This document shows, piece after piece, positions 1-64,000 of a stretch of 64,000 nucleotides of DNA. The first letter of the stretch is position 1; each line of letters opens with the position of its first letter. Position numbers and translations under genes: made by a program. The notes under the pieces are model-generated. The model worked only from the letters and a program-made list of their open reading frames with translations, ran no database searches and was not told the origin of the DNA. This DNA comes from Cordylochernes scorpioides (taxonomy: Eukaryota > Arthropoda > Arachnida > Pseudoscorpiones > Chernetidae): NCBI GenBank assembly GCA_030710605.1, contig CP092863.1, positions 114,704,680 to 114,768,679 on the forward strand, written 5' to 3'.

Positions 1-2
1 CC

Positions 3-1199
3 AATAACTTATCTATAATTTGTAAAAATCTATACCACGATATACTAAAAAAGGAAATTGATAATAATCATAAATACACTTTTGCTAGAACTACAGCCAC
101 AAAAATCAAAAAAGACATCAAAAATGTTGAAAATTCACTAAAAATTTATAATCACTACAAAAATCCAAACATACCAAAGTTCTATATAATTCCTAAACTA
201 CACAAAAAACCTATTTCTTTCAGAACAATCACATCTGGTATAAATTCAGTTATAAAAAACATTGATATACAATTAGCTTCAACACTACAATTTATTATAA
301 ATAAATTAACTAATAAATATAATTATAAATTTATCGACTCAAATAAAAAAATCATTAACTATTTAATGAACAATTGGACAAACATGGAAACAGTACACAC
401 ATTTGACTTTGAGGACCTATATTCTAAAATAAATTTAAGAGATCTAAATAATAAAATAACCAATTTATTTAACGAAATCATTAATGACAAAACTTTCCAC
501 ATTAAAATTATTCATAACAGATATAAAACAATTAAATTAGATCTTAAAACAGCAAAAACTCTTCTGGAAACATTTTTAAATTTTAACTATATAGAATTTA
601 AAAATAAAATATATATTCAATCAGAAGGAGTTCCCATGGGAACGTCTTCTAGTCCGTTATTAGCAAACTTAATATTATTCTGGTACGAAAGAGAATACTT
701 TCTACAAAATAATGTTAACTGGCAAATGTTCCGTTATGTAGATGACATTATAATATTTAATAATCCACAGTTCAAAAATTTAATACCTAAAATTTATCCT
801 AAATACTTGAAACTTAAAAACAATGAAAAAATTTATAGAAACAAAAAAGTTAACTTTTTAGACCTAAATATAGACCTTACAAATAATGCTATTAAAATTT
901 ATAATAAAAAAAGTAATTATAATTTCAATATTATAAAATACTGTAATATGAATTCTAATATTTCATTAAATTGCTGTAAAGGTATATATTTTGGTCAGTT
1001 TCTAAGATTTTATAGAATAAATAATATATTAGAAAATTTCATAGAAGATGTTAATAATTTAAACATGGAATTTATTAAAAACAAATTTAGTATCAGACAA
1101 GTAAAATATTTCAACAGTATATCAATTATAAAATACTTAAAAAAAAATAAATGGAAGTATCCATTTATTAAATCAACTTTCTATAATTTCTTTCAATAA
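3..1199 (+). CDS. Penelope-like reverse transcriptase, 5'-truncated by window edge
   Basis: The frame is open from base 3 to the TAA at 1197-1199, about 398 residues; the first in-frame ATG at 366 is internal, so the real start lies outside the window. Visible RT features in order: FYIIPKLHK with the following FRTITS (the fingers block that Penelope-like RTs share with TERT), motif A-like FDFEDLYSKI, motif B GVPMGTSSSPLLANL, the catalytic YVDDIIIF box, a VNFLDLNIDL motif, and YFGQFLRFYRI, which matches the yxQFLRxrRI signature typical of Penelope-like elements. No GIY-YIG endonuclease follows before the stop or in the next kilobase. The coding sequence is extremely AT-rich (many Asn, Lys, Ile), unlike the Ty3 elements nearby. 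It could be an endonuclease-lacking Penelope-like element or a 3'-truncated standard one. RT identity is secure; the subclass is inferred. Confidence 0.8.
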   Translation, partial: NNLSIICKNLYHDILKKEIDNNHKYTFARTTATKIKKDIKNVENSLKIYNHYKNPNIPKFYIIPKLHKKPISFRTITSGINSVIKNIDIQLASTLQFIINKLTNKYNYKFIDSNKKIINYLMNNWTNMETVHTFDFEDLYSKINLRDLNNKITNLFNEIINDKTFHIKIIHNRYKTIKLDLKTAKTLLETFLNFNYIEFKNKIYIQSEGVPMGTSSSPLLANLILFWYEREYFLQNNVNWQMFRYVDDIIIFNNPQFKNLIPKIYPKYLKLKNNEKIYRNKKVNFLDLNIDLTNNAIKIYNKKSNYNFNIIKYCNMNSNISLNCCKGIYFGQFLRFYRINNILENFIEDVNNLNMEFIKNKFSIRQVKYFNSISIIKYLKKNKWKYPFIKSTFYNFFQ

Positions 1200-2409
1200 T
1201 CAATACTACAAATTTATAATCTTCAACAATTAGTTAAACTTAAATTAAATAGCTGATTTGAAGATTTTTTCACAAGATTTTTAAAGTAATATTGTATATA
1301 ATTCATTTTGTTTAATCTCCAATTTCTGGGGAGGAAAATGGAAATTAAATAAAAGTGAATTTTCACAATTAATAGCTTTATTAAACTCTAATAATTTGCC
1401 TTTTTAAAGGAATATTGAAAGATGAATAAGTTTTGAATCAATTATTTTAATTTTTAACTGACTGTAAAGATTATAAAATTTGGATTTCTTCCCTTAACTA
1501 TCTTATCTTTATTCTTTGAATGTCTTGTTCTCCCACAATTCGGTCTAAATTTGTCCCCACCCCCCCACAACATGTGTTATCCAGAAATAGTTGTTTACAG
1601 TTGAAGGCGTTCGCGGACAAGGTAGGTACACATTATATCTGTTCATATAAATGTTTCACTGTAGTAACTTTATATTAACACATAAAATACGGTTGAAAGG
1701 AGGTCTAGACATAATAGAGAAGGGATGAAATGTTGAAAAGCTGAATTTCTATTTGAGAAGTCCCGGTTCAGCAGACCTCTTTTTTCAATAATTACTCCAA
1801 TTTAAGTTTTTTGTATATGTCTGGTCTACCATTAGGGTTTCAAAACATAATAACCAAACTTATAATAAAAGTTAATTCATATTATAGATATTTTACTAAA
1901 TACAACTTTTTATATTCATATTTTAAAATAAAAAAATTTAAAAAATCTTTAAAAAAAAAAAAAAAACGAATAAAATATAAAATTATAAAAATATATATAT
2001 ATATACTAACAATCTTATCTACCTTATTTACAAAACTTTCTGTTTTCTTTCTATTAGTTTGATTAAAAGTACATGGTTCTGTCTTTCTATCTTTTTTCTA
2101 ACTATTATATATATTATCTCTTCGATTATTCTATATATAGGATTAGAGTATGTCTGAATGACGTGTAAAAGCCGATGTAATAGACGTTACTTTGTTAATT
2201 TTTTATTGTTATTAATTATAATTATATAATTAACTAGAGGATGTTTTAGAAGTAAAGAATTTTTTTTTTCTCTATCTATACTAAATAATAACAATTAACA
2301 AATTTATAATTTGAATTTAAATAATCAAACTAATGAAGATAATTTTAATAGAATACTTAACTATAAAACTATACAACTATTTATTTTTATATATATATAT
2401 ATATATATA
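1200..2409. other. AT-rich non-coding stretch
   Basis: No gene is visible. The stretch holds A/T homopolymers, a short C run near 1560 and a TA microsatellite at about 2388-2409 that abuts the first LTR. The short open frame at 1811-2062 is low-complexity Lys/Ile/Tyr and is not credible. Part may be the 3' tail of the preceding Penelope-like element. Confidence 0.6.
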
Positions 2410-2623
2410 TGCTGTAAACATCTCAAAATTATTATTCTCATATTTAATTTTTCATAGAACTTTATTCCAATAATCATCATCACTTAGCATTGTTTACATG
2501 AGGACTTTGTAAAAAATGAGACGTTGGTAAAAAATAAAAACTAACGAGACATACATTCTTGATTTTTTATTTCCTTTACATTAAAAATAGCTATAAAAGA
2601 AAAACTTACATACATCCGCTACA
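2410..2623 (+). repeat. 5' LTR of E1
   Basis: The 214-bp sequence starts TGCTGTAAAC and ends CCGCTACA, and is identical to 5229-5442. The exact left edge is uncertain because both copies are preceded by TA repeats. Confidence 0.85.
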
Positions 2624-2627
2624 TACT

Positions 2628-2640
2628 TGGCGCAGCCGAC
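2628..2640 (+). other. tRNA primer-binding site of E1
   Basis: TGGCGCAGCCGAC begins 4 nt after the 5' LTR. A TGG-initial sequence complementary to a tRNA 3' end is the standard minus-strand primer site of Ty3-type elements. It differs from the TGGTGGCAGCG sites of E2 and E3, so E1 belongs to another lineage. Confidence 0.7.
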
Positions 2641-2735
2641 AGGATACGAAAGAAAATTAAAAAGGTAAATTTTTAATCAAAAGATTATATATTTCAAATT
2701 TAAATAACTCATTTAGAAACATCTTTATTTTTATA

Positions 2736-3461
2736 ATGGCAAATATACATAGATTTGAAAAATATTCTGGCAGTAAGAATAATATAAAAATTGAAAGTTG
2801 GATTAAGTTGTATGAAGTAGAAAATTTAAAAGCAAACGATGAAGAAAAAATACACAATCTTATCTACTATTTAGCAGATGAAGCCTTAGAATTTTTTGCT
2901 GATGAAATTCTTACAAATGCACATATAAAAAAATGGGAAACTGTAAAAGATAAACTCAATGCCAGATTTAAGCCTTGCACATATAGTCTCATTGTATTAG
3001 CATCTAGCAGAAAGCTCCTTGCAAGTGAAACTGTGGAGATTTATTTTAAATAAAAAATGGACTTACTGAATCAAACATCCTTGAAAAGGGAAGAGAAAAT
3101 ACAGCTACTAACAGATGGGCTACCTTTGAGTTGGAGGGATGTGTTTGCAGCAGCACAACCTGCAGATCCAACCAAATGGATACAAGTTGCACTTTCTGTT
3201 GAGCATAACAGGCAACAAAGTAAGCTAAGAAATTTGTTTAAACCCAAAGTATGCACTCTATCTCAACAGGAAAGATCAGCTTCAAATTGCCCATTTTTCT
3301 GCCCAATTTGCATGAAGAAAAGAATTAAAGTGAAACTTTGGTTGAATGAATGTCCTGATTATGACCCAAATTATAAAACAGAGAGATCATCTAAAAATAC
3401 ACAACCAAAACAATTCATTACAACAGTCACCGAATCAACCACAAGTAATGAAACAAAGTAG
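2736..3461 (+). pseudogene. E1 Gag, interrupted by one in-frame stop
   Basis: An ATG at 2736 opens a Gag-like frame (MANIHRFEKYSG start, a WIKLYEVENL capsid-type helix, a YLADEALEFF block) that meets TAA at 3051-3053. The same frame continues directly with DLLNQTSLKREEKIQLL and runs to TAG at 3459-3461. Apart from that stop the reading frame is unbroken, about 240 residues. A CPFFCPIC...NECP segment near the end looks like a degenerate zinc knuckle. The pol frame overlaps the end of gag by about 10 nt in the -1 frame, a common Ty3 arrangement that would need -1 frameshifting around 3449-3461. The stop would prevent Gag-Pol synthesis unless it is suppressed or is a base error. Confidence 0.7.
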
Positions 3462-5182
3462 CTTGCTTATCAACTAACAATCCTCCTTATAAATTGATAG
3501 ACTTTAAAATTTGTGTCAACAAACATCCTTTACAAGCCTTCATGGACACAGGTGCTACCATATCTTTAATAAGTCAAAATTTAATAAAAAGTTTGAATTT
3601 ACATCCTTTAATAGATTCTATCATGCAAATTCAACAAGCTAACTCATTAACCAAAACTTTGGGATATGTTCATGTAAATTTGCAAATTCATAATAAAACT
3701 AGAAAGGTCAAACTTCATGTAATACCTAATTTAAAATTCCAGCTACTCATTGGCTTGGATATTGCAGAAGACTTTGAACTTATTGTTGACACTAAAGATA
3801 AAACAGTGTACACTAAGCAATCAGCAGAAATGGCACTTGTTTGCACAACCTTTAATCATTTGCAAAAACCTAACCAGGATGAGTTGAATAAATTATTACA
3901 GGAAAATGAGCAAATTTTCAGTCAACATCAAACAGATATAGGAAGAATCTCCATTCAGCACAATATAGTCACCAAAGAACATTTGCCTATAAGTTTAAGA
4001 CCATATAGAAGACCCATCTCTGAATATGAGAAAATTTCCCAACAACATCAAAGACAGGCAGATCTCAGCTTCATTGAAGACCCTCAAGATCATCAAAACA
4101 CAGTGATGGTCAAGAAGAGAGGACTACTCAGGGCTGTGGTGCCTGCTTCTTTTAAAGAACATATTCTGAAGGAATATCATGATAACATGAGTCACCCATC
4201 CATGAACAAGACAGTCAAATTAATAGTTCCTTTATTTTGGTGGTCAGACATGGTACAGGAAATTAAATCTTATGTGAGATCATGCAAGACATGTCAACTG
4301 ACCAAATCATCTAACCAACCAACTCTAGGACAACTAATAATTCCAGACACAGAATTACAACCAGCTCAAGTAATAAGTGCAGGTACAATAGTTATGGGAA
4401 CATCAGCTGAAAAGACAAAGCACAAGTACATCCAAGTGTTCATTGATCATCTTACAAGATATGTTTGGGCATTTCCCACTATCAAAAACACAGCTCAAGC
4501 AACGCTACAATGTTTCAACAGAATCCTTCAAGTCTCGCTACCCATAAAACATATTATCACTGACAACGGAAAGAACTTTAATTCCAAGGAATTCAAAAGG
4601 TGTTTGAAAGTTCATAACATCAAACAAACTTTCACCACACCATACCACCCCCAGAGTAATGGAATGTGCGAAAAGGTTAACGGAACAATCATGACCAAGT
4701 TAAGAGCGGCCTTGCTTGATAAACCGAAAGTGAAATGGAACACACTTTTGCCCAAGGTCATTACTGACTACAACAACACCCCTCATGACGTAACAGGTTT
4801 TCCGCCATCTTTTCTACTTTTTGGTTACAATGTGCAGCCACAATTTGCTGATAACCCCTCAACCTCGGTAGAAGATGCTAGAAAACTGGCTATAAAAAGA
4901 ACTCAACATCATCGTGATATTTCTAAAAGAAGACATGATTCAAGACATCCCGACATTGAATTTAAAGTTGGAGATCTCGTTCTTAAAAGAATTCCCTACA
5001 ATGATCCGAGGCTAATTAAAACAGCTCCCAAATACGAAGGACCATTCCAAGTTTTGAGAAGATTGTCTAAAGTGACTTACGAACTCTCTACAACGGATCA
5101 AGACAACCCACCAAGAAATCCCACAGGAGATCCTATAAAGGCTCACATCTCTCAATTAAAGTCATTTATTCTCCGTGAATAA
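3452..5182 (+). CDS. E1 Pol: protease-integrase fusion lacking RT and RNase H
   Basis: The frame is open from 3452; the first recognisable block is an aspartic protease with FMDTGATISL. In a complete Ty3 Pol the RT would begin soon after the SLRPYRRPISEYEK block. Instead, within about 10 residues, the frame passes into the RNase H/integrase linker and the integrase zinc finger (HDNMSHP...CKTCQ, HHCC type). The RT YxDD box and all RNase H motifs are missing, yet the frame is kept. In the integrase core the second Asp (TDNGKNF) and the Glu (NGMCEKVN) are visible, but the usual first catalytic Asp position reads SAGTIVMG, so it appears substituted and the enzyme is probably dead. The C-terminal part (VGDLVLKRIP...KYEGPFQV) is the usual GPF-type tail. 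Confidence 0.8.
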   Translation, partial: NKVACLSTNNPPYKLIDFKICVNKHPLQAFMDTGATISLISQNLIKSLNLHPLIDSIMQIQQANSLTKTLGYVHVNLQIHNKTRKVKLHVIPNLKFQLLIGLDIAEDFELIVDTKDKTVYTKQSAEMALVCTTFNHLQKPNQDELNKLLQENEQIFSQHQTDIGRISIQHNIVTKEHLPISLRPYRRPISEYEKISQQHQRQADLSFIEDPQDHQNTVMVKKRGLLRAVVPASFKEHILKEYHDNMSHPSMNKTVKLIVPLFWWSDMVQEIKSYVRSCKTCQLTKSSNQPTLGQLIIPDTELQPAQVISAGTIVMGTSAEKTKHKYIQVFIDHLTRYVWAFPTIKNTAQATLQCFNRILQVSLPIKHIITDNGKNFNSKEFKRCLKVHNIKQTFTTPYHPQSNGMCEKVNGTIMTKLRAALLDKPKVKWNTLLPKVITDYNNTPHDVTGFPPSFLLFGYNVQPQFADNPSTSVEDARKLAIKRTQHHRDISKRRHDSRHPDIEFKVGDLVLKRIPYNDPRLIKTAPKYEGPFQVLRRLSKVTYELSTTDQDNPPRNPTGDPIKAHISQLKSFILRE

Positions 5183-5228
5183 ATGCATCAAAGCGGGGGT
5201 AAATGATACGAAAAAAAATATATATATA

Positions 5229-5442
5229 TGCTGTAAACATCTCAAAATTATTATTCTCATATTTAATTTTTCATAGAACTTTATTCCAATAATCATCATC
5301 ACTTAGCATTGTTTACATGAGGACTTTGTAAAAAATGAGACGTTGGTAAAAAATAAAAACTAACGAGACATACATTCTTGATTTTTTATTTCCTTTACAT
5401 TAAAAATAGCTATAAAAGAAAAACTTACATACATCCGCTACA
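5229..5442 (+). repeat. 3' LTR of E1
   Basis: Identical to the 5' LTR. A purine-rich tract at about 5190-5202 (AAAGCGGGGGTAAA) lies shortly upstream and is the likely plus-strand primer, separated from the LTR by a TA-rich spacer. Confidence 0.85.
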
Positions 5443-7566
5443 ATATATTCTAAAATATTGATATTAGACTACATAAAATAGCCTTATTAAATATTAAAAT
5501 TTCTTAAAGTTTTTGAAACATTTAGATATGCACAAAAACATAAAAATACCTTTATTATAAAATAGAAAGGACCCTCTTATATTGGTTAGAAAATAAAATC
5601 AAAAGAGTATTTTATATATATTAGAAAATTATTCGCAAATATATATTTTATATTAATTTCTATATATATTAATATATAATAAATATACATAATTAAAGAT
5701 ATACATAATATACAATAATATTTTTACTCAAACAAATATATCCATTTTTATTATCTAAATATTTAAATATGGATTTTTTATATTTTCAGAAAAAAAAATT
5801 CTATGTGATCTTTCTTTTTAAATCTCTAATTATATCTTTAATATTAGAGAATATCATATATAATATATAAATATATATGAATTAATTATTATTTTATATT
5901 TTACACACCTTATTTTTTTATTATATTAGTAATATAAATATAAATAGAGGTATATATATAATTATATATTTGATCAAAAGATAAGACTAAATAATGGGAT
6001 AGAAATATTCCAAAAAGTTCTAGGGCAAGCTGGCTTAATGGTTTTTGCGCCTTCCAGATTTTACTTAAGGTATCGTTTGTTCTCCCTTCCAGGGGATCTG
6101 CTGATTAATCTTCTTGATCATTTCTTCTCTCTCTTCGTCACTCATATATCTTTTGGTGAAATAATCCTTTGCTTGAAGGACAGATAGCCAATACGATCTT
6201 TTGTTTTCCTAATGTTATTTTCTTTTATGTTAAACTTTTTTTTTTCATATTTTTATTTTCGTATTGTATTTTCTAATATTCTATTTTTATATTTTCATTG
6301 TATTTATTTTTTAGAATATATAATTAATATTTGAAGAGAATTATTGTGTTTTATTTATTATATATAAAATAGTTTCACGTATATATATATATATATCTCA
6401 TCCATTATGTTATATGTATATAGAAGAGATAAATATTTTTAAGTAAAAAAAAAACTATATCAGTTTTTTATTGTTACATGAAAATATATTTTATCAAATT
6501 AATTTATTTTTACGGTGATATATTTGTATGTTTTTTTTTTACAACGAATCTTATATTGATTTTTTTTTTATATATAAGTTTTCAATTTTAAGACATTTTA
6601 CATTCTAATGAAAACATTTTACATTTTAATGACAATTTTTTTCATTTTAATTACAACATTTTACACTTAATTTACGACTTTATACATTTTAATAACAACA
6701 TTTTTATTTTAAATCGAAAATTGTCAATTAAAAAAAATTAAATTTGAATAATTATACTATAAATATTTTTAGTTTTTACCAAAATGATTATATATTATAT
6801 AAAAAATATCTTCTTCATTCAAAATATCATTTTTTTCGTGAAATATGATAAGTACGACGTTGTTGTATAGGGGATATTTTTCTGTAAAAAAGTTAACAGT
6901 AAAAAAAGTAGACTTATCGAATGTTGACAAAGCTTCGGTTGGTTTTTTAAGAGCCTTCATTTTTTTTCGCCAGACGATGTTTTAATCATTACCCTTTTTT
7001 TTCTGTAAACACAGTTTATTTTGCAGAAGATCGACTTTTCCGATAAAAATAAGCGAGCTAACACAGAGAGTTTAAAAGAAAAGTTTTTTAAAGTTTTACA
7101 TAAAAGTAATTCTATGTAATAAGAGAATTAAGTAGACAATTTTACATCTATCTCTTATAACAAAATTATATTAACAATTTTATACAATTTCCCATTTTTA
7201 CTATTTTTTTACAATTCCTTTTTCTTAAAATTATATTCGATTTTTTTATAAATATTCCTCCTCATTTTTTTATATTGTAGTGATTCCATGAATTGTCCTC
7301 TTTTTAGTTTAAAAGAAGAAAAATGCAGTAAATATGTAAATATATTGCATGAGACAAAAGAAACATTATGTAAATATATAAGAATAGATATATGGTGTGT
7401 GTTAAAGAGAGTTGAATTTGTCAAAAATAAAAGTTTATTTTTTATGATGTCTGTGATTTGAAGCAACCTATATGCAGAAGAATACACGACAGGTATAAAG
7501 AAAAAATCTCTATAATTAAAAAATAAAGAATTTATAATTTTTTATTAATATCTTTTCCTACTATAG
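5443..7566. other. AT-rich non-coding stretch
   Basis: No gene, RNA or recognisable element is seen apart from the short degenerate repeat at 6590-6715. Frames at 6769-6960 and 7209-7487 are short, low-complexity and unrecognised. The same sequence recurs at about 49190-51310. Confidence 0.55.
6590..6715. repeat. Degenerate ~20-24 bp tandem repeat
   Basis: About six imperfect copies of a unit like ACATTTTACATTTTAATGA run in a row, separated by small variations. The same cluster is present in the second copy at about 50325-50445. Confidence 0.6.
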
Positions 7567-7760
7567 GTGGCACAAGCCTTGATAATCATAGTGGGTAGTA
7601 ATTGGCAACTGTTTTTACTGTAATTGCGTCACATGTCCACACATGTAGAAAGTAATTCGACTTTTTTGCACCTAAAAATGTGTCAGAGTCCCGTTTGGTT
7701 ACTTGCAGTCACTTTTGCAAGAATCAGAGGCTATTGAAGCATTTAGACCATTTGATCTTT
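7567..7760 (-). repeat. SINE fragment (tRNA-like head missing)
   Basis: This is a diverged minus-strand copy of the SINE body also seen at 29240-29541, 35593-36171 and 44811-45251. It keeps the block with ACATGTGTAGACATGTGG-like sequence, the GTAAAAGCAG-like block and the TGATAATCAT block. The tRNA-derived head is absent. Confidence 0.6.
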
Positions 7761-7769
7761 GATGTACAG

Positions 7770-7975
7770 CTTGCACTACGCTGATTAAGGCCAACAGTCC
7801 GAAACGCGTACGGAAAAGAGTATTTTTCCAATATTCTGAAATATTTTTTTAAACATCAACTATTAGTTCATATTTATTTCAACAGATGGCGCAAGCCATC
7901 AGCAACTTTTAGTTGCATAATCAGGTGATGACTTTTTTCATTAAAACCCCTATTTGCATAGTTTCACTAGATACC
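7770..7975 (+). repeat. Half of a hammerhead-bearing palindromic element, degenerate ribozyme
   Basis: The start reads CTGATTA followed by a weak stem II and CCGAAACGCGTACGG, the order of a type I hammerhead, but core position G8 is changed (CTGATTA for CTGANGA). It is followed by the arm shared with 13387-13684, containing AGATGGCGCAAGCCATCAGC. Only one arm remains. I expect no cleavage activity. Confidence 0.55.
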
Positions 7976-8586
7976 ATTGCTAAGAATATAAGCCTATATG
8001 TAATGACTATAAAGGTAAAAAAAGAATCTATGCAATATTTGTTGTGATCTGATAGATAAAACTGGCGAAACCACTGGGACATGTTTTGATCTCCAAACTG
8101 TATTTTCTACATTAAATAAAAATGTAACAAAAAAAGTGTTTATAATATGATGCACTAGCACGCCATCTGTTATCAAAATTCGAAACTACACTGGTGTCCA
8201 AAAAATAAGAAACTTTTGTTTTTAATGATATGTTTTAAAATATACACCGCTAAAAGCTAAAAAGTAATTTAATTAGGTATTTTAAGTCGTAGAATTTATT
8301 CATCGCAACCATTCGATTCGGTGAAATTGAAAATATGCAAATTTTTGCTTGTCTTTATAAGTGTGCTATTTGGCGTGTCGTTTACCCCATCTAAGAATTG
8401 TCCAATTATAATTTTATTTAATCCTTAGTTAATTATGAGTTTACGAAAAATTTTAGCAGATGATTTAAAATGGAGAGCTGTTGGAAGAATGGAGGCAGGG
8501 CAATCACAAGTTGAAGTAGCAAAATGGCTAAACGTGAATAAATCTGTGGTCAGCAAAATATGGAAACAGTTCATTGAGACAGGAAC

Positions 8587-8710
8587 TGTTTTAATGTCCA
8601 TCTATACAGAGAGCCAAACAACAACTGACTCACCCGTGCAGCCGAGGTCACGCTCCGCTGCGTCACGTGGGGAAACATAGGTAGATGTTTTCTTACATCT
8701 TCTCAGCACA
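8587..8710 (-). repeat. 3' LTR of E2
   Basis: In element orientation it starts TGTGCTGAG and ends ATTAAAACA. It is identical to the other LTR. The purine tract CTTAAAAAGGGGGA (plus coordinates 8711-8724) immediately precedes it on the minus strand and is the plus-strand primer. Confidence 0.93.
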
Positions 8711-8770
8711 TCCCCCTTTTTAAGACTTGAAATATATATATACATTACAAACTTTAAATGCATAATATAA

Positions 8771-11417
8771 TTAATAATGAAGGCGATCCACAGGTTTAAC
8801 AATTCGTCCACTCCGGGTTCTTATCTGGCCGTCTTCTGAGTCGTTAGAGGGATAATCCACAACTGGGGTCTTTTCATTTTCAACCAGTTCCTCCCCCGAA
8901 AAGGTCGGCGTCGATGGGTCGGCTGGATATTGCACTGTAACTCCTTTTCGTAGATGGAACCTGTTTCGACGTAAAGTCCCAACTGGAGTATCAACCATAT
9001 ACGACCTTGGTGTCGATGCTTTCTTCTTTACAATCCCCCAGGTTCGCATATCTGTAATCCAAACCGTGTCACCTTCGGATAGCTCCTCCATGTCCGTAGC
9101 TCCGCAGCGTCGATCATATCTGGATTTCATATCCTTTCTCCTTTTCCCCTCCTTTCTTTTCAGGGTCTGAGAGTCCACCAACTTTGGATTAAGATTCTCT
9201 GGTGCAATTGGCAAGGTCGTTCGGAGTTTACGTCCCATGAGAAGCTCAGCAGGGCTATAACCGTTCTCCAAAGGGGTCGATCGATACTCCAGGAGTCCAA
9301 GCGATGGGTCTTGATTTTTCTTGAGGATCAACTTAGCAATTTTCACACCTGCTTCTGCCATCCCATTGCTCTGCGGGAATCGAGGACTTGAAGTGACATG
9401 TGTGAATCCGTACTGCCTTGCGAAATTTGCAAACTCACGAGCAGCTCCAAATTGCGTCCCATTATCGCTTACAACAGTTTCTGGTACTCCATGTCGGGCA
9501 AATATGGATTTGCAACTACGCACCACCACACTGGCTGTGAGCCGATCCAGCTGAACCATTTCAGGATATCGAGAATAATAGTCAATTACGACTAGATACC
9601 ACTTATTCTCGAACTTGAACAAATCCATTCCAATCTTTTGCCACGGTCGTGTAGGAAAGTTGGTTGGTATCAAAGGTTCATGTTTTGAGACGGCTTCCTG
9701 GATACAGACACTGCACTTTCTGACCGTTTCCGCGATATCTTTCGAGATTCCAGGCCACCATACCGTCTCATGTGCGCGAAGTCTTGTTTTTGTAATCCCG
9801 AAGTGCCCAGCGTGCAACTTATCTAGGATCTCCAGTTTCATACTTGCTGGAATAACAAGACGACAGCTACGCATCAGTAGTCCATTTTGAACGCCGAGTT
9901 CATCCTTGACATGCCAATAAGAGAGCAGAGCCTGTGACATCTTCTTCTTATCTGGCCAGCCTTGCTCAAGGTAGTTGGCTACTGCTTTCAGGGTCGTATC
10001 TTCTTGTTGAGCATTAAAACTCTTCGTCAAGATCTCGTCTTTGTCGAGCTCTTCCAATCTTGTTCTGAGCTTTTCCATCAAAGGCATTGGTACCCGCCGA
10101 GGAGTATGCACAGCATATGGTTTTGCTCCAGGTTTCAATTTGATTTCGTAAGGGTTTCCGATCTGTCCCAGTCCTTCAAATACTTCAGGGAATTCCTTGA
10201 TCGGGTTAATTCTCGTCGCAACCACTTCAATCCGCCTCGCCAGGTTCAAGAGCTCACATGCCCGGCGACTCAGAAGAGGTTCACCCAAACGACGAATGAC
10301 ATAAATCTTCTCCTTGATTTTATAATTGCCATTTCGCAGCGTTGATAAAAACATACCCACAGTCTGAAGTTCGGAGAATTCAGCAGCTCTAAGGTTGATA
10401 TCACTTTCCACTAGTCGTTGTTGTCCCATTATCTTCTTGAAGAGACACAGAGGAACACATGTAACATCCGCCTGGGAGTCGAGCTTGAACTTCACCTTTT
10501 TCCCGTTCACTTGGATTTCTGCTGTCCATCGCCTCCTGCACTCGTCTTCATCATCATCGAGATTAGATGAATCCTCCACAGCTGAGACCTCCAGGAGAAA
10601 ACCAATTTCTTCATCAAGTTCAGAAACAGCTTTGACTTCCGCAGTCTTCGCCTGCTTATCTGGGCAGTAATTTGCAAAATGGCCAGTTTTTGAACATAGG
10701 TTACATCTTTGTCCTTCAGCACGGCAGGCCTGTCCTTCCCTGTGGGTGAAACCTCCGCATTTTGGACATCGTGATCTTGTTTTGGCTGACTTCTCCTTCT
10801 TCCTCGAAGGCTGCTGTCGTTGTTTCGGTGATTGTTTCTTCGAGTTGAACTTCACCTGATTGACCTTTTGGCTTGTTGAGGGACGCTGCAGGTCGACTTG
10901 CTGCTGTCGAACGGCTTCCTGCTGTCGAACCAATTTCACCGCCTTTTCCAAAGTCAGTTCGCTGTCCAACTGCATTCTTTCAGATAAAGCTTTGTCCCTC
11001 ACTCCAACCACTATTCGGTCACGGATCAACTGCTCATGAAGACCCTCAAATTCGCAACTATCAGCCAATTTGTACAATGAAGTGATGAATTCGTCCACTG
11101 GCTCCCGATCCTCTTGGATTCTTGAATTAAATTTCGCACGTTCGTAGATAATATTCTTCCTGACACAGAAGTGGCTGTCGAACGCCTTGAGGACGGAATC
11201 AATTTTCGTTGCCTCTTCCTCCTTTTCGAACTTGAAGGTCCTGAATATATCATCCGCGCGGTCGCCCATCAAGTACATGAACAAATCGATCTTGTCCGCC
11301 TCCTCTTTCTTCTTCATTCCACTGACCACGAGGTATCGTTCGAATCTTTTCCTCCATTTGGGGCCATTCGTTGGGAGTCGAGAAGTCGAAAGTTTCTGGA
11401 GGTTGAATCTGAGCCAT
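8771..11417 (-). pseudogene. E2 Gag-protease-integrase polyprotein without RT/RNase H
   Basis: The likely Gag ATG is at 11417 (complement), but it is out of frame with the long open frame below about 11363, where a run of four C (plus-strand GGGG at 11360-11363) marks a 1-nt frameshift. The long frame then runs to 8771. Order of domains: capsid-like Gag (WRKRFERY, YLMGDRADDI), two CCHC knuckles (CPKCGGFTHREGQAC and CNLCSKTGHFANYC), protease whose active-site triplet reads DSQA instead of the usual DSGA, then a direct jump near LEELDKDEI into the post-RNase H linker. The integrase zinc finger (HAGHFGITK...CSVC) and core follow, with Asp in GMDLFKF, Asp in SDNGTQF and Glu in NGMAEAGVK. RT and RNase H, some 500 residues, are missing without loss of frame. 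Confidence 0.85.
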
Positions 11418-11487
11418 GTTGAATTATCTTCCAAGGTACGCAAAAATCAATATTTTGCAATATACGGGTTCGTATTTTATCCAGTTA

Positions 11488-11499
11488 TCGCTGCCACCA
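11488..11499 (-). other. tRNA primer-binding site of E2
   Basis: On the minus strand TGGTGGCAGCGA directly follows the 5' LTR. It is almost the same as the E3 site, which places E2 and E3 in one lineage. Confidence 0.8.
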
Positions 11500-11623
11500 T
11501 GTTTTAATGTCCATCTATACAGAGAGCCAAACAACAACTGACTCACCCGTGCAGCCGAGGTCACGCTCCGCTGCGTCACGTGGGGAAACATAGGTAGATG
11601 TTTTCTTACATCTTCTCAGCACA
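11500..11623 (-). repeat. 5' LTR of E2
   Basis: This 124-bp repeat is identical to 8587-8710 and is followed by the GGAAC target copy at 11624-11628. Confidence 0.93.
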
Positions 11624-13386
11624 GGAACCATCAAAAGAAAAGAAGGTTCTGGTAGAAAAATAAAAACAGCTACCTCTGAAGACCGTTATCTGGTCGTAAC
11701 TGCCAAGCGCCATAGGGAGATGACAGCTATTCAACTCTCTAATGAACTCTCAAGTGCTACTGGAACGAGAATTTCAAGACAAACTGTTTACCGAAGGCTT
11801 CACGAAGGTGCTCTTTATGCAAGACGACCAATGGTCTGTATCCCTTTAACCTCTGCTCACAGGAGAGCCCGCTTGAATTGGTGCTTGGAATATCACGCCT
11901 GGACTCATGATCAGTGGGCCAATGTTCTCTTCAGTGACGAGTCAAAATTTAGTTTAAACACAGATTCTCGACGAGTTTTCATCTGGAGGGAGCCTGGAAC
12001 CCGCTATCATCCCAGTAACATCAGGGAAATAGACAGTTTTAGAGGGGGCAGTCTCTTATTCTGGGCTGGCATCAGTTTTAGCAGACGCACACCCCTCCAC
12101 ATTTTTTCTGGGGGCACTTTAACTGCCCAAAGGTACAGGGACGAGATCCTTGAGCCCTATCTAAGACCTTATAGAGATCAAATTGGTCACAATTTAATTT
12201 TAATGGACGATAATGCTCGTCCGCATAGGTCTAGGCTAGTCAATGAATATCTCCAGAGTGAGAATATTCGAAGGATGGATTGGCCAGCCAGATCTCCGGA
12301 CATGAATCCAATAGAGCATGTGTGGGATGCTCTAGGGAGGCGTATTGGAGCTCGTCACCCCTCTCCCAGAACCCTCGTTGAGCTAAGAACTGCTCTATTG
12401 GAGGAGTGGGGTTTACTACCACTGGACCTCCTCCAAAGCCTGGTAAACAGTATGAGGGCTCGCTGCGAGACCTTGATAGCTGTTAGAGGTGATCATACTC
12501 CCTATTGATATCTTATTTCTTTAAGATCTGGAACCTTAGCTTTGGGTATGTTGGTAATAATTTGCATATTTCATAATTTCAAATATTTTTTTTAATTTTC
12601 ATATAGCTAATCAAATTCTCTATAGTTTAAACTATTTGTATACTAAATTGTATATTTGTTAATAAATTAGCTTTTGAGAAATTTCAATATTGGTTTAGTT
12701 TCTTATTTTTTGGACACCAGTGTATTTTAAAGGCGTAAGATTCTTTTTGAAATTAAACAATTTATAATTGTATGTAATTCTACTGTCCTCAAAGCTTATG
12801 TCCATAGTTCTTCTAAAATACCCATTCCAAGAGTCTAGCATCAGTATCACTTTAAAAGGAAGTTCCAAAAATGCAATATAACAGCGGTATGGTAGATTAA
12901 AACTGGCGAAACCGCTGGGAGGGTTCACCACTGATGAGCCAGGCCTTCCCATTAATTTTTCCATTGCAGTAAGGACAGTAGAAATTGTTTAATTTCAAAA
13001 AGAATCTTACGCCTTTAAAATAGTTTCGAATTTTGAAAAAAAAAGTGTGTTTTTTTTTCCGTAAATTCAAATCTCCTTAATGTTTAAAGTTAATTAAAAG
13101 TTAGTCTAAAATTATTAATGATATTGTCTCTTGTTTAAAAATTGACATTTCAACATATATATATTCTGTTAATTAAACACTAAATAATTCCTTATAGGCT
13201 TAATAGATGGCGTCAATTTATGGCGTCTGCTCCCATTTATTTATTTGCATAGCGAAATGAAAGATAGAGAGAAAGGTAAAAATATTATTATTTTTAAATA
13301 GAGTTAAAGAAATAATATTGGATATCTTTGTGAGAAAAAAATAATACAATTGTGAAATTGTACTGGGATAAGGTGCATAAATTAAG

Positions 13387-13684
13387 AAAAAGGCATCTCC
13401 TTATCGTGCAATTGAAAGTTGCTGATGGCTTGTGCCATCTATAGGAATAAATATCAACTATTCGTTTATTTTTAATTATTCCAGAATCGGCCAAATACTT
13501 ATTCTTGATTAATCAAGAAAACACCCGAAACGCGTACATGGTTAGCTTTTCTTGATTAATCAAAAATGGGTATTTGGACAATTCTGGAATAATTTTAAAA
13601 ATCAACGAATTGTTGATATTTATTCCGATAGATGGCGCAAGTAATCAGCAACTTTCAGTTACATGATAAGGAGATGCCTTTTTT
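13387..13684. mobile_element. Palindromic element with hammerhead relic
   Basis: Left arm (about 13391-13490, with GGCATCTCC, GTTGCTGATGGC and GCCATCTATAGG) is the inverse of the right arm (about 13580-13680, with GATAGATGGCGCAAG and GATAAGGAGATGCC). Between them, TTGATTA and ACCCGAAACGCGTAC lie in hammerhead order, but positions in the CTGANGA core are lost. The arms are shared with 7770-7975, 13855-13980 and, more distantly, 22990-23270 and 37385-37530. No transposase or RT is encoded, so it is non-autonomous. Confidence 0.6.
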
Positions 13685-13854
13685 CTTAATATATTTGTTA
13701 GTTAATAAAAAAAATTGAAGCTATTTTCAAATTATATGACAAAATATTTCTATGAATTTTTTTCCTTACTAACTCAATTTGGCAACATTGAACTTCAATG
13801 GGGAGGGAGGGAACAAACTTTTTTCAAAATATAGAAATGTGCCATTTATTACTG

Positions 13855-13980
13855 TATTTGGCCAATTCTGGAATATTTTTTAAAAAATCAACGATTAGTT
13901 GATATTTATTCCGATAGATGGCGCAAGCCAATCAGCAACTTTTAGTTGTACGATCAGGAAATTCCCTTTTTTTTTCTTAA
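13855..13980 (+). repeat. Single arm of the same palindromic family
   Basis: It contains TTGGCCAATTCTGGAATA, an AATCAACGATTAGTTGAT stretch and GATAGATGGCGCAAGCC, matching the right arm of 13387-13684. No ribozyme core is attached. Confidence 0.6.
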
Positions 13981-14048
13981 TTTATTACAGAGTTTACTCT
14001 ATTTTTATACGAATTACATCATATTTTGTTCTCTCAAAAAAGGTAATA

Positions 14049-14209
14049 CAGTTAAACCTGTCTATTGCGCCCCCTCTTGGGACTCACCAAAATAGGGTGC
14101 TATAGAGAGGGGGTGTTATAGACAGGTTACTTTTAATGTAAATCGCATCGTACTACGTATTTAAAATCGGGCGCTATAGAGAGGGAGGCGCTATAGAGAG
14201 GTTTATCTG
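14049..14209. mobile_element. Pogo/Tigger-like MITE
   Basis: TA-flanked inverted termini begin CAGTTAAACCTGTCTAT and end with the inverse ATAGAGAGGTTTATCTG. Extra internal repeats of the CTATAGAGAGGG block are present. At 161 bp it cannot encode a transposase. Termini of the CAGT-AAACC type are typical of pogo-like elements. Confidence 0.65.
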
Positions 14210-14549
14210 TAATAGTATTTTAAAACGTTTTGTTTAAAATTTCGAAAATTAATAACACAATATTAAAATTAGTTTTTGTTGTTTTATATAATTAAGGAAT
14301 ATGCAAATTTACCATTGTTTCTCTTGCTTGTTTTTATTATAATCGTTTTGTGTTTGTGTGTGTTTTTTTTTATATAAATTGGATGTAATGATGATAAAGG
14401 AATAACCTTTTTCCATTTTATATTCAAAATTCAGTGAAAAAAATATATATATAATCAATTAAATACAAAATTCACAAAGGTGACATTATATATTAGTAAT
14501 ATATAAAAACAATATCGTTTTGAAAATAGAGCAATCCATAAATAAATCT
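14210..14549. other. AT-rich non-coding stretch
   Basis: No gene is visible. It holds T-rich and GTGT-rich simple sequence and TA microsatellite DNA. Confidence 0.55.
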
Positions 14550-14700
14550 TTAATTAAAAAGGCATATATTGAATCAAAATATAATTTATTTTACCAATAT
14601 TATATAACATATAATACCTTGAAATAGGTTGGCGTTCAGCCAACTGAAATATTAGTAAAATAAATTATATTTTGATCAAATATATACCTTTTTAATTAAA
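14550..14700. mobile_element. Palindromic element with hammerhead relic, second family
   Basis: Arms of about 50 bp (left with TAATTAAAAAGGCATATATT, right with its inverse ending ACCTTTTTAATTA) surround a centre with CTTGAAA, a perfect GTTGGC-GTTCA-GCCAAC hairpin in the stem II position, and TGAAATATTAG. The stem II hairpin is intact but the CTGANGA core is lost. Related halves are at 15305-15400, 23757-23818 and 40500-40592. Confidence 0.55.
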
Positions 14701-14703
14701 AAT

Positions 14704-15300
14704 TATATATAAAATAGTAATTAAGTAACAAACACAAAAGATTATTTTAGAATATTTTTCATTTTCGACCAAAAGATATAAGTATGTAATAAATATAAAT
14801 TCAAAGCAGACGATCGTTGTGGAAAACTAAAAAATGTAAAAAGCCCAGTTTGATATCTGATTTCCCAAAACGTTTATTGGTTAATTTAATCACGTGATCA
14901 TCTATCTTTCTTCCCCCCCCCCCCCCCCCCTCACTATTTATTCGCTTGTCAATACTTTCCAAACGCATCTGACAACACTGTATATATATAGAGAGATAAA
15001 CTTAATATTTATATTCTTCCAATACATTAGACGTAGCGCCATCTATGAACAATTTTTTAAACTAAACGAACCCTAAATATATTATTTTCGTCCTATTTTT
15101 TTTCTTCCAATTTCTCATAAGGAGAGATTTAATTAATTTCCTTTTTCTCTTTCTCATATTTCTTATTGAAAAATTTTTCAATGAAAATTAAATTAAATAG
15201 AAGAAAAAAATCGAATTGGAATTAATTTTCCTTAGTTACATATTCTTCTAAAAAAATCGAATTTCATGTATATAATGGCCGATATATATACAATGTAAAT
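14704..15300. other. AT-rich non-coding stretch with poly-C run
   Basis: No gene is seen. A run of about 20 C near 14912-14931 is reduced to about 8 C in the second copy near 55610, a large homopolymer difference. A GCGCCATCT motif near 15030 resembles the arm sequence of nearby repeats. Confidence 0.55.
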
Positions 15301-15304
15301 ATGT

Positions 15305-15400
15305 TAATATGTCTTGATAAAGATTGGTGTTCAGACAGCCGAAATATTGGCAAATAAATATTTTTATTCAATCCAATATATGCCTCTTTTATTATATAAA
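15305..15400 (+). repeat. Half of second-family palindromic element
   Basis: TCTTGATAAAGATTGGTG, a short hairpin with CAGACAGCC, then GAAATATTGGC lie in hammerhead order with core changes. The arm ATTCAATCCAATATATGCC follows, shared with 14550-14700. Confidence 0.5.
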
Positions 15401-15418
15401 TATAAATATATATCATAG

Positions 15419-15740
15419 AGAGGCACATCTCCCTTTAAAATGGGTTAAAACAATGTGTATTGCTTATCACCCCAGTACCAAACGTAATGGAGGTGATAAA
15501 GAATGAGCCACAACACCAGTTTTGACAAACACAGACAACAGCCAACAACCTGTATACCATGGTTTCAGGCTATGGTCCTCATCAGTACAGGGACGGCTTC
15601 ATAACATCCTACGAAAGGAATCTGAATTTGATAAAACCGGTGTTTTGGCTCATTCTTTATAATCACTAGTAAAGTTTTTTACTAAGGTGATAAACATAAT
15701 GCTTTGTTTTGATGCACAATTAAAGGGAGAGGTTCTTCTT
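15419..15740. mobile_element. Palindromic element with full hammerhead core, third family
   Basis: Left arm elements (CATCTCCCTTTAA, TGCTTATCACC, AATGAGCCACAACACCAGTT) recur inverted on the right (AAAACCGGTGTTTTGGCTCA, GGTGATAAACATAATGC, TTAAAGGGAGAGG). The ribozyme at 15549-15591 sits between the arms. Partial relatives are at 39005-39195 and 40708-40860. It has no coding capacity. I found no clear target duplication at this copy. Confidence 0.65.
15549..15591 (-). ncRNA. Type I hammerhead ribozyme, full core, weak stem II
   Basis: Read on the minus strand: stem I CCUGUA, core CUGAUGA, stem II segment GGACCAUAGCCU, core GAA, stem III ACCAUGGU, cleavage-site nucleotide A, then UACAGG closing stem I with 6 perfect pairs. 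All conserved core positions are present. Stem II has one G-U and one A-C mismatch, so activity may be low. Stem III is a palindrome, which in known minimal hammerheads can pair between two copies to form an active dimer. An identical copy is at 56239-56281. Confidence 0.75.
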
Positions 15741-15756
15741 TTGGTATATGTATATA

Positions 15757-16337
15757 CGCTCATGGACAAAACTTAAAGTAGTTGTACCTTTCAGCATGTA
15801 TATCGGGATTGAGACAATAACTCTGAAAGATACACTCATGGACAAAACTTAAGGAAGTTGTACCTTTTAGCATATATATCGGGATTCAGATAATAACTCT
15901 GAAAGATACACTCATGGACAAAACTTAAGGAAGTTGTACCTTTTAGCATATATATCGGGATTGAGATAATAACTCTGAAAGATACACTCATAGACAAAAC
16001 TTAAGGAAGTTGTACCTTTTAGCATGTATATCTGGAATCAGACAATAACTCTGAAAGATACACTCATGGACAAAACTTAAAGAAGTTGTACCTTTTAGCA
16101 TGTATATCGGGATTGAGACAATAACTATGAAAGATACACTCATAGACAAAACTAAAGAAGTTGTACCTTTTAACATGTATATCGGAATTCAGACAATAAC
16201 TCTGAAATATATTAGTGACCTTTATTGAAGACACACGAGATAACCAAGTGTGAACAAAATTGCCTTCGTATCCTTAAAAAAAATTAGACGACTACCGAAA
16301 TCAAAGACTTTTCACTTCCTTAAGTTTTGTCTAGTGT
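15757..16337. mobile_element. Tc1-like TIR element filled with 76-bp tandem repeats
   Basis: Six units of 76 bp each start ACTCATGGACAAAACTTAAG, which is also the left terminus. A non-repeated tail ends with the inverse, ACTTCCTTAAGTTTTGTC. Other copies are at 29808-30931, 43569-43996 and 56446-57027. Open frames across the array are by-products of the repeat. Confidence 0.75.
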
Positions 16338-17041
16338 GGTCGCCACATATATCTGATATATATTATTTTTGCAGTAGGACAGTAAAATATTGCTTTATAC
16401 GATATATTAAAAAGGTTGCCAAGCTGTTAGCATTCTTATATACATATTGTACTCTATTGTCTTATATGTAAATATATATCAGAGAATATGTAATTTTTAA
16501 TCAACATATACCATTATTATTATAAACTATTATTTTGTACTACTTTCTGTTTATAGGTTTTTTTGGTGTTTGTTTTGTGGTCTCATATTTGGGGGAAGAG
16601 ACTATTTTTACATGAAATTTTTTACCAGTATTTTTGTTGCTTAGCCTATTTTTCTCATTTGCATATCTATAAATTTTATCCTCACTCAATTTGTCACATC
16701 ACACGGAAAATTGCAACCTTATTTACAAAAAAAGAGGTCAATCAGAAACACTAAATTGTTCTTGAGGAGAAACCGAACAAACTTCACCTTATCTACGACT
16801 GTCCGAACTTTACAGAAGTGAGATTGTTCCCTGATTTAAATCATTTAACTCTCTTACATCTTTGTCTATATACATTTTATGAACTCTGTCGAATAATACA
16901 TGTATAAATATTTAATTCTAAGTTTTAATTTGTTTGTTGTTTTGTTTCCTCTGTAATAGGCGTAAATATTTCAATAACGTGCCTTGTTGATTGATAAAAA
17001 ATGAATAAAAATCTCTCTGAAATGTAAATAATAAAGTTGTA
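16338..17041. other. AT-rich non-coding stretch
   Basis: No gene or known element is seen. Short frames here (such as 16563-16754) have no recognisable domain and are duplicated unchanged in the second block. Confidence 0.5.
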
Positions 17042-17271
17042 TGTGGAATAACGGAGATCCACTTCGGGACGTCGGCCAGACGGATTGGGTGACATCAAAC
17101 AAACATACCCGCCGCCAGCCGCAAACAAAGAAGAGAGCACGGCCTGGTCTACTGACCAGCAGTTTGGTGTTTTCCTCTGTCCTCTTAACATGTTTTAATA
17201 AAGTTAGTTTGAAGAAGACTTTTACCCTCTTCTTTCTGCTATTCAGTGATCTGATTTAAATCCTTACAACA
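17042..17271 (+). repeat. Possible solo LTR
   Basis: A 230-bp relatively GC-rich island starts TGTGGAATAACGG, ends CCTTACAACA and has AATAAA near its middle, as an LTR would. There is no internal region and no clear target duplication, so the call is tentative. The same sequence is at 57731-57960. Confidence 0.35.
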
Positions 17272-17677
17272 GCCCACAAAAGAATCATCCCTGCGAATTA
17301 TTCTACCGAATTTCGAATCAGTGTTTTGTGAAACGATTACAAGACTTTACATTATGGTTTTTTTTTTGTTGTGATCAAAATACAAATTGTCTTTCCATTC
17401 TCAAATTTGTCTTCCTTCATTTTTCTATCCTCAAAAAGTGTTAATAATGACACATTACAGTTTAAAAACAACACCAACATATATCACACTTTTATAAAAG
17501 ATTAATATACAACTCTTTCATTATATTGTGGCAAAGAAATAATTTATTACACCTATCCCCCGATTTACACGGTATTTGTTTTACACGTTTTCGCTTTTAC
17601 ACGGATTTCCAAATAAGTTTTTTTTATCGCACTATACTAAATGCTACTGTGATTGAACACATGCGCTGTGTACACAT

Positions 17678-17827
17678 TGTTATGATTGATCCGGCAACAC
17701 TGCCGACTCGACTTGTAAACACTCTTAGATATATAACCACGTCATAATAAATAGATGTTAATAAATAAATACTTAGTTCAGTTGCATTCTGCGTGATCAA
17801 ATAGACACAAGAACAACATAAACAACA
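17678..17827 (+). repeat. 5' LTR of E3
   Basis: 150 bp, starts TGTTATGATTG and ends AACAACA, identical to the 3' LTR. Confidence 0.96.
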
Positions 17828-17840
17828 TGGTGGCAGCGGA
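17828..17840 (+). other. tRNA primer-binding site of E3
   Basis: TGGTGGCAGCGGA follows the 5' LTR with no spacer and nearly equals the E2 site. Confidence 0.85.
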
Positions 17841-17899
17841 AAAGTGAGTACTTTTTCAAATAAATTATTATTGAAAAATATTAGTGAAAAAAAGAAAAC

Positions 17900-20857
17900 A
17901 TGGACTTTGTTAGGCCTAGCGAACTCGCCCTGCACGGAAATGTAGCGGAAAATTGGCGAAGGTTCAAACAGCGATTAATGCTTTATCTTGAAGCAACAGA
18001 AAAAGCCACAAAGCCTGATAAACTGAAAGTTGCCATTTTATTAAATTTTATTGGCGAAGAAGCCTTGGAAGTTTTCAACACATTTCATTTAAAAGAAGAT
18101 GAAGCAGAAAATTTCGATCTTGTAATAAACAAATTTGATGATTTTTGCGAGCCTAAAAAGAACGTCATTTTTGAAAGATTCAAATTTTTTTCAGCGACCC
18201 AGAAGGATGGTGAATCCATCGATAGTTTTATAACAGAACTAAAAGGATTATCCACATCATGTGAATTTGAATCACAAAAGGATAGTTTAATAAGGGATCG
18301 CATTGTGTATGGAATACAAGACAAGGCTTTGCAGGAACGCCTCTTAAGAGAGCCCAATTTAACTCTTCTAAAAGCCATTGAAATGTGCAAAACAGATGAA
18401 ATAAGCAAGCAACAGATCAAGATCATGCAGAACAACCAGAACATTTGTCAAATAAGAAAATATGAAAAGAAACACAGTCAAAAACAAAATCAAGAATCTG
18501 AAAAAGAATTCAAATGCCAAAGGTGTGGAAAGTCCCACAGAGCAAAAAATTGTCCTGCATGGGGTAAAAGATGCTCCAAATGCAAAAAGATGAATCATTT
18601 TGCAGCTTTCTGTAAAAGTTCAGCTATCAGAAGTCTGAATGATGAAACAGAAGAAACTGTATGGTCAATACATGAAGCAAAAGTAGTCCATACTTTGGAA
18701 TGGAAAAAATCCATCATAGTGAATGGAAAGGAAATATGTTTCAAGTTGGACTCTGGAGCAGAAGTAAATGTTTTGCCATACACATTCACCAGACAAATGA
18801 AAGGTTTGGAAATATTTCAGACTAACCGAAAGCTAACATCATATACAGGACATGAAATCAAGATAAAAGGAATTGCCACACTAAATTGCAAAACTAAAAA
18901 TAAGACGGAAAGTCTAGAATTTTTCATTGCTGATGGATACTATCAACCAATTTTAGGAATAGAAGCTATTGAAAAGCTTTCACTAATTAAGAAATGTGAT
19001 GCTGTCCAAACAGAGCAAAACAATTCAGCAAAAGAAATTTTGAACAGGCACAAAAATATATTTGAAGGCATAGGAAGACTGCCAATTGAACACAAGATTA
19101 GACTAAAAGAAAATGCAACTCCAGTTATTGCTCCAAGCAGAAAAATTCCTTTTTCCATTAGAGAAAAAGTTAAAGCAGAATTGGAACGGATGGAAAAACT
19201 TGACATTATTGAAAAAGTTGAAGAACCAAGCGAATGGACACACCCTATTGTAGTGGTACAAAAACCTTCTGGAGATGTCAGAATTTGCATGGACCCCAGG
19301 GAACTGAACAAATATGTTCAGAGAGAGCGCTATATTCTGCCAACAGCTGAAACAATATTTTCTGAACTGAAAGGTGCTACAGTTTTCTCTGTATTTGATG
19401 CATCATCAGCTTTCTGGCAAGTCCCATTAGACAAAGAAAGCACCAACCTGTGCACCATTGCGACTCCCTTTGGAAGATTCCGGTTCAAGCGACTTCCCTA
19501 TGGATTGAACAGTGCATCGGAGGTATTCCAGCGATGCATAAACAATATTCTTTCAGGTCTCCAGGGAACTGCTTGCTATATGGATGACATCTTGATTTAT
19601 GGAAGCACAATGGAAGAGCACAACCGAAACCTTGAAACAGTTCTTCGAAGGTTGGAAGAAAATAATGTCAAGCTCAATGCTAAGAAGCAGCAGATAGCTG
19701 TCAACAAAGTAAATTTCTTAGGCCATATAATCAGTCGAGATGGAATAGCCATTCAAGCTTCAAGAGCAGAGGCAATACAAAAGTTGAAAAGACCTGAGAA
19801 CAAGACTGAAGTCCAAAGATTCTTAGGTATGGTAACGTACCTTGGCAAATTCATTCCTAATCTGTCTGACAAGACTGCACCTCTAAGGAAATTGATAAGC
19901 AACAAGAGTGAATGGAAATTTGGAGGCGAAGAAAATGATTGTTTTGAAAAACTCAAGAATATGGTTTCGAATGCTCCAATATTGACATTTTTTGACCCAA
20001 CCAAGCCAATCACCATTTCATCTGATGCAAGCCAATATGGTATTGGTACAGTGCTCATGCAAGGGGGACAAGCAATTGAGTATGCGTCCTTCAGCCTGAA
20101 TGCAACTCAAAGAAAATACGCACAGATAGAGAAAGAACTTTTGGCTATAGTCTTTGGATGTGAACGCTTCCAGTACTATATTTGGGGAAATGATGTTATT
20201 GTGGAAACTGACCACAAACCTCTCCTGAGTATTGTTAAGAAACCTTTAGAAAAGCTTTCCCCAAGACTGCAAAGAATGGTCTTACGTCTCATGAGATTTC
20301 AAATATCTTTGAAGTTTACACCAGGGAAAAACATGTTTGTAGCTGACCATCTGTCTAGAGATCCATTAAAAGATGAGGTGGACACAAGCTATTTAGAAGG
20401 TCAAACTGAATCAGTGCACATGTTGCTGGTTACCACAGATGAAAAAATAAAGAGACTACAAAAGGAAACTCATGGGGACCACACCTTGATACAACTAATA
20501 GAGTATGCGAAGAATGGATGGCCGAAATATAAAACTATGGTCTGTGATGAAGCAAAACCCTACTGGCAATTTCAAGATGAAATTCATGTGAGTGATGGAA
20601 TTGTTTACAAAGGAAATTGCATCATGGTGCCATCGACTCTTCGAAAAGAAATCCTGCAGGTTGTTCATTCATCACACCAGGGCATAGCAGCTTCCAAAGA
20701 AAAAGCAAGATCAGCATTTTACTGGCCCGGCATGATAACACAAGTAGAAAATGAAGTGGAAAAGTGCAGAACATGTCAGGAATATTCAAGAAAGAATCCT
20801 GAGGAGTCAAGAATAGCTCATGAAATCCCTGAATTTCCATGGGAAAAATTGCTGTAG
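17900..20857 (+). CDS. E3 Gag-Pol polyprotein (Gag, protease, RT, RNase H, start of integrase)
   Basis: The ATG at 17900 starts a 985-residue single-frame Gag-Pol. In order: capsid-like Gag (residues 1-180), two zinc knuckles (CQRCGKSHRAKNC and CSKCKKMNHFAAFC, about 200-235), protease with LDSGAEVNVLP (about 280), RT with motif A FSVFDASSAF, LPYGLNSASEVFQ and catalytic YMDDILIY (about 450-600), RNase H with SSDASQYGIG, the ELLAIVF helix and TDHKPLL (about 700-810), and the integrase HHCC finger (HSSHQG...CRTC). Translation stops at TAG 20855-20857 just before the integrase core. The following frame carries that core, so an A run at about 20845-20849 marks a 1-nt shift. That could be a sequence error, decay or, less likely, -1 frameshifting. 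Confidence 0.95.
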   Translation: MDFVRPSELALHGNVAENWRRFKQRLMLYLEATEKATKPDKLKVAILLNFIGEEALEVFNTFHLKEDEAENFDLVINKFDDFCEPKKNVIFERFKFFSATQKDGESIDSFITELKGLSTSCEFESQKDSLIRDRIVYGIQDKALQERLLREPNLTLLKAIEMCKTDEISKQQIKIMQNNQNICQIRKYEKKHSQKQNQESEKEFKCQRCGKSHRAKNCPAWGKRCSKCKKMNHFAAFCKSSAIRSLNDETEETVWSIHEAKVVHTLEWKKSIIVNGKEICFKLDSGAEVNVLPYTFTRQMKGLEIFQTNRKLTSYTGHEIKIKGIATLNCKTKNKTESLEFFIADGYYQPILGIEAIEKLSLIKKCDAVQTEQNNSAKEILNRHKNIFEGIGRLPIEHKIRLKENATPVIAPSRKIPFSIREKVKAELERMEKLDIIEKVEEPSEWTHPIVVVQKPSGDVRICMDPRELNKYVQRERYILPTAETIFSELKGATVFSVFDASSAFWQVPLDKESTNLCTIATPFGRFRFKRLPYGLNSASEVFQRCINNILSGLQGTACYMDDILIYGSTMEEHNRNLETVLRRLEENNVKLNAKKQQIAVNKVNFLGHIISRDGIAIQASRAEAIQKLKRPENKTEVQRFLGMVTYLGKFIPNLSDKTAPLRKLISNKSEWKFGGEENDCFEKLKNMVSNAPILTFFDPTKPITISSDASQYGIGTVLMQGGQAIEYASFSLNATQRKYAQIEKELLAIVFGCERFQYYIWGNDVIVETDHKPLLSIVKKPLEKLSPRLQRMVLRLMRFQISLKFTPGKNMFVADHLSRDPLKDEVDTSYLEGQTESVHMLLVTTDEKIKRLQKETHGDHTLIQLIEYAKNGWPKYKTMVCDEAKPYWQFQDEIHVSDGIVYKGNCIMVPSTLRKEILQVVHSSHQGIAASKEKARSAFYWPGMITQVENEVEKCRTCQEYSRKNPEESRIAHEIPEFPWEKLL

Positions 20858-21780
20858 ATTTCATGGAGGTGAGTGGAACCAGTTCCATCTTGGTTGTCGA
20901 TTACCACTCAAAGTTTGTTGAAATCCGGAAATTATCAAGCAAAAGAGAAACCGAAACCATCCTGCAGTTGAAAACCATTTTCAGGACTCATGGAATTCCA
21001 AGAACTCTAGTTTCGGATAATGGACCCCCTTTTAACTCTACTGGATTCAAAAATTTTGCTCAGAAATATGAATTCAAACACCAAACCTCCAGTCCCAAAT
21101 ATCCAAGATCTAATGGACAAGTTGAGAGGACAATTCAAACCATCAAAGGACTGATAATTAAAGCTGTGAAGTCAGGAAGAGATCCCAATCTGGCTTTGAT
21201 GGAGTTCAACAACACACCTAAGTATGACTTGCCATCTCCGACCCAAATGCTTATGGGAAGATCTGTGAGAACTCTTTCGACATACACCCGACAACAGTTG
21301 AAACCACTGTTTGACACAACAAAGAATTACCAAAAATTGAGAGACCATCAACAAAAGTATGCAGGAAGTCCAAAGAGAATTTTGAGACCTTTGGAAGTAG
21401 GAGACAACATCATGTTGCAGGAAAGGCATAGAAAATGGGTTCCGGCAACAGTGACCGCAAAGCATGAAACTCCACGCTCATATATGGTGAAAACACCAAG
21501 TGGATCTGAATACCGCAGGAACAAGTCTCACCTTAGACCGAGAAAGTTCAGTGTAGAAGATTCTGCCCCAACAATTCAAAGTCCAAGCATTCCTGGATCT
21601 CAAGCAGGAACAGCCATGGATGAGAACATACAAGATCATGGAAGACCCACTTCCGAAAACAGAAGAGCATTTGATCCAAGGGAGGACGTTGCCAAGAAAG
21701 GTGAAGAATCATCTACTTCTCCTAGTGTGCGAACCCGCAGTGGTAGAACAGTGAGAAAACCTTTGCGTTATAGAGACTAG
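20839..21780 (+). CDS. E3 integrase core and C-terminal domain, separate frame
   Basis: This frame lies -1 relative to the upstream one and overlaps it. It holds the DDE core: Asp in IAVDFMEV, Asp in VSDNGPPF and Glu in NGQVERTIQ. The C-terminal region (VGDNIMLQERHRKWVPATV and YRRNKSHLRPR) is a GPY/F-like DNA-binding tail, followed by a low-complexity segment ending in SGRTVRKPLRYRD. The ATG at 20839 is unlikely to be a true start; the protein is normally the C-terminal part of Pol. All three catalytic residues are intact. Confidence 0.92.
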   Translation: MGKIAVDFMEVSGTSSILVVDYHSKFVEIRKLSSKRETETILQLKTIFRTHGIPRTLVSDNGPPFNSTGFKNFAQKYEFKHQTSSPKYPRSNGQVERTIQTIKGLIIKAVKSGRDPNLALMEFNNTPKYDLPSPTQMLMGRSVRTLSTYTRQQLKPLFDTTKNYQKLRDHQQKYAGSPKRILRPLEVGDNIMLQERHRKWVPATVTAKHETPRSYMVKTPSGSEYRRNKSHLRPRKFSVEDSAPTIQSPSIPGSQAGTAMDENIQDHGRPTSENRRAFDPREDVAKKGEESSTSPSVRTRSGRTVRKPLRYRD

Positions 21781-21820
21781 GAGAACTGCAATCCTTTTTT
21801 ATTTTTGTTCAAAGGAAACA

Positions 21821-21970
21821 TGTTATGATTGATCCGGCAACACTGCCGACTCGACTTGTAAACACTCTTAGATATATAACCACGTCATAATAAATAGATG
21901 TTAATAAATAAATACTTAGTTCAGTTGCATTCTGCGTGATCAAATAGACACAAGAACAACATAAACAACA
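21821..21970 (+). repeat. 3' LTR of E3
   Basis: 150 bp, identical to the 5' LTR. AAAGGAAACA just upstream is the plus-strand primer tract. Confidence 0.96.
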
Positions 21971-22119
21971 CACATCTCACGAGGAATCCCGAGCTTATGT
22001 GCTGACTACATATTTTAACCTGTCAATGCATTTTATTTTTATTTTTGTGTACACCTATCCCCCGATTTACACGTTTTTCTCAGGAACGTATCTACCGTGT
22101 AAATCGGGGGATAGATGTA

Positions 22120-22985
22120 TTTAATTTAATTATTCAATGAAAATATTCAACAGATTATAAAAATATATATTACTCTGTATTTGTGAAATCATCTTTAAAA
22201 CATTTCTTTGCTTGTTTGCTCAAGATTCCCTAGCTGTAGATAGTTTGGTTAATAATAGTCGACTGGTCGTGGTGACATCATCAATAAATACTTTCACATC
22301 TTAAGATATACAAATACATGAATTCTACGCTACAATATAAAAAGCAAAAAAAAAAAAAAAAGAATTTCCAAAAGTAAACACATTTCTAAAAAAAAAGAGA
22401 AAGATAATCACTTTATATTTATAAATCACAGTATTAACTCCCCCCGCTATAAACATATAAAAAAAGTTTTATATTAAAAAAAAAGTTTTTAACTTTTATT
22501 ATACCTATATTCAAACATACAAGGATAATTAAAATACATTTTTATATAAAAAAAAATAAATGAATCGCAAGTGTGTGACCAGAAAAATATTAAATTTTAC
22601 GATGGAAACCTAACACCCTGTTTAAAATACAAACGAGGCTTAATTTGTCCAAGATGGAGCCTGCCGTTTTCAACCCAGCAGACGATAGTTTAATAATGTC
22701 GACGTAGCCCTAAATTGACAGGGAAAATTTTTCAACATCTTGCCTTCATTAAACTTACCCCCACGTTTGGATAGTTTTTTATTTTTAAAAAATGGTTATA
22801 ATATTTGTTAATTATATATTATTAAACATAAAAATGGTCTCTCTCATTTATAATGACTTATAGAAGCTAAATATAAACGAATTACAAATTCTAAAAGGTT
22901 TTCGTTTAATTAAAATCTGCACATATACTTTTAACGTATACGTTGAGGAGAACGCTAAATGATTATAAATATACATTAAAAACAA
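22120..22985. other. AT-rich non-coding stretch
   Basis: No gene is visible. Poly-A runs near 22350 and TA-rich sequence dominate. A less AT-rich patch at 22600-22770 shows no domain or RNA that I recognise. Confidence 0.55.
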
Positions 22986-22989
22986 ATTA

Positions 22990-23270
22990 GGTATATCCTG
23001 ACCAGGAGCACATGTGCTTTTCAGAAAGCAGAGCGCCATCTGGTGGAACAGAAATCAACTAAACATTGATTAAGCCTGTTCCCTGATATTTGGCCAACCC
23101 AATTTCTTGATAAATCATGAAAAGCCATCCACGAACGCGTTTCGCGCTGTTGGCGCTCGTCAGCGTGGAGTAGGCTGTACCACTGCGACCAAAAGGATTT
23201 TTGGTCCCAGAGGCTTCTTGAGAAACCAAGAAATGGGTATTCGAGGCCAAACTTGCATAAATACGCTTAA
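22990..23270 (-). mobile_element. Non-autonomous element with intact hammerhead, first family
   Basis: On the minus strand the ribozyme at 23128-23169 is followed by TTATCAAGAAATTGGGTTGG, TTGGCCAAATATCAGGG, an AATCAATG..TAGTTGATTT hairpin and a CCAGATGGCGCTCTGC arm. This is the same order as the right half of 13387-13684. Upstream is a sequence with GGTTTCTCAAGAAGCC and ACCAAAAATCC. No protein is encoded. The nearly identical copy is at about 59380-59645. Confidence 0.65.
23128..23169 (-). ncRNA. Minimal type I hammerhead ribozyme, complete core
   Basis: Read on the minus strand: stem I UCCACG, core CUGACGA, stem II GCGC-CAACA-GCGC, core GAA, stem III ACGCGU, cleavage-site U, and CGUGGA closing stem I with 6 perfect pairs. 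Every invariant core position of the hammerhead is present and all pairings are canonical. The self-complementary stem III is typical of the short hammerheads described in Penelope-like elements and retrozymes, where two copies pair as an active dimer. Expected cleavage is after the U in GUU. The identical copy is at 59519-59560. Confidence 0.9.
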
Positions 23271-23284
23271 CACATGAAAAAATA

Positions 23285-23548
23285 CACCTATCCCCCGATT
23301 TACACGGTACTTGTTTTACACGTTTTCGCTTTTACACGGTTTTCCAAATAAGTTTTTTGTTTTTATCGCACTATACTAAAATGCGATATTCTACTCTATA
23401 CTACCTATGTTGAAAAGAATATTGGGAGGCTCTGATTCATGAGGGGGCGAACAACTAATCAGATTTGACAGTTTAATATACACCTATCCCTCGATTTACA
23501 CGTTTTTCTCAGGAACGTATCTACCGTGTAAATCGGGGGATATAGGTG
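23285..23548. mobile_element. TA-flanked MITE, second member
   Basis: Inverted ends beginning CACCTATCCCCCGATTTACA and ending with the inverse (GGGGGATATAGGTG), TA on both sides, 264 bp. It is the same family as the element interrupted by E3. The copy in the second block is 59676-59941. Confidence 0.85.
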
Positions 23549-23871
23549 TACTAGAATTTTTTTCTATTATTTTGATTTATCAAGAATTTATATATTCCTT
23601 AAACTCAATTAAAGCTAATTCTGATTTAAACTATTTTATTATTATTAACACGACTTCAATATCAAAAAACATATCCATGTATCAAGAAAAAATGATCAAT
23701 AATTCTATAAATAATATTCAAAATCAGCAGAAAATATTTTTATATAATATATATTAATATTTAATTAAAAAGGCATATATTGGATCAAAATATGCCTTTT
23801 TAATTAAAGATTTACTTGTGGATTGCTCTATTTTCAAAATATATATATGTGATGATTTAAGACCATGGAAT
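23549..23871. other. AT-rich stretch holding a small palindrome
   Basis: The only recognisable feature is an inverted pair at 23757-23818 (AATTAAAAAGGCATATATTGG against its inverse) from the 14550-14700 family. The match to the second block ends at about 23757. Confidence 0.6.
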
Positions 23872-24455
23872 TGTTGTAAATAGTCCAGATATCTACTACC
23901 ACATGTTCCACCACGTGACTGTATATAACTTGTTATTTACTGTAATTGGAAAGCCTCAAGTAACATCAATCTGTACCACGTAAGAATCTAATAAAGTATA
24001 GCAACTGTACAGATAGAAGGAATGGAGAATAACAGGAGAAAATTAAGGTTAAAACTAATCAGGCTTAGGTGAGAATAGGTAAGCAGGCCAAGCAAGCCCA
24101 GTCCAATTTTTACGAGGTCGTGGCCCTCCTGAATAATATAACTCCCCCCCCCCCCCCTGTTTACGTCAGAAAATGGCAGTGACCTGTATGGACCCAACTC
24201 AGCTATAAAAGGAGGCCCCAAGCCTCATTTAGTCAGTCCTTAGTCAGCTTTTGTTTCAGCCCCAGTCCGCCGGACGCTCCGATAAAAGGTAAACCCTTTC
24301 CTTCCAGAAATCTCCTCTTCCCATTCCTTCTTGACATTCAGACGCTTCTTAGTGGAATCTCTGTTTGCTTATTTCACCTTTGGCCCAGCTGTGTCGCCTT
24401 CCACCACGACTGCACGGTAGAGTTGACGTCGAGGTTCGTCTAGCATCAGGTAACA
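23872..24455 (+). repeat. Candidate LTR with TATA box and initiator
   Basis: The segment starts TGTTGTAAATAG and ends AGGTAACA, and TGGTCCCAGAGGTCCC follows after 1 nt as a possible primer-binding site (24457-24472). TATAAAAGG at 24204-24212 lies 31 nt upstream of the A in TCAGT at 24233-24237. The combination suggests the 5' LTR of a degraded LTR retrotransposon, perhaps Bel/Pao-like. There is no partner LTR in the window, so this is inference. Confidence 0.45.
24204..24237 (+). promoter_or_regulatory. Core promoter: TATA box plus TCAGT initiator
   Basis: TATAAAAGG and TCAGT are spaced so that the initiator A is 31 nt from the first T of the TATA box. TCAGT is the preferred arthropod initiator. 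The surrounding segment is GC-richer than its flanks. Confidence 0.55.
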
Positions 24456-24479
24456 CTGGTCCCAGAGGTCCCAAGATAT

Positions 24480-24981
24480 CACATATATGTTATAAATAAA
24501 GATGAAAGAGATTTTCTGCTTGAATTTAGATCATGTTAAAGATTATGGTATGGAAATGCAGTCGTGGTTGAAATCTTTAAAGTATGATCATGAAAAATAG
24601 TTTTGATCAGTAATTTAATTGAGTTAAAGGAATATATAAAAAAAACATAATTTGATAAAAGAATTGCCTGGCTTAAGGCGAGTAGAATAAGAAAAAACAA
24701 AAGATTATTTACATAATGTACAAAGATTTGAGCCGGTCATCGGGAAAGAGAAAATATCTTTATTTACGGGCTACTAACCAAAAGTTATGATTTTTGAGCC
24801 CAAAATCGATGTCAGGTGGCAAGGGACCCTAGGATGTAGAAGCAGGAGATGTCTCGCAGGGTGGTAGAAACGTTGGGCAAGCAGGGGAATAGCGCCAGGG
24901 TGCAGTGAGGCGGGTGCGTTGAATAGGCCAGGAATCCAGGAGAAGTGGCAGATGATAATGGAGGCAGAAGGTCCTTGAAGC
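24480..24981. other. AT-rich stretch, then GC-rich 3' flank of LINE ORF1
   Basis: 24480-24815 is AT-rich with nothing recognised. 24816-24981 is GC-rich and continues the composition of the ORF1 that reads away from it on the other strand. I see no ORF2 start in it. Confidence 0.5.
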
Positions 24982-26244
24982 CTAGAACTTGAGGGCCCTA
25001 GACTTCAGGATGGGGCAGCTTGAGGCTCTCGCCTCGTGCTTGTCAGGAAGGCCCTGGGAGCAGCAGTTGGCACATTTGGAGGTGCGCTGGTCAGCAATGG
25101 ATGGGCAGGTTCGGCCTTCATGGCCGTCTTCACCGCAGTGGAAGCACTTAGGAGCTCTGGTGCATTGGGCAGAGTTGTGGCCGAAGCCACAACAGCGGAA
25201 GCAGACGCGGGCGCGGATGGACTCCTCGAAGTTGAGGATTACTCCATCCACCACGATCCTCCCGCGAACGCCCAGGGCTCTAAAGGTCTTGAGGTCCACC
25301 TCGATGAAGGCGGTGCAGGTCCCGTTTCTGGGTGCAGAACGGTGCGCCACGCGCACCACCTTGTCCCCAGGAAGTTTTCTAACAGCAGCGGTTTCCAGGA
25401 AGGTCTCCTCAATTGTGGAGTTGGATGTCTCCTCATCCACTTTGAAGAGGCAGATCCGTGGCAGGATCTCCTTCTGCTGGCGGACCTTCATTCCATTCAA
25501 CTTGCTGGCCAGGGAGGTTGTAACCTCAGGGATGGTGTCAGGATTGCTGGAATGGAGGACCAGCTTCCCCTTGGTGCGCAGGGAGGCCCAAACGCCTTGG
25601 GGGAGAGTGTGAGCAGCGCGGACTGTTTTCAGCATCTCCCTTGGGTCAGCCTGTGGGTCATCTGAGATGACCACTGTGTGGGCCGCCGATTTTTCTCCAT
25701 GAAGGATCACTTGGGCGGCCGCAGGCTTGGAGACGTGGGAAGGCACAGGTTTTGAAGGACCATTCAGGTTTGTCCTCTTTGCAGGCGGGTTGGGAGCTTC
25801 AGACTGCTTCCTTTTGGTTGGAGCAGGAGCAGGCAGGGAGGAGGCAGGCTTCTTGGCAGGGAGAGCAGCAGGAGCAGGAGTGGCGGGCTTGATTGGGTCA
25901 GTCTGGGAGCTGGTTTCATTGCAGGAAGGAGCAGGGCAGGTTTGAGTGCCGCGGCAAGCAGTCTTGGGCTTGTTGGCCTCCTCAATTTCGTCCAACTCTG
26001 CGAAGGACTCGAGGGTGTCAGTGAGGTTCTCTACATTGGTAGCGAGGGCCTTGATCATTTCAGTCCGCGAGGCGATGTAGCGTATCAGGTCCTCATGCAG
26101 GGATTTCAGGGCAGGATGGCCAATGGAGCTCAGGATGCTGCAGTTGCGTGAGATCACCATCTCATCTTCCCTCTCCAGGTCGGCGACGTTCACGATGCGG
26201 GTTGTAGGCTTGTAGGCCTTCTTTTTCTTCTTGGCAGGATTCAT
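24982..26244 (-). CDS. Non-LTR retrotransposon ORF1 (Gag-like, zinc knuckles)
   Basis: I choose the ATG at 26244 (MNPAKKKKKAYK), giving 420 residues; the frame is open a little further upstream but without another ATG. The N-terminus is basic, residues about 20-100 look helical or coiled-coil (SLHEDLIRYIASRTEMIKAL), about 110-200 is a Pro/Ala/Lys-rich linker, about 230-330 resembles the RRM-like part of LINE Gag proteins, and the C-terminus has CCHC knuckles (CFRCCGFGHNSAQC and CFHCGEDGHEGRTC) and a Cys-rich CANCCSQG segment. This matches ORF1p of Jockey/R1/I-group LINEs, which binds LINE RNA. Its high GC differs sharply from the flanks. No ORF2 follows, so it is orphaned. There are no stops, so it is either recent or kept. 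Confidence 0.82.
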   Translation of the reverse strand: MNPAKKKKKAYKPTTRIVNVADLEREDEMVISRNCSILSSIGHPALKSLHEDLIRYIASRTEMIKALATNVENLTDTLESFAELDEIEEANKPKTACRGTQTCPAPSCNETSSQTDPIKPATPAPAALPAKKPASSLPAPAPTKRKQSEAPNPPAKRTNLNGPSKPVPSHVSKPAAAQVILHGEKSAAHTVVISDDPQADPREMLKTVRAAHTLPQGVWASLRTKGKLVLHSSNPDTIPEVTTSLASKLNGMKVRQQKEILPRICLFKVDEETSNSTIEETFLETAAVRKLPGDKVVRVAHRSAPRNGTCTAFIEVDLKTFRALGVRGRIVVDGVILNFEESIRARVCFRCCGFGHNSAQCTRAPKCFHCGEDGHEGRTCPSIADQRTSKCANCCSQGLPDKHEARASSCPILKSRALKF

Positions 26245-26319
26245 GTCAAGAGCAAGGTCATCGGGAAACAACAACAACGGGTTATTATAGGGGAAGCGTG
26301 ACCTCTGGCGGTCGATTTA

Positions 26320-26655
26320 ACAGAGTATTTGAATCTATGAAATTATAATTTAAAATAAAATAATATTTTTGTATAACATATATATATGTCGTGGTCTAAA
26401 TTCCAGTTATGAAAAATTTGCAGCATGTGTTGAACGAGTGGATAAAATAAAATAGAGTTTGGTAATTTCGCGAACCTCTTATTTGCCAGTACGTTTTGAG
26501 CCTAAAATAATAGTGGCGTAAATAGATTAAAAATCAATTATAATTAGAGAATAAAAAATAGAGTTTAGTTAGGAGAACATTGATGGAATTATAAGTGAGC
26601 AAGTGGCTGGCTCATAGTATGGTGGTCGATGTTCTAGAAAAGTTGAGACTAGTCT
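26320..26655. other. AT-rich non-coding stretch
   Basis: No gene or known repeat is recognised here. Confidence 0.5.
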
Positions 26656-26659
26656 AGAC

Positions 26660-26740
26660 CAGGGGTCGGCGGCAAGCTGCGGCTCGCAAGACACATGCGG
26701 CTCTTTGGATGTGAAGCTCTTTATATAGTTCCATACGTGA
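26660..26740 (+). repeat. hAT-like transposon terminus fragment
   Basis: CAGGGGTCGGC followed by GCTGCGGCTCGC and ACATGCGGCTCTTTGG resembles termini of hAT-superfamily elements. No partner end was found nearby. Confidence 0.45.
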
Positions 26741-26763
26741 ATATATTTATATATATATATATA

Positions 26764-28090
26764 CTAGCGGATGTACCCGGCTTCGCCCGAGGTTTTACCC
26801 GAGTAAAGGTTTGTCTAACGAACATTTGTTAAAACAATTCTCTATACACTTATATAAAAAAAAAAGATATATTTTGATAATTTGAAACTCGTAAATTTGA
26901 ATCTCTCGATAAAGTGAACATTTTTTCCCGGTCCCTGTGTGCCGTGTCATCCTGAATTTTGTCTTTCCTAATTTTCTACATTACAAAATCATAATTTTAT
27001 CTAGTGAACATTTTTTCCCGGTCCCTTGAAAAATACTCGATAAGTTGAATAAAATCTATATTAATTGGTTCCCTCGGTAATTGGAAGTTAAAGGAATAGT
27101 ATCTTTGCCTTGGAATTGTATCATTATCTTGTCTCAAATAAATGGCTGTGTCATCCTGAATTTTGTCTTTCCTAATTTTCTACATTACAAAATCATCGTT
27201 TTATCTAGTGAACATTTTTTCCCGGTCAAATATTTGCCGTGTCATCCTGAGATAATCTTACTTTTGATAAATCTATATATATATATATATATAATTGAAT
27301 GTCTGTCTGTCTGTCTGTTTGTCTGTACTCTATAGATTCAAAAACCATACATCCAATCGCCGTGAAATTTTGGGATATTATTAGGTATATCACCGGGAAG
27401 GTTTTGAAAATTAATTTCCTGAATATCTTGAATATCCTTAGAGTTATTTGCAGATTTGTAGATTTAACTCGCAAGCAGCGCCCCCATTGTGACGATGATA
27501 ACAAGTTTTCTTATCACTAAGTTTGTTATCTTAAATATTATTTATCAAAAGTAAGATTATCTCAGGATGACACGGCAATGTGACACGGGAAAAAATGTTC
27601 ACTAGATAAAACTATGATTTTCTAATGTAGAAAATTAGGAAAGACAAAATTCAGGATGACACGGCACACAGGGACCGGGAAAAAATGTTCACTTTATCGA
27701 GAAATTCAAATTTACGAGTTTCAAATTATCAAAATATATCTTTTTTTTTAAATAAATTTTTAGAGAATTGTTTTAACAAATGTTCGCTAGACAAACCTTT
27801 ACTCGGGTAAAACCTCGGGAGAAGCCGGGTACGTCCGCTAATAATATTTAAGATAACAAACTTAGTGATAAGAAAACTTGTTATCATCGTCACAATGGGG
27901 GCGCTGCTTGCGAGTTAAATCTACAAATCTGCAAATAACTCTAAGGATATTCAAGATATTCATGAAATTATTTTTCAAAAACCTTCCCGGTGATATACCT
28001 AATAATATCCCAAAATTTCACGGCGATTGGATGTATGGTTTTTGAATCTATAGAGTACAGACAAACAGACAGACATTCAATTTTATATAT
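26764..28090. repeat. Interlocked inverted repeats (A-B-A'-B')
   Basis: Segment A (about 26764-27270, with CTAGCGGATGTACCCGGC and CTGAATTTTGTCTTTCC) recurs inverted at about 27546-27842. Segment B (about 27290-27545, with ATTGAATGTCTGTCTGTC and the CGCCGTGAAATTTTGGG block) recurs inverted at about 27843-28090. Arms begin with TA microsatellites. The TATA-CTAGCGGA-CCCGG start and the TTGAATGTCTGTC motif are widespread in arthropod non-autonomous repeats; I cannot assign the superfamily. No coding capacity. Confidence 0.6.
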
Positions 28091-28279
28091 ATAGATATAT
28101 ATTAATAGTATTTTTTTATAATTGGAAAATAGAGGAAAAGTAAACTATTAAGAACAACAGATTTTGAATTAATTTTGAGTCAGAACAGCAAGCTAATTCT
28201 GTATCAAATAGTATAGTTATGAAAAATTTTAAGATTAATAATTTTTTTTACTTAATTTAAATATTCATAACTATACTAT

Positions 28280-28870
28280 ATATATATATATATATATATA
28301 CTAGCCGAATGACCCGGGCAACGCCCGGGTTTTACCCGATTAAATGTTTTTATTCAAATACTATTCGTTACAATTATAAATTGGCGCCGTGGATGTCACT
28401 CTTGTGAAACGTCCCGCTCCAAACTTTGTGTCTGAGAAGCGATATTTTTATAGAAAGATGATCTAGCTTTTGTTTTCTGCTCGAATGAATGTTTTTCTGT
28501 TAGAATTTTGTTCCTGCGTACAAAATAATGAACTGGTTTCACCCGTGGTCTCTGTTTTTGGAATTTTTCCGGATATAATTTTGTATCTGATAATCAAACA
28601 TGATACATCAATATTGTCGTCATCATTTTCTGACTAAAAAAAAACAACTATTTTTGCCCAGAACCTGTCAATTTCAAATTTTCTTGGCTAAAAATGCGAC
28701 AAATATCTCTTCCATATTTTTTTCTATGTCCTGTTAAAACACGTTTTACATGTACATTAGGTCACCTGATATTACCTCCCATCTTCACCGCTAGAGGCGC
28801 TGCTTGCGAGCGAAAGAGCAAATTTGCAACTCAAATTTGCAAATAACTCGAAGAATATTCGGGATAGAGA
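28280..28870 (+). repeat. Related repeat, diverged
   Basis: It starts after a TA microsatellite with CTAGCCGAATGACCCGGGC and ends with a block containing GGCGCTGCTTGCGAG and CAAATAACTCGAAG, both matching segments of 26764-28090. An inverted fragment of its start is at 46100-46183. Confidence 0.5.
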
Positions 28871-28962
28871 CCTGAAATATTCATTATAAGTTTTTCCAGA
28901 TTCTACTATACATACTGCTAAAATTTCAGGCATATTAGTTACGTATATTACGTAAAAGCATT

Positions 28963-29219
28963 CCATTCACAAAAGCAAACGATGACAGAATTGATGACTC
29001 TGATACTTGTATATTTTAATAATAATATAATTGAGTTTTAAAAATTGTTTTAAAAAATGCATCGGCCGGGAATCGACCCCGGGCCGCCCGCATGGCAGGC
29101 GTGCATTCTACCACTGAACCACTGATGCTTATAAAAAATGGCCATATTTGCGTATTTATTCCATTCACAAAAGCAAACGGTGACAGAATTGTTGATTGAT
29201 GACTCTGATACTTGTGTAT
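28963..29219. repeat. Direct repeats flanking the tRNA-Gly-like gene
   Basis: About 55 bp with TTCCATTCACAAAAGCAAAC and GATGACTCTGATACTTGT occurs at 28963-29017 and again at 29158-29215, with a 6-bp insertion in the second. The length exceeds a normal target duplication. Confidence 0.6.
29059..29128 (-). tRNA. tRNA-Gly (GCC), possibly a pseudogene
   Basis: The minus strand folds as a cloverleaf: acceptor GCATCAG with CCGATGC (one A-C mismatch), D arm TGGTTCAGTGGTAGAAT, anticodon loop CTGCCAT with GCC, T stem CCCGG/CCCGG. The T loop begins GGTCGAT rather than GTTCGAT, which weakens the B box, and the anticodon stem has one A-G mismatch. A run of six T follows as a Pol III terminator. It may be functional or a recent tRNA-derived copy. 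Confidence 0.75.
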
Positions 29220-29239
29220 ATATATATATATATATATTG

Positions 29240-29541
29240 CTTATCCCTAGTACACGTGGTACAGGCCATGATAATCATGGTGGGTAGAAGTAGGCGACTG
29301 CTTTTACTGTAAGTGCACCACATGTCTACACATGTTAAAAGAAGTTCGACTTTACATTTACAAATGTGCCAGAGCCCCGTTTGGTTACTTGTACTCACTG
29401 GTGGGGTTCGACTTTTGCAAGAATCGGGGGCCATTTAATCTTTTTTTTTTTTTTAACATAAAAAGTGTCCAATGCGGGAATCGAACCCGGGTCGTAGCGG
29501 TCGAAAACCAACGGTTTAAACCATCCTTCCACCGACCCCCC
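29240..29541 (-). repeat. tRNA-derived SINE, near full length
   Basis: On the minus strand the head GGGGGTCGGTGGAAGGATGG is followed by a B box (GGTTCGATTCCCGC), then a conserved body and a tail ending CCTAGGGATAAGCA. The internal Pol III promoter is tRNA-like. A T-rich tract (plus strand 29438-29455) lies between head and body. Confidence 0.75.
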
Positions 29542-29807
29542 ATACGTAAATATTATTTATGTGAATACAATTTATTGTTGGCAAGAAAATATTTTGTGGC
29601 TCTTTAAAAATTTTGAAATTTTGTAAATTGTAATTTTTGACTTTTCCTTCTCAAAGGTTTGCCTGGTATAGAACATTCTATCGAGTAAAATATCCTTATT
29701 TACAATTATTTAACTGAAATATAACTTTTTAAATTAAAAACTGATAATAAATTATGTTGAATAATGAATGTGTATATGACCCTGTGTAATGATCTTACGG
29801 GGCATAT

Positions 29808-30931
29808 GGACTCATGGACAAAACTTAAGGAAGTTGTACCTTTTAACATGTATATCGGGATTGAGACAATAACTCTGAAAGATACACTCATGGACAAAAC
29901 TTAAGGAAGTTGTACCTTTTAACATGTATATCGGGATTGAGACAATACTCTAAAAGATACACTAATGGACAAAACTTAAGGAAGTTGTACCTTTTAGCAT
30001 GTATATCGGGATTGAGACAATAACTCTGAAAGATACACTCATGGACAAAACTTAAGGAAGTTGTACCTTTTATCATGTATATCGGGATTCAGACAATAAC
30101 TCTGAAAGATACACTCATGGACAAAACTTAAGGAAGTTGTACCTTTTATCATGTATATCGGTATTCAGACAATAACTCTGAAAGATACACTAATGGACAA
30201 AACTTAAGGAAGTTGTACCTTTTATCATGTATATCGGGATTGAGACAATAACTCTGAAAGATACACTCATGGACAAAACTTAAGGAAGTTGTACCTTTTA
30301 GCATGTATATCGGGATTGAGACAATAACTCTGAAAGATACACTCATGGACAAAACTTAAGGAAGTTGTACCTTTTATCATGTGTATCGGTATTCAGACAA
30401 TAACTCTGAAAGATACAATCATGGACAAAACTTAAGGAAGTTGTACCTTTTATCATGTATATCGGTATTCAGACAATAACTCTGAAAGATACACTCATGG
30501 ACAAAACTTAAGGAAGTTGTACCTTTTAGCATGTATATCGGGATTGAGACGATAACTCTGAAAGATACACTCATGGACAAAACTTAAGGAAGTTGTACCT
30601 TTTAGCATGTATATCGGGATTGAGACAATAACTCTGAAAGATACACTCATGGACAAAACTTAAGGAAGGTGTACCTTTTATCATGTATATCGGTATTCAG
30701 ACAATGACTCTGAAAGATACACTCATGGACAAAACTTAAGGGAGTTGTACCTTTTATCATGTATATCGGTATTCAGACAATAACTCTGAAAGATATTATA
30801 GTGACCTTTATTGAAGACACACGAGATAACCAAGTGTGAACAGCCTCAGTCTCCTTAAAAAAAAAAAAAAAAAAAACAGACGACCGGCGACATCAAATAC
30901 TTTCCACTTCCTTAAGTTTTGTCCATGAGTG
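29808..30931. mobile_element. Tc1-like TIR element with 13 units of 76 bp
   Basis: Thirteen consecutive units of about 76 bp, each starting ACTCATGGACAAAACTTAAG, are followed by a single-copy tail with AAGACACACGAGATAACC and an inverted terminus ACTTCCTTAAGTTTTGTCCA. Units differ by a few substitutions (TAGC/TATC, GATTGAG/ATTCAG). Confidence 0.8.
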
Positions 30932-31329
30932 TACTTAGATTACAAGCTGTCAGAACCCTCTACCCACCATGATTATCATATATACAAACGTTACCCTAAC
31001 CAACTCCGAAATTACAGTTCAAAAGTCACCAATACCAACAACGTCCCCAGAGTCTCACGTGACTCTAGGCGCTTTCCCCCAGCAGATAGACAAATTAAAT
31101 AAATGATGATCAAATGAGCTCTATCATCATACATTGATAACTACTACCGCGGTAATGGTAGATAGTCACGCGATCTAATTGGCAAGACGGATGTCACCAA
31201 ATGATGTAATCAGAACCCTGTGACGTCAGCTGTGTGTTGGCAGGTTGTGGTGTCGGAATATTCTTGCCATCGCCCTCACAAGTCTCAGTTGGAGACTTTT
31301 CCTGGCGCACCTGTAGCTAAAACGAAAAC

Positions 31330-31434
31330 ATGGTCTTCAGAGACGAGCATGTGCGTCGGAAGGTGGAGATATGCCGAGGGGCAATGCTCAGGCTAAAGAA
31401 GTCAGGACTTTTACCCCCTGAAGCTGTCTTATAA
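31330..31434 (+). CDS. Short unrecognised ORF, 34 aa
   Basis: ATG in a good context (AAAACATGG) opens MVFRDEHVRRKVEICRGAML and ends at TAA 31432-31434. The surrounding 31190-31430 is GC-richer than its flanks, and a TCTCAGTTGG initiator-like motif is at about 31286. It might be a first-exon fragment of a host gene, or chance. I do not recognise it. Confidence 0.2.
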   Translation: MVFRDEHVRRKVEICRGAMLRLKKSGLLPPEAVL

Positions 31435-31584
31435 GATGTTTGATTACTTGTTTCAAGAAGGGTTTAAATATTAGATATGGTGGTTATGAGTCGTTATATG
31501 GACAGGTATTTACAGGTATAATGATTTGCATGGGAGAAGGCATCTTTTGGCAGGTTGTGGTGTTCCAACTTTATATAAACAGGA

Positions 31585-31795
31585 GTTGCATTAGAGCTCC
31601 ATCTGTTATCAGAAATTTAAACTATTTTTGACGCGTATGATTTTTTTTTATAAAAATAAAATTTCTACTGCCCTTACTGCAATGATAAAAAAAAATAATC
31701 GGAGGGTCTGGCTCATTAGTGGTGAAAACTCTCCCAGAGATAGATTAAACTGGTGAAACCGCAGGGAGGATTCACCACTGATGGAGAAAAATCCG
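31585..31795. repeat. Diverged copy of the CCATCTGTTATC TIR element
   Basis: It carries CCATCTGTTATCAGAAATT, CTACTGCCCTTACTGCAATG, GATAGATTAAACTGGTGAAACC and CACCACTGATGG in the same order as the element at 8160-13038. Confidence 0.65.
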
Positions 31796-31845
31796 TTATT
31801 CATAACGATGTGAACAAGTTACCAGAACAAAGTGGAGAATATTTG

Positions 31846-33003
31846 TCCATATAGTCACCAAAAGTCGGACACTGGCAACAACAACAATAATGGGATAATA
31901 TTTGTCCATATAGTCACCAAAAGTCGGATACTAGCAACAACAACAATAATGGGATAATATTTGTCCATATAGTCACCAAAAGTCGGATACTAGCAACAAC
32001 AACAATAATGGGATAATATTTGTCCATATAGTCACCAAAAGTCGGATACTAGCAACAACAACAATAATGGGATAATATTTGTCCATATAGTCACCAAAAG
32101 TCGGACACTAGCAACAACAACAATAATGGGATAATATTTGTCCATATAGTCACCAAAAGTCGGATACTAGCAACAACAACGAACATAGAAGAAAGCTGAA
32201 GGAACACCCGTTCATTCAAAACGATATGGACAAGTTACCAGAACAAAGTGAAGAATATTTGTCCATATAGTCACCAAAAGTCGGACACTAGCAACAACAA
32301 CAATAATGGGATAATATTTGTCCATATAATCACCAAAAGTCGGACACTAGCAACAACAACAATAATGGGATAATATTTGTCCATATAGTCACCAAAAGAC
32401 GACTTGATGGACACTAACAACAACGAACATAGGAGAAAGCTGGAGGAACACCCGTTCATTCATAGCGATATGGACAAGTTCCCAGAACAAAGTGGAGAAT
32501 ATTTGTCCATATAGTCACCAAAAGACGACATGACGGACACTAGCAACAACAAAGAACATATGAGAAAGCTGGAGGAACACCCGTTCATTCATAACAATAT
32601 GAACAAGTTCCCAGAACAAAGTGGAGAATATTTTTCCATATAGTCACCAAAAGACGACTTGAAGGACACTAGAAACAACGAACATAGGAGAAAGCTGGAG
32701 GAACACCCGTTCATTCATAGCGATATGGACAAGTTCCCAGAACAAAGTGGAGAATATTTGTCCATATAGTCACCAAAAGACGACTTGATGGACACTAGCA
32801 ACAAAAACAAACATAGGAGAAAGCTGGAGGAACACCCGTTCATTCATAACAATATGAACAAGTTTCCAGAACAAAGTGGAGAATATTTTTCCATATAGTC
32901 ACCAAAAGACGACTTGAAGGATACTAGAAACAACGAACATAGGAGAAAGCTGGAGGAACATCCGTTCATTCATAACAATATGAACAAGTTCCCAGAACAA
33001 AGT
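31846..33003. repeat. Minisatellite, 59-bp unit and longer higher-order units
   Basis: The first part repeats a 59-bp unit with ATTTGTCCATATAGTCACC and TAGCAACAACAACAATAAT. From about 32170 the same core alternates with a longer segment (GAAAGCTGGAGGAACACCCG, GTTCCCAGAACAAAGTGG). No coding potential. Confidence 0.85.
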
Positions 33004-34235
33004 GCCTCCCCGCCAATTAAAAATCCCCAAAAATAGCTCCCTCCCCCATCCGTGGCAATCGCCTATTAAAAAGGTAATTTTGCCCAGAGACGTATTCGTC
33101 TATCAACCATCTTCCTTCCAAAATTTAGTTTTTTAATTATTCTCTTTTCCCTCCTTTTAGTTAAGAGAGTAAAATGCCATCGGATTAGTTAACAGTTATA
33201 ACTAACTTAATTACACTAACCAAATAGAACTATTATGGGAAGAACACAAAGTCTGTGACTATCATAAACAGAACATTTCAGAGTAAATTGTAAATTTGTA
33301 AAATTTCAAGTTGTTTCATTAATAGATGTAATCATTTGTCATTTCATTATTTTTTTTTGTAACAAGAAACAGTATGTAGAAGTAAAAACTTTCCTTAATT
33401 CCATATCCTAACAAATCGCACCTTAATTTGCTCTGTAATGACAACTTTCTATAAAATATCCTGTATTTAGAAAGAGCAATTTTACACAAACATAAAAGGA
33501 AAAAAAACATATTTGCATATTGGGCATATAATCTCAGAAAAGCTATGCAAATCTCAGTATTCTAAAAGTTAAATTGGAACGTGCTAATGTAAGTTGGCCG
33601 AGAGAAAATTGTCCCAGAGAAAATATGGCTCATCTGGTCGTCTGGCTGAAATTAGTTCCATTAAAGATGGCGCCTAATTCTAGAGATCTTCTGCCTTTTT
33701 ATAGAAAGTTCGTCTGCTAATCCACCCTGTTCAGAGAACCAGGGTAGCCGAATCGCATTACCTCCAGGAAAATATCGTTGAGTTTTTATCTCTTTTTGGA
33801 GATTAGGTCCTAGTTAAGTTGGTCAATTTGTGTTGGGAATTAAATGTTTTTCTTTTTTTTTTTTTTTGTGTGTGTATGATATCGTTTGGTGCGAAATATC
33901 ATAGCGTCGTCTGGTTATTTGCACAGAGTAACTTCGAAAATTACTCTGAGAAAAGACATTAAGTTTTATTTGTCTATTTATTGAAAATGCGGTTGGATTA
34001 ATTTGTTTTATAGGAATTGATATGATAAAATATTATTGATTATTTTAAAACTTGGTTTTAGCAGTCATGGACATCATGTCTTGTTATAAGGTTACTATAA
34101 GATCATAGAAGAAGGGTAAATTGTCTACCTGATGTCTCCATGTGGTAGACAACGTCTTAGAGCGGCTAGGTCAGGAGACAGCTAAGATGAGACAAGTCTC
34201 AAACTCCGTCTTAATATGAAGGAGGACACTCATTT
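33004..34235. other. Unannotated stretch
   Basis: No gene or repeat is recognised. A somewhat less AT-rich patch at 33590-33780 has no long frame. T-rich and TG-rich simple sequence lies near 33850. Confidence 0.5.
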
Positions 34236-35445
34236 ATCCTTGATGTTGGAAGAAACATGAACACGTATGAAAGACACTAACGCCAAATAAACGTTGTGAA
34301 AGATACAAGAAGACACTGATACCCCCATGGTGTAAGATACAATAAGACACGGGTCAAAGACACACGTTGAGGAAGACACTGGATAAACCACACACGTGCA
34401 GAAGACACTAGGACACGTATGAAAGACACGAACCAAAAATAAACGTTGTGTAAGATACAAGAAGACATTGGTACCCCCACGGTGTAAGATACCAGAAGAC
34501 ACGGGTCAAAGACACCCGTTGAGGAAGACACTGGATGAACCACACCCGTGCAGAAGACACTAGGACACGTATGAAAGACACGAACCAAAAATAAACGTTG
34601 TGTAAGATACCAGAAGACATTGGTACCCCCATGGTGTAAGGTACAAGAAGATACAAGTCAAAGACACGCGTTGAGGAAGACACTGGATAAGCCACACACG
34701 TGCAGAAGACACTAGGACACGTATGAAAGACACGAACCCAAAATAAACATTGTGTAAGATAGAAGAAGACATTGGTACCCCCATGGTGTAAGGTACAAGA
34801 AGATACAAGTCAAAGACACGCGTTAAGGAAGACACTGGATAAGCCACACACGTGCAGAAGACACTAGGACACGTATGAAAGACACGAACCCAAAATAAAC
34901 ATTGTGTAAGATAGAAGAAGACATTGGTACCCCCATGGTGTAAGGTACAAGAAGATACAAGTCAAAGACACGCGTTGAGGAAGACACTGGATAAACCACA
35001 CACGTGCAGAAGACACTAGGACACGTATGAAAGACACGAACCAAAAATAAACATTGTGTAAGATAGAAGAAGACACCCATTGTGTAAGATACAAGAAGAC
35101 ATTGGTACCTGATACCCATTGTGTAAGATACAAGAAGACACGGGTCATAGACACCCATTGTGTAAGATACAAGAAGACACGGGTCATAGACACCCATTGT
35201 GTAAGATACAAGAAGACACAAGTCAAAGACACCCGCTGTGGAAGACACTGGATAAACCCCACACGTGCAGAAGACACTAGGACACGTATGAAAGACACGA
35301 ACCAAAAATAAACATTGCGTAAGATACAAGAAGACATTGGTACCTGATACCCATTGTGTAAGATACAAGAAGACACAAGTCAAAGGCACACGCTGTGGAA
35401 GACACTGGATAAACCACACACGTGCAGAAGACACAAGTGTAGAAA
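34236..35445. repeat. Minisatellite, 152-bp unit
   Basis: The block GGACACGTATGAAAGACACG recurs at 34411, 34563, 34715, 34867 and 35019, exactly 152 bp apart, then with irregular spacing to 35280. Units contain shorter internal repeats of GATACAAGAAGACA type. Long open frames on the minus strand arise because the unit is stop-poor there; 152 is not a multiple of 3, so each unit is read in a different frame and the frames are not protein repeats. Confidence 0.9.
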
Positions 35446-35592
35446 CCACACACCTAAAAAAGCTCCCCAACGGCAGCCGATAACTCAAGGCGACCCCTGG
35501 GACGGTATAATGGCGCTCTCAATCTCCGCCGTGTCCCTACATCTCTCGGCCATTTAATGGAACCAACAGCGTTAGTTATATCTACAGAGCTG

Positions 35593-36171
35593 TGGGGGTC
35601 GGTGGAAGGATGGTCTATACCGCTTGTTTTCAACCGCTACCACCCGGGTTCGATTCCCGCATTGGGCACTTTTTTCTTTTTAAAAAAATGCTCCAATGAC
35701 CCCTAGATCCTTGCAAAAGTCCAACCCCACCTGCGAGTGCAAGTAATCAAACGGGGCTTTGGCACATTTATAAGTGCAAAGTCGAACTGCTTTTCACATG
35801 TGTAGACATGTGGTGTACTTACAGTAAAAGCAGTCGCCAACTTTTACCCAGCATGATTATCATTGAAAATTTTGCCGGGAGGATATTGATCTAAAGAGAC
35901 AAAGGTCGCCTCTCCCGTCAAAATAGACGTCAAAACTAGACGCCATCCATTGACCGTCGCTGCAAACTAGCGGCCTCGGGTCGGTAACAAAGCCACAACA
36001 CCAGCTTTGGAAAACTGAAAAGCGTCCACCTAGAGACCATGGTTTCGGGTTAATGGCCCTTGTCATTCTAGGGCGGACTAGATGGCATCTAGTTTTGACG
36101 TCTATTTTGACGGGAGAGGCGACCTTTGTCTCTTTAGATGATTATCATTGCCTGTACCACGTGTACTAGGG
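35593..36171 (+). repeat. tRNA-derived SINE, split by a palindromic element
   Basis: Head GTGGGGGTCGGTGGAAGG, B box GGTTCGATTCCCGC, body with ACATGTGTAGACATGTGG, and tail CCTGTACCACGTGTACTAGG. The tail is separated from the body by the insertion at 35866-36137, which duplicates 13 bp of the SINE. Confidence 0.8.
35866..36137. mobile_element. Palindromic element with hammerhead relic and 13-bp target duplication
   Basis: Arms of about 59 bp (left 35890-35948 with GTCGCCTCTCCCGTC and ATAGACGTCAAAACTAG; right 36080-36137 inverted) surround a minus-strand hammerhead relic. Stem I GTCC-CCTAGA pairs with TCTAGG-GGAC, stem II is GGG-CCATTAA-CCC, then GAA, and stem III is the palindrome ACCATGGT. 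The core reads ATGACAA instead of CTGANGA. ATGATTATCATTG flanks both ends (35853-35865 and 36138-36150). Confidence 0.75.
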
Positions 36172-36332
36172 TTGCGGGTTGTTCTGTTCCCTATCTAAGC
36201 TAGATACTAGTGGACGACTCTGTATTCCTCTCTCTATCTTACAGTTAAACCATCCCTATAAACAGATCATAAACATGTTCCCTATAACCACTATAAGAAC
36301 CGTACTTGGCTATATACTTGGCAGGATCTTGT

Positions 36333-36443
36333 TCTTGTTCCAAAATCACTTTATTAGGTACCGCTCAACAAGAACAACCTAGTTTATGATATTTACAACA
36401 ATGAATATAATATATGATGGTTATTCACATATTAAAACAAAGA
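36333..36443. repeat. Left arm of a 3.5-kb-spaced inverted repeat
   Basis: The sequence with CTTTATTAGGTACC, AACAACCTAGTTTATGAT and GATGGTTATTCACATATT is inverted at about 39838-39947. It may mark the ends of a large element or just two copies of one repeat. Confidence 0.5.
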
Positions 36444-36449
36444 TATTTT

Positions 36450-37107
36450 GGCATATGTAAGAGCTTTTCATTTATTACCTAGTCTTAAAAGATTTTTATC
36501 AATCCAATTTTTCTCACCTCTAAATTATTCATCTTTTTTTCTCTTATATTGACCATTTGTCATTGCAAGAGCTAAAAAAACTTTTTTTTAGGTAAAATAA
36601 ACAAACAATTCCCAATATCGATTATAAATAAGTACATTTACATTAAAAAAAAAACATTTTTTTTCAATTCGACAAAAAAAAAACTTCAAATGAATGACCG
36701 AATTATGTATGGTCAATTGCCAAAACATTTTTTTTCTGTTCACAGAAATTATCGATTTGAAGCCATTTCTTTCTTTAATTCACAGAATTCGCGGTCCATT
36801 GATTTTACAATCAAATTCTTCCCAATTTTTTACACGCAACAACTAAAATAAAACCAAAAAAAGACATTAAAAAATTGTAGTACTCCATCAAACAAAAAAA
36901 AAAACGTGGGAAATAAACAAAGTTATCAAATATAACACCCACACACAATGTATTCCATTTTTTAATCTACTTTCTTGTTTGTTTTTTTACATGATTTCAT
37001 TTATACATTAATTTAACACAATATTTACGAAAAAACTGTTTCTAGTTTTATTTGCATTATTATTATGTTCGTTTTTTTTTTTCATCACATCGTTTTTTTT
37101 TTATTTT
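36450..37107. other. AT-rich non-coding stretch
   Basis: Poly-A and poly-T runs; no gene or known element is seen. Confidence 0.55.
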
Positions 37108-37241
37108 AGAACGACATTTGAAAATTATCCCGCATGTGTTTCTTTTGAACGAAAAATAATCGTTATTATTTCTCCTTAAAATAAATTTATATTTTTCGTT
37201 CAAAAGAAACACATGCGGGATAATTTTCAAATGTCGTTCTA
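37108..37241. repeat. Near-perfect palindrome, 51-bp arms
   Basis: The left arm 37108-37158 (with CGACATTTGAAAATTATCCC and ACACATGCGGG in inverse) and the right arm 37191-37241 pair almost fully around a 32-bp loop. A diverged single arm is near 45960-46015. Confidence 0.8.
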
Positions 37242-37384
37242 CAATTTTAACGGTGTTTAGAATTATTTTGTGTGTTAATGTGGGGTCAAAAAAAAAATAA
37301 TTTTTTTTTTTTACTAAATATTCAAAATAAAAATGTATATGAAAAAAACAATAGAAAAAAATAAAAGATAAGTGGGTCAGGTGT

Positions 37385-37530
37385 TGATATTAAAAATAAA
37401 GAAGGCATCTCCTGACCACGAGCACATGTGCTTTTTAGATGGCAGAGCGCCATCTAGTGGAGCCAAAATAAACTAAACGTTTATTTAACTTTCTCCGTGA
37501 TATTTGGCCAACCCAATTTCTTGATAAAAA
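37385..37530 (-). repeat. Arm of first-family hammerhead element, no ribozyme
   Basis: It matches 22990-23115 (GAGCACATGTGCTTTT, GCGCCATCTAGTGGA, TTGGCCAACCCAATTTCTTG), but the region where the hammerhead should follow is replaced by other sequence. Confidence 0.6.
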
Positions 37531-37564
37531 TGTTTATAAATTATATAAAGAACGATATAATGCA

Positions 37565-37770
37565 TTAGCGCGCCATCTGTTATCATAAATTCAAACTATT
37601 TTTAATTTTAAAAAAATTTCTACTGTCCTTACCTCAATGATAAAATTATTGGGAAGGCGTGGCTCATACATGGTGAATTCTCCTAGCGGTAATGATAGAT
37701 TAAACTGGCGAAACCGCTGGGAGGGTTCACCACTGATGAGCCAGGCCTTCCCAATATTTTATCATATTGC
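37565..37770. repeat. Hairpin copy of the CCATCTGTTATC TIR element
   Basis: Both arms remain: TTGGGAAGGCGTGGCTCAT pairs with ATGAGCCAGGCCTTCCCAA, and inner GGTGAATTCTCC with GGGAGGGTTCACC, leaving a loop with GATAGATTAAACTGGCGAAA. Confidence 0.7.
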
Positions 37771-37929
37771 ATATTTGTTTAATGTATATGTTTATTTAAT
37801 GCTCTTTTTCTTAATTGTTTATTTTCTTTTTGACAATTCTGTTACCTACTCTACTACAATTATTGTAAATAGTTTCACGCGCAATTATCCAGATCGAATA
37901 TAGCGTGACTTATTTGTGTGTGTGTACCT

Positions 37930-38330
37930 GATAATAAATTAATAAGGGCAGTAGAAATTTGTTTTATTTATAAAAGAATCATATGCGTACATCCAGATGG
38001 CACAAGAACCTATAGGACATGCAACAACTGTCCTGGTGTGGAACTAACACCTACTCACATTTTCTCATGTCCAGCAATGGCCGCAGCCTTGCAGAAAATT
38101 GACATAGACCCAGAGCAGCAGCTTTACACACCCAAGATAGTGAATATTGCTGCTGCTGTGATAGATATGCATGGAGACATCTGAGGCTCTTCTTTGGACA
38201 CGACAACAATAACAACAATCATATGCGTCAAAAATAGTTTAAAATTCATATAAATCAATAACGCGGCATAATTTTTTCATCGCAGTATGGACATAAGGAC
38301 AGTAGAAGTTTGTCTTATGTGTAAAAGAAA
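37930..38330. repeat. Further TIR-element copy, interrupted by a LINE fragment
   Basis: Left part has AAGGGCAGTAGAAATTTG and right part has GCAGTATGGACATAAGGACAG. The LINE 3' end at 37989-38216 sits between two copies of AATCATATGCGT. Confidence 0.55.
37989..38216 (+). pseudogene. 3' end of a non-LTR retrotransposon ORF2, 5'-truncated
   Basis: It encodes PDGTRTYRTCNNCPGVE and LTPTHIFSCPAMAAAL up to a TGA, the C-terminal Cys/His motif (CNNC...H...C) seen after the RNase H region of I/Jockey-type LINE ORF2 proteins. The 3' tail is a CAA-rich run (CGACAACAATAACAACAA). A 12-bp target duplication AATCATATGCGT flanks it (37977-37988 and 38217-38228), proving insertion by target-primed reverse transcription. 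Confidence 0.8.
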
Positions 38331-38390
38331 CATTTGTGTTTTAATACTTTCATTTCCTATATAAATTATAATTTTATAAGAGATAATATA

Positions 38391-38984
38391 CAGTAGAACA
38401 ACCTCCCTGTAAAGGACAACACCTAATTGTAGAGCTAAAGTGTCTCCTTTAGGGAGAGATGTCCTCTTACCGGAGAGTTGTTAAATAGTAAAAATGGTGC
38501 CCTTTGGTTTGTGTAACGCCCCCGCGACCTTTGAGCGAATTATGGATAATCTTCTACGAGGATTCAAATGGACCATCTGTCTCTGCTACTTAGATGACAT
38601 CATAGTATTTTCCAAAACTATGGACGAATATCTACAACGTCTGGAAATGGTGTTAAGTTGCTTTTCAAAAGCGGGTCTCAAACTTAATTCGGAGAAATGT
38701 AGTTTTGGTGCTAGTCAAATAAAAGTACTGGGACATTTAATTGATGGAGATGGTATTTATCCTGACCCGGATAAAGTAGAATCTGTGATTAATTTTTCAA
38801 GACCAGAGAATGTATCAGAAGTCAGAAGCTTTTTGGGTCTCTGCTCCTACTACCGCCGATTCATTAAGAGCTTTGCTAACATAGCAGGACCGCTGAATGA
38901 ACTACTAAGGAATGGGGAAAGATTCTTATGGACTGATTGTCGGGTGTCCTCTAGCGCGGGTGTCCTCTCATGGAGGTTCTATTG
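38391..38984. mobile_element. Pogo-like TIR element carrying a Ty3 RT fragment
   Basis: TA-flanked ends: left CAGTAGAACAACCTCCCTG and right, inverted, CAATAGAACCTCCATGAG. The same termini make the array at 41556-42268. A reverse transcriptase fragment lies between them. Confidence 0.65.
38494..38940 (+). pseudogene. Ty3-type reverse transcriptase fragment
   Basis: About 150 residues: VPFGLCNAPATFERIMD, catalytic YLDDIIVFS, LGHLIDGDGI and VRSFLGLCSYYRRFI, i.e. the palm and thumb of a Ty3-type RT. No gag, protease, RNase H or integrase, and no LTR. It merges into the TIR of the surrounding element at both ends. The frame is open but it cannot be a working enzyme because motif A is absent. Confidence 0.85.
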
Positions 38985-39004
38985 TATTACATTCATATTC
39001 AGAA

Positions 39005-39195
39005 CAAAAATATACACCTCTCCCTTTAAAATTTCAATAAATAAATTTGATAATAATTTTGGCATACCTACTACAAAAATTCAAATAGGTTGATATGCCA
39101 GAAAAAAACACCAATTTTGAAAATTCCGAAATAAAAAGCCATCAACCTGTTTACCATAGCTTCGAGCTTATGATCTTTGTCAGTACAAATGTGTG
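39005..39195 (-). repeat. Third-family element with hammerhead relic
   Basis: The arm with CACCTCTCCCTTTAAAAT is followed by a minus-strand relic: CTGACAA (G8 changed), a decayed stem II, CGAAGCTATGGTAAACAGG. One arm only. Confidence 0.5.
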
Positions 39196-39639
39196 ACTTC
39201 CTATTATTCCACTAGAGGAGTGCGGATAGAAACTATCGGAAAATAAGTTTGTATATGCATTGTAAGTTAAATGATGGGGTTAACAACTGAGAGGGTTCCC
39301 CACTGATGAGTCAAGCCTTCAACTACTTTTAGCATTGCAGTAAGATCTGTAGAGATAATATTTGATATGTGAAAAGAGAGAAAAAGATTGCCAATAATAA
39401 GGTTTTTTTCCTGCTTTTACACTTTGACAAAATCAAAAAGAAATCTAAGGTTTGTTTCTTTTTACAATTCTTTTTATTTCATTCCGGCAAGAACTGTAAA
39501 ATGAAACCTATCCTTAAATTCCTTATTAATTTTTCAAAGAAAAATTATTACAAATTATCTCGATAGATGACAATTAAATTTATAAAAAATATAAAATAAT
39601 ACCGATTTTAGTCTTGTTTATTGAATTGTATATAAGCTG

Positions 39640-39712
39640 CTGAAAAAGGACAAGTAGGTAACACCCTCGATTCCCGACAGTCATGAACCGGGATTGAATC
39701 CCACGTTAACAT
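39640..39712 (+). repeat. SINE head relic
   Basis: A tRNA-like segment with GATTCCCGACAG and GGGATTGAATCCC (diverged B box). No body follows. Confidence 0.4.
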
Positions 39713-39722
39713 TTTGTTTAAT

Positions 39723-39810
39723 TTAGAAATAGGAGATCATATATCGCCACAACTCTTTTTATTAACGCAAAAAGAGTTGCGGCGATATATGATATCCTAT
39801 TTCTAAATTG
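39723..39810. repeat. Palindrome, ~40-bp arms
   Basis: TTTAGAAATAGGAGATCATA with ATCGCCACAACTC is repeated inverted with few mismatches around a short loop. Confidence 0.75.
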
Positions 39811-39837
39811 TCGAAATCCGCAATCCGTTTACCATGA

Positions 39838-39947
39838 ATTTTGTTTAATATGTGAATAACCATCACATATTATTCACTGTTTCAATTATCATAAACTAGG
39901 TTGTTCTTTTTGAGTGGTACCTAATAATGTGATTTTGGAACCGAAGT
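39838..39947. repeat. Right arm of the 3.5-kb-spaced inverted repeat
   Basis: Inverse of 36333-36443. Confidence 0.5.
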
Positions 39948-40300
39948 TGATAAAATGTATTTCGGTGCAAGTATCCCAAGCTGGGATATCGCGTTTGATA
40001 TGTCAAATAAAAATAGACGAAAATAAAAATTGTAAAATTTGTACATATAACTGTTACCGTTGTTGTTTACGTATAAGGTTTGTAAATAACAAGGCTATGT
40101 AGATATAGCACGACGTACAGTAGCTGCTAGTAGAATTAAAGATTAGATGTCTACAATGTCCGCCACCAGAACCTCGCCAACAGCCGTCCAGGTCGGGTAA
40201 GCTTCTCTGTCATCTTCTTCCAGGATCATCCACACAGCTACATTCGCTGAGACAACTTGTCGTTTCCTCTCACACCTCCGATGTCACTAAACTGTCTGCA

Positions 40301-40916
40301 AGCTTGATACCCTGATATGATTGAGTGGAGATGAGAAAGAAGAAGACATAACTATACAATTGTTATGTCTTTATATTTAAATTAATGACATTTGTTCACA
40401 CACAAATACAAAAACAATTTATTCTCGAAAAAAAAACATGTTTTGATTACAATCTGGATGATGATGATTAAAACAGACGCGCGGCTCGCCGCGAAAAGGG
40501 ATGAGATCCTAGAAAAAGATGGTCGTTTAGCCCATCGAAATATCGGAAATAAAAAGAATATTTATTGAATCCAAGATGTGCCCTTTATGAACAAAAAAAT
40601 CAATGATAATTAATACACAACAACAACATAAATTATAATACACTGCGGCCTATGATTGCAAACAACATAAATTGGCGGGAAGATGATATCCATGTACCAA
40701 AAGAAGTACCTCTCCCTTTAATTATATACATTAGAACACAATGCATTATGTTTATAATATAAAGTAAAACATGTTTATCATCCCAAATAATAGAGTTTGC
40801 TGTCTGAATTTTCCAAAACTGGTGTTATGGCTCATTTTTTATCACTACTGGTAAAGTTTATACGGAGAACGATCTTCTTTCTTATCTCCACTCAATCATA
40901 TCAGGGTATCAAGCTT
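40301..40916. repeat. Segment bounded by 43-bp inverted repeats
   Basis: AGCTTGATACCCTGATATGA with TTGAGTGGAGATGAG at 40301-40343 is inverted at 40873-40916. It encloses a second-family hammerhead relic (40500-40592) and a third-family arm (40708-40860). Confidence 0.6.
40500..40592 (+). repeat. Second-family hammerhead relic
   Basis: CTAGAAA, then GATGG-TCGTTTAG-CCCATC (stem II intact), then GAAATATCGG and the arm TTTATTGAATCCAAGATG. The CTGANGA core is decayed. Confidence 0.5.
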
Positions 40917-41555
40917 GTAAAGCTTGTTGATGGTGTCTGCTGGGGAAGAGTAGAGCTCATCAATGAATGAGTCAATACATACTGGGAATGATGAATACAA
41001 GGTATTGTACTAAAACATAATTACATATACATCGTAAGCTGGAATGGCTACCCACGCTAGTATTGCTTGAACGCCTGTAGTTGAAGCTGCACCTCTGACA
41101 TCCAGTTTTGCAGCCAGTTAGGAACTGGTGAATTCTCCATGCACCGAGCGGCCATTTGGTTTGGCCCCACACGCCCGCCTTTATGGTCTAGCTCCATGGG
41201 ATCGACCAATCAGCCCACAGACGTCTACGAGAGTTTAATGGCCAGGTTGTTGACCTCTCGTTTGAACTTGGTTAAACTCATCCTACGCTCCAATAGGACT
41301 TTAGACCTCGTACCCTTAGTTCCCAGTACTCCTTGAATCTGCCGACGAATCAAGGACCTCTGAGGTACGAGGTTGACACGGGGAACCGCGTGAAGGCGGG
41401 GAGAGTGCTACTACTGTGTGTACTCCTTGGTTTTCCATGACGCGCTCGGCAAGGACGCTCCCAATGGCGCACACACAGAGCAAATGCCCCAAGAGTTTCA
41501 AGACTCGTGGCGAAGCCACCGTTGGATGCGCGAGGATCGCGCATAATTATATATA
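40917..41555. other. Mixed-composition stretch, no assigned gene
   Basis: A GC-richer patch at 41080-41530 contains a 65-codon frame (41139-41336) with no recognisable domain. I leave it unassigned. Confidence 0.4.
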
Positions 41556-42268
41556 CAGTAGAACATACTCCATGAGAGGACACTCCTGCTAGAGGACACC
41601 TCTCTACAGTAGAACATACTCCATGAGAGGACACTCCCGCTGGAGGACACCTCTCTACAGTAGAACATACTCCATGAGAAGACATTCCTGCTAGAGGACA
41701 CCTCTCTACAGTAGAACATACTCCATAAGAGGACACCTCTCTACAGTAGAACATACTCCATGAGAGGACACTCCTGCTATAGGACACCTCTCTACAGTAG
41801 AACATACTCCATGAGAGGACACTCCCGCTAGAGGACACCTCTCTACAGTAGAACATACTCCATAAGAGGACACTCCCGCTAGAGGACACCTCTCTACAGT
41901 AGAACATACTCCATAAGAGGACACCTCTCTACAGTAGAACATACTCCATAAGAGGACACCTCTCTACAGTAGAACATACTCCATAAGAGGACACCTCTCT
42001 ACAGTAGAACATACTCCATAAGAGGACACCTCTCTACAGTAGAACATACTCCATAAGAGGACACCTCTCTACAAAGGACAGTTTTCATTATTAATACTAA
42101 ACAATAACACGCCATCTATATATAACCAATGAAGACATTAAGACGCGAATGTTTCTTTTCACAAATAAATCAAACTTCTATCAAATTTATCAAAATTACC
42201 ATTTAGCAACTCTCCGGTAGGACCCTTTGGTTTTGAAACTAGATGTCCTTTACAGAGAGGTACTACTG
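41556..42268. mobile_element. Pogo-like TIR element expanded into 51/35-bp tandem repeats
   Basis: The left terminus CAGTAGAACATACTCCATG is repeated about 13 times, first as 51-bp units with ACTCCCGCTAGAGGACACC, later mostly as 35-bp units that lack 16 bp. A single-copy part and an inverted terminus (GAGAGGTACTACTG before TA) follow. Confidence 0.75.
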
Positions 42269-42282
42269 TATATAATAATTCT

Positions 42283-42422
42283 GAAAGATATATTTGATAC
42301 ACAGTGACCTTTAATGAAGACACGAGATAACCAAATGTGAACAAAAATACCTGTCTCCTTAAAAAATATATATATAGACGAGACCGGCGACATCAAAGAT
42401 TTTCCAATTCCTTAAGTTTTGT
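42283..42422. repeat. Tail fragment of the 76-bp-repeat TIR element
   Basis: It has CAGTGACCTTTAATGAAGAC, ACGAGATAACC and the terminus TTCCTTAAGTTTTGTC, without tandem units. Confidence 0.65.
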
Positions 42423-43560
42423 CACAAATATTGCATATAAATAATATTCTGTATATAAAAATAATAAATTACGTATTTCATGCTGCCTCAAACACACATT
42501 ATACTTCGAAAATAATATAATAAAATAATATACCATATTTACATATATTTCACAAAGCACGAAAAAAATAGAACAATAAAAAATATATATATATTTCTAT
42601 TCTAATTTTATTAAGATAAAAAAATATATATATAGACAAAAAAAAATAATACATCACATAAAAATTTAGAGCGGATGTATTGTGTTATAAATAAAAAAAA
42701 AATAAGGAAATAACGTTAAACCTAATTTGTTTGCGAGAAGTCTCAATTTCCTGACCAAACGACTGTTGTAAAAAAAAATGGCGGGAAAAGCAGCTCGGCG
42801 GGAAGCAGTGAGAACCAAACAGCTGGGAGAAATTCATGAATATATTTAGAACTTCAAGCCTCTTACATCTTCCCTGAAAGTTTTCGCGCCAAAACTCTCC
42901 CTCCCTTTATTTACAGACGCCATATTTGGAATGTTTAAAATGGCCGATTAATTTACAAGCAGAAGAACAAAAGCTTTAAAAAAAGATATATATAAATTGG
43001 CTGTTGTAAAGAGAAATAGCTTTAAACTTTCGTAGAATAATGAGATTCTATTTTTAACACGCACAGCCTTTTTTTATATATATAATATTTTAAAGCACAT
43101 TATGCAAATAAATAAAGTCATCTCTATTTATATATAATAAATAGCGATTAAATTTGCATAGGAATATGTTTTTCGTTTCTGCCCCTGAAATAACAAACCT
43201 GCTTTGTATGTATATAATTTTGAGGCGGTTTTTGAACCATTTTATTTTACATATATGCTTATACATTCAGACAAAACTTAATTACATATTTACACTTGAT
43301 CACATTAATATATAGAGAACAATATCTAAATCGAAATGCTAATATTTTTTAAAAGTCTCAAATTTCTAAATGAAATTTAACAATCTAAAAAAATCTGGTA
43401 TGAAGATGGCTATATTTGTGGGATCGTTACCTTGCGTATATGTAACGATGAAGGAAAAAATGAAGTGGCTTCGCGCATGCGCCACGCTGATAGATGGCGC
43501 TAAGACAGTAGAGACAATATGCTGAGATAGCATATTTACATACTGACATAGGAAACGATT
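42423..43560. other. AT-rich non-coding stretch
   Basis: No gene or repeat is recognised. TA microsatellites are scattered through it. Confidence 0.55.
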
Positions 43561-43568
43561 AAAATCTA

Positions 43569-43996
43569 CACTCATGTACCAAAAACTTAAGGAAGTGAAA
43601 AGTCTTTGATATTGCAGTTCGTCTTTTTTTGAAGGAGACAGAGGTTGTTCACACTTTGTTATCTGGTATATCTTCAATAAAGGTCACTGTAATATCTTTC
43701 AGAGTTATTGTCTCAATCCCGATATACATGCTAAAAGGTACAACTTCCTTAAGTTTTGTCCATGAGTGTATCTTTCAGAGTTATTGTCTGAATCCCGATA
43801 TACATGCTAAAAGGTACAACTTCCTTAAGTTTTGTCCATGAGTGTATCTTTCAGAGTTATTGTCTCAATCCCGATATACATGCTAAAAGGTACAACTTCC
43901 TAAAGTTTTGTTCATGAGTGTATCTTTCAGAGTTATTGTCTCAATCCCGATATACATGCTAAAAGGTACACCTTCCTTAAGTTTTGTCCATGAGTG
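43569..43996. mobile_element. 76-bp-repeat TIR element, opposite orientation
   Basis: TA-flanked: left CACTCATGTACC, right GTTTTGTCCATGAGTG. Four units of the 76-bp repeat lie at the right end. Confidence 0.8.
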
Positions 43997-44119
43997 TATT
44001 CTAAAGATTATCTGAACAAAAATCAATTTTAGATCACATTAGATAAGAAATAATATTTTGAATGTATAAATTGATACTCAAAATTTACTATAGAAAAAAA
44101 GGTATCTTTCCCAACAAGA

Positions 44120-44345
44120 ATAACGGAAAAACGAAGTGCCATCTATTGACCGTCTCTGAAACTTAACAAACTCGGATTGTTGACAAAGCCACAACACCAA
44201 CTTTGGAAAACTCAGAACACCCACCTGGAGGATGATGGTTTCGGCCTTCGTCAGTCTAGGATGACTGGAATTCGTAAAACCTTTTGCATATATCCAAAGT
44301 GGCTGACCATTCTACTGCCGAAATATAGATGTTCAGGAATGATAT
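44120..44345 (-). repeat. Hammerhead element relic related to 35866-36137
   Basis: The minus strand has CCTAGA, an intact CTGACGA core and GAAACC, but stem II is reduced to AGGCC with no loop and stem III/I no longer pair properly. Confidence 0.5.
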
Positions 44346-44800
44346 CAATCTTGAAAAGAGGGCTACCTCTCCCATCAAAATAGACGTTAAAACTAAGCTC
44401 AATCTATTGACCGTATCTACAATCTAGCGGACTCGGGTCGGTGACACAACACCAGTTTTAGTAAATTCGGATAACATAGTTTTTGCGTTATTTTGATGGG
44501 GGAGTGAGATATTTTATTTTTTAATTTGCATACCCTCACAGCAAAATGTCATCCTTTTAAATAGAGAGTCGGGAAGTGCAGGAAGGAAATCAAGCATAAA
44601 AAGAGGGCTACCTCTCCTGTCAAAATAGACGTTAAAACTAAGCTCAATCTATTGACCGTCTCTGCAATCTAGCGGACTCGGGTCGGTGACACAACACCAG
44701 TTTTAGTAAATTCGGATAACATAGTTTTTGCGTTATTTTGATGGGGGAGTGAGATATTTTATTTTTTAATTTGCATACCCTCACAGCAAAATGTCACATT
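44346..44800. repeat. ~215-bp tandem duplication of a palindromic-family arm
   Basis: GAGGGCTACCTCTCC through CACAGCAAAATGTCA occurs at about 44358-44550 and again at about 44603-44794 with a few differences. It shares AAAATAGACGTTAAAACTA with 35866-36137. Confidence 0.7.
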
Positions 44801-45026
44801 TGTAAATAGAGAGTCGGTAGGCGAGTGATACAAACCGTTGATTCCCGACAGCTACGACCCGGGATCGAATCTCGCATTGGACACTTTTTTTCTGAATTAA
44901 AAAAATCACTCCAATGGCCTAGATTCTTGCAAAAGTTCAAACCCACCAATGAGTACAAGTAACCAAAAGGAGCTATGACACTCTTGTAAAGTACAATAGT
45001 TGAACTGCTGTGTAGACATGTGGTGT

Positions 45027-45207
45027 TGTCGTTGTTGTCGTGTCCAAAGAAGAGCCTCAGATGTCTCGATGCCTCTCTCTCCATCACAGCAGTAGCATTG
45101 TCCACTATCAAAATTTAAAAAAAATCCCACGCCGGGAATCGAACCCGGGCCTCCTGGGTGAGAGCCAGGTATCCTAGACACTAGACCACGTGGGAGATAT
45201 GGGAGAA
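45027..45207 (-). mobile_element. Retrotransposed chimera: pre-tRNA-Glu joined to LINE 3' tail
   Basis: On the minus strand: about 12 nt leader, complete tRNA-Glu, TTTTTTTT, then a sequence with GCTACTGCTGTGATGGAG and CATCTGAGGCTCTTCTTTGG, ending in a CAA-rich run. The last part matches the 3' end of the LINE at 38137-38216. ATGTGGTGT flanks both sides (45018-45026 and 45208-45216) as a 9-bp target duplication. Confidence 0.8.
45125..45195 (-). tRNA. tRNA-Glu (CTC), in a retrotransposed chimera
   Basis: A perfect cloverleaf: acceptor TCCCACG/CGTGGGA, D arm TGGTCTAGTGTCTAGGA, anticodon stem-loop CCTGG-CTCTCAC-CCAGG with CTC, T arm CCCGG-GTTCGATT-CCCGG. A and B boxes are intact and eight T follow. 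It may be transcribed, but its context marks it as a retrocopy, so its role as a working tRNA gene is uncertain. Confidence 0.85.
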
Positions 45208-45373
45208 ATGTGGTGTATTTACAGTAAAAGCATTCGGTAACTACTACCCAAATTAAAAATCTAATCATGAAAAATATGCTCTAAATAAATCACTGAATTA
45301 ATCAATCAAATAATTTAATCAAACAAATCACTGAATTAAATAAATCATTGTTTCAATTAAAATCACTGAATCA

Positions 45374-45600
45374 ATATTTTTTTTTATTTATTTCGTCTCA
45401 ATTTACAGGTGTTACATTCGAGCACAGCTCGCGAGTCACCTTGTCCTGGCTATTTACACATGGCGAGTTGGTGGAGTAGAGGTGGTCCCCCTAGGCCTTG
45501 CAGGAGGGCAGCTGTTGGGCGATGAGCTCTTGACTAAGTGTCAGGGCCGGGTCGTCGGAATCGGGGATTGATATCTCCTTTATTTTGTAGAATATCTTGT
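45374..45600 (-). repeat. Probable LINE 3' end
   Basis: A GC-richer segment on the minus strand ends with GACGAAATAAATAAAAAAAA, a poly-A-like tail with AATAAA. A short upstream frame ends at TAG. The LINE family is not identified. Confidence 0.4.
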
Positions 45601-45776
45601 ATGGTTGGATTATTTGAATTTTGCATTTGAAGGTATAATTTCTTAACGGAAGTTTGGTACATATCTTCTAGATCGGGTTGGTCGAATCAATAATACCTAC
45701 ATTTTTATGGATATATAGGAACTCATTACGTCAGAGAAACGGCTACGCCTTTTTCCCTACGTTTTGAAAGGAATTC

Positions 45777-45915
45777 AAAGGGTGAATTATGAAGAGTAAT
45801 GACGAACGGAAAAATAAAAGTGTCCAGGGATGGGAATCGAATGCGGAACATTGTGGGTTCGACTTTTATTTTTCCGTTCGTCATTACTCTTCATAATTCA
45901 CCCTTTCATACTTCA
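45777..45915. repeat. Palindrome, ~45-bp arms, around a SINE-head relic
   Basis: AAAGGGTGAATTATGAAGAG with GACGAACGG is inverted at the right (CCGTTCGTC, CTCTTCATAATTCACCCTTT). The loop contains TGGGAATCGAATGCGG, a diverged B-box complement. Confidence 0.8.
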
Positions 45916-46099
45916 TCTAAAAAGGTTAAAAATAGTCGATATTTTACCTTAAAATAAAAATTTGATTTTTCGTTTAAAAGAAACTCATGCGGTGTAACTT
46001 CAAGTGTCGTTTTACAATCACAGGCCGCAGTGTATTATATAGACAGATAAAGCACATAGGCTATAGTTATTAACTAATATATGCATTTATTTAAGGCGC

Positions 46100-46183
46100 C
46101 AATTTATAATTGTAACAAATAGTATTTGAATAAAAACATTCAATCGGGTAAAACACGGGCGTTGCCCGGGTCATTCGGCTAGT
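46100..46183 (-). repeat. Fragment of the CTAGCCGAATGACCCGGG repeat
   Basis: Inverse of the start of 28280-28870 (GCCCGGGTCATTCGGCTAG). It abuts the Penelope-like fragment. Confidence 0.6.
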
Positions 46184-46622
46184 GGGACCATAAGAATTAA
46201 ACGGGAGGTATGATGGGTCGAAACTGTTCTTGTAATAAACGGTGGTGTGGAAACTATTTTCTGTTCTAATTATGAGGGAATCGAGATAGGGCAAAACTCC
46301 ATTTATTTCTTTTTCTATTGTGAAGGATATTTTATGGTGGTAGCCGTTGAGGGTATCTAAAATGAGTTGTTCTTTTCCTGATTCAAATTCACAATAAATA
46401 TCATCTATGTATCGTCTCCATCTCATTATGCCCAGACCTCCATTACGATTTATCCATCTGTCTATTTTGATTAGGACTATTTCTGCGGCTATTAGGGATA
46501 AAGGGCTGCCCATTGGTGTTCCACAGGTCTGCTGGAATATTTGGTCTTGAAATGTAAAATTGCTAATGGAGAGACAGGAATTAAAAAGGGCGGCAATTCT
46601 GTCTATTTCTATCCCATCATAG
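46184..46622 (-). pseudogene. Penelope-like RT fragment, inverted
   Basis: The minus-strand frame is open from about 46622. It shows FQQTCGTPMGSPLSL (RT motif B), WRRYIDDIYCEF (catalytic box), then LPYLDSLI and TTVYYKNSF, the conserved palm and thumb of Penelope-like RTs. The 5' half of the RT is missing and the frame runs into unrelated sequence at 46183. The endonuclease part of presumably the same element lies next door on the opposite strand. Confidence 0.8.
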
Positions 46623-47140
46623 AACCCAGCGGACCTTCAAAACAACCTGTTATATTGATTATTCACCAACTAATTCAAAAATAGCCCAAGAAATACAGAA
46701 ATACGGCATCAAGTTCTTTTTTCGGACCCCAAGACCCATCGGCAATATCCTCAGAAATCCCATCACAAAAACGTCCACAGATCAGAACCCCCTACAGAGG
46801 AAAAACGCCATTTATTCTGTTTCATGCATTGATTGTCCATCCATATACGTCGGAGAAACAGGCAGAAAAATTATAACAAGATTGAAAGAGCATACGTACA
46901 ATATGAAAACCAAAGATCCTAGGTCCCTCATTTTCAGCATACCATTAATACCGGTCACAAATTTAATTCTGATAGTCCAACTTGCCACTACAGTAATATA
47001 ACCACCAAATCCGAAAGATTAATCTTCGAATCCCTGATCTCCAAACAACATAATAGCATTAATCGCAGAATAGAAATCCCTGAACAATTTAGTCATATTC
47101 CATACCACAAAAATCATATCTCTCGTTTATCTAAATCATA
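46623..47140 (+). pseudogene. Penelope-like GIY-YIG endonuclease fragment
   Basis: The plus strand encodes the RT-endonuclease linker (KIAQEIQKYGIKFFF) and then the GIY-YIG core AIYSVSCIDCPSIYVGETGR with ITRLKEHTYN, including the CxxC insertion typical of Penelope-like endonucleases. After about KDPRS a 1-nt shift moves the reading into another frame, which continues to a stop near 47140. It is a partial, frame-disrupted copy. Confidence 0.8.
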
Positions 47141-47400
47141 GTCCAAAACTTAACTTTTTAAAATATTGTAATTTAGGTTAATTTCCATTCCAATTGTTAA
47201 ACATAGTAAAATAGTAATAATATATGTAGATTCAATACTTTTCTTCCGGAATTATATATGTAAAATTGCTAACAAATTAAATGTATATAACTGTCTCTCA
47301 AAAAATCAAATAGTTCATTTTTGCCTGTAGAAGGGCGGCTCCGGCCCGGAAGCTCGCGTTTATTGTAATAAAAGAAACTCATTGCGAAAGGTTTTTTTTT
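47141..47400 (+). repeat. 3' UTR of the Penelope-like copy with hammerhead-like remnant
   Basis: After the stop, CTGTAGA, a GGGC-GGCTCC-GGCCC hairpin and GGAAGCTCGCG appear in the order of a hammerhead, but core positions are changed. It ends near a T/GT-rich tract. Confidence 0.4.
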
Positions 47401-47431
47401 GTGTGTGTGTGTGTATCTTTATTTTTTAACA

Positions 47432-47549
47432 TTTGTAAGTGTAAAAGTCGAACTGCTTTCTACTTGTGTAGACACATGATGCACTTACAGTAAAAGCAGT
47501 CGCCAACTTCTACCCACCATGATTATCATGGCCTGTACCATGTGTACTT
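47432..47549 (+). repeat. SINE 3' part
   Basis: It contains TTACAGTAAAAGCAGTCGCC and ATGATTATCATGGCC; the head is missing. Confidence 0.7.
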
Positions 47550-47559
47550 CGGATATATT

Positions 47560-47990
47560 AATATATATGTCGTAAACCCGGGTAAGCCAACAAGTGAGTT
47601 GGAAGCAGTCGGGGTTGAGTGGCAAGGCGTGCAGAGTGGGAAGTCCGCACGGAACAGTAAAGACAAAGTTTGGGATCAAAAGACGCTCTCCCAGGGCGTC
47701 TCAAGTGGCACCAGAACCAGGGGAAAGTTGAGGATTAACAGAGGAAAGCTCGGCGCCCAGCCTGAAGCCGCGGGGGCAGAGAGGAGCCAAAACGGCGGCC
47801 ACGAGGGCCGCCGTGAGATGACAACGGACCTAGACTGAGTGGGCCTCTCCGAAATATCCACTGTAACCTAACTCCTACATCCGGACCAACGCCCCTTTTT
47901 GTCCCTCTCTGGATCCCCGGGTGTTGATGCTCATTGGTCAGTCTTATGTGGGTCATCCTCCCCTCCCCTGGGGTCCGGTGGCAAGCTGGT
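47560..47990. other. GC-rich segment, unassigned
   Basis: This is markedly GC-richer than its flanks. A 98-codon frame (47542-47838) has no domain I recognise. It may be part of an LTR or LINE UTR. Confidence 0.35.
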
Positions 47991-48261
47991 GTCACTTTGA
48001 GACGACTAGAAAAGACGTCATACTTTATTACTTACATATCACACTGTTTAAAATTACGATATATATATTTTTTAAATATCTTGACCTTCCTTTTACCTCA
48101 TCTTCTCTCGATACAATCTTCCAGAAATACCTTTATCCATTCCTTGTGTCAGACAAGACCATATCAGATGTCCAAACATGCTGGTTTTTACTCTTCTTGA
48201 TCGTTTTCAGTAGGGTATATCCCATCTTGATCATTTTTAGGATATCTTTTTTTTTTTTTTT

Positions 48262-48547
48262 TGCTTATCCCTAGTACACGTACACAGGCCATAATAATAA
48301 TGGTGGGTAGAAGTATGCGACTGCTTTTACTGTAAGTACATCCACATGTCTACACATGTGAAAAAGCGGTTCGACTTTGCACTTACAAATGTTCCAGAGC
48401 TCCGTTTGGTTACTTGCAATCGCTGGTGGGTGCAAGAATCGGGGGGTCATTGGAGCATTTTTTTTTTATCCGAAAAAAAGTGCCCAATGCGGTAATCGAA
48501 CCCGGGTCGTAGCGGTCGAAAACCAACGGTTTAGATCATCCTTCCAC
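48262..48547 (-). repeat. SINE, head truncated by assembly gap
   Basis: It matches 29240-29541 from TTGCTTATCCCTAGTACACG to CCATCCTTCCAC, where the N run starts. Confidence 0.75.
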
Positions 48548-48647
48548 NNNNNNNNNNNNNNNNNNNNNNNNNNNNNNNNNNNNNNNNNNNNNNNNNNNNN
48601 NNNNNNNNNNNNNNNNNNNNNNNNNNNNNNNNNNNNNNNNNNNNNNN
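48548..48647. other. Assembly gap, 100 N
   Basis: Exactly 100 N, a usual placeholder for a scaffold gap of unknown size. The duplicated block starts at the first base after it. Confidence 0.98.
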
Positions 48648-49188
48648 TAAAAAGAAACTCAACATCATCGTGATATTTCTAAAGAAGACATGATTCAAAC
48701 ATCCCGACATTGAATTTAAATTGGAGATCTCGTTCTTAAAAATCCCTACAATGATCCGAGGCTAATTAAAACAGCTCCCAAATACGAAGGACCATTCCAA
48801 GTTTTGAGAAGATTGTCTAAAGTGACTTACGAACTCTCTACAACGGATCAAGACAACCCACCAAGAAATCCCACAGGAGATCCTATAAAGGCTCACATCT
48901 CAATTAAAGTCATTTATTCTCCGTGAATAAATGCATCAAAGCGGGGGTAAATGATACGAAAAAAAAATATATATATGCTGTAAACATCTCAAAATTATTA
49001 TTCTCATATTTAATTTTTCATAGAACTTTATTCCAATAATCATCATCACTTAGCATTGTTTACATGAGGACTTTGTAAAAAATGAGACGTTGGTAAAAAA
49101 TAAAAACTAACGAGACATACATTCTTGATTTTTTATTTCCTTTACATTAAAAATAGCTATAAAAAAAAACTTACATACATCCGCTACA
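48648..49188 (+). pseudogene. 3' end of E1 pol plus 3' LTR (48976-49188), second copy
   Basis: The pol C-terminus (KYEGPFQV region) is frame-shifted by several 1-2 nt losses within the first 250 bases after the gap, as expected at a poorly polished contig end. The LTR follows. Confidence 0.85.
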
Positions 49189-51310
49189 ATATATTCTAAA
49201 ATATTGATATTAGACTACAAAAATAGCCTTATTAAATATTAAAATTTCTTAAAGTTTTTGAAACATTTAGATATGCACAAAAACATAAAATACCTTTATT
49301 ATAAAATAGAAAGGACCCTCTTATATTGGTTAGAAAATAAAATCAAAAGAGTATTTTATATATATTAGAAAATTATTCGCAAATAATATTTTATATTAAT
49401 TTCTATATATATTAATAATAATAAATATACATAATTAAAGATATACATAATATACAATAATATTTTTACTCAAACAAATATATCCATTTTTATTATCTAA
49501 ATATTTAAATATGGATTTTTATATTTTCAGAAAAAAAAATTCTATGTGATCTTTCTTTTTAATCTCTAATTATATCTTTAATATTAGAGAATATCATATA
49601 AATATATAAATATATATGAATTAATTATTATTTTATATTTTACACACCTTATTTTTTTATTATTAGTAATATAAATATAAATAGAGGTATATATATATAT
49701 ATTTTGATCAAAAGATAAGACTAAATAATGGGATAGAAATATTCCAAAAAGTTCTAGGGCAAGCTGGCTTAATGGTTTTTGCGCCTTCCAGATTTTACTT
49801 AAGGTATCGTTTGTTCTCCCTTCCAGGGGATCTGCTGATTAATCTTCTTGATCATTTCTTCTCTCTCTTCGTCACTCATATATCTTTTGGTGAAATAATC
49901 CTTTGCTTGAAGGACAGATAGCCAATACGATCTTTTGTTTCCTAATGTTATTTTCTTTTATGTTAAACTTTTTTTTTTCATATTTTTATTTTCGTATTGT
50001 ATTTTCTAATATTCTATTTTTATATTTTCATTGTATTTATTTTTTAGAATATATAATTAATATTTGAAGAGAATTATTGTGTTTTATTTATTATTTATAA
50101 AATAGTTTCACGTATATATATATATATATCTCATCCATTATGTTATATGTATATAGAAGAGATAAAATATTTTTAAGTAAAAAAAAAACTATATCAGTTT
50201 TTTTATTGTTACATGAAAATATATTTTATCAAATTAATTTATTTTTACGGTGATATATTTGTATGTTTTTTTTTACAACGAATCTTATATTGATTTTTTT
50301 TATATATAAGTTTTCAATTTTAAGACATTTTACATTCTAATGAAAACATTTTACATTTTAATGACAATTTTTTTCATTTTAATTACAACATTTTACACTT
50401 AATTTACGACTTTATACATTTTAATAACAACATTTTTATTTTAAATCGAAAATTGTCAATTAAAAAAATTAAATTTGAATAATTATACTATAAATATTTT
50501 TAGTTTTTAACCAAATGATTATATATTATATATAAAATATCTTCTTCATTCAAAATATCATTTTTTTCGTGAAATATGATAAGTACGACGTTGTTGTATA
50601 GGGTAGGGATATTTTTCTGTAAAAAAGTTAACAGTAAAAAAAAGTAGACTTATCGAATGTTGACAAAGCTTCGGTTGGTTTTTTAAGAGCCTTCATTTTT
50701 TTTCGCCAGACGATGTTTTAATCATTACCCTTTTTTTTCTGTAAACTCAGTTTATTTTGCAGAAGATCGACTTTTCCGATAAAAATAAGCGAGCTAACAC
50801 AGAGAGTTTAAAAGAAAAGTTTTTTTAAAGTTTTACATAAAAGTAATTCTATGTAATAAGAGAATTAAGTAGACAATTTTACATCTATCTCTTATAACAA
50901 AATTATATTAACAATTTTATACAATTTCCCATTTTTACTATTTTTTTACAATTCTTTTTCTTAAAATTATATTCGATTTTTTTATAAATATTCCTCCTCA
51001 TTTTTTTATATTGTAGTGATCCATGAATTGTCCTCTTTTTAGTTTAAAAGAAGAAAAATGCAGTAAATATGTAAATATATTGCATGAGACAAAAGAAACA
51101 TTATGTAAATATATAAGAATAGATATATGGTGTGTGTTAAAGAGAGTTGAATTTGTCAAAAATAAAAGTTTATTTTTTATGATGTCTGTGATTTGAAGCA
51201 ACCTATATGCAGAAGAATACACGACAGGTATAAAGAAAAAATCTCTATAATTAAAAAATAAAGAATTTATAATTTTTTATTAATATCTTTTCCTACTATA
51301 GGTGGCACAA
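49189..51310. other. Second copy of AT-rich stretch 5443-7566
   Basis: No gene is visible; the same degenerate repeat cluster is at 50325-50445. Confidence 0.6.
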
Positions 51311-51720
51311 GCCTTGATAATCATAGTGGGTAGTAATTGGCAACTGTTTTTACTGTAATTGCGTCACATGTCCACACATGTAGAAAGTAATTCGACTTTT
51401 TGCACCTAAAAAATGTGTCAGAGTCCCCGTTTGGTTACTTGCAGTCACTTTTGCAAGAATCAGAGGCTATTGAAGCATTTAGACCATTTGATCTTTGATG
51501 TACAGCTTGCACTACGCTGATTAAGGCCAACAGTCCGAAACGCGTACGGAAAAGAGTATTTTTCCAATATTCTGAAATATTTTTTTAAACATCAACTATT
51601 AGTTCATATTTATTTCAACAGATGGCGCAAGCCATCAGCAACTTTTAGTTGCATAATCAGGTGATGACTTTTTTCATTAAAACCCCTATTTGCATAGTTT
51701 CACTAGATACCATTGCTAAG
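51311..51720. repeat. Second copies of SINE fragment and degenerate hammerhead half-element
   Basis: These match 7567-7975, including the CTGATTA...CCGAAACGCGTACGG relic. Confidence 0.6.
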
Positions 51721-51924
51721 AATATAAGCCTATATGTAATGACTATAAAGGTAAAAAAAGAATCTATGCAATATTTGTTGTGATCTGATAGATAAAACTG
51801 GCGAAACCACTGGACATGTTTTGATCTCCAAACTGTATTTTCTACATTAAATAAAAATGTAACAAAAAAAGTGTTTATTAATATGATGCACTAGCACGCC
51901 ATCTGTTATCAAAATTCGAAACTA

Positions 51925-53416
51925 CACTGGTGTCCAAAAAATAAGAAACTTTTGTTTTTAATGATATGTTTTAAAATATACACCGCTAAAAGCTAAAAAG
52001 TAATTTAATTAGGTATTTTAAAGTCGTAGAATTTATTCATCGCAACCATTCGATTCGGTGAAATTGAAAATATGCAAATTTTTGCTTGTCTTTATAAGTG
52101 TGCTATTTGGCGTGTCGTTTTACCCCATCTAAGAATTGTCCAATTATAATTTTATTTAATCCTTAGTTAATTATGAGTTTACGAAAAATTTTAGCAGATG
52201 ATTTAAAATGGAGCTGTTGGAAGAATGGAGGCAGGGCAATCACAAGTTGAAGTAGCAAAATGGCTAAACGTGAATAAATCTGTGGTCAGCAAAATATGGA
52301 AACAGTTCATTGAGACAGGAACCATCAAAGAAAAGAAGGTTCTGGTAGAAAAATAAAAACAGCTACCTCTGAAGACCGTTATCTGGTCGTTAACTGCCAA
52401 GCGCCATAGGGAGATGACAGCTATTCAACTCTCTAATGAACTCTCAAGTGCTACTGGAACGAGAATTTCAAGACAAACTGTTTACCGAAGGCTTCACGAA
52501 GGTGCTCTTTATGCAAGACGACCAATGGTCTGTATCCCTTTAACCTCTGCTCACAGGAGAGCCCGCTTGAATTGGTGCTTGGAATATCACGCCTGGACTC
52601 ATGATCAGTGGGCCAATGTTCTCTTCAGTGACGAGTCAAAATTTAGTTTAAACACAGATTCTCGACGAGTTTTCATCTGGAGGGAGCCTGGAACCCGCTA
52701 TCATCCCAGTAACATCAGGGAAATAGACAGTTTTAGAGGGGGCAGTCTCTTATTCTGGGCTGGCATCAGTTTTAGCAGACGCACACCCCTCCACATTTTT
52801 TCTGGGGGCACTTTAACTGCCCAAAGGTACAGGGACGAGATCCTTGAGCCCTATCTAAGACCTTATAGAGATCAAATTGGTCACAATTTAATTTTAATGG
52901 ACGATAATGCTCGTCCGCATAGGTCTAGGCTAGTCAATGAATATCTCCAGAGTGAGAATATTCGAAGGATGGATTGGCCAGCCAGATCTCCGGACATGAA
53001 TCCAATAGAGCATGTGTGGGATGCTCTAGGGAGGCGTATTGGAGCTCGTCACCCCTCTCCCCAGAACCCTCGTTGAGCTAAGAACTGCTCTATTGGAGGA
53101 GTGGGGGTTTACTACCCTGGACCTCCTCCAAAGCCTGGTAAACAGTATGAGGGCTCGCTGCGAGACCTTGATAGCTGTTAGAGGTGATCATACTCCCTAT
53201 TGATATCTTATTTCTTTAAGATCTGAACCTTAGCTTTGGGTATGTTGGTAATAATTTGCATATTTCATAATTTCAAATATTTTTTTTAATTTTCATATAG
53301 CTAATCAAATTCTCTATAGTTTAAACTATTTGTATACTAAATTGTATATTTGTTAATAAATTAGCTTTTGAGAAATTTCAATATTGGTTTAGTTTCTTAT
53401 TTTTTGGACACCAGTG
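51925..53416 (+). mobile_element. Tc1-like transposon, uninterrupted copy
   Basis: 26-bp TIRs beginning CACTGGTGTCC, TA on both sides, 1492 bp, inserted at the same site of the same TIR element as the first copy. It carries the empty E2 target GGAAC. Confidence 0.95.
52173..53203 (+). pseudogene. Tc1 transposase with several small indels
   Basis: It is the same protein as 8435-12508 but has a 2-nt loss near 52210, 1-nt changes near 52327, 52390, 53060 and 53105, and another near 53115, breaking the frame. The DDE motifs (FSDESKF, MDDNARPH, NPIEHVWD) remain in the 52414-53076 frame. The indels cluster in short homopolymers, so many may be consensus errors. Confidence 0.85.
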
Positions 53417-54080
53417 TATTTTAAAGGCGTAAGATTCTTTTTGAAATTAAACAATTTATAATTGTATGTAATTCTACTGTCCTCAAAGCTTATGTCCATA
53501 GTTCTTCTAAAATACCCATTCCAAGAGTCTAGCATCAGTATCACTTTAAAAGGAAGTTCCAAAAATGCAATATAACAGCGGTATGGTAGATTAAAACTGG
53601 CGAAACCGCTGGGAGGGTTCACCACTGATGAGCCAGGCCTTCCCATTAAATTTTTCCATTGCAGTAAGGACAGTAGAAATTGTTTAATTTCAAAAAGAAT
53701 CTTACGCCTTTAAAATAGTTTCGAATTTTGAAAAAAAAAGTGTGTTTTTTTCCGTAAATTCAAATCTCCTTAATGTTTAAAGTTAATTAAAAGTTAGTCT
53801 AAAATTATTAATGATATTGGTCTCTTGTTTAAAAATTGACATTTCAACATATATATATTCTGTTAATTAAACACTAAATAATTCCTTATAGGCTTAATAG
53901 ATGGCGTCAATTTATGGCGTCTGCTCCCATTTATTTATTTGCATAGCGAAATGAAAGATAGAGAGAAAGGTAAAAATATTATTATTTTTAAATAGAGTTA
54001 AAGAAATAATATTGCATATCTTTGTGAGAAAAAAATAATACAATTGTGAAATTGTACTGGGATAAGGTGCATAAATTAAG

Positions 54081-54380
54081 AAAAAGGCATCTCCTTATCG
54101 TGCAATTGAAAGTTGCTGATGGCTTGTGCCATCTTTCGGAATAAATATCAACTATTCGTTTATTTTTAATTATTCCAGAATCGGCCAAATACTTATTCTT
54201 GATTAATCAAGAAAACACCCGAAACGCGTACATGGTTAGCTTTTCTTGATTAATCAAAAATGGGTATTTGGACAATTCTGGAATAATTTTAAAAATCAAC
54301 GAATTGTTGATATTTATTCCGATAGATGGCGCAAGTAATCAGCAACTTTCAGTTACATGATAAGGAGATACCTTTTTTCT
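54081..54380. mobile_element. Second copy of palindromic element 13387-13684
   Basis: Same arms and same degenerate ribozyme centre with ACCCGAAACGCGTAC. Confidence 0.6.
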
Positions 54381-54743
54381 TAATATATTTGTTAGTTAAT
54401 AAAAAAAATTGAAGCTATTTTCAATTATATGACAAAATATTTCTATGAATTTTTTTCCTTACTAACTCAATTTGGCAACATTGAACTTCAATGGGGAGGG
54501 AGGGAACAAACTTTTTTTCAAAATATAGAAATGTGCCATTTATTACTGTATTTGGCCAATTCTGGATATTTTTTAAAAAATCAACGATTAGTTGATATTT
54601 ATTCGATAGATGGCGCAAGCCAATCAGCAACTTTTAGTTGTACGATCAGGAAATTCCCTTTTTTTTTTTTCTTAATTTATTACAGAGTTTACTCTATTTT
54701 TATACGAATTACATCATATTTTGTTCTCTCAAAAAAGGTAATA

Positions 54744-54904
54744 CAGTTAAACCTGTCTATTGCGCCCCTCTTGGGACTCACCAAAATAGGGTGCTATAGA
54801 GAGGGGGTGTTATAGACAGGTTACTTTTAATGTAAATCGCATCGTACTACGTATTTAAAAATCGGGCGCTATAGAGAGGGAGGCGCTATAGAGAGGTTTA
54901 TCTG
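54744..54904. mobile_element. Second copy of pogo-like MITE
   Basis: Matches 14049-14209 with 1-nt differences. Confidence 0.65.
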
Positions 54905-56238
54905 TAATAGTATTTTAAAACGTTTTGTTTAAAATTTCGAAAATTAATAACACAATATTAAAATTAGTTTTTTGTTGTTTTATATAATTAAGGAATATGC
55001 AAATTTACATTGTTTCTCTTGCTTGTTTTTATTATAATCGTTTTGTGTTTGTGTGGTGTTTTTTTTTTTTATATAAATTGGATGTAATGATGATAAAGGA
55101 ATAACCTTTTTCCATTTTATATTCAAAATTCAGTGAAAAAAATATATATATAATCAATTAAATACAAAATTCACAAAGGTGACATTATATATTAGTAATA
55201 TATAAAAACAATATCGTTTTGAAAATAGAGCAATCCATAAATAAATCTTTAATTAAAAAGGCATATATTGAATCAAAATATAATTTATTTTACCAATATT
55301 ATATAACATATAATACCTTGAAATAGGTTGGCGTTCAGCCAACTGAAATATTAGTAAAATAAATTATATTTTGATCAAATATATACCTTTTAATTAAAAA
55401 TTATATATAAAATAGTAATTAAGTAACAAACACAAAAGATTATTTTAGAATATTTTTCATTTTCGACCAAAAGATATAAGTATGTAATAAATATAAATTC
55501 AAAGCAGACGATCGTTGTGGAAAACTAAAAAATGTAAAAAGCCCAGTTTGATATCTGATTTCCCAAAACGTTTATTGGTTAATTTAATCACGTGATCATC
55601 TATCTTTCTTCCCCCCCCTCACTATTTATTCGCTTGTCAATACTTTCCAAACGCATCCGACAACACTGTATATATATAGAGAGATAAACTTAATATTTAT
55701 ATTCTTCCAATACATTAGACGTAGCGCCATCTATGAACAATTTTTTAAACTAAACGAACCCTAAATATATTATTTTCGTCCTATTTTTTTCTTCCAATTT
55801 CTCATAAGGAGAGATTTAATTAATTTCCTTTTTCTCTTTCTCATATTTCTTATTGAAAATATTTTTCAATGAAAATTAAATTAAATAGAAGAAAAAAATC
55901 GAATTGGAATTAATTTTCCTTAGTTACATATTCTTCTAAAAAAAATCGAATTTCATGTATATAATGGCCGATATATATACAATGTAAATATGTTAATATG
56001 TCTTGATAAAGATTGGTGTTCAGACAGCCGAAATATTGGCAAATAAATATTTTTATTCAATCCAATATATGCCTCTTTTATTATATAAATATAAATATAT
56101 ATCATAGAGAGGCACATCTCCCTTTAAAATGGGTTTAAAACAATGTGTATTGCTTATCACCCCAGTACCAAACGTAATGGAGGTGATAAAGAATGAGCCA
56201 CAACACCAGTTTTGACAAACACAGACAACAGCCAACAA

Positions 56239-56281
56239 CCTGTATACCATGGTTTCAGGCTATGGTCCTCATCAGTACAGG
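56239..56281 (-). ncRNA. Hammerhead ribozyme, second copy of 15549-15591
   Basis: Identical sequence: stem I CCUGUA/UACAGG, CUGAUGA core, weak stem II, GAA, palindromic ACCAUGGU. Confidence 0.75.
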
Positions 56282-56445
56282 GACGGCTTCATAACATCCT
56301 ACGAAAGGAATCTGAATTTGATAAAACCGGTGTTTTGGCTCATTCTTTATAATCACTAGTAAAGTTTTTTACTAAGGTGATAAACATAATGCTTTGTTTT
56401 GATGCACAATTAAAGGGAGAGGTTCTTCTTTTGGTATATGTATAT

Positions 56446-57027
56446 ACGCTCATGGACAAAACTTAAAGTAGTTGTACCTTTCAGCATGTATATCGGGATT
56501 CAGACAATAACTCTGAAAGATACACTCATGGACAAAACTTAAGGAAGTTGTACCTTTTAGCATATATATCGGGATTCAGATAATAACTCTGAAAGATACA
56601 CTCATGGACAAAACTTAAGGAAGTTGTACCTTTTAGCATATATATCGGGATTGAGATAATAACTCTGAAAGATACACTCATAGACAAAACTTAAGGAAGT
56701 TGTACCTTTTAGCATGTATATCTGGAATCAGACAATAACTCTGAAAGATACACTCATGGACAAAACTTAAAGAAGTTGTACCTTTTAGCATGTATATCGG
56801 GATTGAGACAATAACTATGAAAGATACACTCATAGACAAAACTAAAGAAGTTGTACCTTTTAACATGTATATCGGAATTCAGACAATAACTCTGAAATAT
56901 ATTAGTGACCTTTATTGAAGACACACGAGATAACCAAGTGTGAACAAAATTGCCTTCGTATCCTTAAAAAAAATTAGACGACTACCGAAATCAAAGACTT
57001 TTCACTTCCTTAAGTTTTGTCTAGTGT
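56446..57027. mobile_element. 76-bp-repeat TIR element, second copy
   Basis: Same six units and tail as 15757-16337. Confidence 0.75.
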
Positions 57028-57730
57028 GGTCGCCACATATATCTGATATATATTATTTTTGCAGTAGGACAGTAAAATATTGCTTTATACGATATATTAA
57101 AAAGGTTGCCAAGCTGTTAGCATTCTTATATACATATTGTACTCTATTGTCTTATATGTAAATATATATCAGAGAATATGTAATTTTTAATCAACATATA
57201 CCATTATTATTATAAACTATTATTTTGTACTACTTTCTGTTTATAGGTTTTTTTGGTGTTTGTTTTGTGGTCTCATATTTGGGGGAAGAGACTATTTTTA
57301 CATGAAATTTTTTACCAGTATTTTTGTTGCTTAGCCTATTTTTCTCATTTGCATATCTATAAATTTTATCCTCACTCAATTTGTCACATCACACGGAAAA
57401 TTGCAACCTTATTTACAAAAAAAGAGGTCAATCAGAAACACTAAATTGTTCTTGAGGAGAAACCGAACAAACTTCACCTTATCTACGACTGTCCGAACTT
57501 TACAGAAGTGAGATTGTTCCCTGATTTAAATCATTTAACTCTCTTACATCTTTGTCTATATACATTTTATGAACTCTGTCGAATAATACATGTATAAATA
57601 TTTAATTCTAAGTTTTAATTTGTTTGTTGTTTTGTTTCCTCTGTATAGGCGTAAATATTTCAATAACGTGCCTTGTTGATTGATAAAAAATGAATAAAAA
57701 TCTCTCTGAAATGTAAATAATAAAGTTGTA

Positions 57731-57960
57731 TGTGGAATAACGGAGATCCACTTCGGGACGTCGGCCAGACGGATTGGGTGACATCAAACAAACATACCCG
57801 CCGCCAGCCGCAAACAAAGAAGAGAGCACGGCCTGGTCTACTGACCAGCAGTTTGGTGTTTTCCTCTGTCCTCTTAACATGTTTTAATAAAGTTAGTTTG
57901 AAGAAGACTTTTACCCTCTTCTTTCTGCTATTCAGTGATCTGATTTAAATCCTTACAACA
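57731..57960 (+). repeat. Possible solo LTR, second copy
   Basis: Identical to 17042-17271 in outline; same reservations. Confidence 0.35.
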
Positions 57961-58237
57961 GCCCACAAAAGAATCATCCCTGCGAATTATTCTACCGAAT
58001 TTCGAATCAGTGTTTTGTGAAACGATTACAAGACTTTACATTATGGTTTTTTTTTTGTTGTGATCAAAATACAAATTGTCTTTCCATTCTCAAATTTGTC
58101 TTCCTTCATTTTTCTATCCTCAAAAGTGTTAATAATGACACATTACAGTTTAAAAACAACACCAACATATATCACACTTTTATAAAAGATTAATATACAA
58201 CTCTTTCATTATATTGTGGCAAAGAAATAATTTATTA

Positions 58238-58506
58238 CACCTATCCCCCGATTTACACGGTATTTGTTTTACACGTTTTCGCTTTTACACGGATTTCCAA
58301 ATAAGTTTTTTTTATCGCACTATACTAAATGCTACTGTGATTGAACACATGCGCTGTGTACACATCTCACGAGGAATCCGAGCTTATGTGCTGACTACAT
58401 ATTTTAACCTGTCAATGCATTTTATTTTTATTTTTGTGTACACCTATCCCCCGATTTACACGTTTTTCTCAGGAACGTATCTACCGTGTAAATCGGGGGA
58501 TAGATG
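58238..58506. mobile_element. TA-flanked MITE with empty E3 site
   Basis: Complete 269-bp MITE. CACAT occurs once at 58361-58365, where E3 is inserted in the first copy. Confidence 0.9.
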
Positions 58507-59518
58507 TATTTAATTTAATTATTCAATGAAAATATTCAACAGATTATAAAAATATATATTACTCTGTATTTGTGAAATCATCTTTAAAACATTTCTTTGC
58601 TTGTTTGCTCAAGATTCCCTAGCTGTAGATAGTTTGGTTAATAATAGTCGACTGGTCGTGGTGACATCATCAATAAATACTTTCACATCTTAAGATATAC
58701 AAATACATGAATTCTACGCTACAATATAAAAAGCAAAAAAAAAAAAAAAAGAATTTCCAAAAGTAAACACATTTCTAAAAAAAAGAGAAAGATAATCACT
58801 TTATATTTATAAATCACAGTATTAACTCCCCCCGCTATAAACATATAAAAAAAGTTTTATATTAAAAAAAAAGTTTTTAACTTTTATTATACCTATATTC
58901 AAACATACAAGGATAATTAAAATACATTTTTATATAAAAAAAAAATAAATGAATCGCAAGTGTGTGACCAGAAAAATATTAAATTTTACGATGGAAACCT
59001 AACACCCTGTTTAAAATACAAACGAGGCTTAATTTGTCCAAGATGGAGCCTGCCGTTTTCAACCCAGCAGACGATAGTTTAATAATGTCGACGTAGCCCT
59101 AAATTGACAGGGAAAATTTTTCAACATCTTGCCTTCATTAAACTTACCCCCCACGTTTGGATAGTTTTTATTTTTAAAAAATGGTTATAATATTTGTTAA
59201 TTATATATTATTAAACATAAAAATGGTCTCTCTCATTTATAATGACTTATAGAAGCTAAATATAAACGAATTACAAATTCTAAAAGGTTTTCGTTTAATT
59301 AAAATCTGCACATATACTTTTAAACGTATACGTTGAGGAGAACGCTAAATGATTATAAATATACATTAAAAACAAATTAGGTATATCCTGACCAGGAGGC
59401 ACATGTGCTTTTCAGAAAGCAGAGCGCCATCTGGTGGAACAGAAATCAACTAAACATTGATTAAGCCTGTTCCCTGATATTTGGCCAACCCAATTTCTTG
59501 ATAAATCATGAAAAGCCA

Positions 59519-59560
59519 TCCACGAACGCGTTTCGCGCTGTTGGCGCTCGTCAGCGTGGA
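59519..59560 (-). ncRNA. Hammerhead ribozyme, second copy of 23128-23169
   Basis: Identical 42 nt with complete core and stems. Confidence 0.9.
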
Positions 59561-59675
59561 GTAGGCTGTACCACTGCGACCAAAAGGATTTTTGGTCCCA
59601 GAGGCTTCTTGAGAAACCAAGAAATGGGTATTCGAGGCCAAACTTGCATAAATACGCTTAACACATGAAAAAATA

Positions 59676-59941
59676 CACCTATCCCCCGATTTACACGGTA
59701 CTTGTTTTACACGTTTTCGCTTTTACACGGTTTTCCAAATAAGTTTTTTGTTTTTATCGCACTATACTAAAATGCGATATTCTACTCTATACTACCTATG
59801 TTGAAAAGAATATTGGGAGGCTCTGATTCATGAGGGGGGCGAACAACTAATCAGATTTGACAGTTTAATATACACCTATCCCTCGATTTACACGTTTTTC
59901 TCAGGAACGTATCTACCATGTAAATCGGGGGGATATAGGTG
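59676..59941. mobile_element. TA-flanked MITE, second copy of 23285-23548
   Basis: Same termini; one substitution in the right TIR (ACCATG for ACCGTG). Confidence 0.85.
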
Positions 59942-60147
59942 TACTAGAATTTTTTTCTATTATTTTGATTTATCAAGAATTTATATATTCCTTAAACTCA
60001 ATTAAAGCTAATTCTGATTTAAAACTATTTTATTATTATTAACACGACTTCAATATCAAAAAACATATCCATGTATCAAGAAAAAATGATCAATAATTCT
60101 ATAAATAATATTCAAAATCAGCAGAAAATATTTTTATATAATATATG

Positions 60148-60425
60148 AGATAATAGGTTGGGATCCTTATCTGTGATTAGGGATCCTGTCGACTATCTGT
60201 AATATTGTGTTGAGTCGACTTATCTGTGATTAGGGATCCTGTCGACTCTCTGAAATAATATTGTGTTGAGATCCTTTCGACTCTCTGAGATAATAGGTTG
60301 GGATCCTTATCTGTGATTAGGGATCCTGTCGACTCTCTGTGATAATAGGTTGTTGAGATCCGGTCGACTAGCTGTAATAATGCGTTGAGGTTTGGTAAGC
60401 CTGTTGTAGAACCTCGTCGACTCTC
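60148..60425. repeat. Irregular tandem repeat rich in GGATCC and GTCGAC
   Basis: Units built from GATAATAGGTTGGGATCC, TTATCTGTGATTAGGG and CCTGTCGACTCTCTG recur 4-5 times with rearrangements. It begins exactly where homology with the first block ends. Confidence 0.7.
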
Positions 60426-60751
60426 GCTATAAGTTGTGGCAACCGAGGGTCAAACCTGTAGTAACCGCGAGGGACAGTCAGGGGTGGAGAGTTTTCCAGT
60501 ACCTCGCTGCACCTTGTAGGACCTTTAACAGTTCTCCCAAAGTACAGGCAGTCGTGGTCGAGGCAGAGTGGAAAACTGGGGATGTCCACACACACAAAAC
60601 GAAGAGGACACAGTTGAAAGAAAGTTCCTTGAATAGATAAAAAGCGAGCCAAGAGCAAAGATGGAGATCGAGAAGTTTTCTTACTGTTTTTACATCGTCG
60701 ATGAGTTGGTGACAACCGGCGACACGCAGATGGGGACTTACTGGAACTCAA
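60371..60751 (-). CDS. Unrecognised open frame downstream of a candidate promoter
   Basis: A 127-codon minus-strand frame has no ATG at its start. Its second half (CLDHDCLYFGRTVKGPTRC, then VPRGYYRFDPRLPQ and a VDEVLQQAY helix) reads like protein rather than noise, but I recognise no family. It lies just downstream of the TATA/initiator at 60750-60785, and a possible intron (GTAAGT near 60740, AG near 60637) could join it to a short leader. It could be a small host gene, an LTR-element leader, or chance. Confidence 0.25.
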
Positions 60752-60785
60752 CTGAACTGGCTGTTGCTACGCGGGCCTTTTTATA
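60750..60785 (-). promoter_or_regulatory. Core promoter: TATA box plus TCAGTT initiator
   Basis: On the minus strand TATAAAAA (plus 60778-60785) is followed by TCAGTT (plus 60750-60755), with the initiator A about 32 nt from the first T. This is the classic arthropod spacing. Confidence 0.55.
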
Positions 60786-60799
60786 CGACCGCCCTGACT

Positions 60800-63700
60800 A
60801 AGAGAATTGGGTCATGCACGTGTCGATGGACACCGGACACTGGCGACAGACTGTCGGGGTCCAATCTATCTTTAGAAGTCACTTGTGATTCTCTCTTTGG
60901 CTCTTAACTTAGCTTTTAATCTATTATATTTTATTTATTCATCCTCAGTACATTACATCTGGAGATACAAGGACACACGTCAATTATGCGTATAATTAGT
61001 TATAGTTTATAATTAGTTCTATATACAACATGACAAGCTTGTTATACGTATTACATAATATAGGGTTATTGGTTTAAATTATCATAGATGGGCCCCGTGA
61101 GTGAAAGGGTTTATCCGGGTTTAAGCGGGTAAAGCCTCTCTAACACAGGTAAGTAATTAGAATTTATTTTAATTAATTAAAACTGTGAGGGAAAAGGGCT
61201 ATAACAAGATGTTTATTTGGATATATCTGAGAATTATTAAATAAAACTTATGTTTAATTAAAAAGTTATGATATTCATTATAAAAGAGAACTGTAGATAA
61301 AACCTTTGTTTGCTAAAATAATGATGATAAAAAATGATGTTCTAAAAGATTGTTGGCGGGCGTTGGAAAGGGTTAGGGGTTGAAGAATATGCAATTGTAA
61401 GTGTTGCACAGACAATCAAATACTGAGATCCAGGTGCAAAGCGAGGATATAGACTTGTGCGTCTTCCTTGGCAATGTTTCACCTGTGATCCTGTATAAGG
61501 TTACAGTGCTTTGTCACAATTGTAAGGTTATTGGTTGAAAAGATGTTGAAGAAAAGAATTAATATGATTGAAAGGGGTGGTAGAGCCATGCGATAAGTAG
61601 AATTGTTGTAGCGACAGTAAGTTGTCTGACTTGACTTGAAATCAAAGGTTGATTGTGGTCCGCTAGAGCTGAAAAAAATTGAAAATTGAAAATGTGAACG
61701 CTTTGTGCATGCGTTGGTGATGTGCTCTGCGGATGATTGAAATAAACTTTTGAAACGTGTTCAGACCAAAAAGTTGAGACTTGTACTTCTGGGGAACGGT
61801 GTTTTCAAAGAGTTTGTTGATTTACGAAATCAAAAGAAAAATTGTCAAGCAGTACTGTCGTTTCTAGCAATGGCTGAAATAGGTAGTGAGAAAGTATAGG
61901 GAATTAGTTAAAGAATATGATTGTTGAAAACGATTGTTGTAGATGCCCGATAGTTGATGATAAACATTGTCATATAATAAAGTTATTTAAACAAAAATAT
62001 AGTGAATAAAAAGATAGAAATATGATTGCGGATAACAACAGTATAAGGGGATAAAATCAAACATGTAATATACAAAAGACATAATAATGAATTAGCACAA
62101 TATAAAAGATATAATAATTAGAATTAGTAATATATAAAAGATATAATAATGAATTAGCAAAATATAAAAGATATAATAATTAGATAAATGTTAAGTAGTA
62201 ACAAATGGAGCAAAAAATGTCTCTTTTGAAGAAAAGTTAAAAGAAAATAAAAAATATTCGTTCCTGAAAAAAAAAAAGAAAGGAACATATTCACACAATG
62301 TCTAGGTGTAGGTCCAAGATTATTGGTGTCTTTAGTTTGACCTATGGGGAGGCAATGTGGCCCTATGTCGCTTTGGTCCGGTCTGAGAAGTTGGTCTTTG
62401 CCAGATCTTCCCGATTATATTATGTGAGACCAGACGGGGAGCGATCTTGATTCTTAAAATTGGATGGTATTGACGAAGATGATTGTAATATATAACAATA
62501 AAGGGTTAACATTATAAAAGCTGGCGTTCTAGTTTAGAAAAAATATTCCATACTGGGCGTGAAAATAATGTAAAAGTTGTAAAACACATAATGATAATTA
62601 AAGATATAAAGTGTTATAATATTTCAATATTAAAGTTCAAATTAATAAGTGAATTGGGTAATTATTGGTAAGTCAATTAGTTTTAGGTGCTGCAATCTAT
62701 CCGTCCTGCGAGTTGGATCACGTGTCAGGTACAGGCGAACTGCAACTGGAGGTGTCATTTTAACCTGGCGGTTGTAATTGGTGTCGATATCCTTTGATGC
62801 CGACCGACATAGCTGGGTTGTTTATTTACGTAGGCGGTCCTTTGTTGCCGACCCTTTGTTACCGACTGTCACATGATCCCATGTCTGGCCTACGTCCCGA
62901 GTTGAGTTATCTTCTCTTGCCTGTTTGAAAATATATTTTTCTTGGTGTTCGTAAGTGTTGTGTTTCGACGTTGTTGCGGACTTATTAAAAAAATGTTATT
63001 CAATGATGTCAGGTTAGATGTGCGTAAAAGTGCGACTTTCCGACGTGGACACGTTTTGGTGAGGTGTCACAGGCATGAAGGCGTCTTGGGCCTGTTAAAT
63101 GAGAAAATTGTTGTGGTGCGCTGTGTAACACTAGTGGGTGTTGTATGGAAAGGTGCCACGTGAAGTCTTCGTTTTTGGTACAGCATCTACTTAGTTTCCG
63201 AATGAACAACAAATTTATTAGTCATGGGTGGTTGTTGTACGAAACACATCGAGAATTTTTCTGATTGATATAGAGGTGGCATGTTTATCGTGAAATCTTT
63301 GTGTTCGCGACGATATGGAGCTCGTGTGGCTCGTAATTGGATGTTGTTAAATCGCGCGTTAATAGATGTGGCCAATTGGAGAAAGTAAGGTGGGAATGTG
63401 TTGAAGTTCGTTCCGAGAGATGTGTGAATTATTAATAATTATGCATGTAAAAAGAAAAGGACGAGGGAGTGTAGCTATGCTGGAATTTTTAACTTGTTTT
63501 GGGGAAGGACAGTTACTTTTCTAGTTGTGCTTTTGAAGATAGTGTATCTTTCGATTTTTGTATTTTTTTTTTTTTTTTTTTTTTTTAAATGCGTTTCACC
63601 TATGTTTATTAAAATTTGAATATATTTTTTTAAATCGTTGCTTATGTTAGTGCGAAAATTATACTTGTAAAAGGGCAATGGCATGATAGTGACTTATAAT

Positions 63701-64000
63701 TTGAATGGGGCGTGTACATAAAATAGTGAACATAACAATGATTTTTTGCAAAGTTTTGTGTATTTAATTAAGACATTGGTGTTTTTTGGTATAAAAATAA
63801 GGTATTAAGAGAAACACACAAATAAGTTTAGAATTATGATTCGAGTAATTTAAAATATAATATGATTTTTTTTAAACTGTAAGATTGAAAGTAATGAATT
63901 AAAATTTATAAGTTGCTTGAAATAAAGTAAAAATTGATAAATGAGGGTGTACAATATTTAAAATTTGAATTGAAATGCTATAAAAATGGTATAAATTTGA
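60800..64000. other. Unannotated AT-rich stretch
   Basis: No gene or mobile element is recognised. A consensus-like 5' splice site (ACACAGGTAAGTA) is at about 61143-61155 on the plus strand without an identifiable exon. A small cluster of ATATAAAAGATATAATAAT repeats is at 62090-62180 and a run of about 22 T is near 63567. 62650-63400 is less AT-rich but has no credible frame. Confidence 0.5.

What the first reader, a model, noticed from the sequence alone, without database searches (positions are those of the whole stretch)
23128..23169. Complete minimal hammerhead ribozyme hidden on the minus strand
All invariant core bases (CUGACGA, GAA, A-U closing pair, non-G cleavage base) are present, with 6 perfect pairs in stem I, 4 in stem II and a palindromic ACGCGU stem III. 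The chance of all this occurring together at random is very low. The known family is the short type I hammerhead of Penelope-like elements and retrozymes. That it self-cleaves, probably as a dimer, is inference.
Basis: partly seen in the sequence, partly recalled or inferred. Interest (0 to 1): 0.88.

Follow-up and report, generated by a model that had tools for sequence, protein, structure and literature searches.

The report
Hammerhead ribozyme of an animal retrozyme
A small self-cutting RNA motif here is real and belongs to a very abundant parasitic DNA repeat, whose copies look as if RNA cut at the predicted spot was copied into the genome by the same kind of machinery as a Penelope-like jumping gene found next door.

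Summary
The minus strand at 23128-23169 carries a complete type I hammerhead; stem I extends to 23123-23176, so it is not minimal. Rfam's best score (28.7 bits) is below its 52-bit cut-off, but family evidence is strong: the core pattern occurs 14,629 times in the 2.62-Gb host genome (reversed control 0), and 37 distinct copies show compensatory changes.

It lies in a dispersed ~350-bp repeat that matches metazoan non-LTR retrozymes: tandem units, 41% GC, self-paired RNA, one-pair stem III with a palindromic loop. Two results bear on open questions. (1) Head-to-head inserts start at two alternative internal RNA positions, one per arm (25 of 27 classed pairs, one set aside), mostly in (TA)n: the two-start 'tail' signature published for Penelope-like elements. 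A Naiad-like PLE, one copy of which enters the window, does the same (6 of 6 resolved pairs). (2) 5' ends pile up at the predicted cleavage site, 201 against 36-56 at control positions. Most likely: a retrozyme moved in trans by PLE machinery, at least sometimes from ribozyme-cut RNA. Self-cleavage, circles and the PLE partner are inferred.

The parts
22975..23283 (-). The retrozyme copy holding the hammerhead; about 0.9 of the ~350-nt unit. Blast maps 22990-23282 to unit positions 195 -> 144 (position 1 = first nt after the cleavage site); outer limits approximate
23128..23169 (-). Hammerhead core as reported: inner stem I, CUGACGA, stem II, GAA, stem III
23123..23176 (-). Full hammerhead with outer stem I AGCC/GGCU (23176-23173 with 23126-23123) across a UAC/U internal loop
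23164..23169 (-). Stem I inner 5' strand UCCACG (pairs with 23128-23133)
23157..23163 (-). Catalytic core CUGACGA
23144..23156 (-). Stem II GCGC/GCGC with loop CAACA
23141..23143 (-). Core GAA
23135..23140 (-). Stem III ACGCGU: one A-U pair closing a palindromic CGCG loop
   Evidence: A-U kept in 37 of 37 rows
23133..23134 (-). Predicted cleavage between U17 (23134) and C1.1 (23133)
59366..59674 (-). Second copy of the element (limits approximate), hammerhead 59519-59560, carried by the segmental duplication (offset about 36,391)
37356..37528 (-). 5'-truncated retrozyme copy without hammerhead (unit 20 -> 192, i.e. ends in the tail)
7764..7825 (+). Old, degraded hammerhead of the same family (40.5 bits with model R1); duplicate at 51500-51561
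1..2400 (+). 3' part of a Naiad-like Penelope-like element (RT ORF 366-1199, 3' region to ~2393, then (TA)n); candidate mobiliser

Best explanation
The motif is the self-cleaving type I hammerhead of a non-autonomous metazoan non-LTR retrozyme with a ~345-352-nt unit. Proposed cycle: transcripts holding the unit cut themselves at GUU^C, probably as dimers because stem III is one base pair with a palindromic loop (inferred). Monomers circularise (inferred). PLE-type machinery, most likely the abundant Naiad-like PLE of this genome, cuts (TA)-rich DNA and starts reverse transcription inside the retrozyme RNA at one of two U-rich sites ~48 nt apart (inferred from insert ends). On circles it goes round more than once and leaves tandem units. 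When both target strands are primed, one arm starts at site A and the other at site B, giving a head-to-head insert with a 'tail' on one side. When the template is linear cut RNA, synthesis ends at the ribozyme's 5' end. The insert anatomy is observed; the enzymology is inferred.
For: Core complete; descriptor 0 hits in 100 simulated windows. 14,629 pattern copies, control 0. 37 distinct copies: 94.9% of cells paired, 19 double-change cells against 4.4 shuffled and 0-4 slid; U-A to A-U in 7 copies, C-G to G-C or U-A in 7. Unit 345-352 nt, 41% GC, fold z -7.7. 12 of 40 chromosome-ordered loci have an arm over 1.1 units. Tandem units within an arm are closer to each other than the between-locus median in 17 of 20 listed arms, and head-to-head arms of one locus in 22 of 24 listed pairs; six young loci reach 98.9-100% against a between-locus median of 90-92%. 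Head-to-head pairs start A/B in 14 of 16 classed pairs of the ordered set (L043, A/A, set aside; 4 more had an unclassed end) and 11 of 11 classed pairs of the scored set (2 more unclassed). 3' flanks hold (TA)3 in 40 of 58 arms of the ordered set against 453 of 6,475 background positions. The Naiad-like PLE has two 3' ends A'/B'; 6 of 6 fully resolved divergent pairs are A'+B' and 13 of 16 resolved ends run straight into (TA)n. The two-start rule and tail are published as unique to PLEs (PMC11167929). 5' ends of site-A single-arm copies of the ordered set lie at 343..3 in 7 of 21, against 0 of 54 arms of the 27 classed pairs of both sets. Genome-wide, TATA beside the cleavage nt 201, against 36 (-9), 53 (+8), 56 (+14), reverse-strand counts.
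Against: No Rfam hammerhead model passes its cut-off. The predicted minimum-energy fold of the isolated 62-nt motif pairs part of the core with the stem III stretch, so it is not the active fold, and the full-unit folds do not show the complete hammerhead either. The hammerhead region as a whole is no better conserved than the rest of the unit (0.912 against 0.904, p 0.41), though 12 catalytic positions average 0.973. In one search the number of pairs with double changes (4) is not above shuffles (3.1). The Naiad-like PLE forms tandem arrays and shows no hammerhead in the one unit examined, so tandem arrays alone do not prove ribozyme-made circles. No sequence is shared between retrozyme and PLE beyond weak AT-rich matches. 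Many cleavage-site 5' ends carry one or two extra T, which fits untemplated addition but also microhomology. Tandem units of three old arms (L021, L032, L069) and two head-to-head pairs (L020, L038) are not closer than between loci. No RNA data.
Confidence: 0.85

Rival explanations
1. Same retrozyme, but mobilised by another PLE (for example a Penelope/Poseidon or Neptune type that carries its own minimal hammerhead) and not by the Naiad-like one.
For: PLEs share the two-start tail rule (PMC11167929). Only one PLE family was looked for, with one RT query. No sequence shared with the Naiad-like PLE beyond weak AT-rich matches.
Against: The Naiad-like PLE is abundant (19,749 first-look candidates) and young (107 of the 140 scored copies at the top score, all 140 shown at 100% identity), and uses the same kind of target and the A/B rule.
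Confidence: 0.3
2. The hammerhead is a fossil: the element spreads through uncut multimeric read-through RNA and the ribozyme no longer matters.
For: A published PLE does not need its hammerhead in vitro and no RNA ends were found at its site (PMC11167929). The hammerhead is not better conserved than the rest. The Naiad-like PLE makes tandem arrays with no hammerhead found in the unit examined. The motif's predicted minimum-energy fold is not the active one.
Against: 5' ends pile up at the cleavage nucleotide; compensatory changes in stems I and II.
Confidence: 0.15
3. 5' ends at the site are caused by RT pausing at the folded ribozyme or by TT microhomology, not by a cut template.
For: Many of the listed junctions read TATATTCGTGG, and TT also precedes the site in the uncut unit.
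Against: RT coming from the 3' side would meet stem I before position 1, not stop exactly beyond it (reasoning); a TT-matched control 14 nt away gives 56 against 201.
Confidence: 0.2
4. Chance motif in a repeat.
For: Below Rfam cut-off.
Against: Descriptor 0 hits in 100 simulated windows; double changes that keep pairing.
Confidence: 0.02

Closest known systems
Metazoan non-LTR retrozymes (Cervera & de la Pena 2020, PMC7229834; parts 1-4 of 6 read)
   Same: Type I hammerhead, tandem 150-450-bp repeats, GC below 50%, strongly self-paired RNA, thousands of copies, PLEs in the same genome; single-pair helix III with palindromic tetraloop as in axolotl HHR_Amex1
   Different: Here insert ends carry the PLE two-start tail rule and a 5'-end peak at the cleavage site; neither is described in the parts read. 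circRNA not tested here.
Newt satellite / axolotl HHR_Amex1 dimeric hammerheads (PMC7229834)
   Same: Helix III of one pair with palindromic tetraloop, which acts best as a dimer
   Different: Host differs, sequences not compared; dimer activity not tested here
Penelope-like elements with minimal hammerheads (Poseidon of Anolis, PMC11167929; parts 1-2 of 4 read)
   Same: Two adjacent internal RT starts giving a 'tail', AT-rich target, tandem arrangement
   Different: Non-coding ~350-nt unit, longer hammerhead, tail ~48 nt (30-40 bp in the paper), no ORF
Naiad PLEs (N-terminal GIY-YIG, CxC, C-terminal RT; Craig et al. 2021, recalled only, paper not held)
   Same: The neighbouring PLE has this domain order by eye; recalled insertion bias for microsatellites and lack of hammerheads fit
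   Different: Pfam gives RVT_1 for the RT part but no GIY-YIG hit, so the endonuclease assignment is by motif only
Rfam Hammerhead_HH9 RF02275 (amniote intronic hammerhead, recalled)
   Same: Best-scoring hammerhead model, same type I layout
   Different: 28.7 bits, below the 52-bit threshold; not a member by Rfam's rule

Membership tests
Hammerhead ribozyme, type I | CUGANGA, GAA, A15.1-U16.1, H17, three stems, open end at stem I | tested here: met
Hammerhead ribozyme, type I | Score above an Rfam gathering threshold | tested here: not met
   (HH9 28.7 of 52 bits)
Hammerhead ribozyme, type I | Compensatory changes that keep the stems | tested here: met
   (37 of 50 distinct rows used, see Tried and rejected)
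Hammerhead ribozyme, type I | Mg-dependent self-cleavage | not testable with these tools
   no bench; indirect 5'-end peak
Metazoan non-LTR retrozyme | Tandem ~150-450-bp units with a type I hammerhead each | tested here: met
   (12 of 40 ordered and 6 of 20 scored loci have an arm over 1.1 units; the window copy is single)
Metazoan non-LTR retrozyme | Low GC and strongly self-paired RNA | tested here: met
   41% GC; z -7.7, circular z -6.3
Metazoan non-LTR retrozyme | No LTR, PBS or PPT | tested here: inconclusive
   no LTR seen in the copies mapped; PBS and PPT not searched
Metazoan non-LTR retrozyme | Expressed linear and circular RNA | not testable with these tools
   no transcriptome
Metazoan non-LTR retrozyme | PLEs in the same genome | tested here: met
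Penelope-like element (autonomous) | RT and GIY-YIG ORF in the element | tested here: not met
   the ~350-nt unit is too short for such an ORF
PLE-type insertion (mechanism) | Two alternative internal RT starts (tail) and AT-rich target, as seen in insert ends | tested here: met
   Naiad-like PLE

The most novel reading that the evidence does not exclude
Retrozyme and PLE are two halves of one system: a PLE in which no ribozyme was found mobilises in trans a non-coding circular RNA that carries the ribozyme. The insertion fossils then record both PLE two-site internal priming on that RNA and hammerhead cleavage in living cells, giving a genomic assay for ribozyme activity in vivo.
Probability: 0.55. 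Interest if true: 0.75.

Novelty: new member of a known kind. Interest (0 to 1): 0.6.

Why it matters
What moves animal retrozymes, and whether their hammerhead matters in retrotransposition, are open. The literature read names PLEs only as likely candidates (PMC7229834, parts 1-4 of 6; PMC7761336, passages), and one in vitro PLE study found its hammerhead dispensable and no RNA ends at its site (PMC11167929, parts 1-2 of 4). Insert ends that carry the PLE two-start signature, together with a 5'-end peak at the cleavage nucleotide, turn both into questions that can be tested in any genome with retrozymes and with one purified protein.

Tried and rejected
Rfam gathering scan: no hammerhead. Idea that the hammerhead sits in a PLE pLTR: rejected, the one PLE unit examined shows no hammerhead and shares no sequence beyond weak AT-rich matches. 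Idea that the 37356 copy is tied to the RT fragment at 38494: rejected, that RT reads as gypsy-like by eye and lies on the other strand. Purifying selection on the whole hammerhead: not found. Taxon: hemocyanin domain search empty, and the tool says it is uninformative; the organism stays unknown. Viral contigs: 0 matches to the core. Prokaryote genome contigs: 2 matches to the 20-mer, about 0.5 expected by chance (my estimate); of the two I read only L093, around the match, which shows no resemblance to the element. The 245-bp tandem at 44334-44817 was checked for a hammerhead: none with E up to 1. L043 was set aside from the pair counts because both its flanks equal one flank of L042, as if an inverted duplication.

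Full report
What is there. On the minus strand the reported 42 nt hold every invariant hammerhead base, 6 pairs in inner stem I, 4 in stem II and A-CGCG-U as stem III. Stem I goes on through a UAC/U internal loop with AGCC/GGCU, so this is a full type I motif. Rfam's gathering scan does not report it; the permissive scan gives HH9 at 28.7 bits, E 3.6e-5 in 501 bases, threshold 52. A descriptor finds two hits in the window, this one and its duplicate at 59519-59560, and none in 100 simulated windows. As a single 62-nt strand the predicted minimum-energy fold pairs part of the core with the stem III stretch (-20.3 kcal/mol), so it is not the active fold; two strands together fold to -47.7, lower than twice the single strand, with the palindrome paired between them. 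That fits action as a dimer but is only a prediction.

It is one of thousands. The window lies in a 2.62-Gb genome in 24 contigs of an unnamed organism, with eukaryotic-type retroelements. The core pattern occurs 7,232 + 7,397 times, and a 20-mer from the non-ribozyme part 14,519 + 14,204 times; reversed controls are 0. Counts may be raised by local duplications: many listed places come in pairs 20-150 kb apart. I mapped 60 loci to a circular unit taken from L023: 20 picked from the 46 matches of the best-scored list, and the first 40 clusters in chromosomal order from the 100 listed places of the 20-mer, the latter not chosen for an intact ribozyme.

The ribozyme as a family. 78 hammerhead regions, 50 distinct, were found in 44 sources. 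On 37 trimmed distinct rows 94.9% of pair cells are standard. There are 19 cells with changes on both sides, against 4.4 in shuffles and 0-4 when the strands are slid; the number of pairs with such changes (4) is not above shuffles (3.1). An older-looking subfamily has A-U for U-A at the end of inner stem I and G-C for C-G in stem II. The A-U pair of stem III is kept in 37 of 37. The ribozyme region as a whole is not better conserved than the rest of the unit in the ordered set (0.912 against 0.904, p 0.41), while 12 catalytic positions average 0.973. Most genomic copies are expected to drift, so this neither helps nor hurts much.

Unit and arrays. The units read out are 345-352 nt; the L023 unit has 41% GC against 34% for the window, and an L059 unit folds to -119.5 kcal/mol, z -7.7. 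12 of 40 ordered and 6 of 20 scored loci have an arm longer than 1.1 units. Tandem units within an arm are closer to each other than the between-locus median in 17 of 20 listed arms; the exceptions L021, L032 and L069 are old. In head-to-head arms this holds for 22 of 24 listed pairs; the exceptions are L020 and L038. In six young loci (L023 arms 2/3, L027 arms 0/1, L042, L044, L056, L059) units and opposite arms agree at 98.9-100%, against between-locus medians of about 90-92%. L044 has three and L059 four identical full units. A second insertion in L027 (96.0%) and an older pair in L023 (96.0%) are less alike. Single comparisons with other loci also reach 100% for L027, L042, L043, L044 and L051. 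So both arms and all units of an insert mostly come from one template sequence.

Ends. Sense 3' ends fall at unit ~150-160 (site A, after a U-rich run) or ~190-205 (site B, after a second U-rich run), often followed by (TA)n: 40 of 58 arms of the ordered set hold (TA)3 or (AT)3 in the 25 nt around the end, against 453 of 6,475 background positions. Single-arm copies of the ordered set end 21 at A, 3 at B, 4 elsewhere; of the scored set 12, 3 and 2. Head-to-head pairs have one A and one B: ordered set 14 A/B, 2 B/B, 1 A/A (L043, set aside), 4 with an unclassed end; scored set 11 A/B, 2 with an unclassed end. This is the 'tail' arrangement that Frangieh et al. 2024 (PMC11167929, parts 1-2 of 4 read) trace to two adjacent internal RT start sites and call unique to PLEs. 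A 2013 rotifer paper (PMC3846280, passages) describes the tail on one of the inverted pLTRs.

The PLE next door. The window begins inside a head-to-head PLE insertion. Its ORF reads, by eye, as an N-terminal GIY-YIG-like stretch, a CNC motif and a C-terminal RT; Pfam supports only the RT. The clade name Naiad is recalled. Of 19,749 candidates 140 were scored; 107 of them reach the top score and all are shown at 100% identity, many with an 826-aa open frame, in tandem arrays of ~4,232 bp and head-to-head sets. Of 20 outer ends fetched, 1 gave no hit and 3 (L072, L081, L085) were unresolved. The other 16 end at unit ~2057 (A', 7) or ~2188 (B', 9), L077 and L078 within about a dozen bases of these; 13 of the 16 run straight into (TA)n, L073, L074 and L077 do not. 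Six divergent sets, paired by position, have both outer ends resolved, and all 6 are A'+B'. So retrozyme and PLE share target type and start rule. The PLE makes tandems with no hammerhead found in the unit examined, so tandems as such are a PLE trait.

Trace of cleavage. Among the 21 site-A single copies of the ordered set, 7 have a 5' end within 343..3, i.e. at the predicted cut (0.4 expected if uniform; p 5e-8), against 0 of 54 arms of the 27 classed head-to-head pairs of both sets. Uniformity is not strict, since loci were chosen by a 20-mer at ~24-43. A genome-wide count with fixed patterns gave, on the reverse strand, 201 places with TATA within 4 nt of the first nucleotide after the cut, against 36 (9 nt upstream), 53 (+8) and 56 (+14, also preceded by TT). 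Forward counts (328, 55, 91, 68) count (TA)n runs more than once. Part of the -9 matches are mutated full ribozymes, not truncations. The abundance of each 16-mer alone was not counted. Many of the listed junctions at the cut carry one or two extra T, which may be untemplated addition or microhomology. I read this as run-off on ribozyme-cut linear RNA in part of the insertions; it is indirect.

What is known and what is new. Metazoan non-LTR retrozymes are a described kind (PMC7229834, parts 1-4 of 6 read). That paper and a review (PMC7761336, passages) propose PLEs as mobilisers by association. In the listings of my searches I saw no title or abstract start that reports the PLE tail rule or cleavage-site 5' ends in retrozyme inserts; most subscription papers are not in the library.

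Noticed in passing
window 36017-36083 (-) and 15536-15602 (-) = 56226-56292 (-): Degraded hammerhead-like motifs of what looks like a second family, with an 8-nt palindromic stem III ACCATGGT and, at 15536, a CUGAUGA core and 6-bp stem I (24.8 bits E 1.3e-4, and 12.1 bits E 0.68, with model R1). The genome search for it did not complete.
   Followed up: partly
window 35900-36170: The second family's motif lies inside a long inverted repeat (GGTCGCCTCTCCCGTCAAAATAGACGTC and its complement).
   Followed up: partly
window 44334-44817: 245-bp tandem dimer that shares stretches with the element at 35.9-36.2 kb; no hammerhead found.
   Followed up: partly
window ~2.4-24 kb and ~49-60 kb: Large near-identical duplication; a gypsy-like element with identical 150-bp ends (17678-21970) is present only in the first copy.
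   Followed up: partly
G000, e.g. C12:40869567-40891558 and C3:99907905-99929225: The Naiad-like PLE forms arrays of up to six ~4.2-kb tandem copies with identical RT protein, although no ribozyme was found in the one unit examined; how its tandem template arises is unexplained.
   Followed up: partly
window 15754-16211, 29810-30795, 43693-43999, 56444-56901: One 76-bp tandem repeat family recurs at four places, once in opposite orientation.
   Followed up: no
window 23283-23545, 17548-17641, 22050-22113: Repeat with TTTACACGG units beside the retrozyme copy, possibly another non-autonomous element.
   Followed up: no
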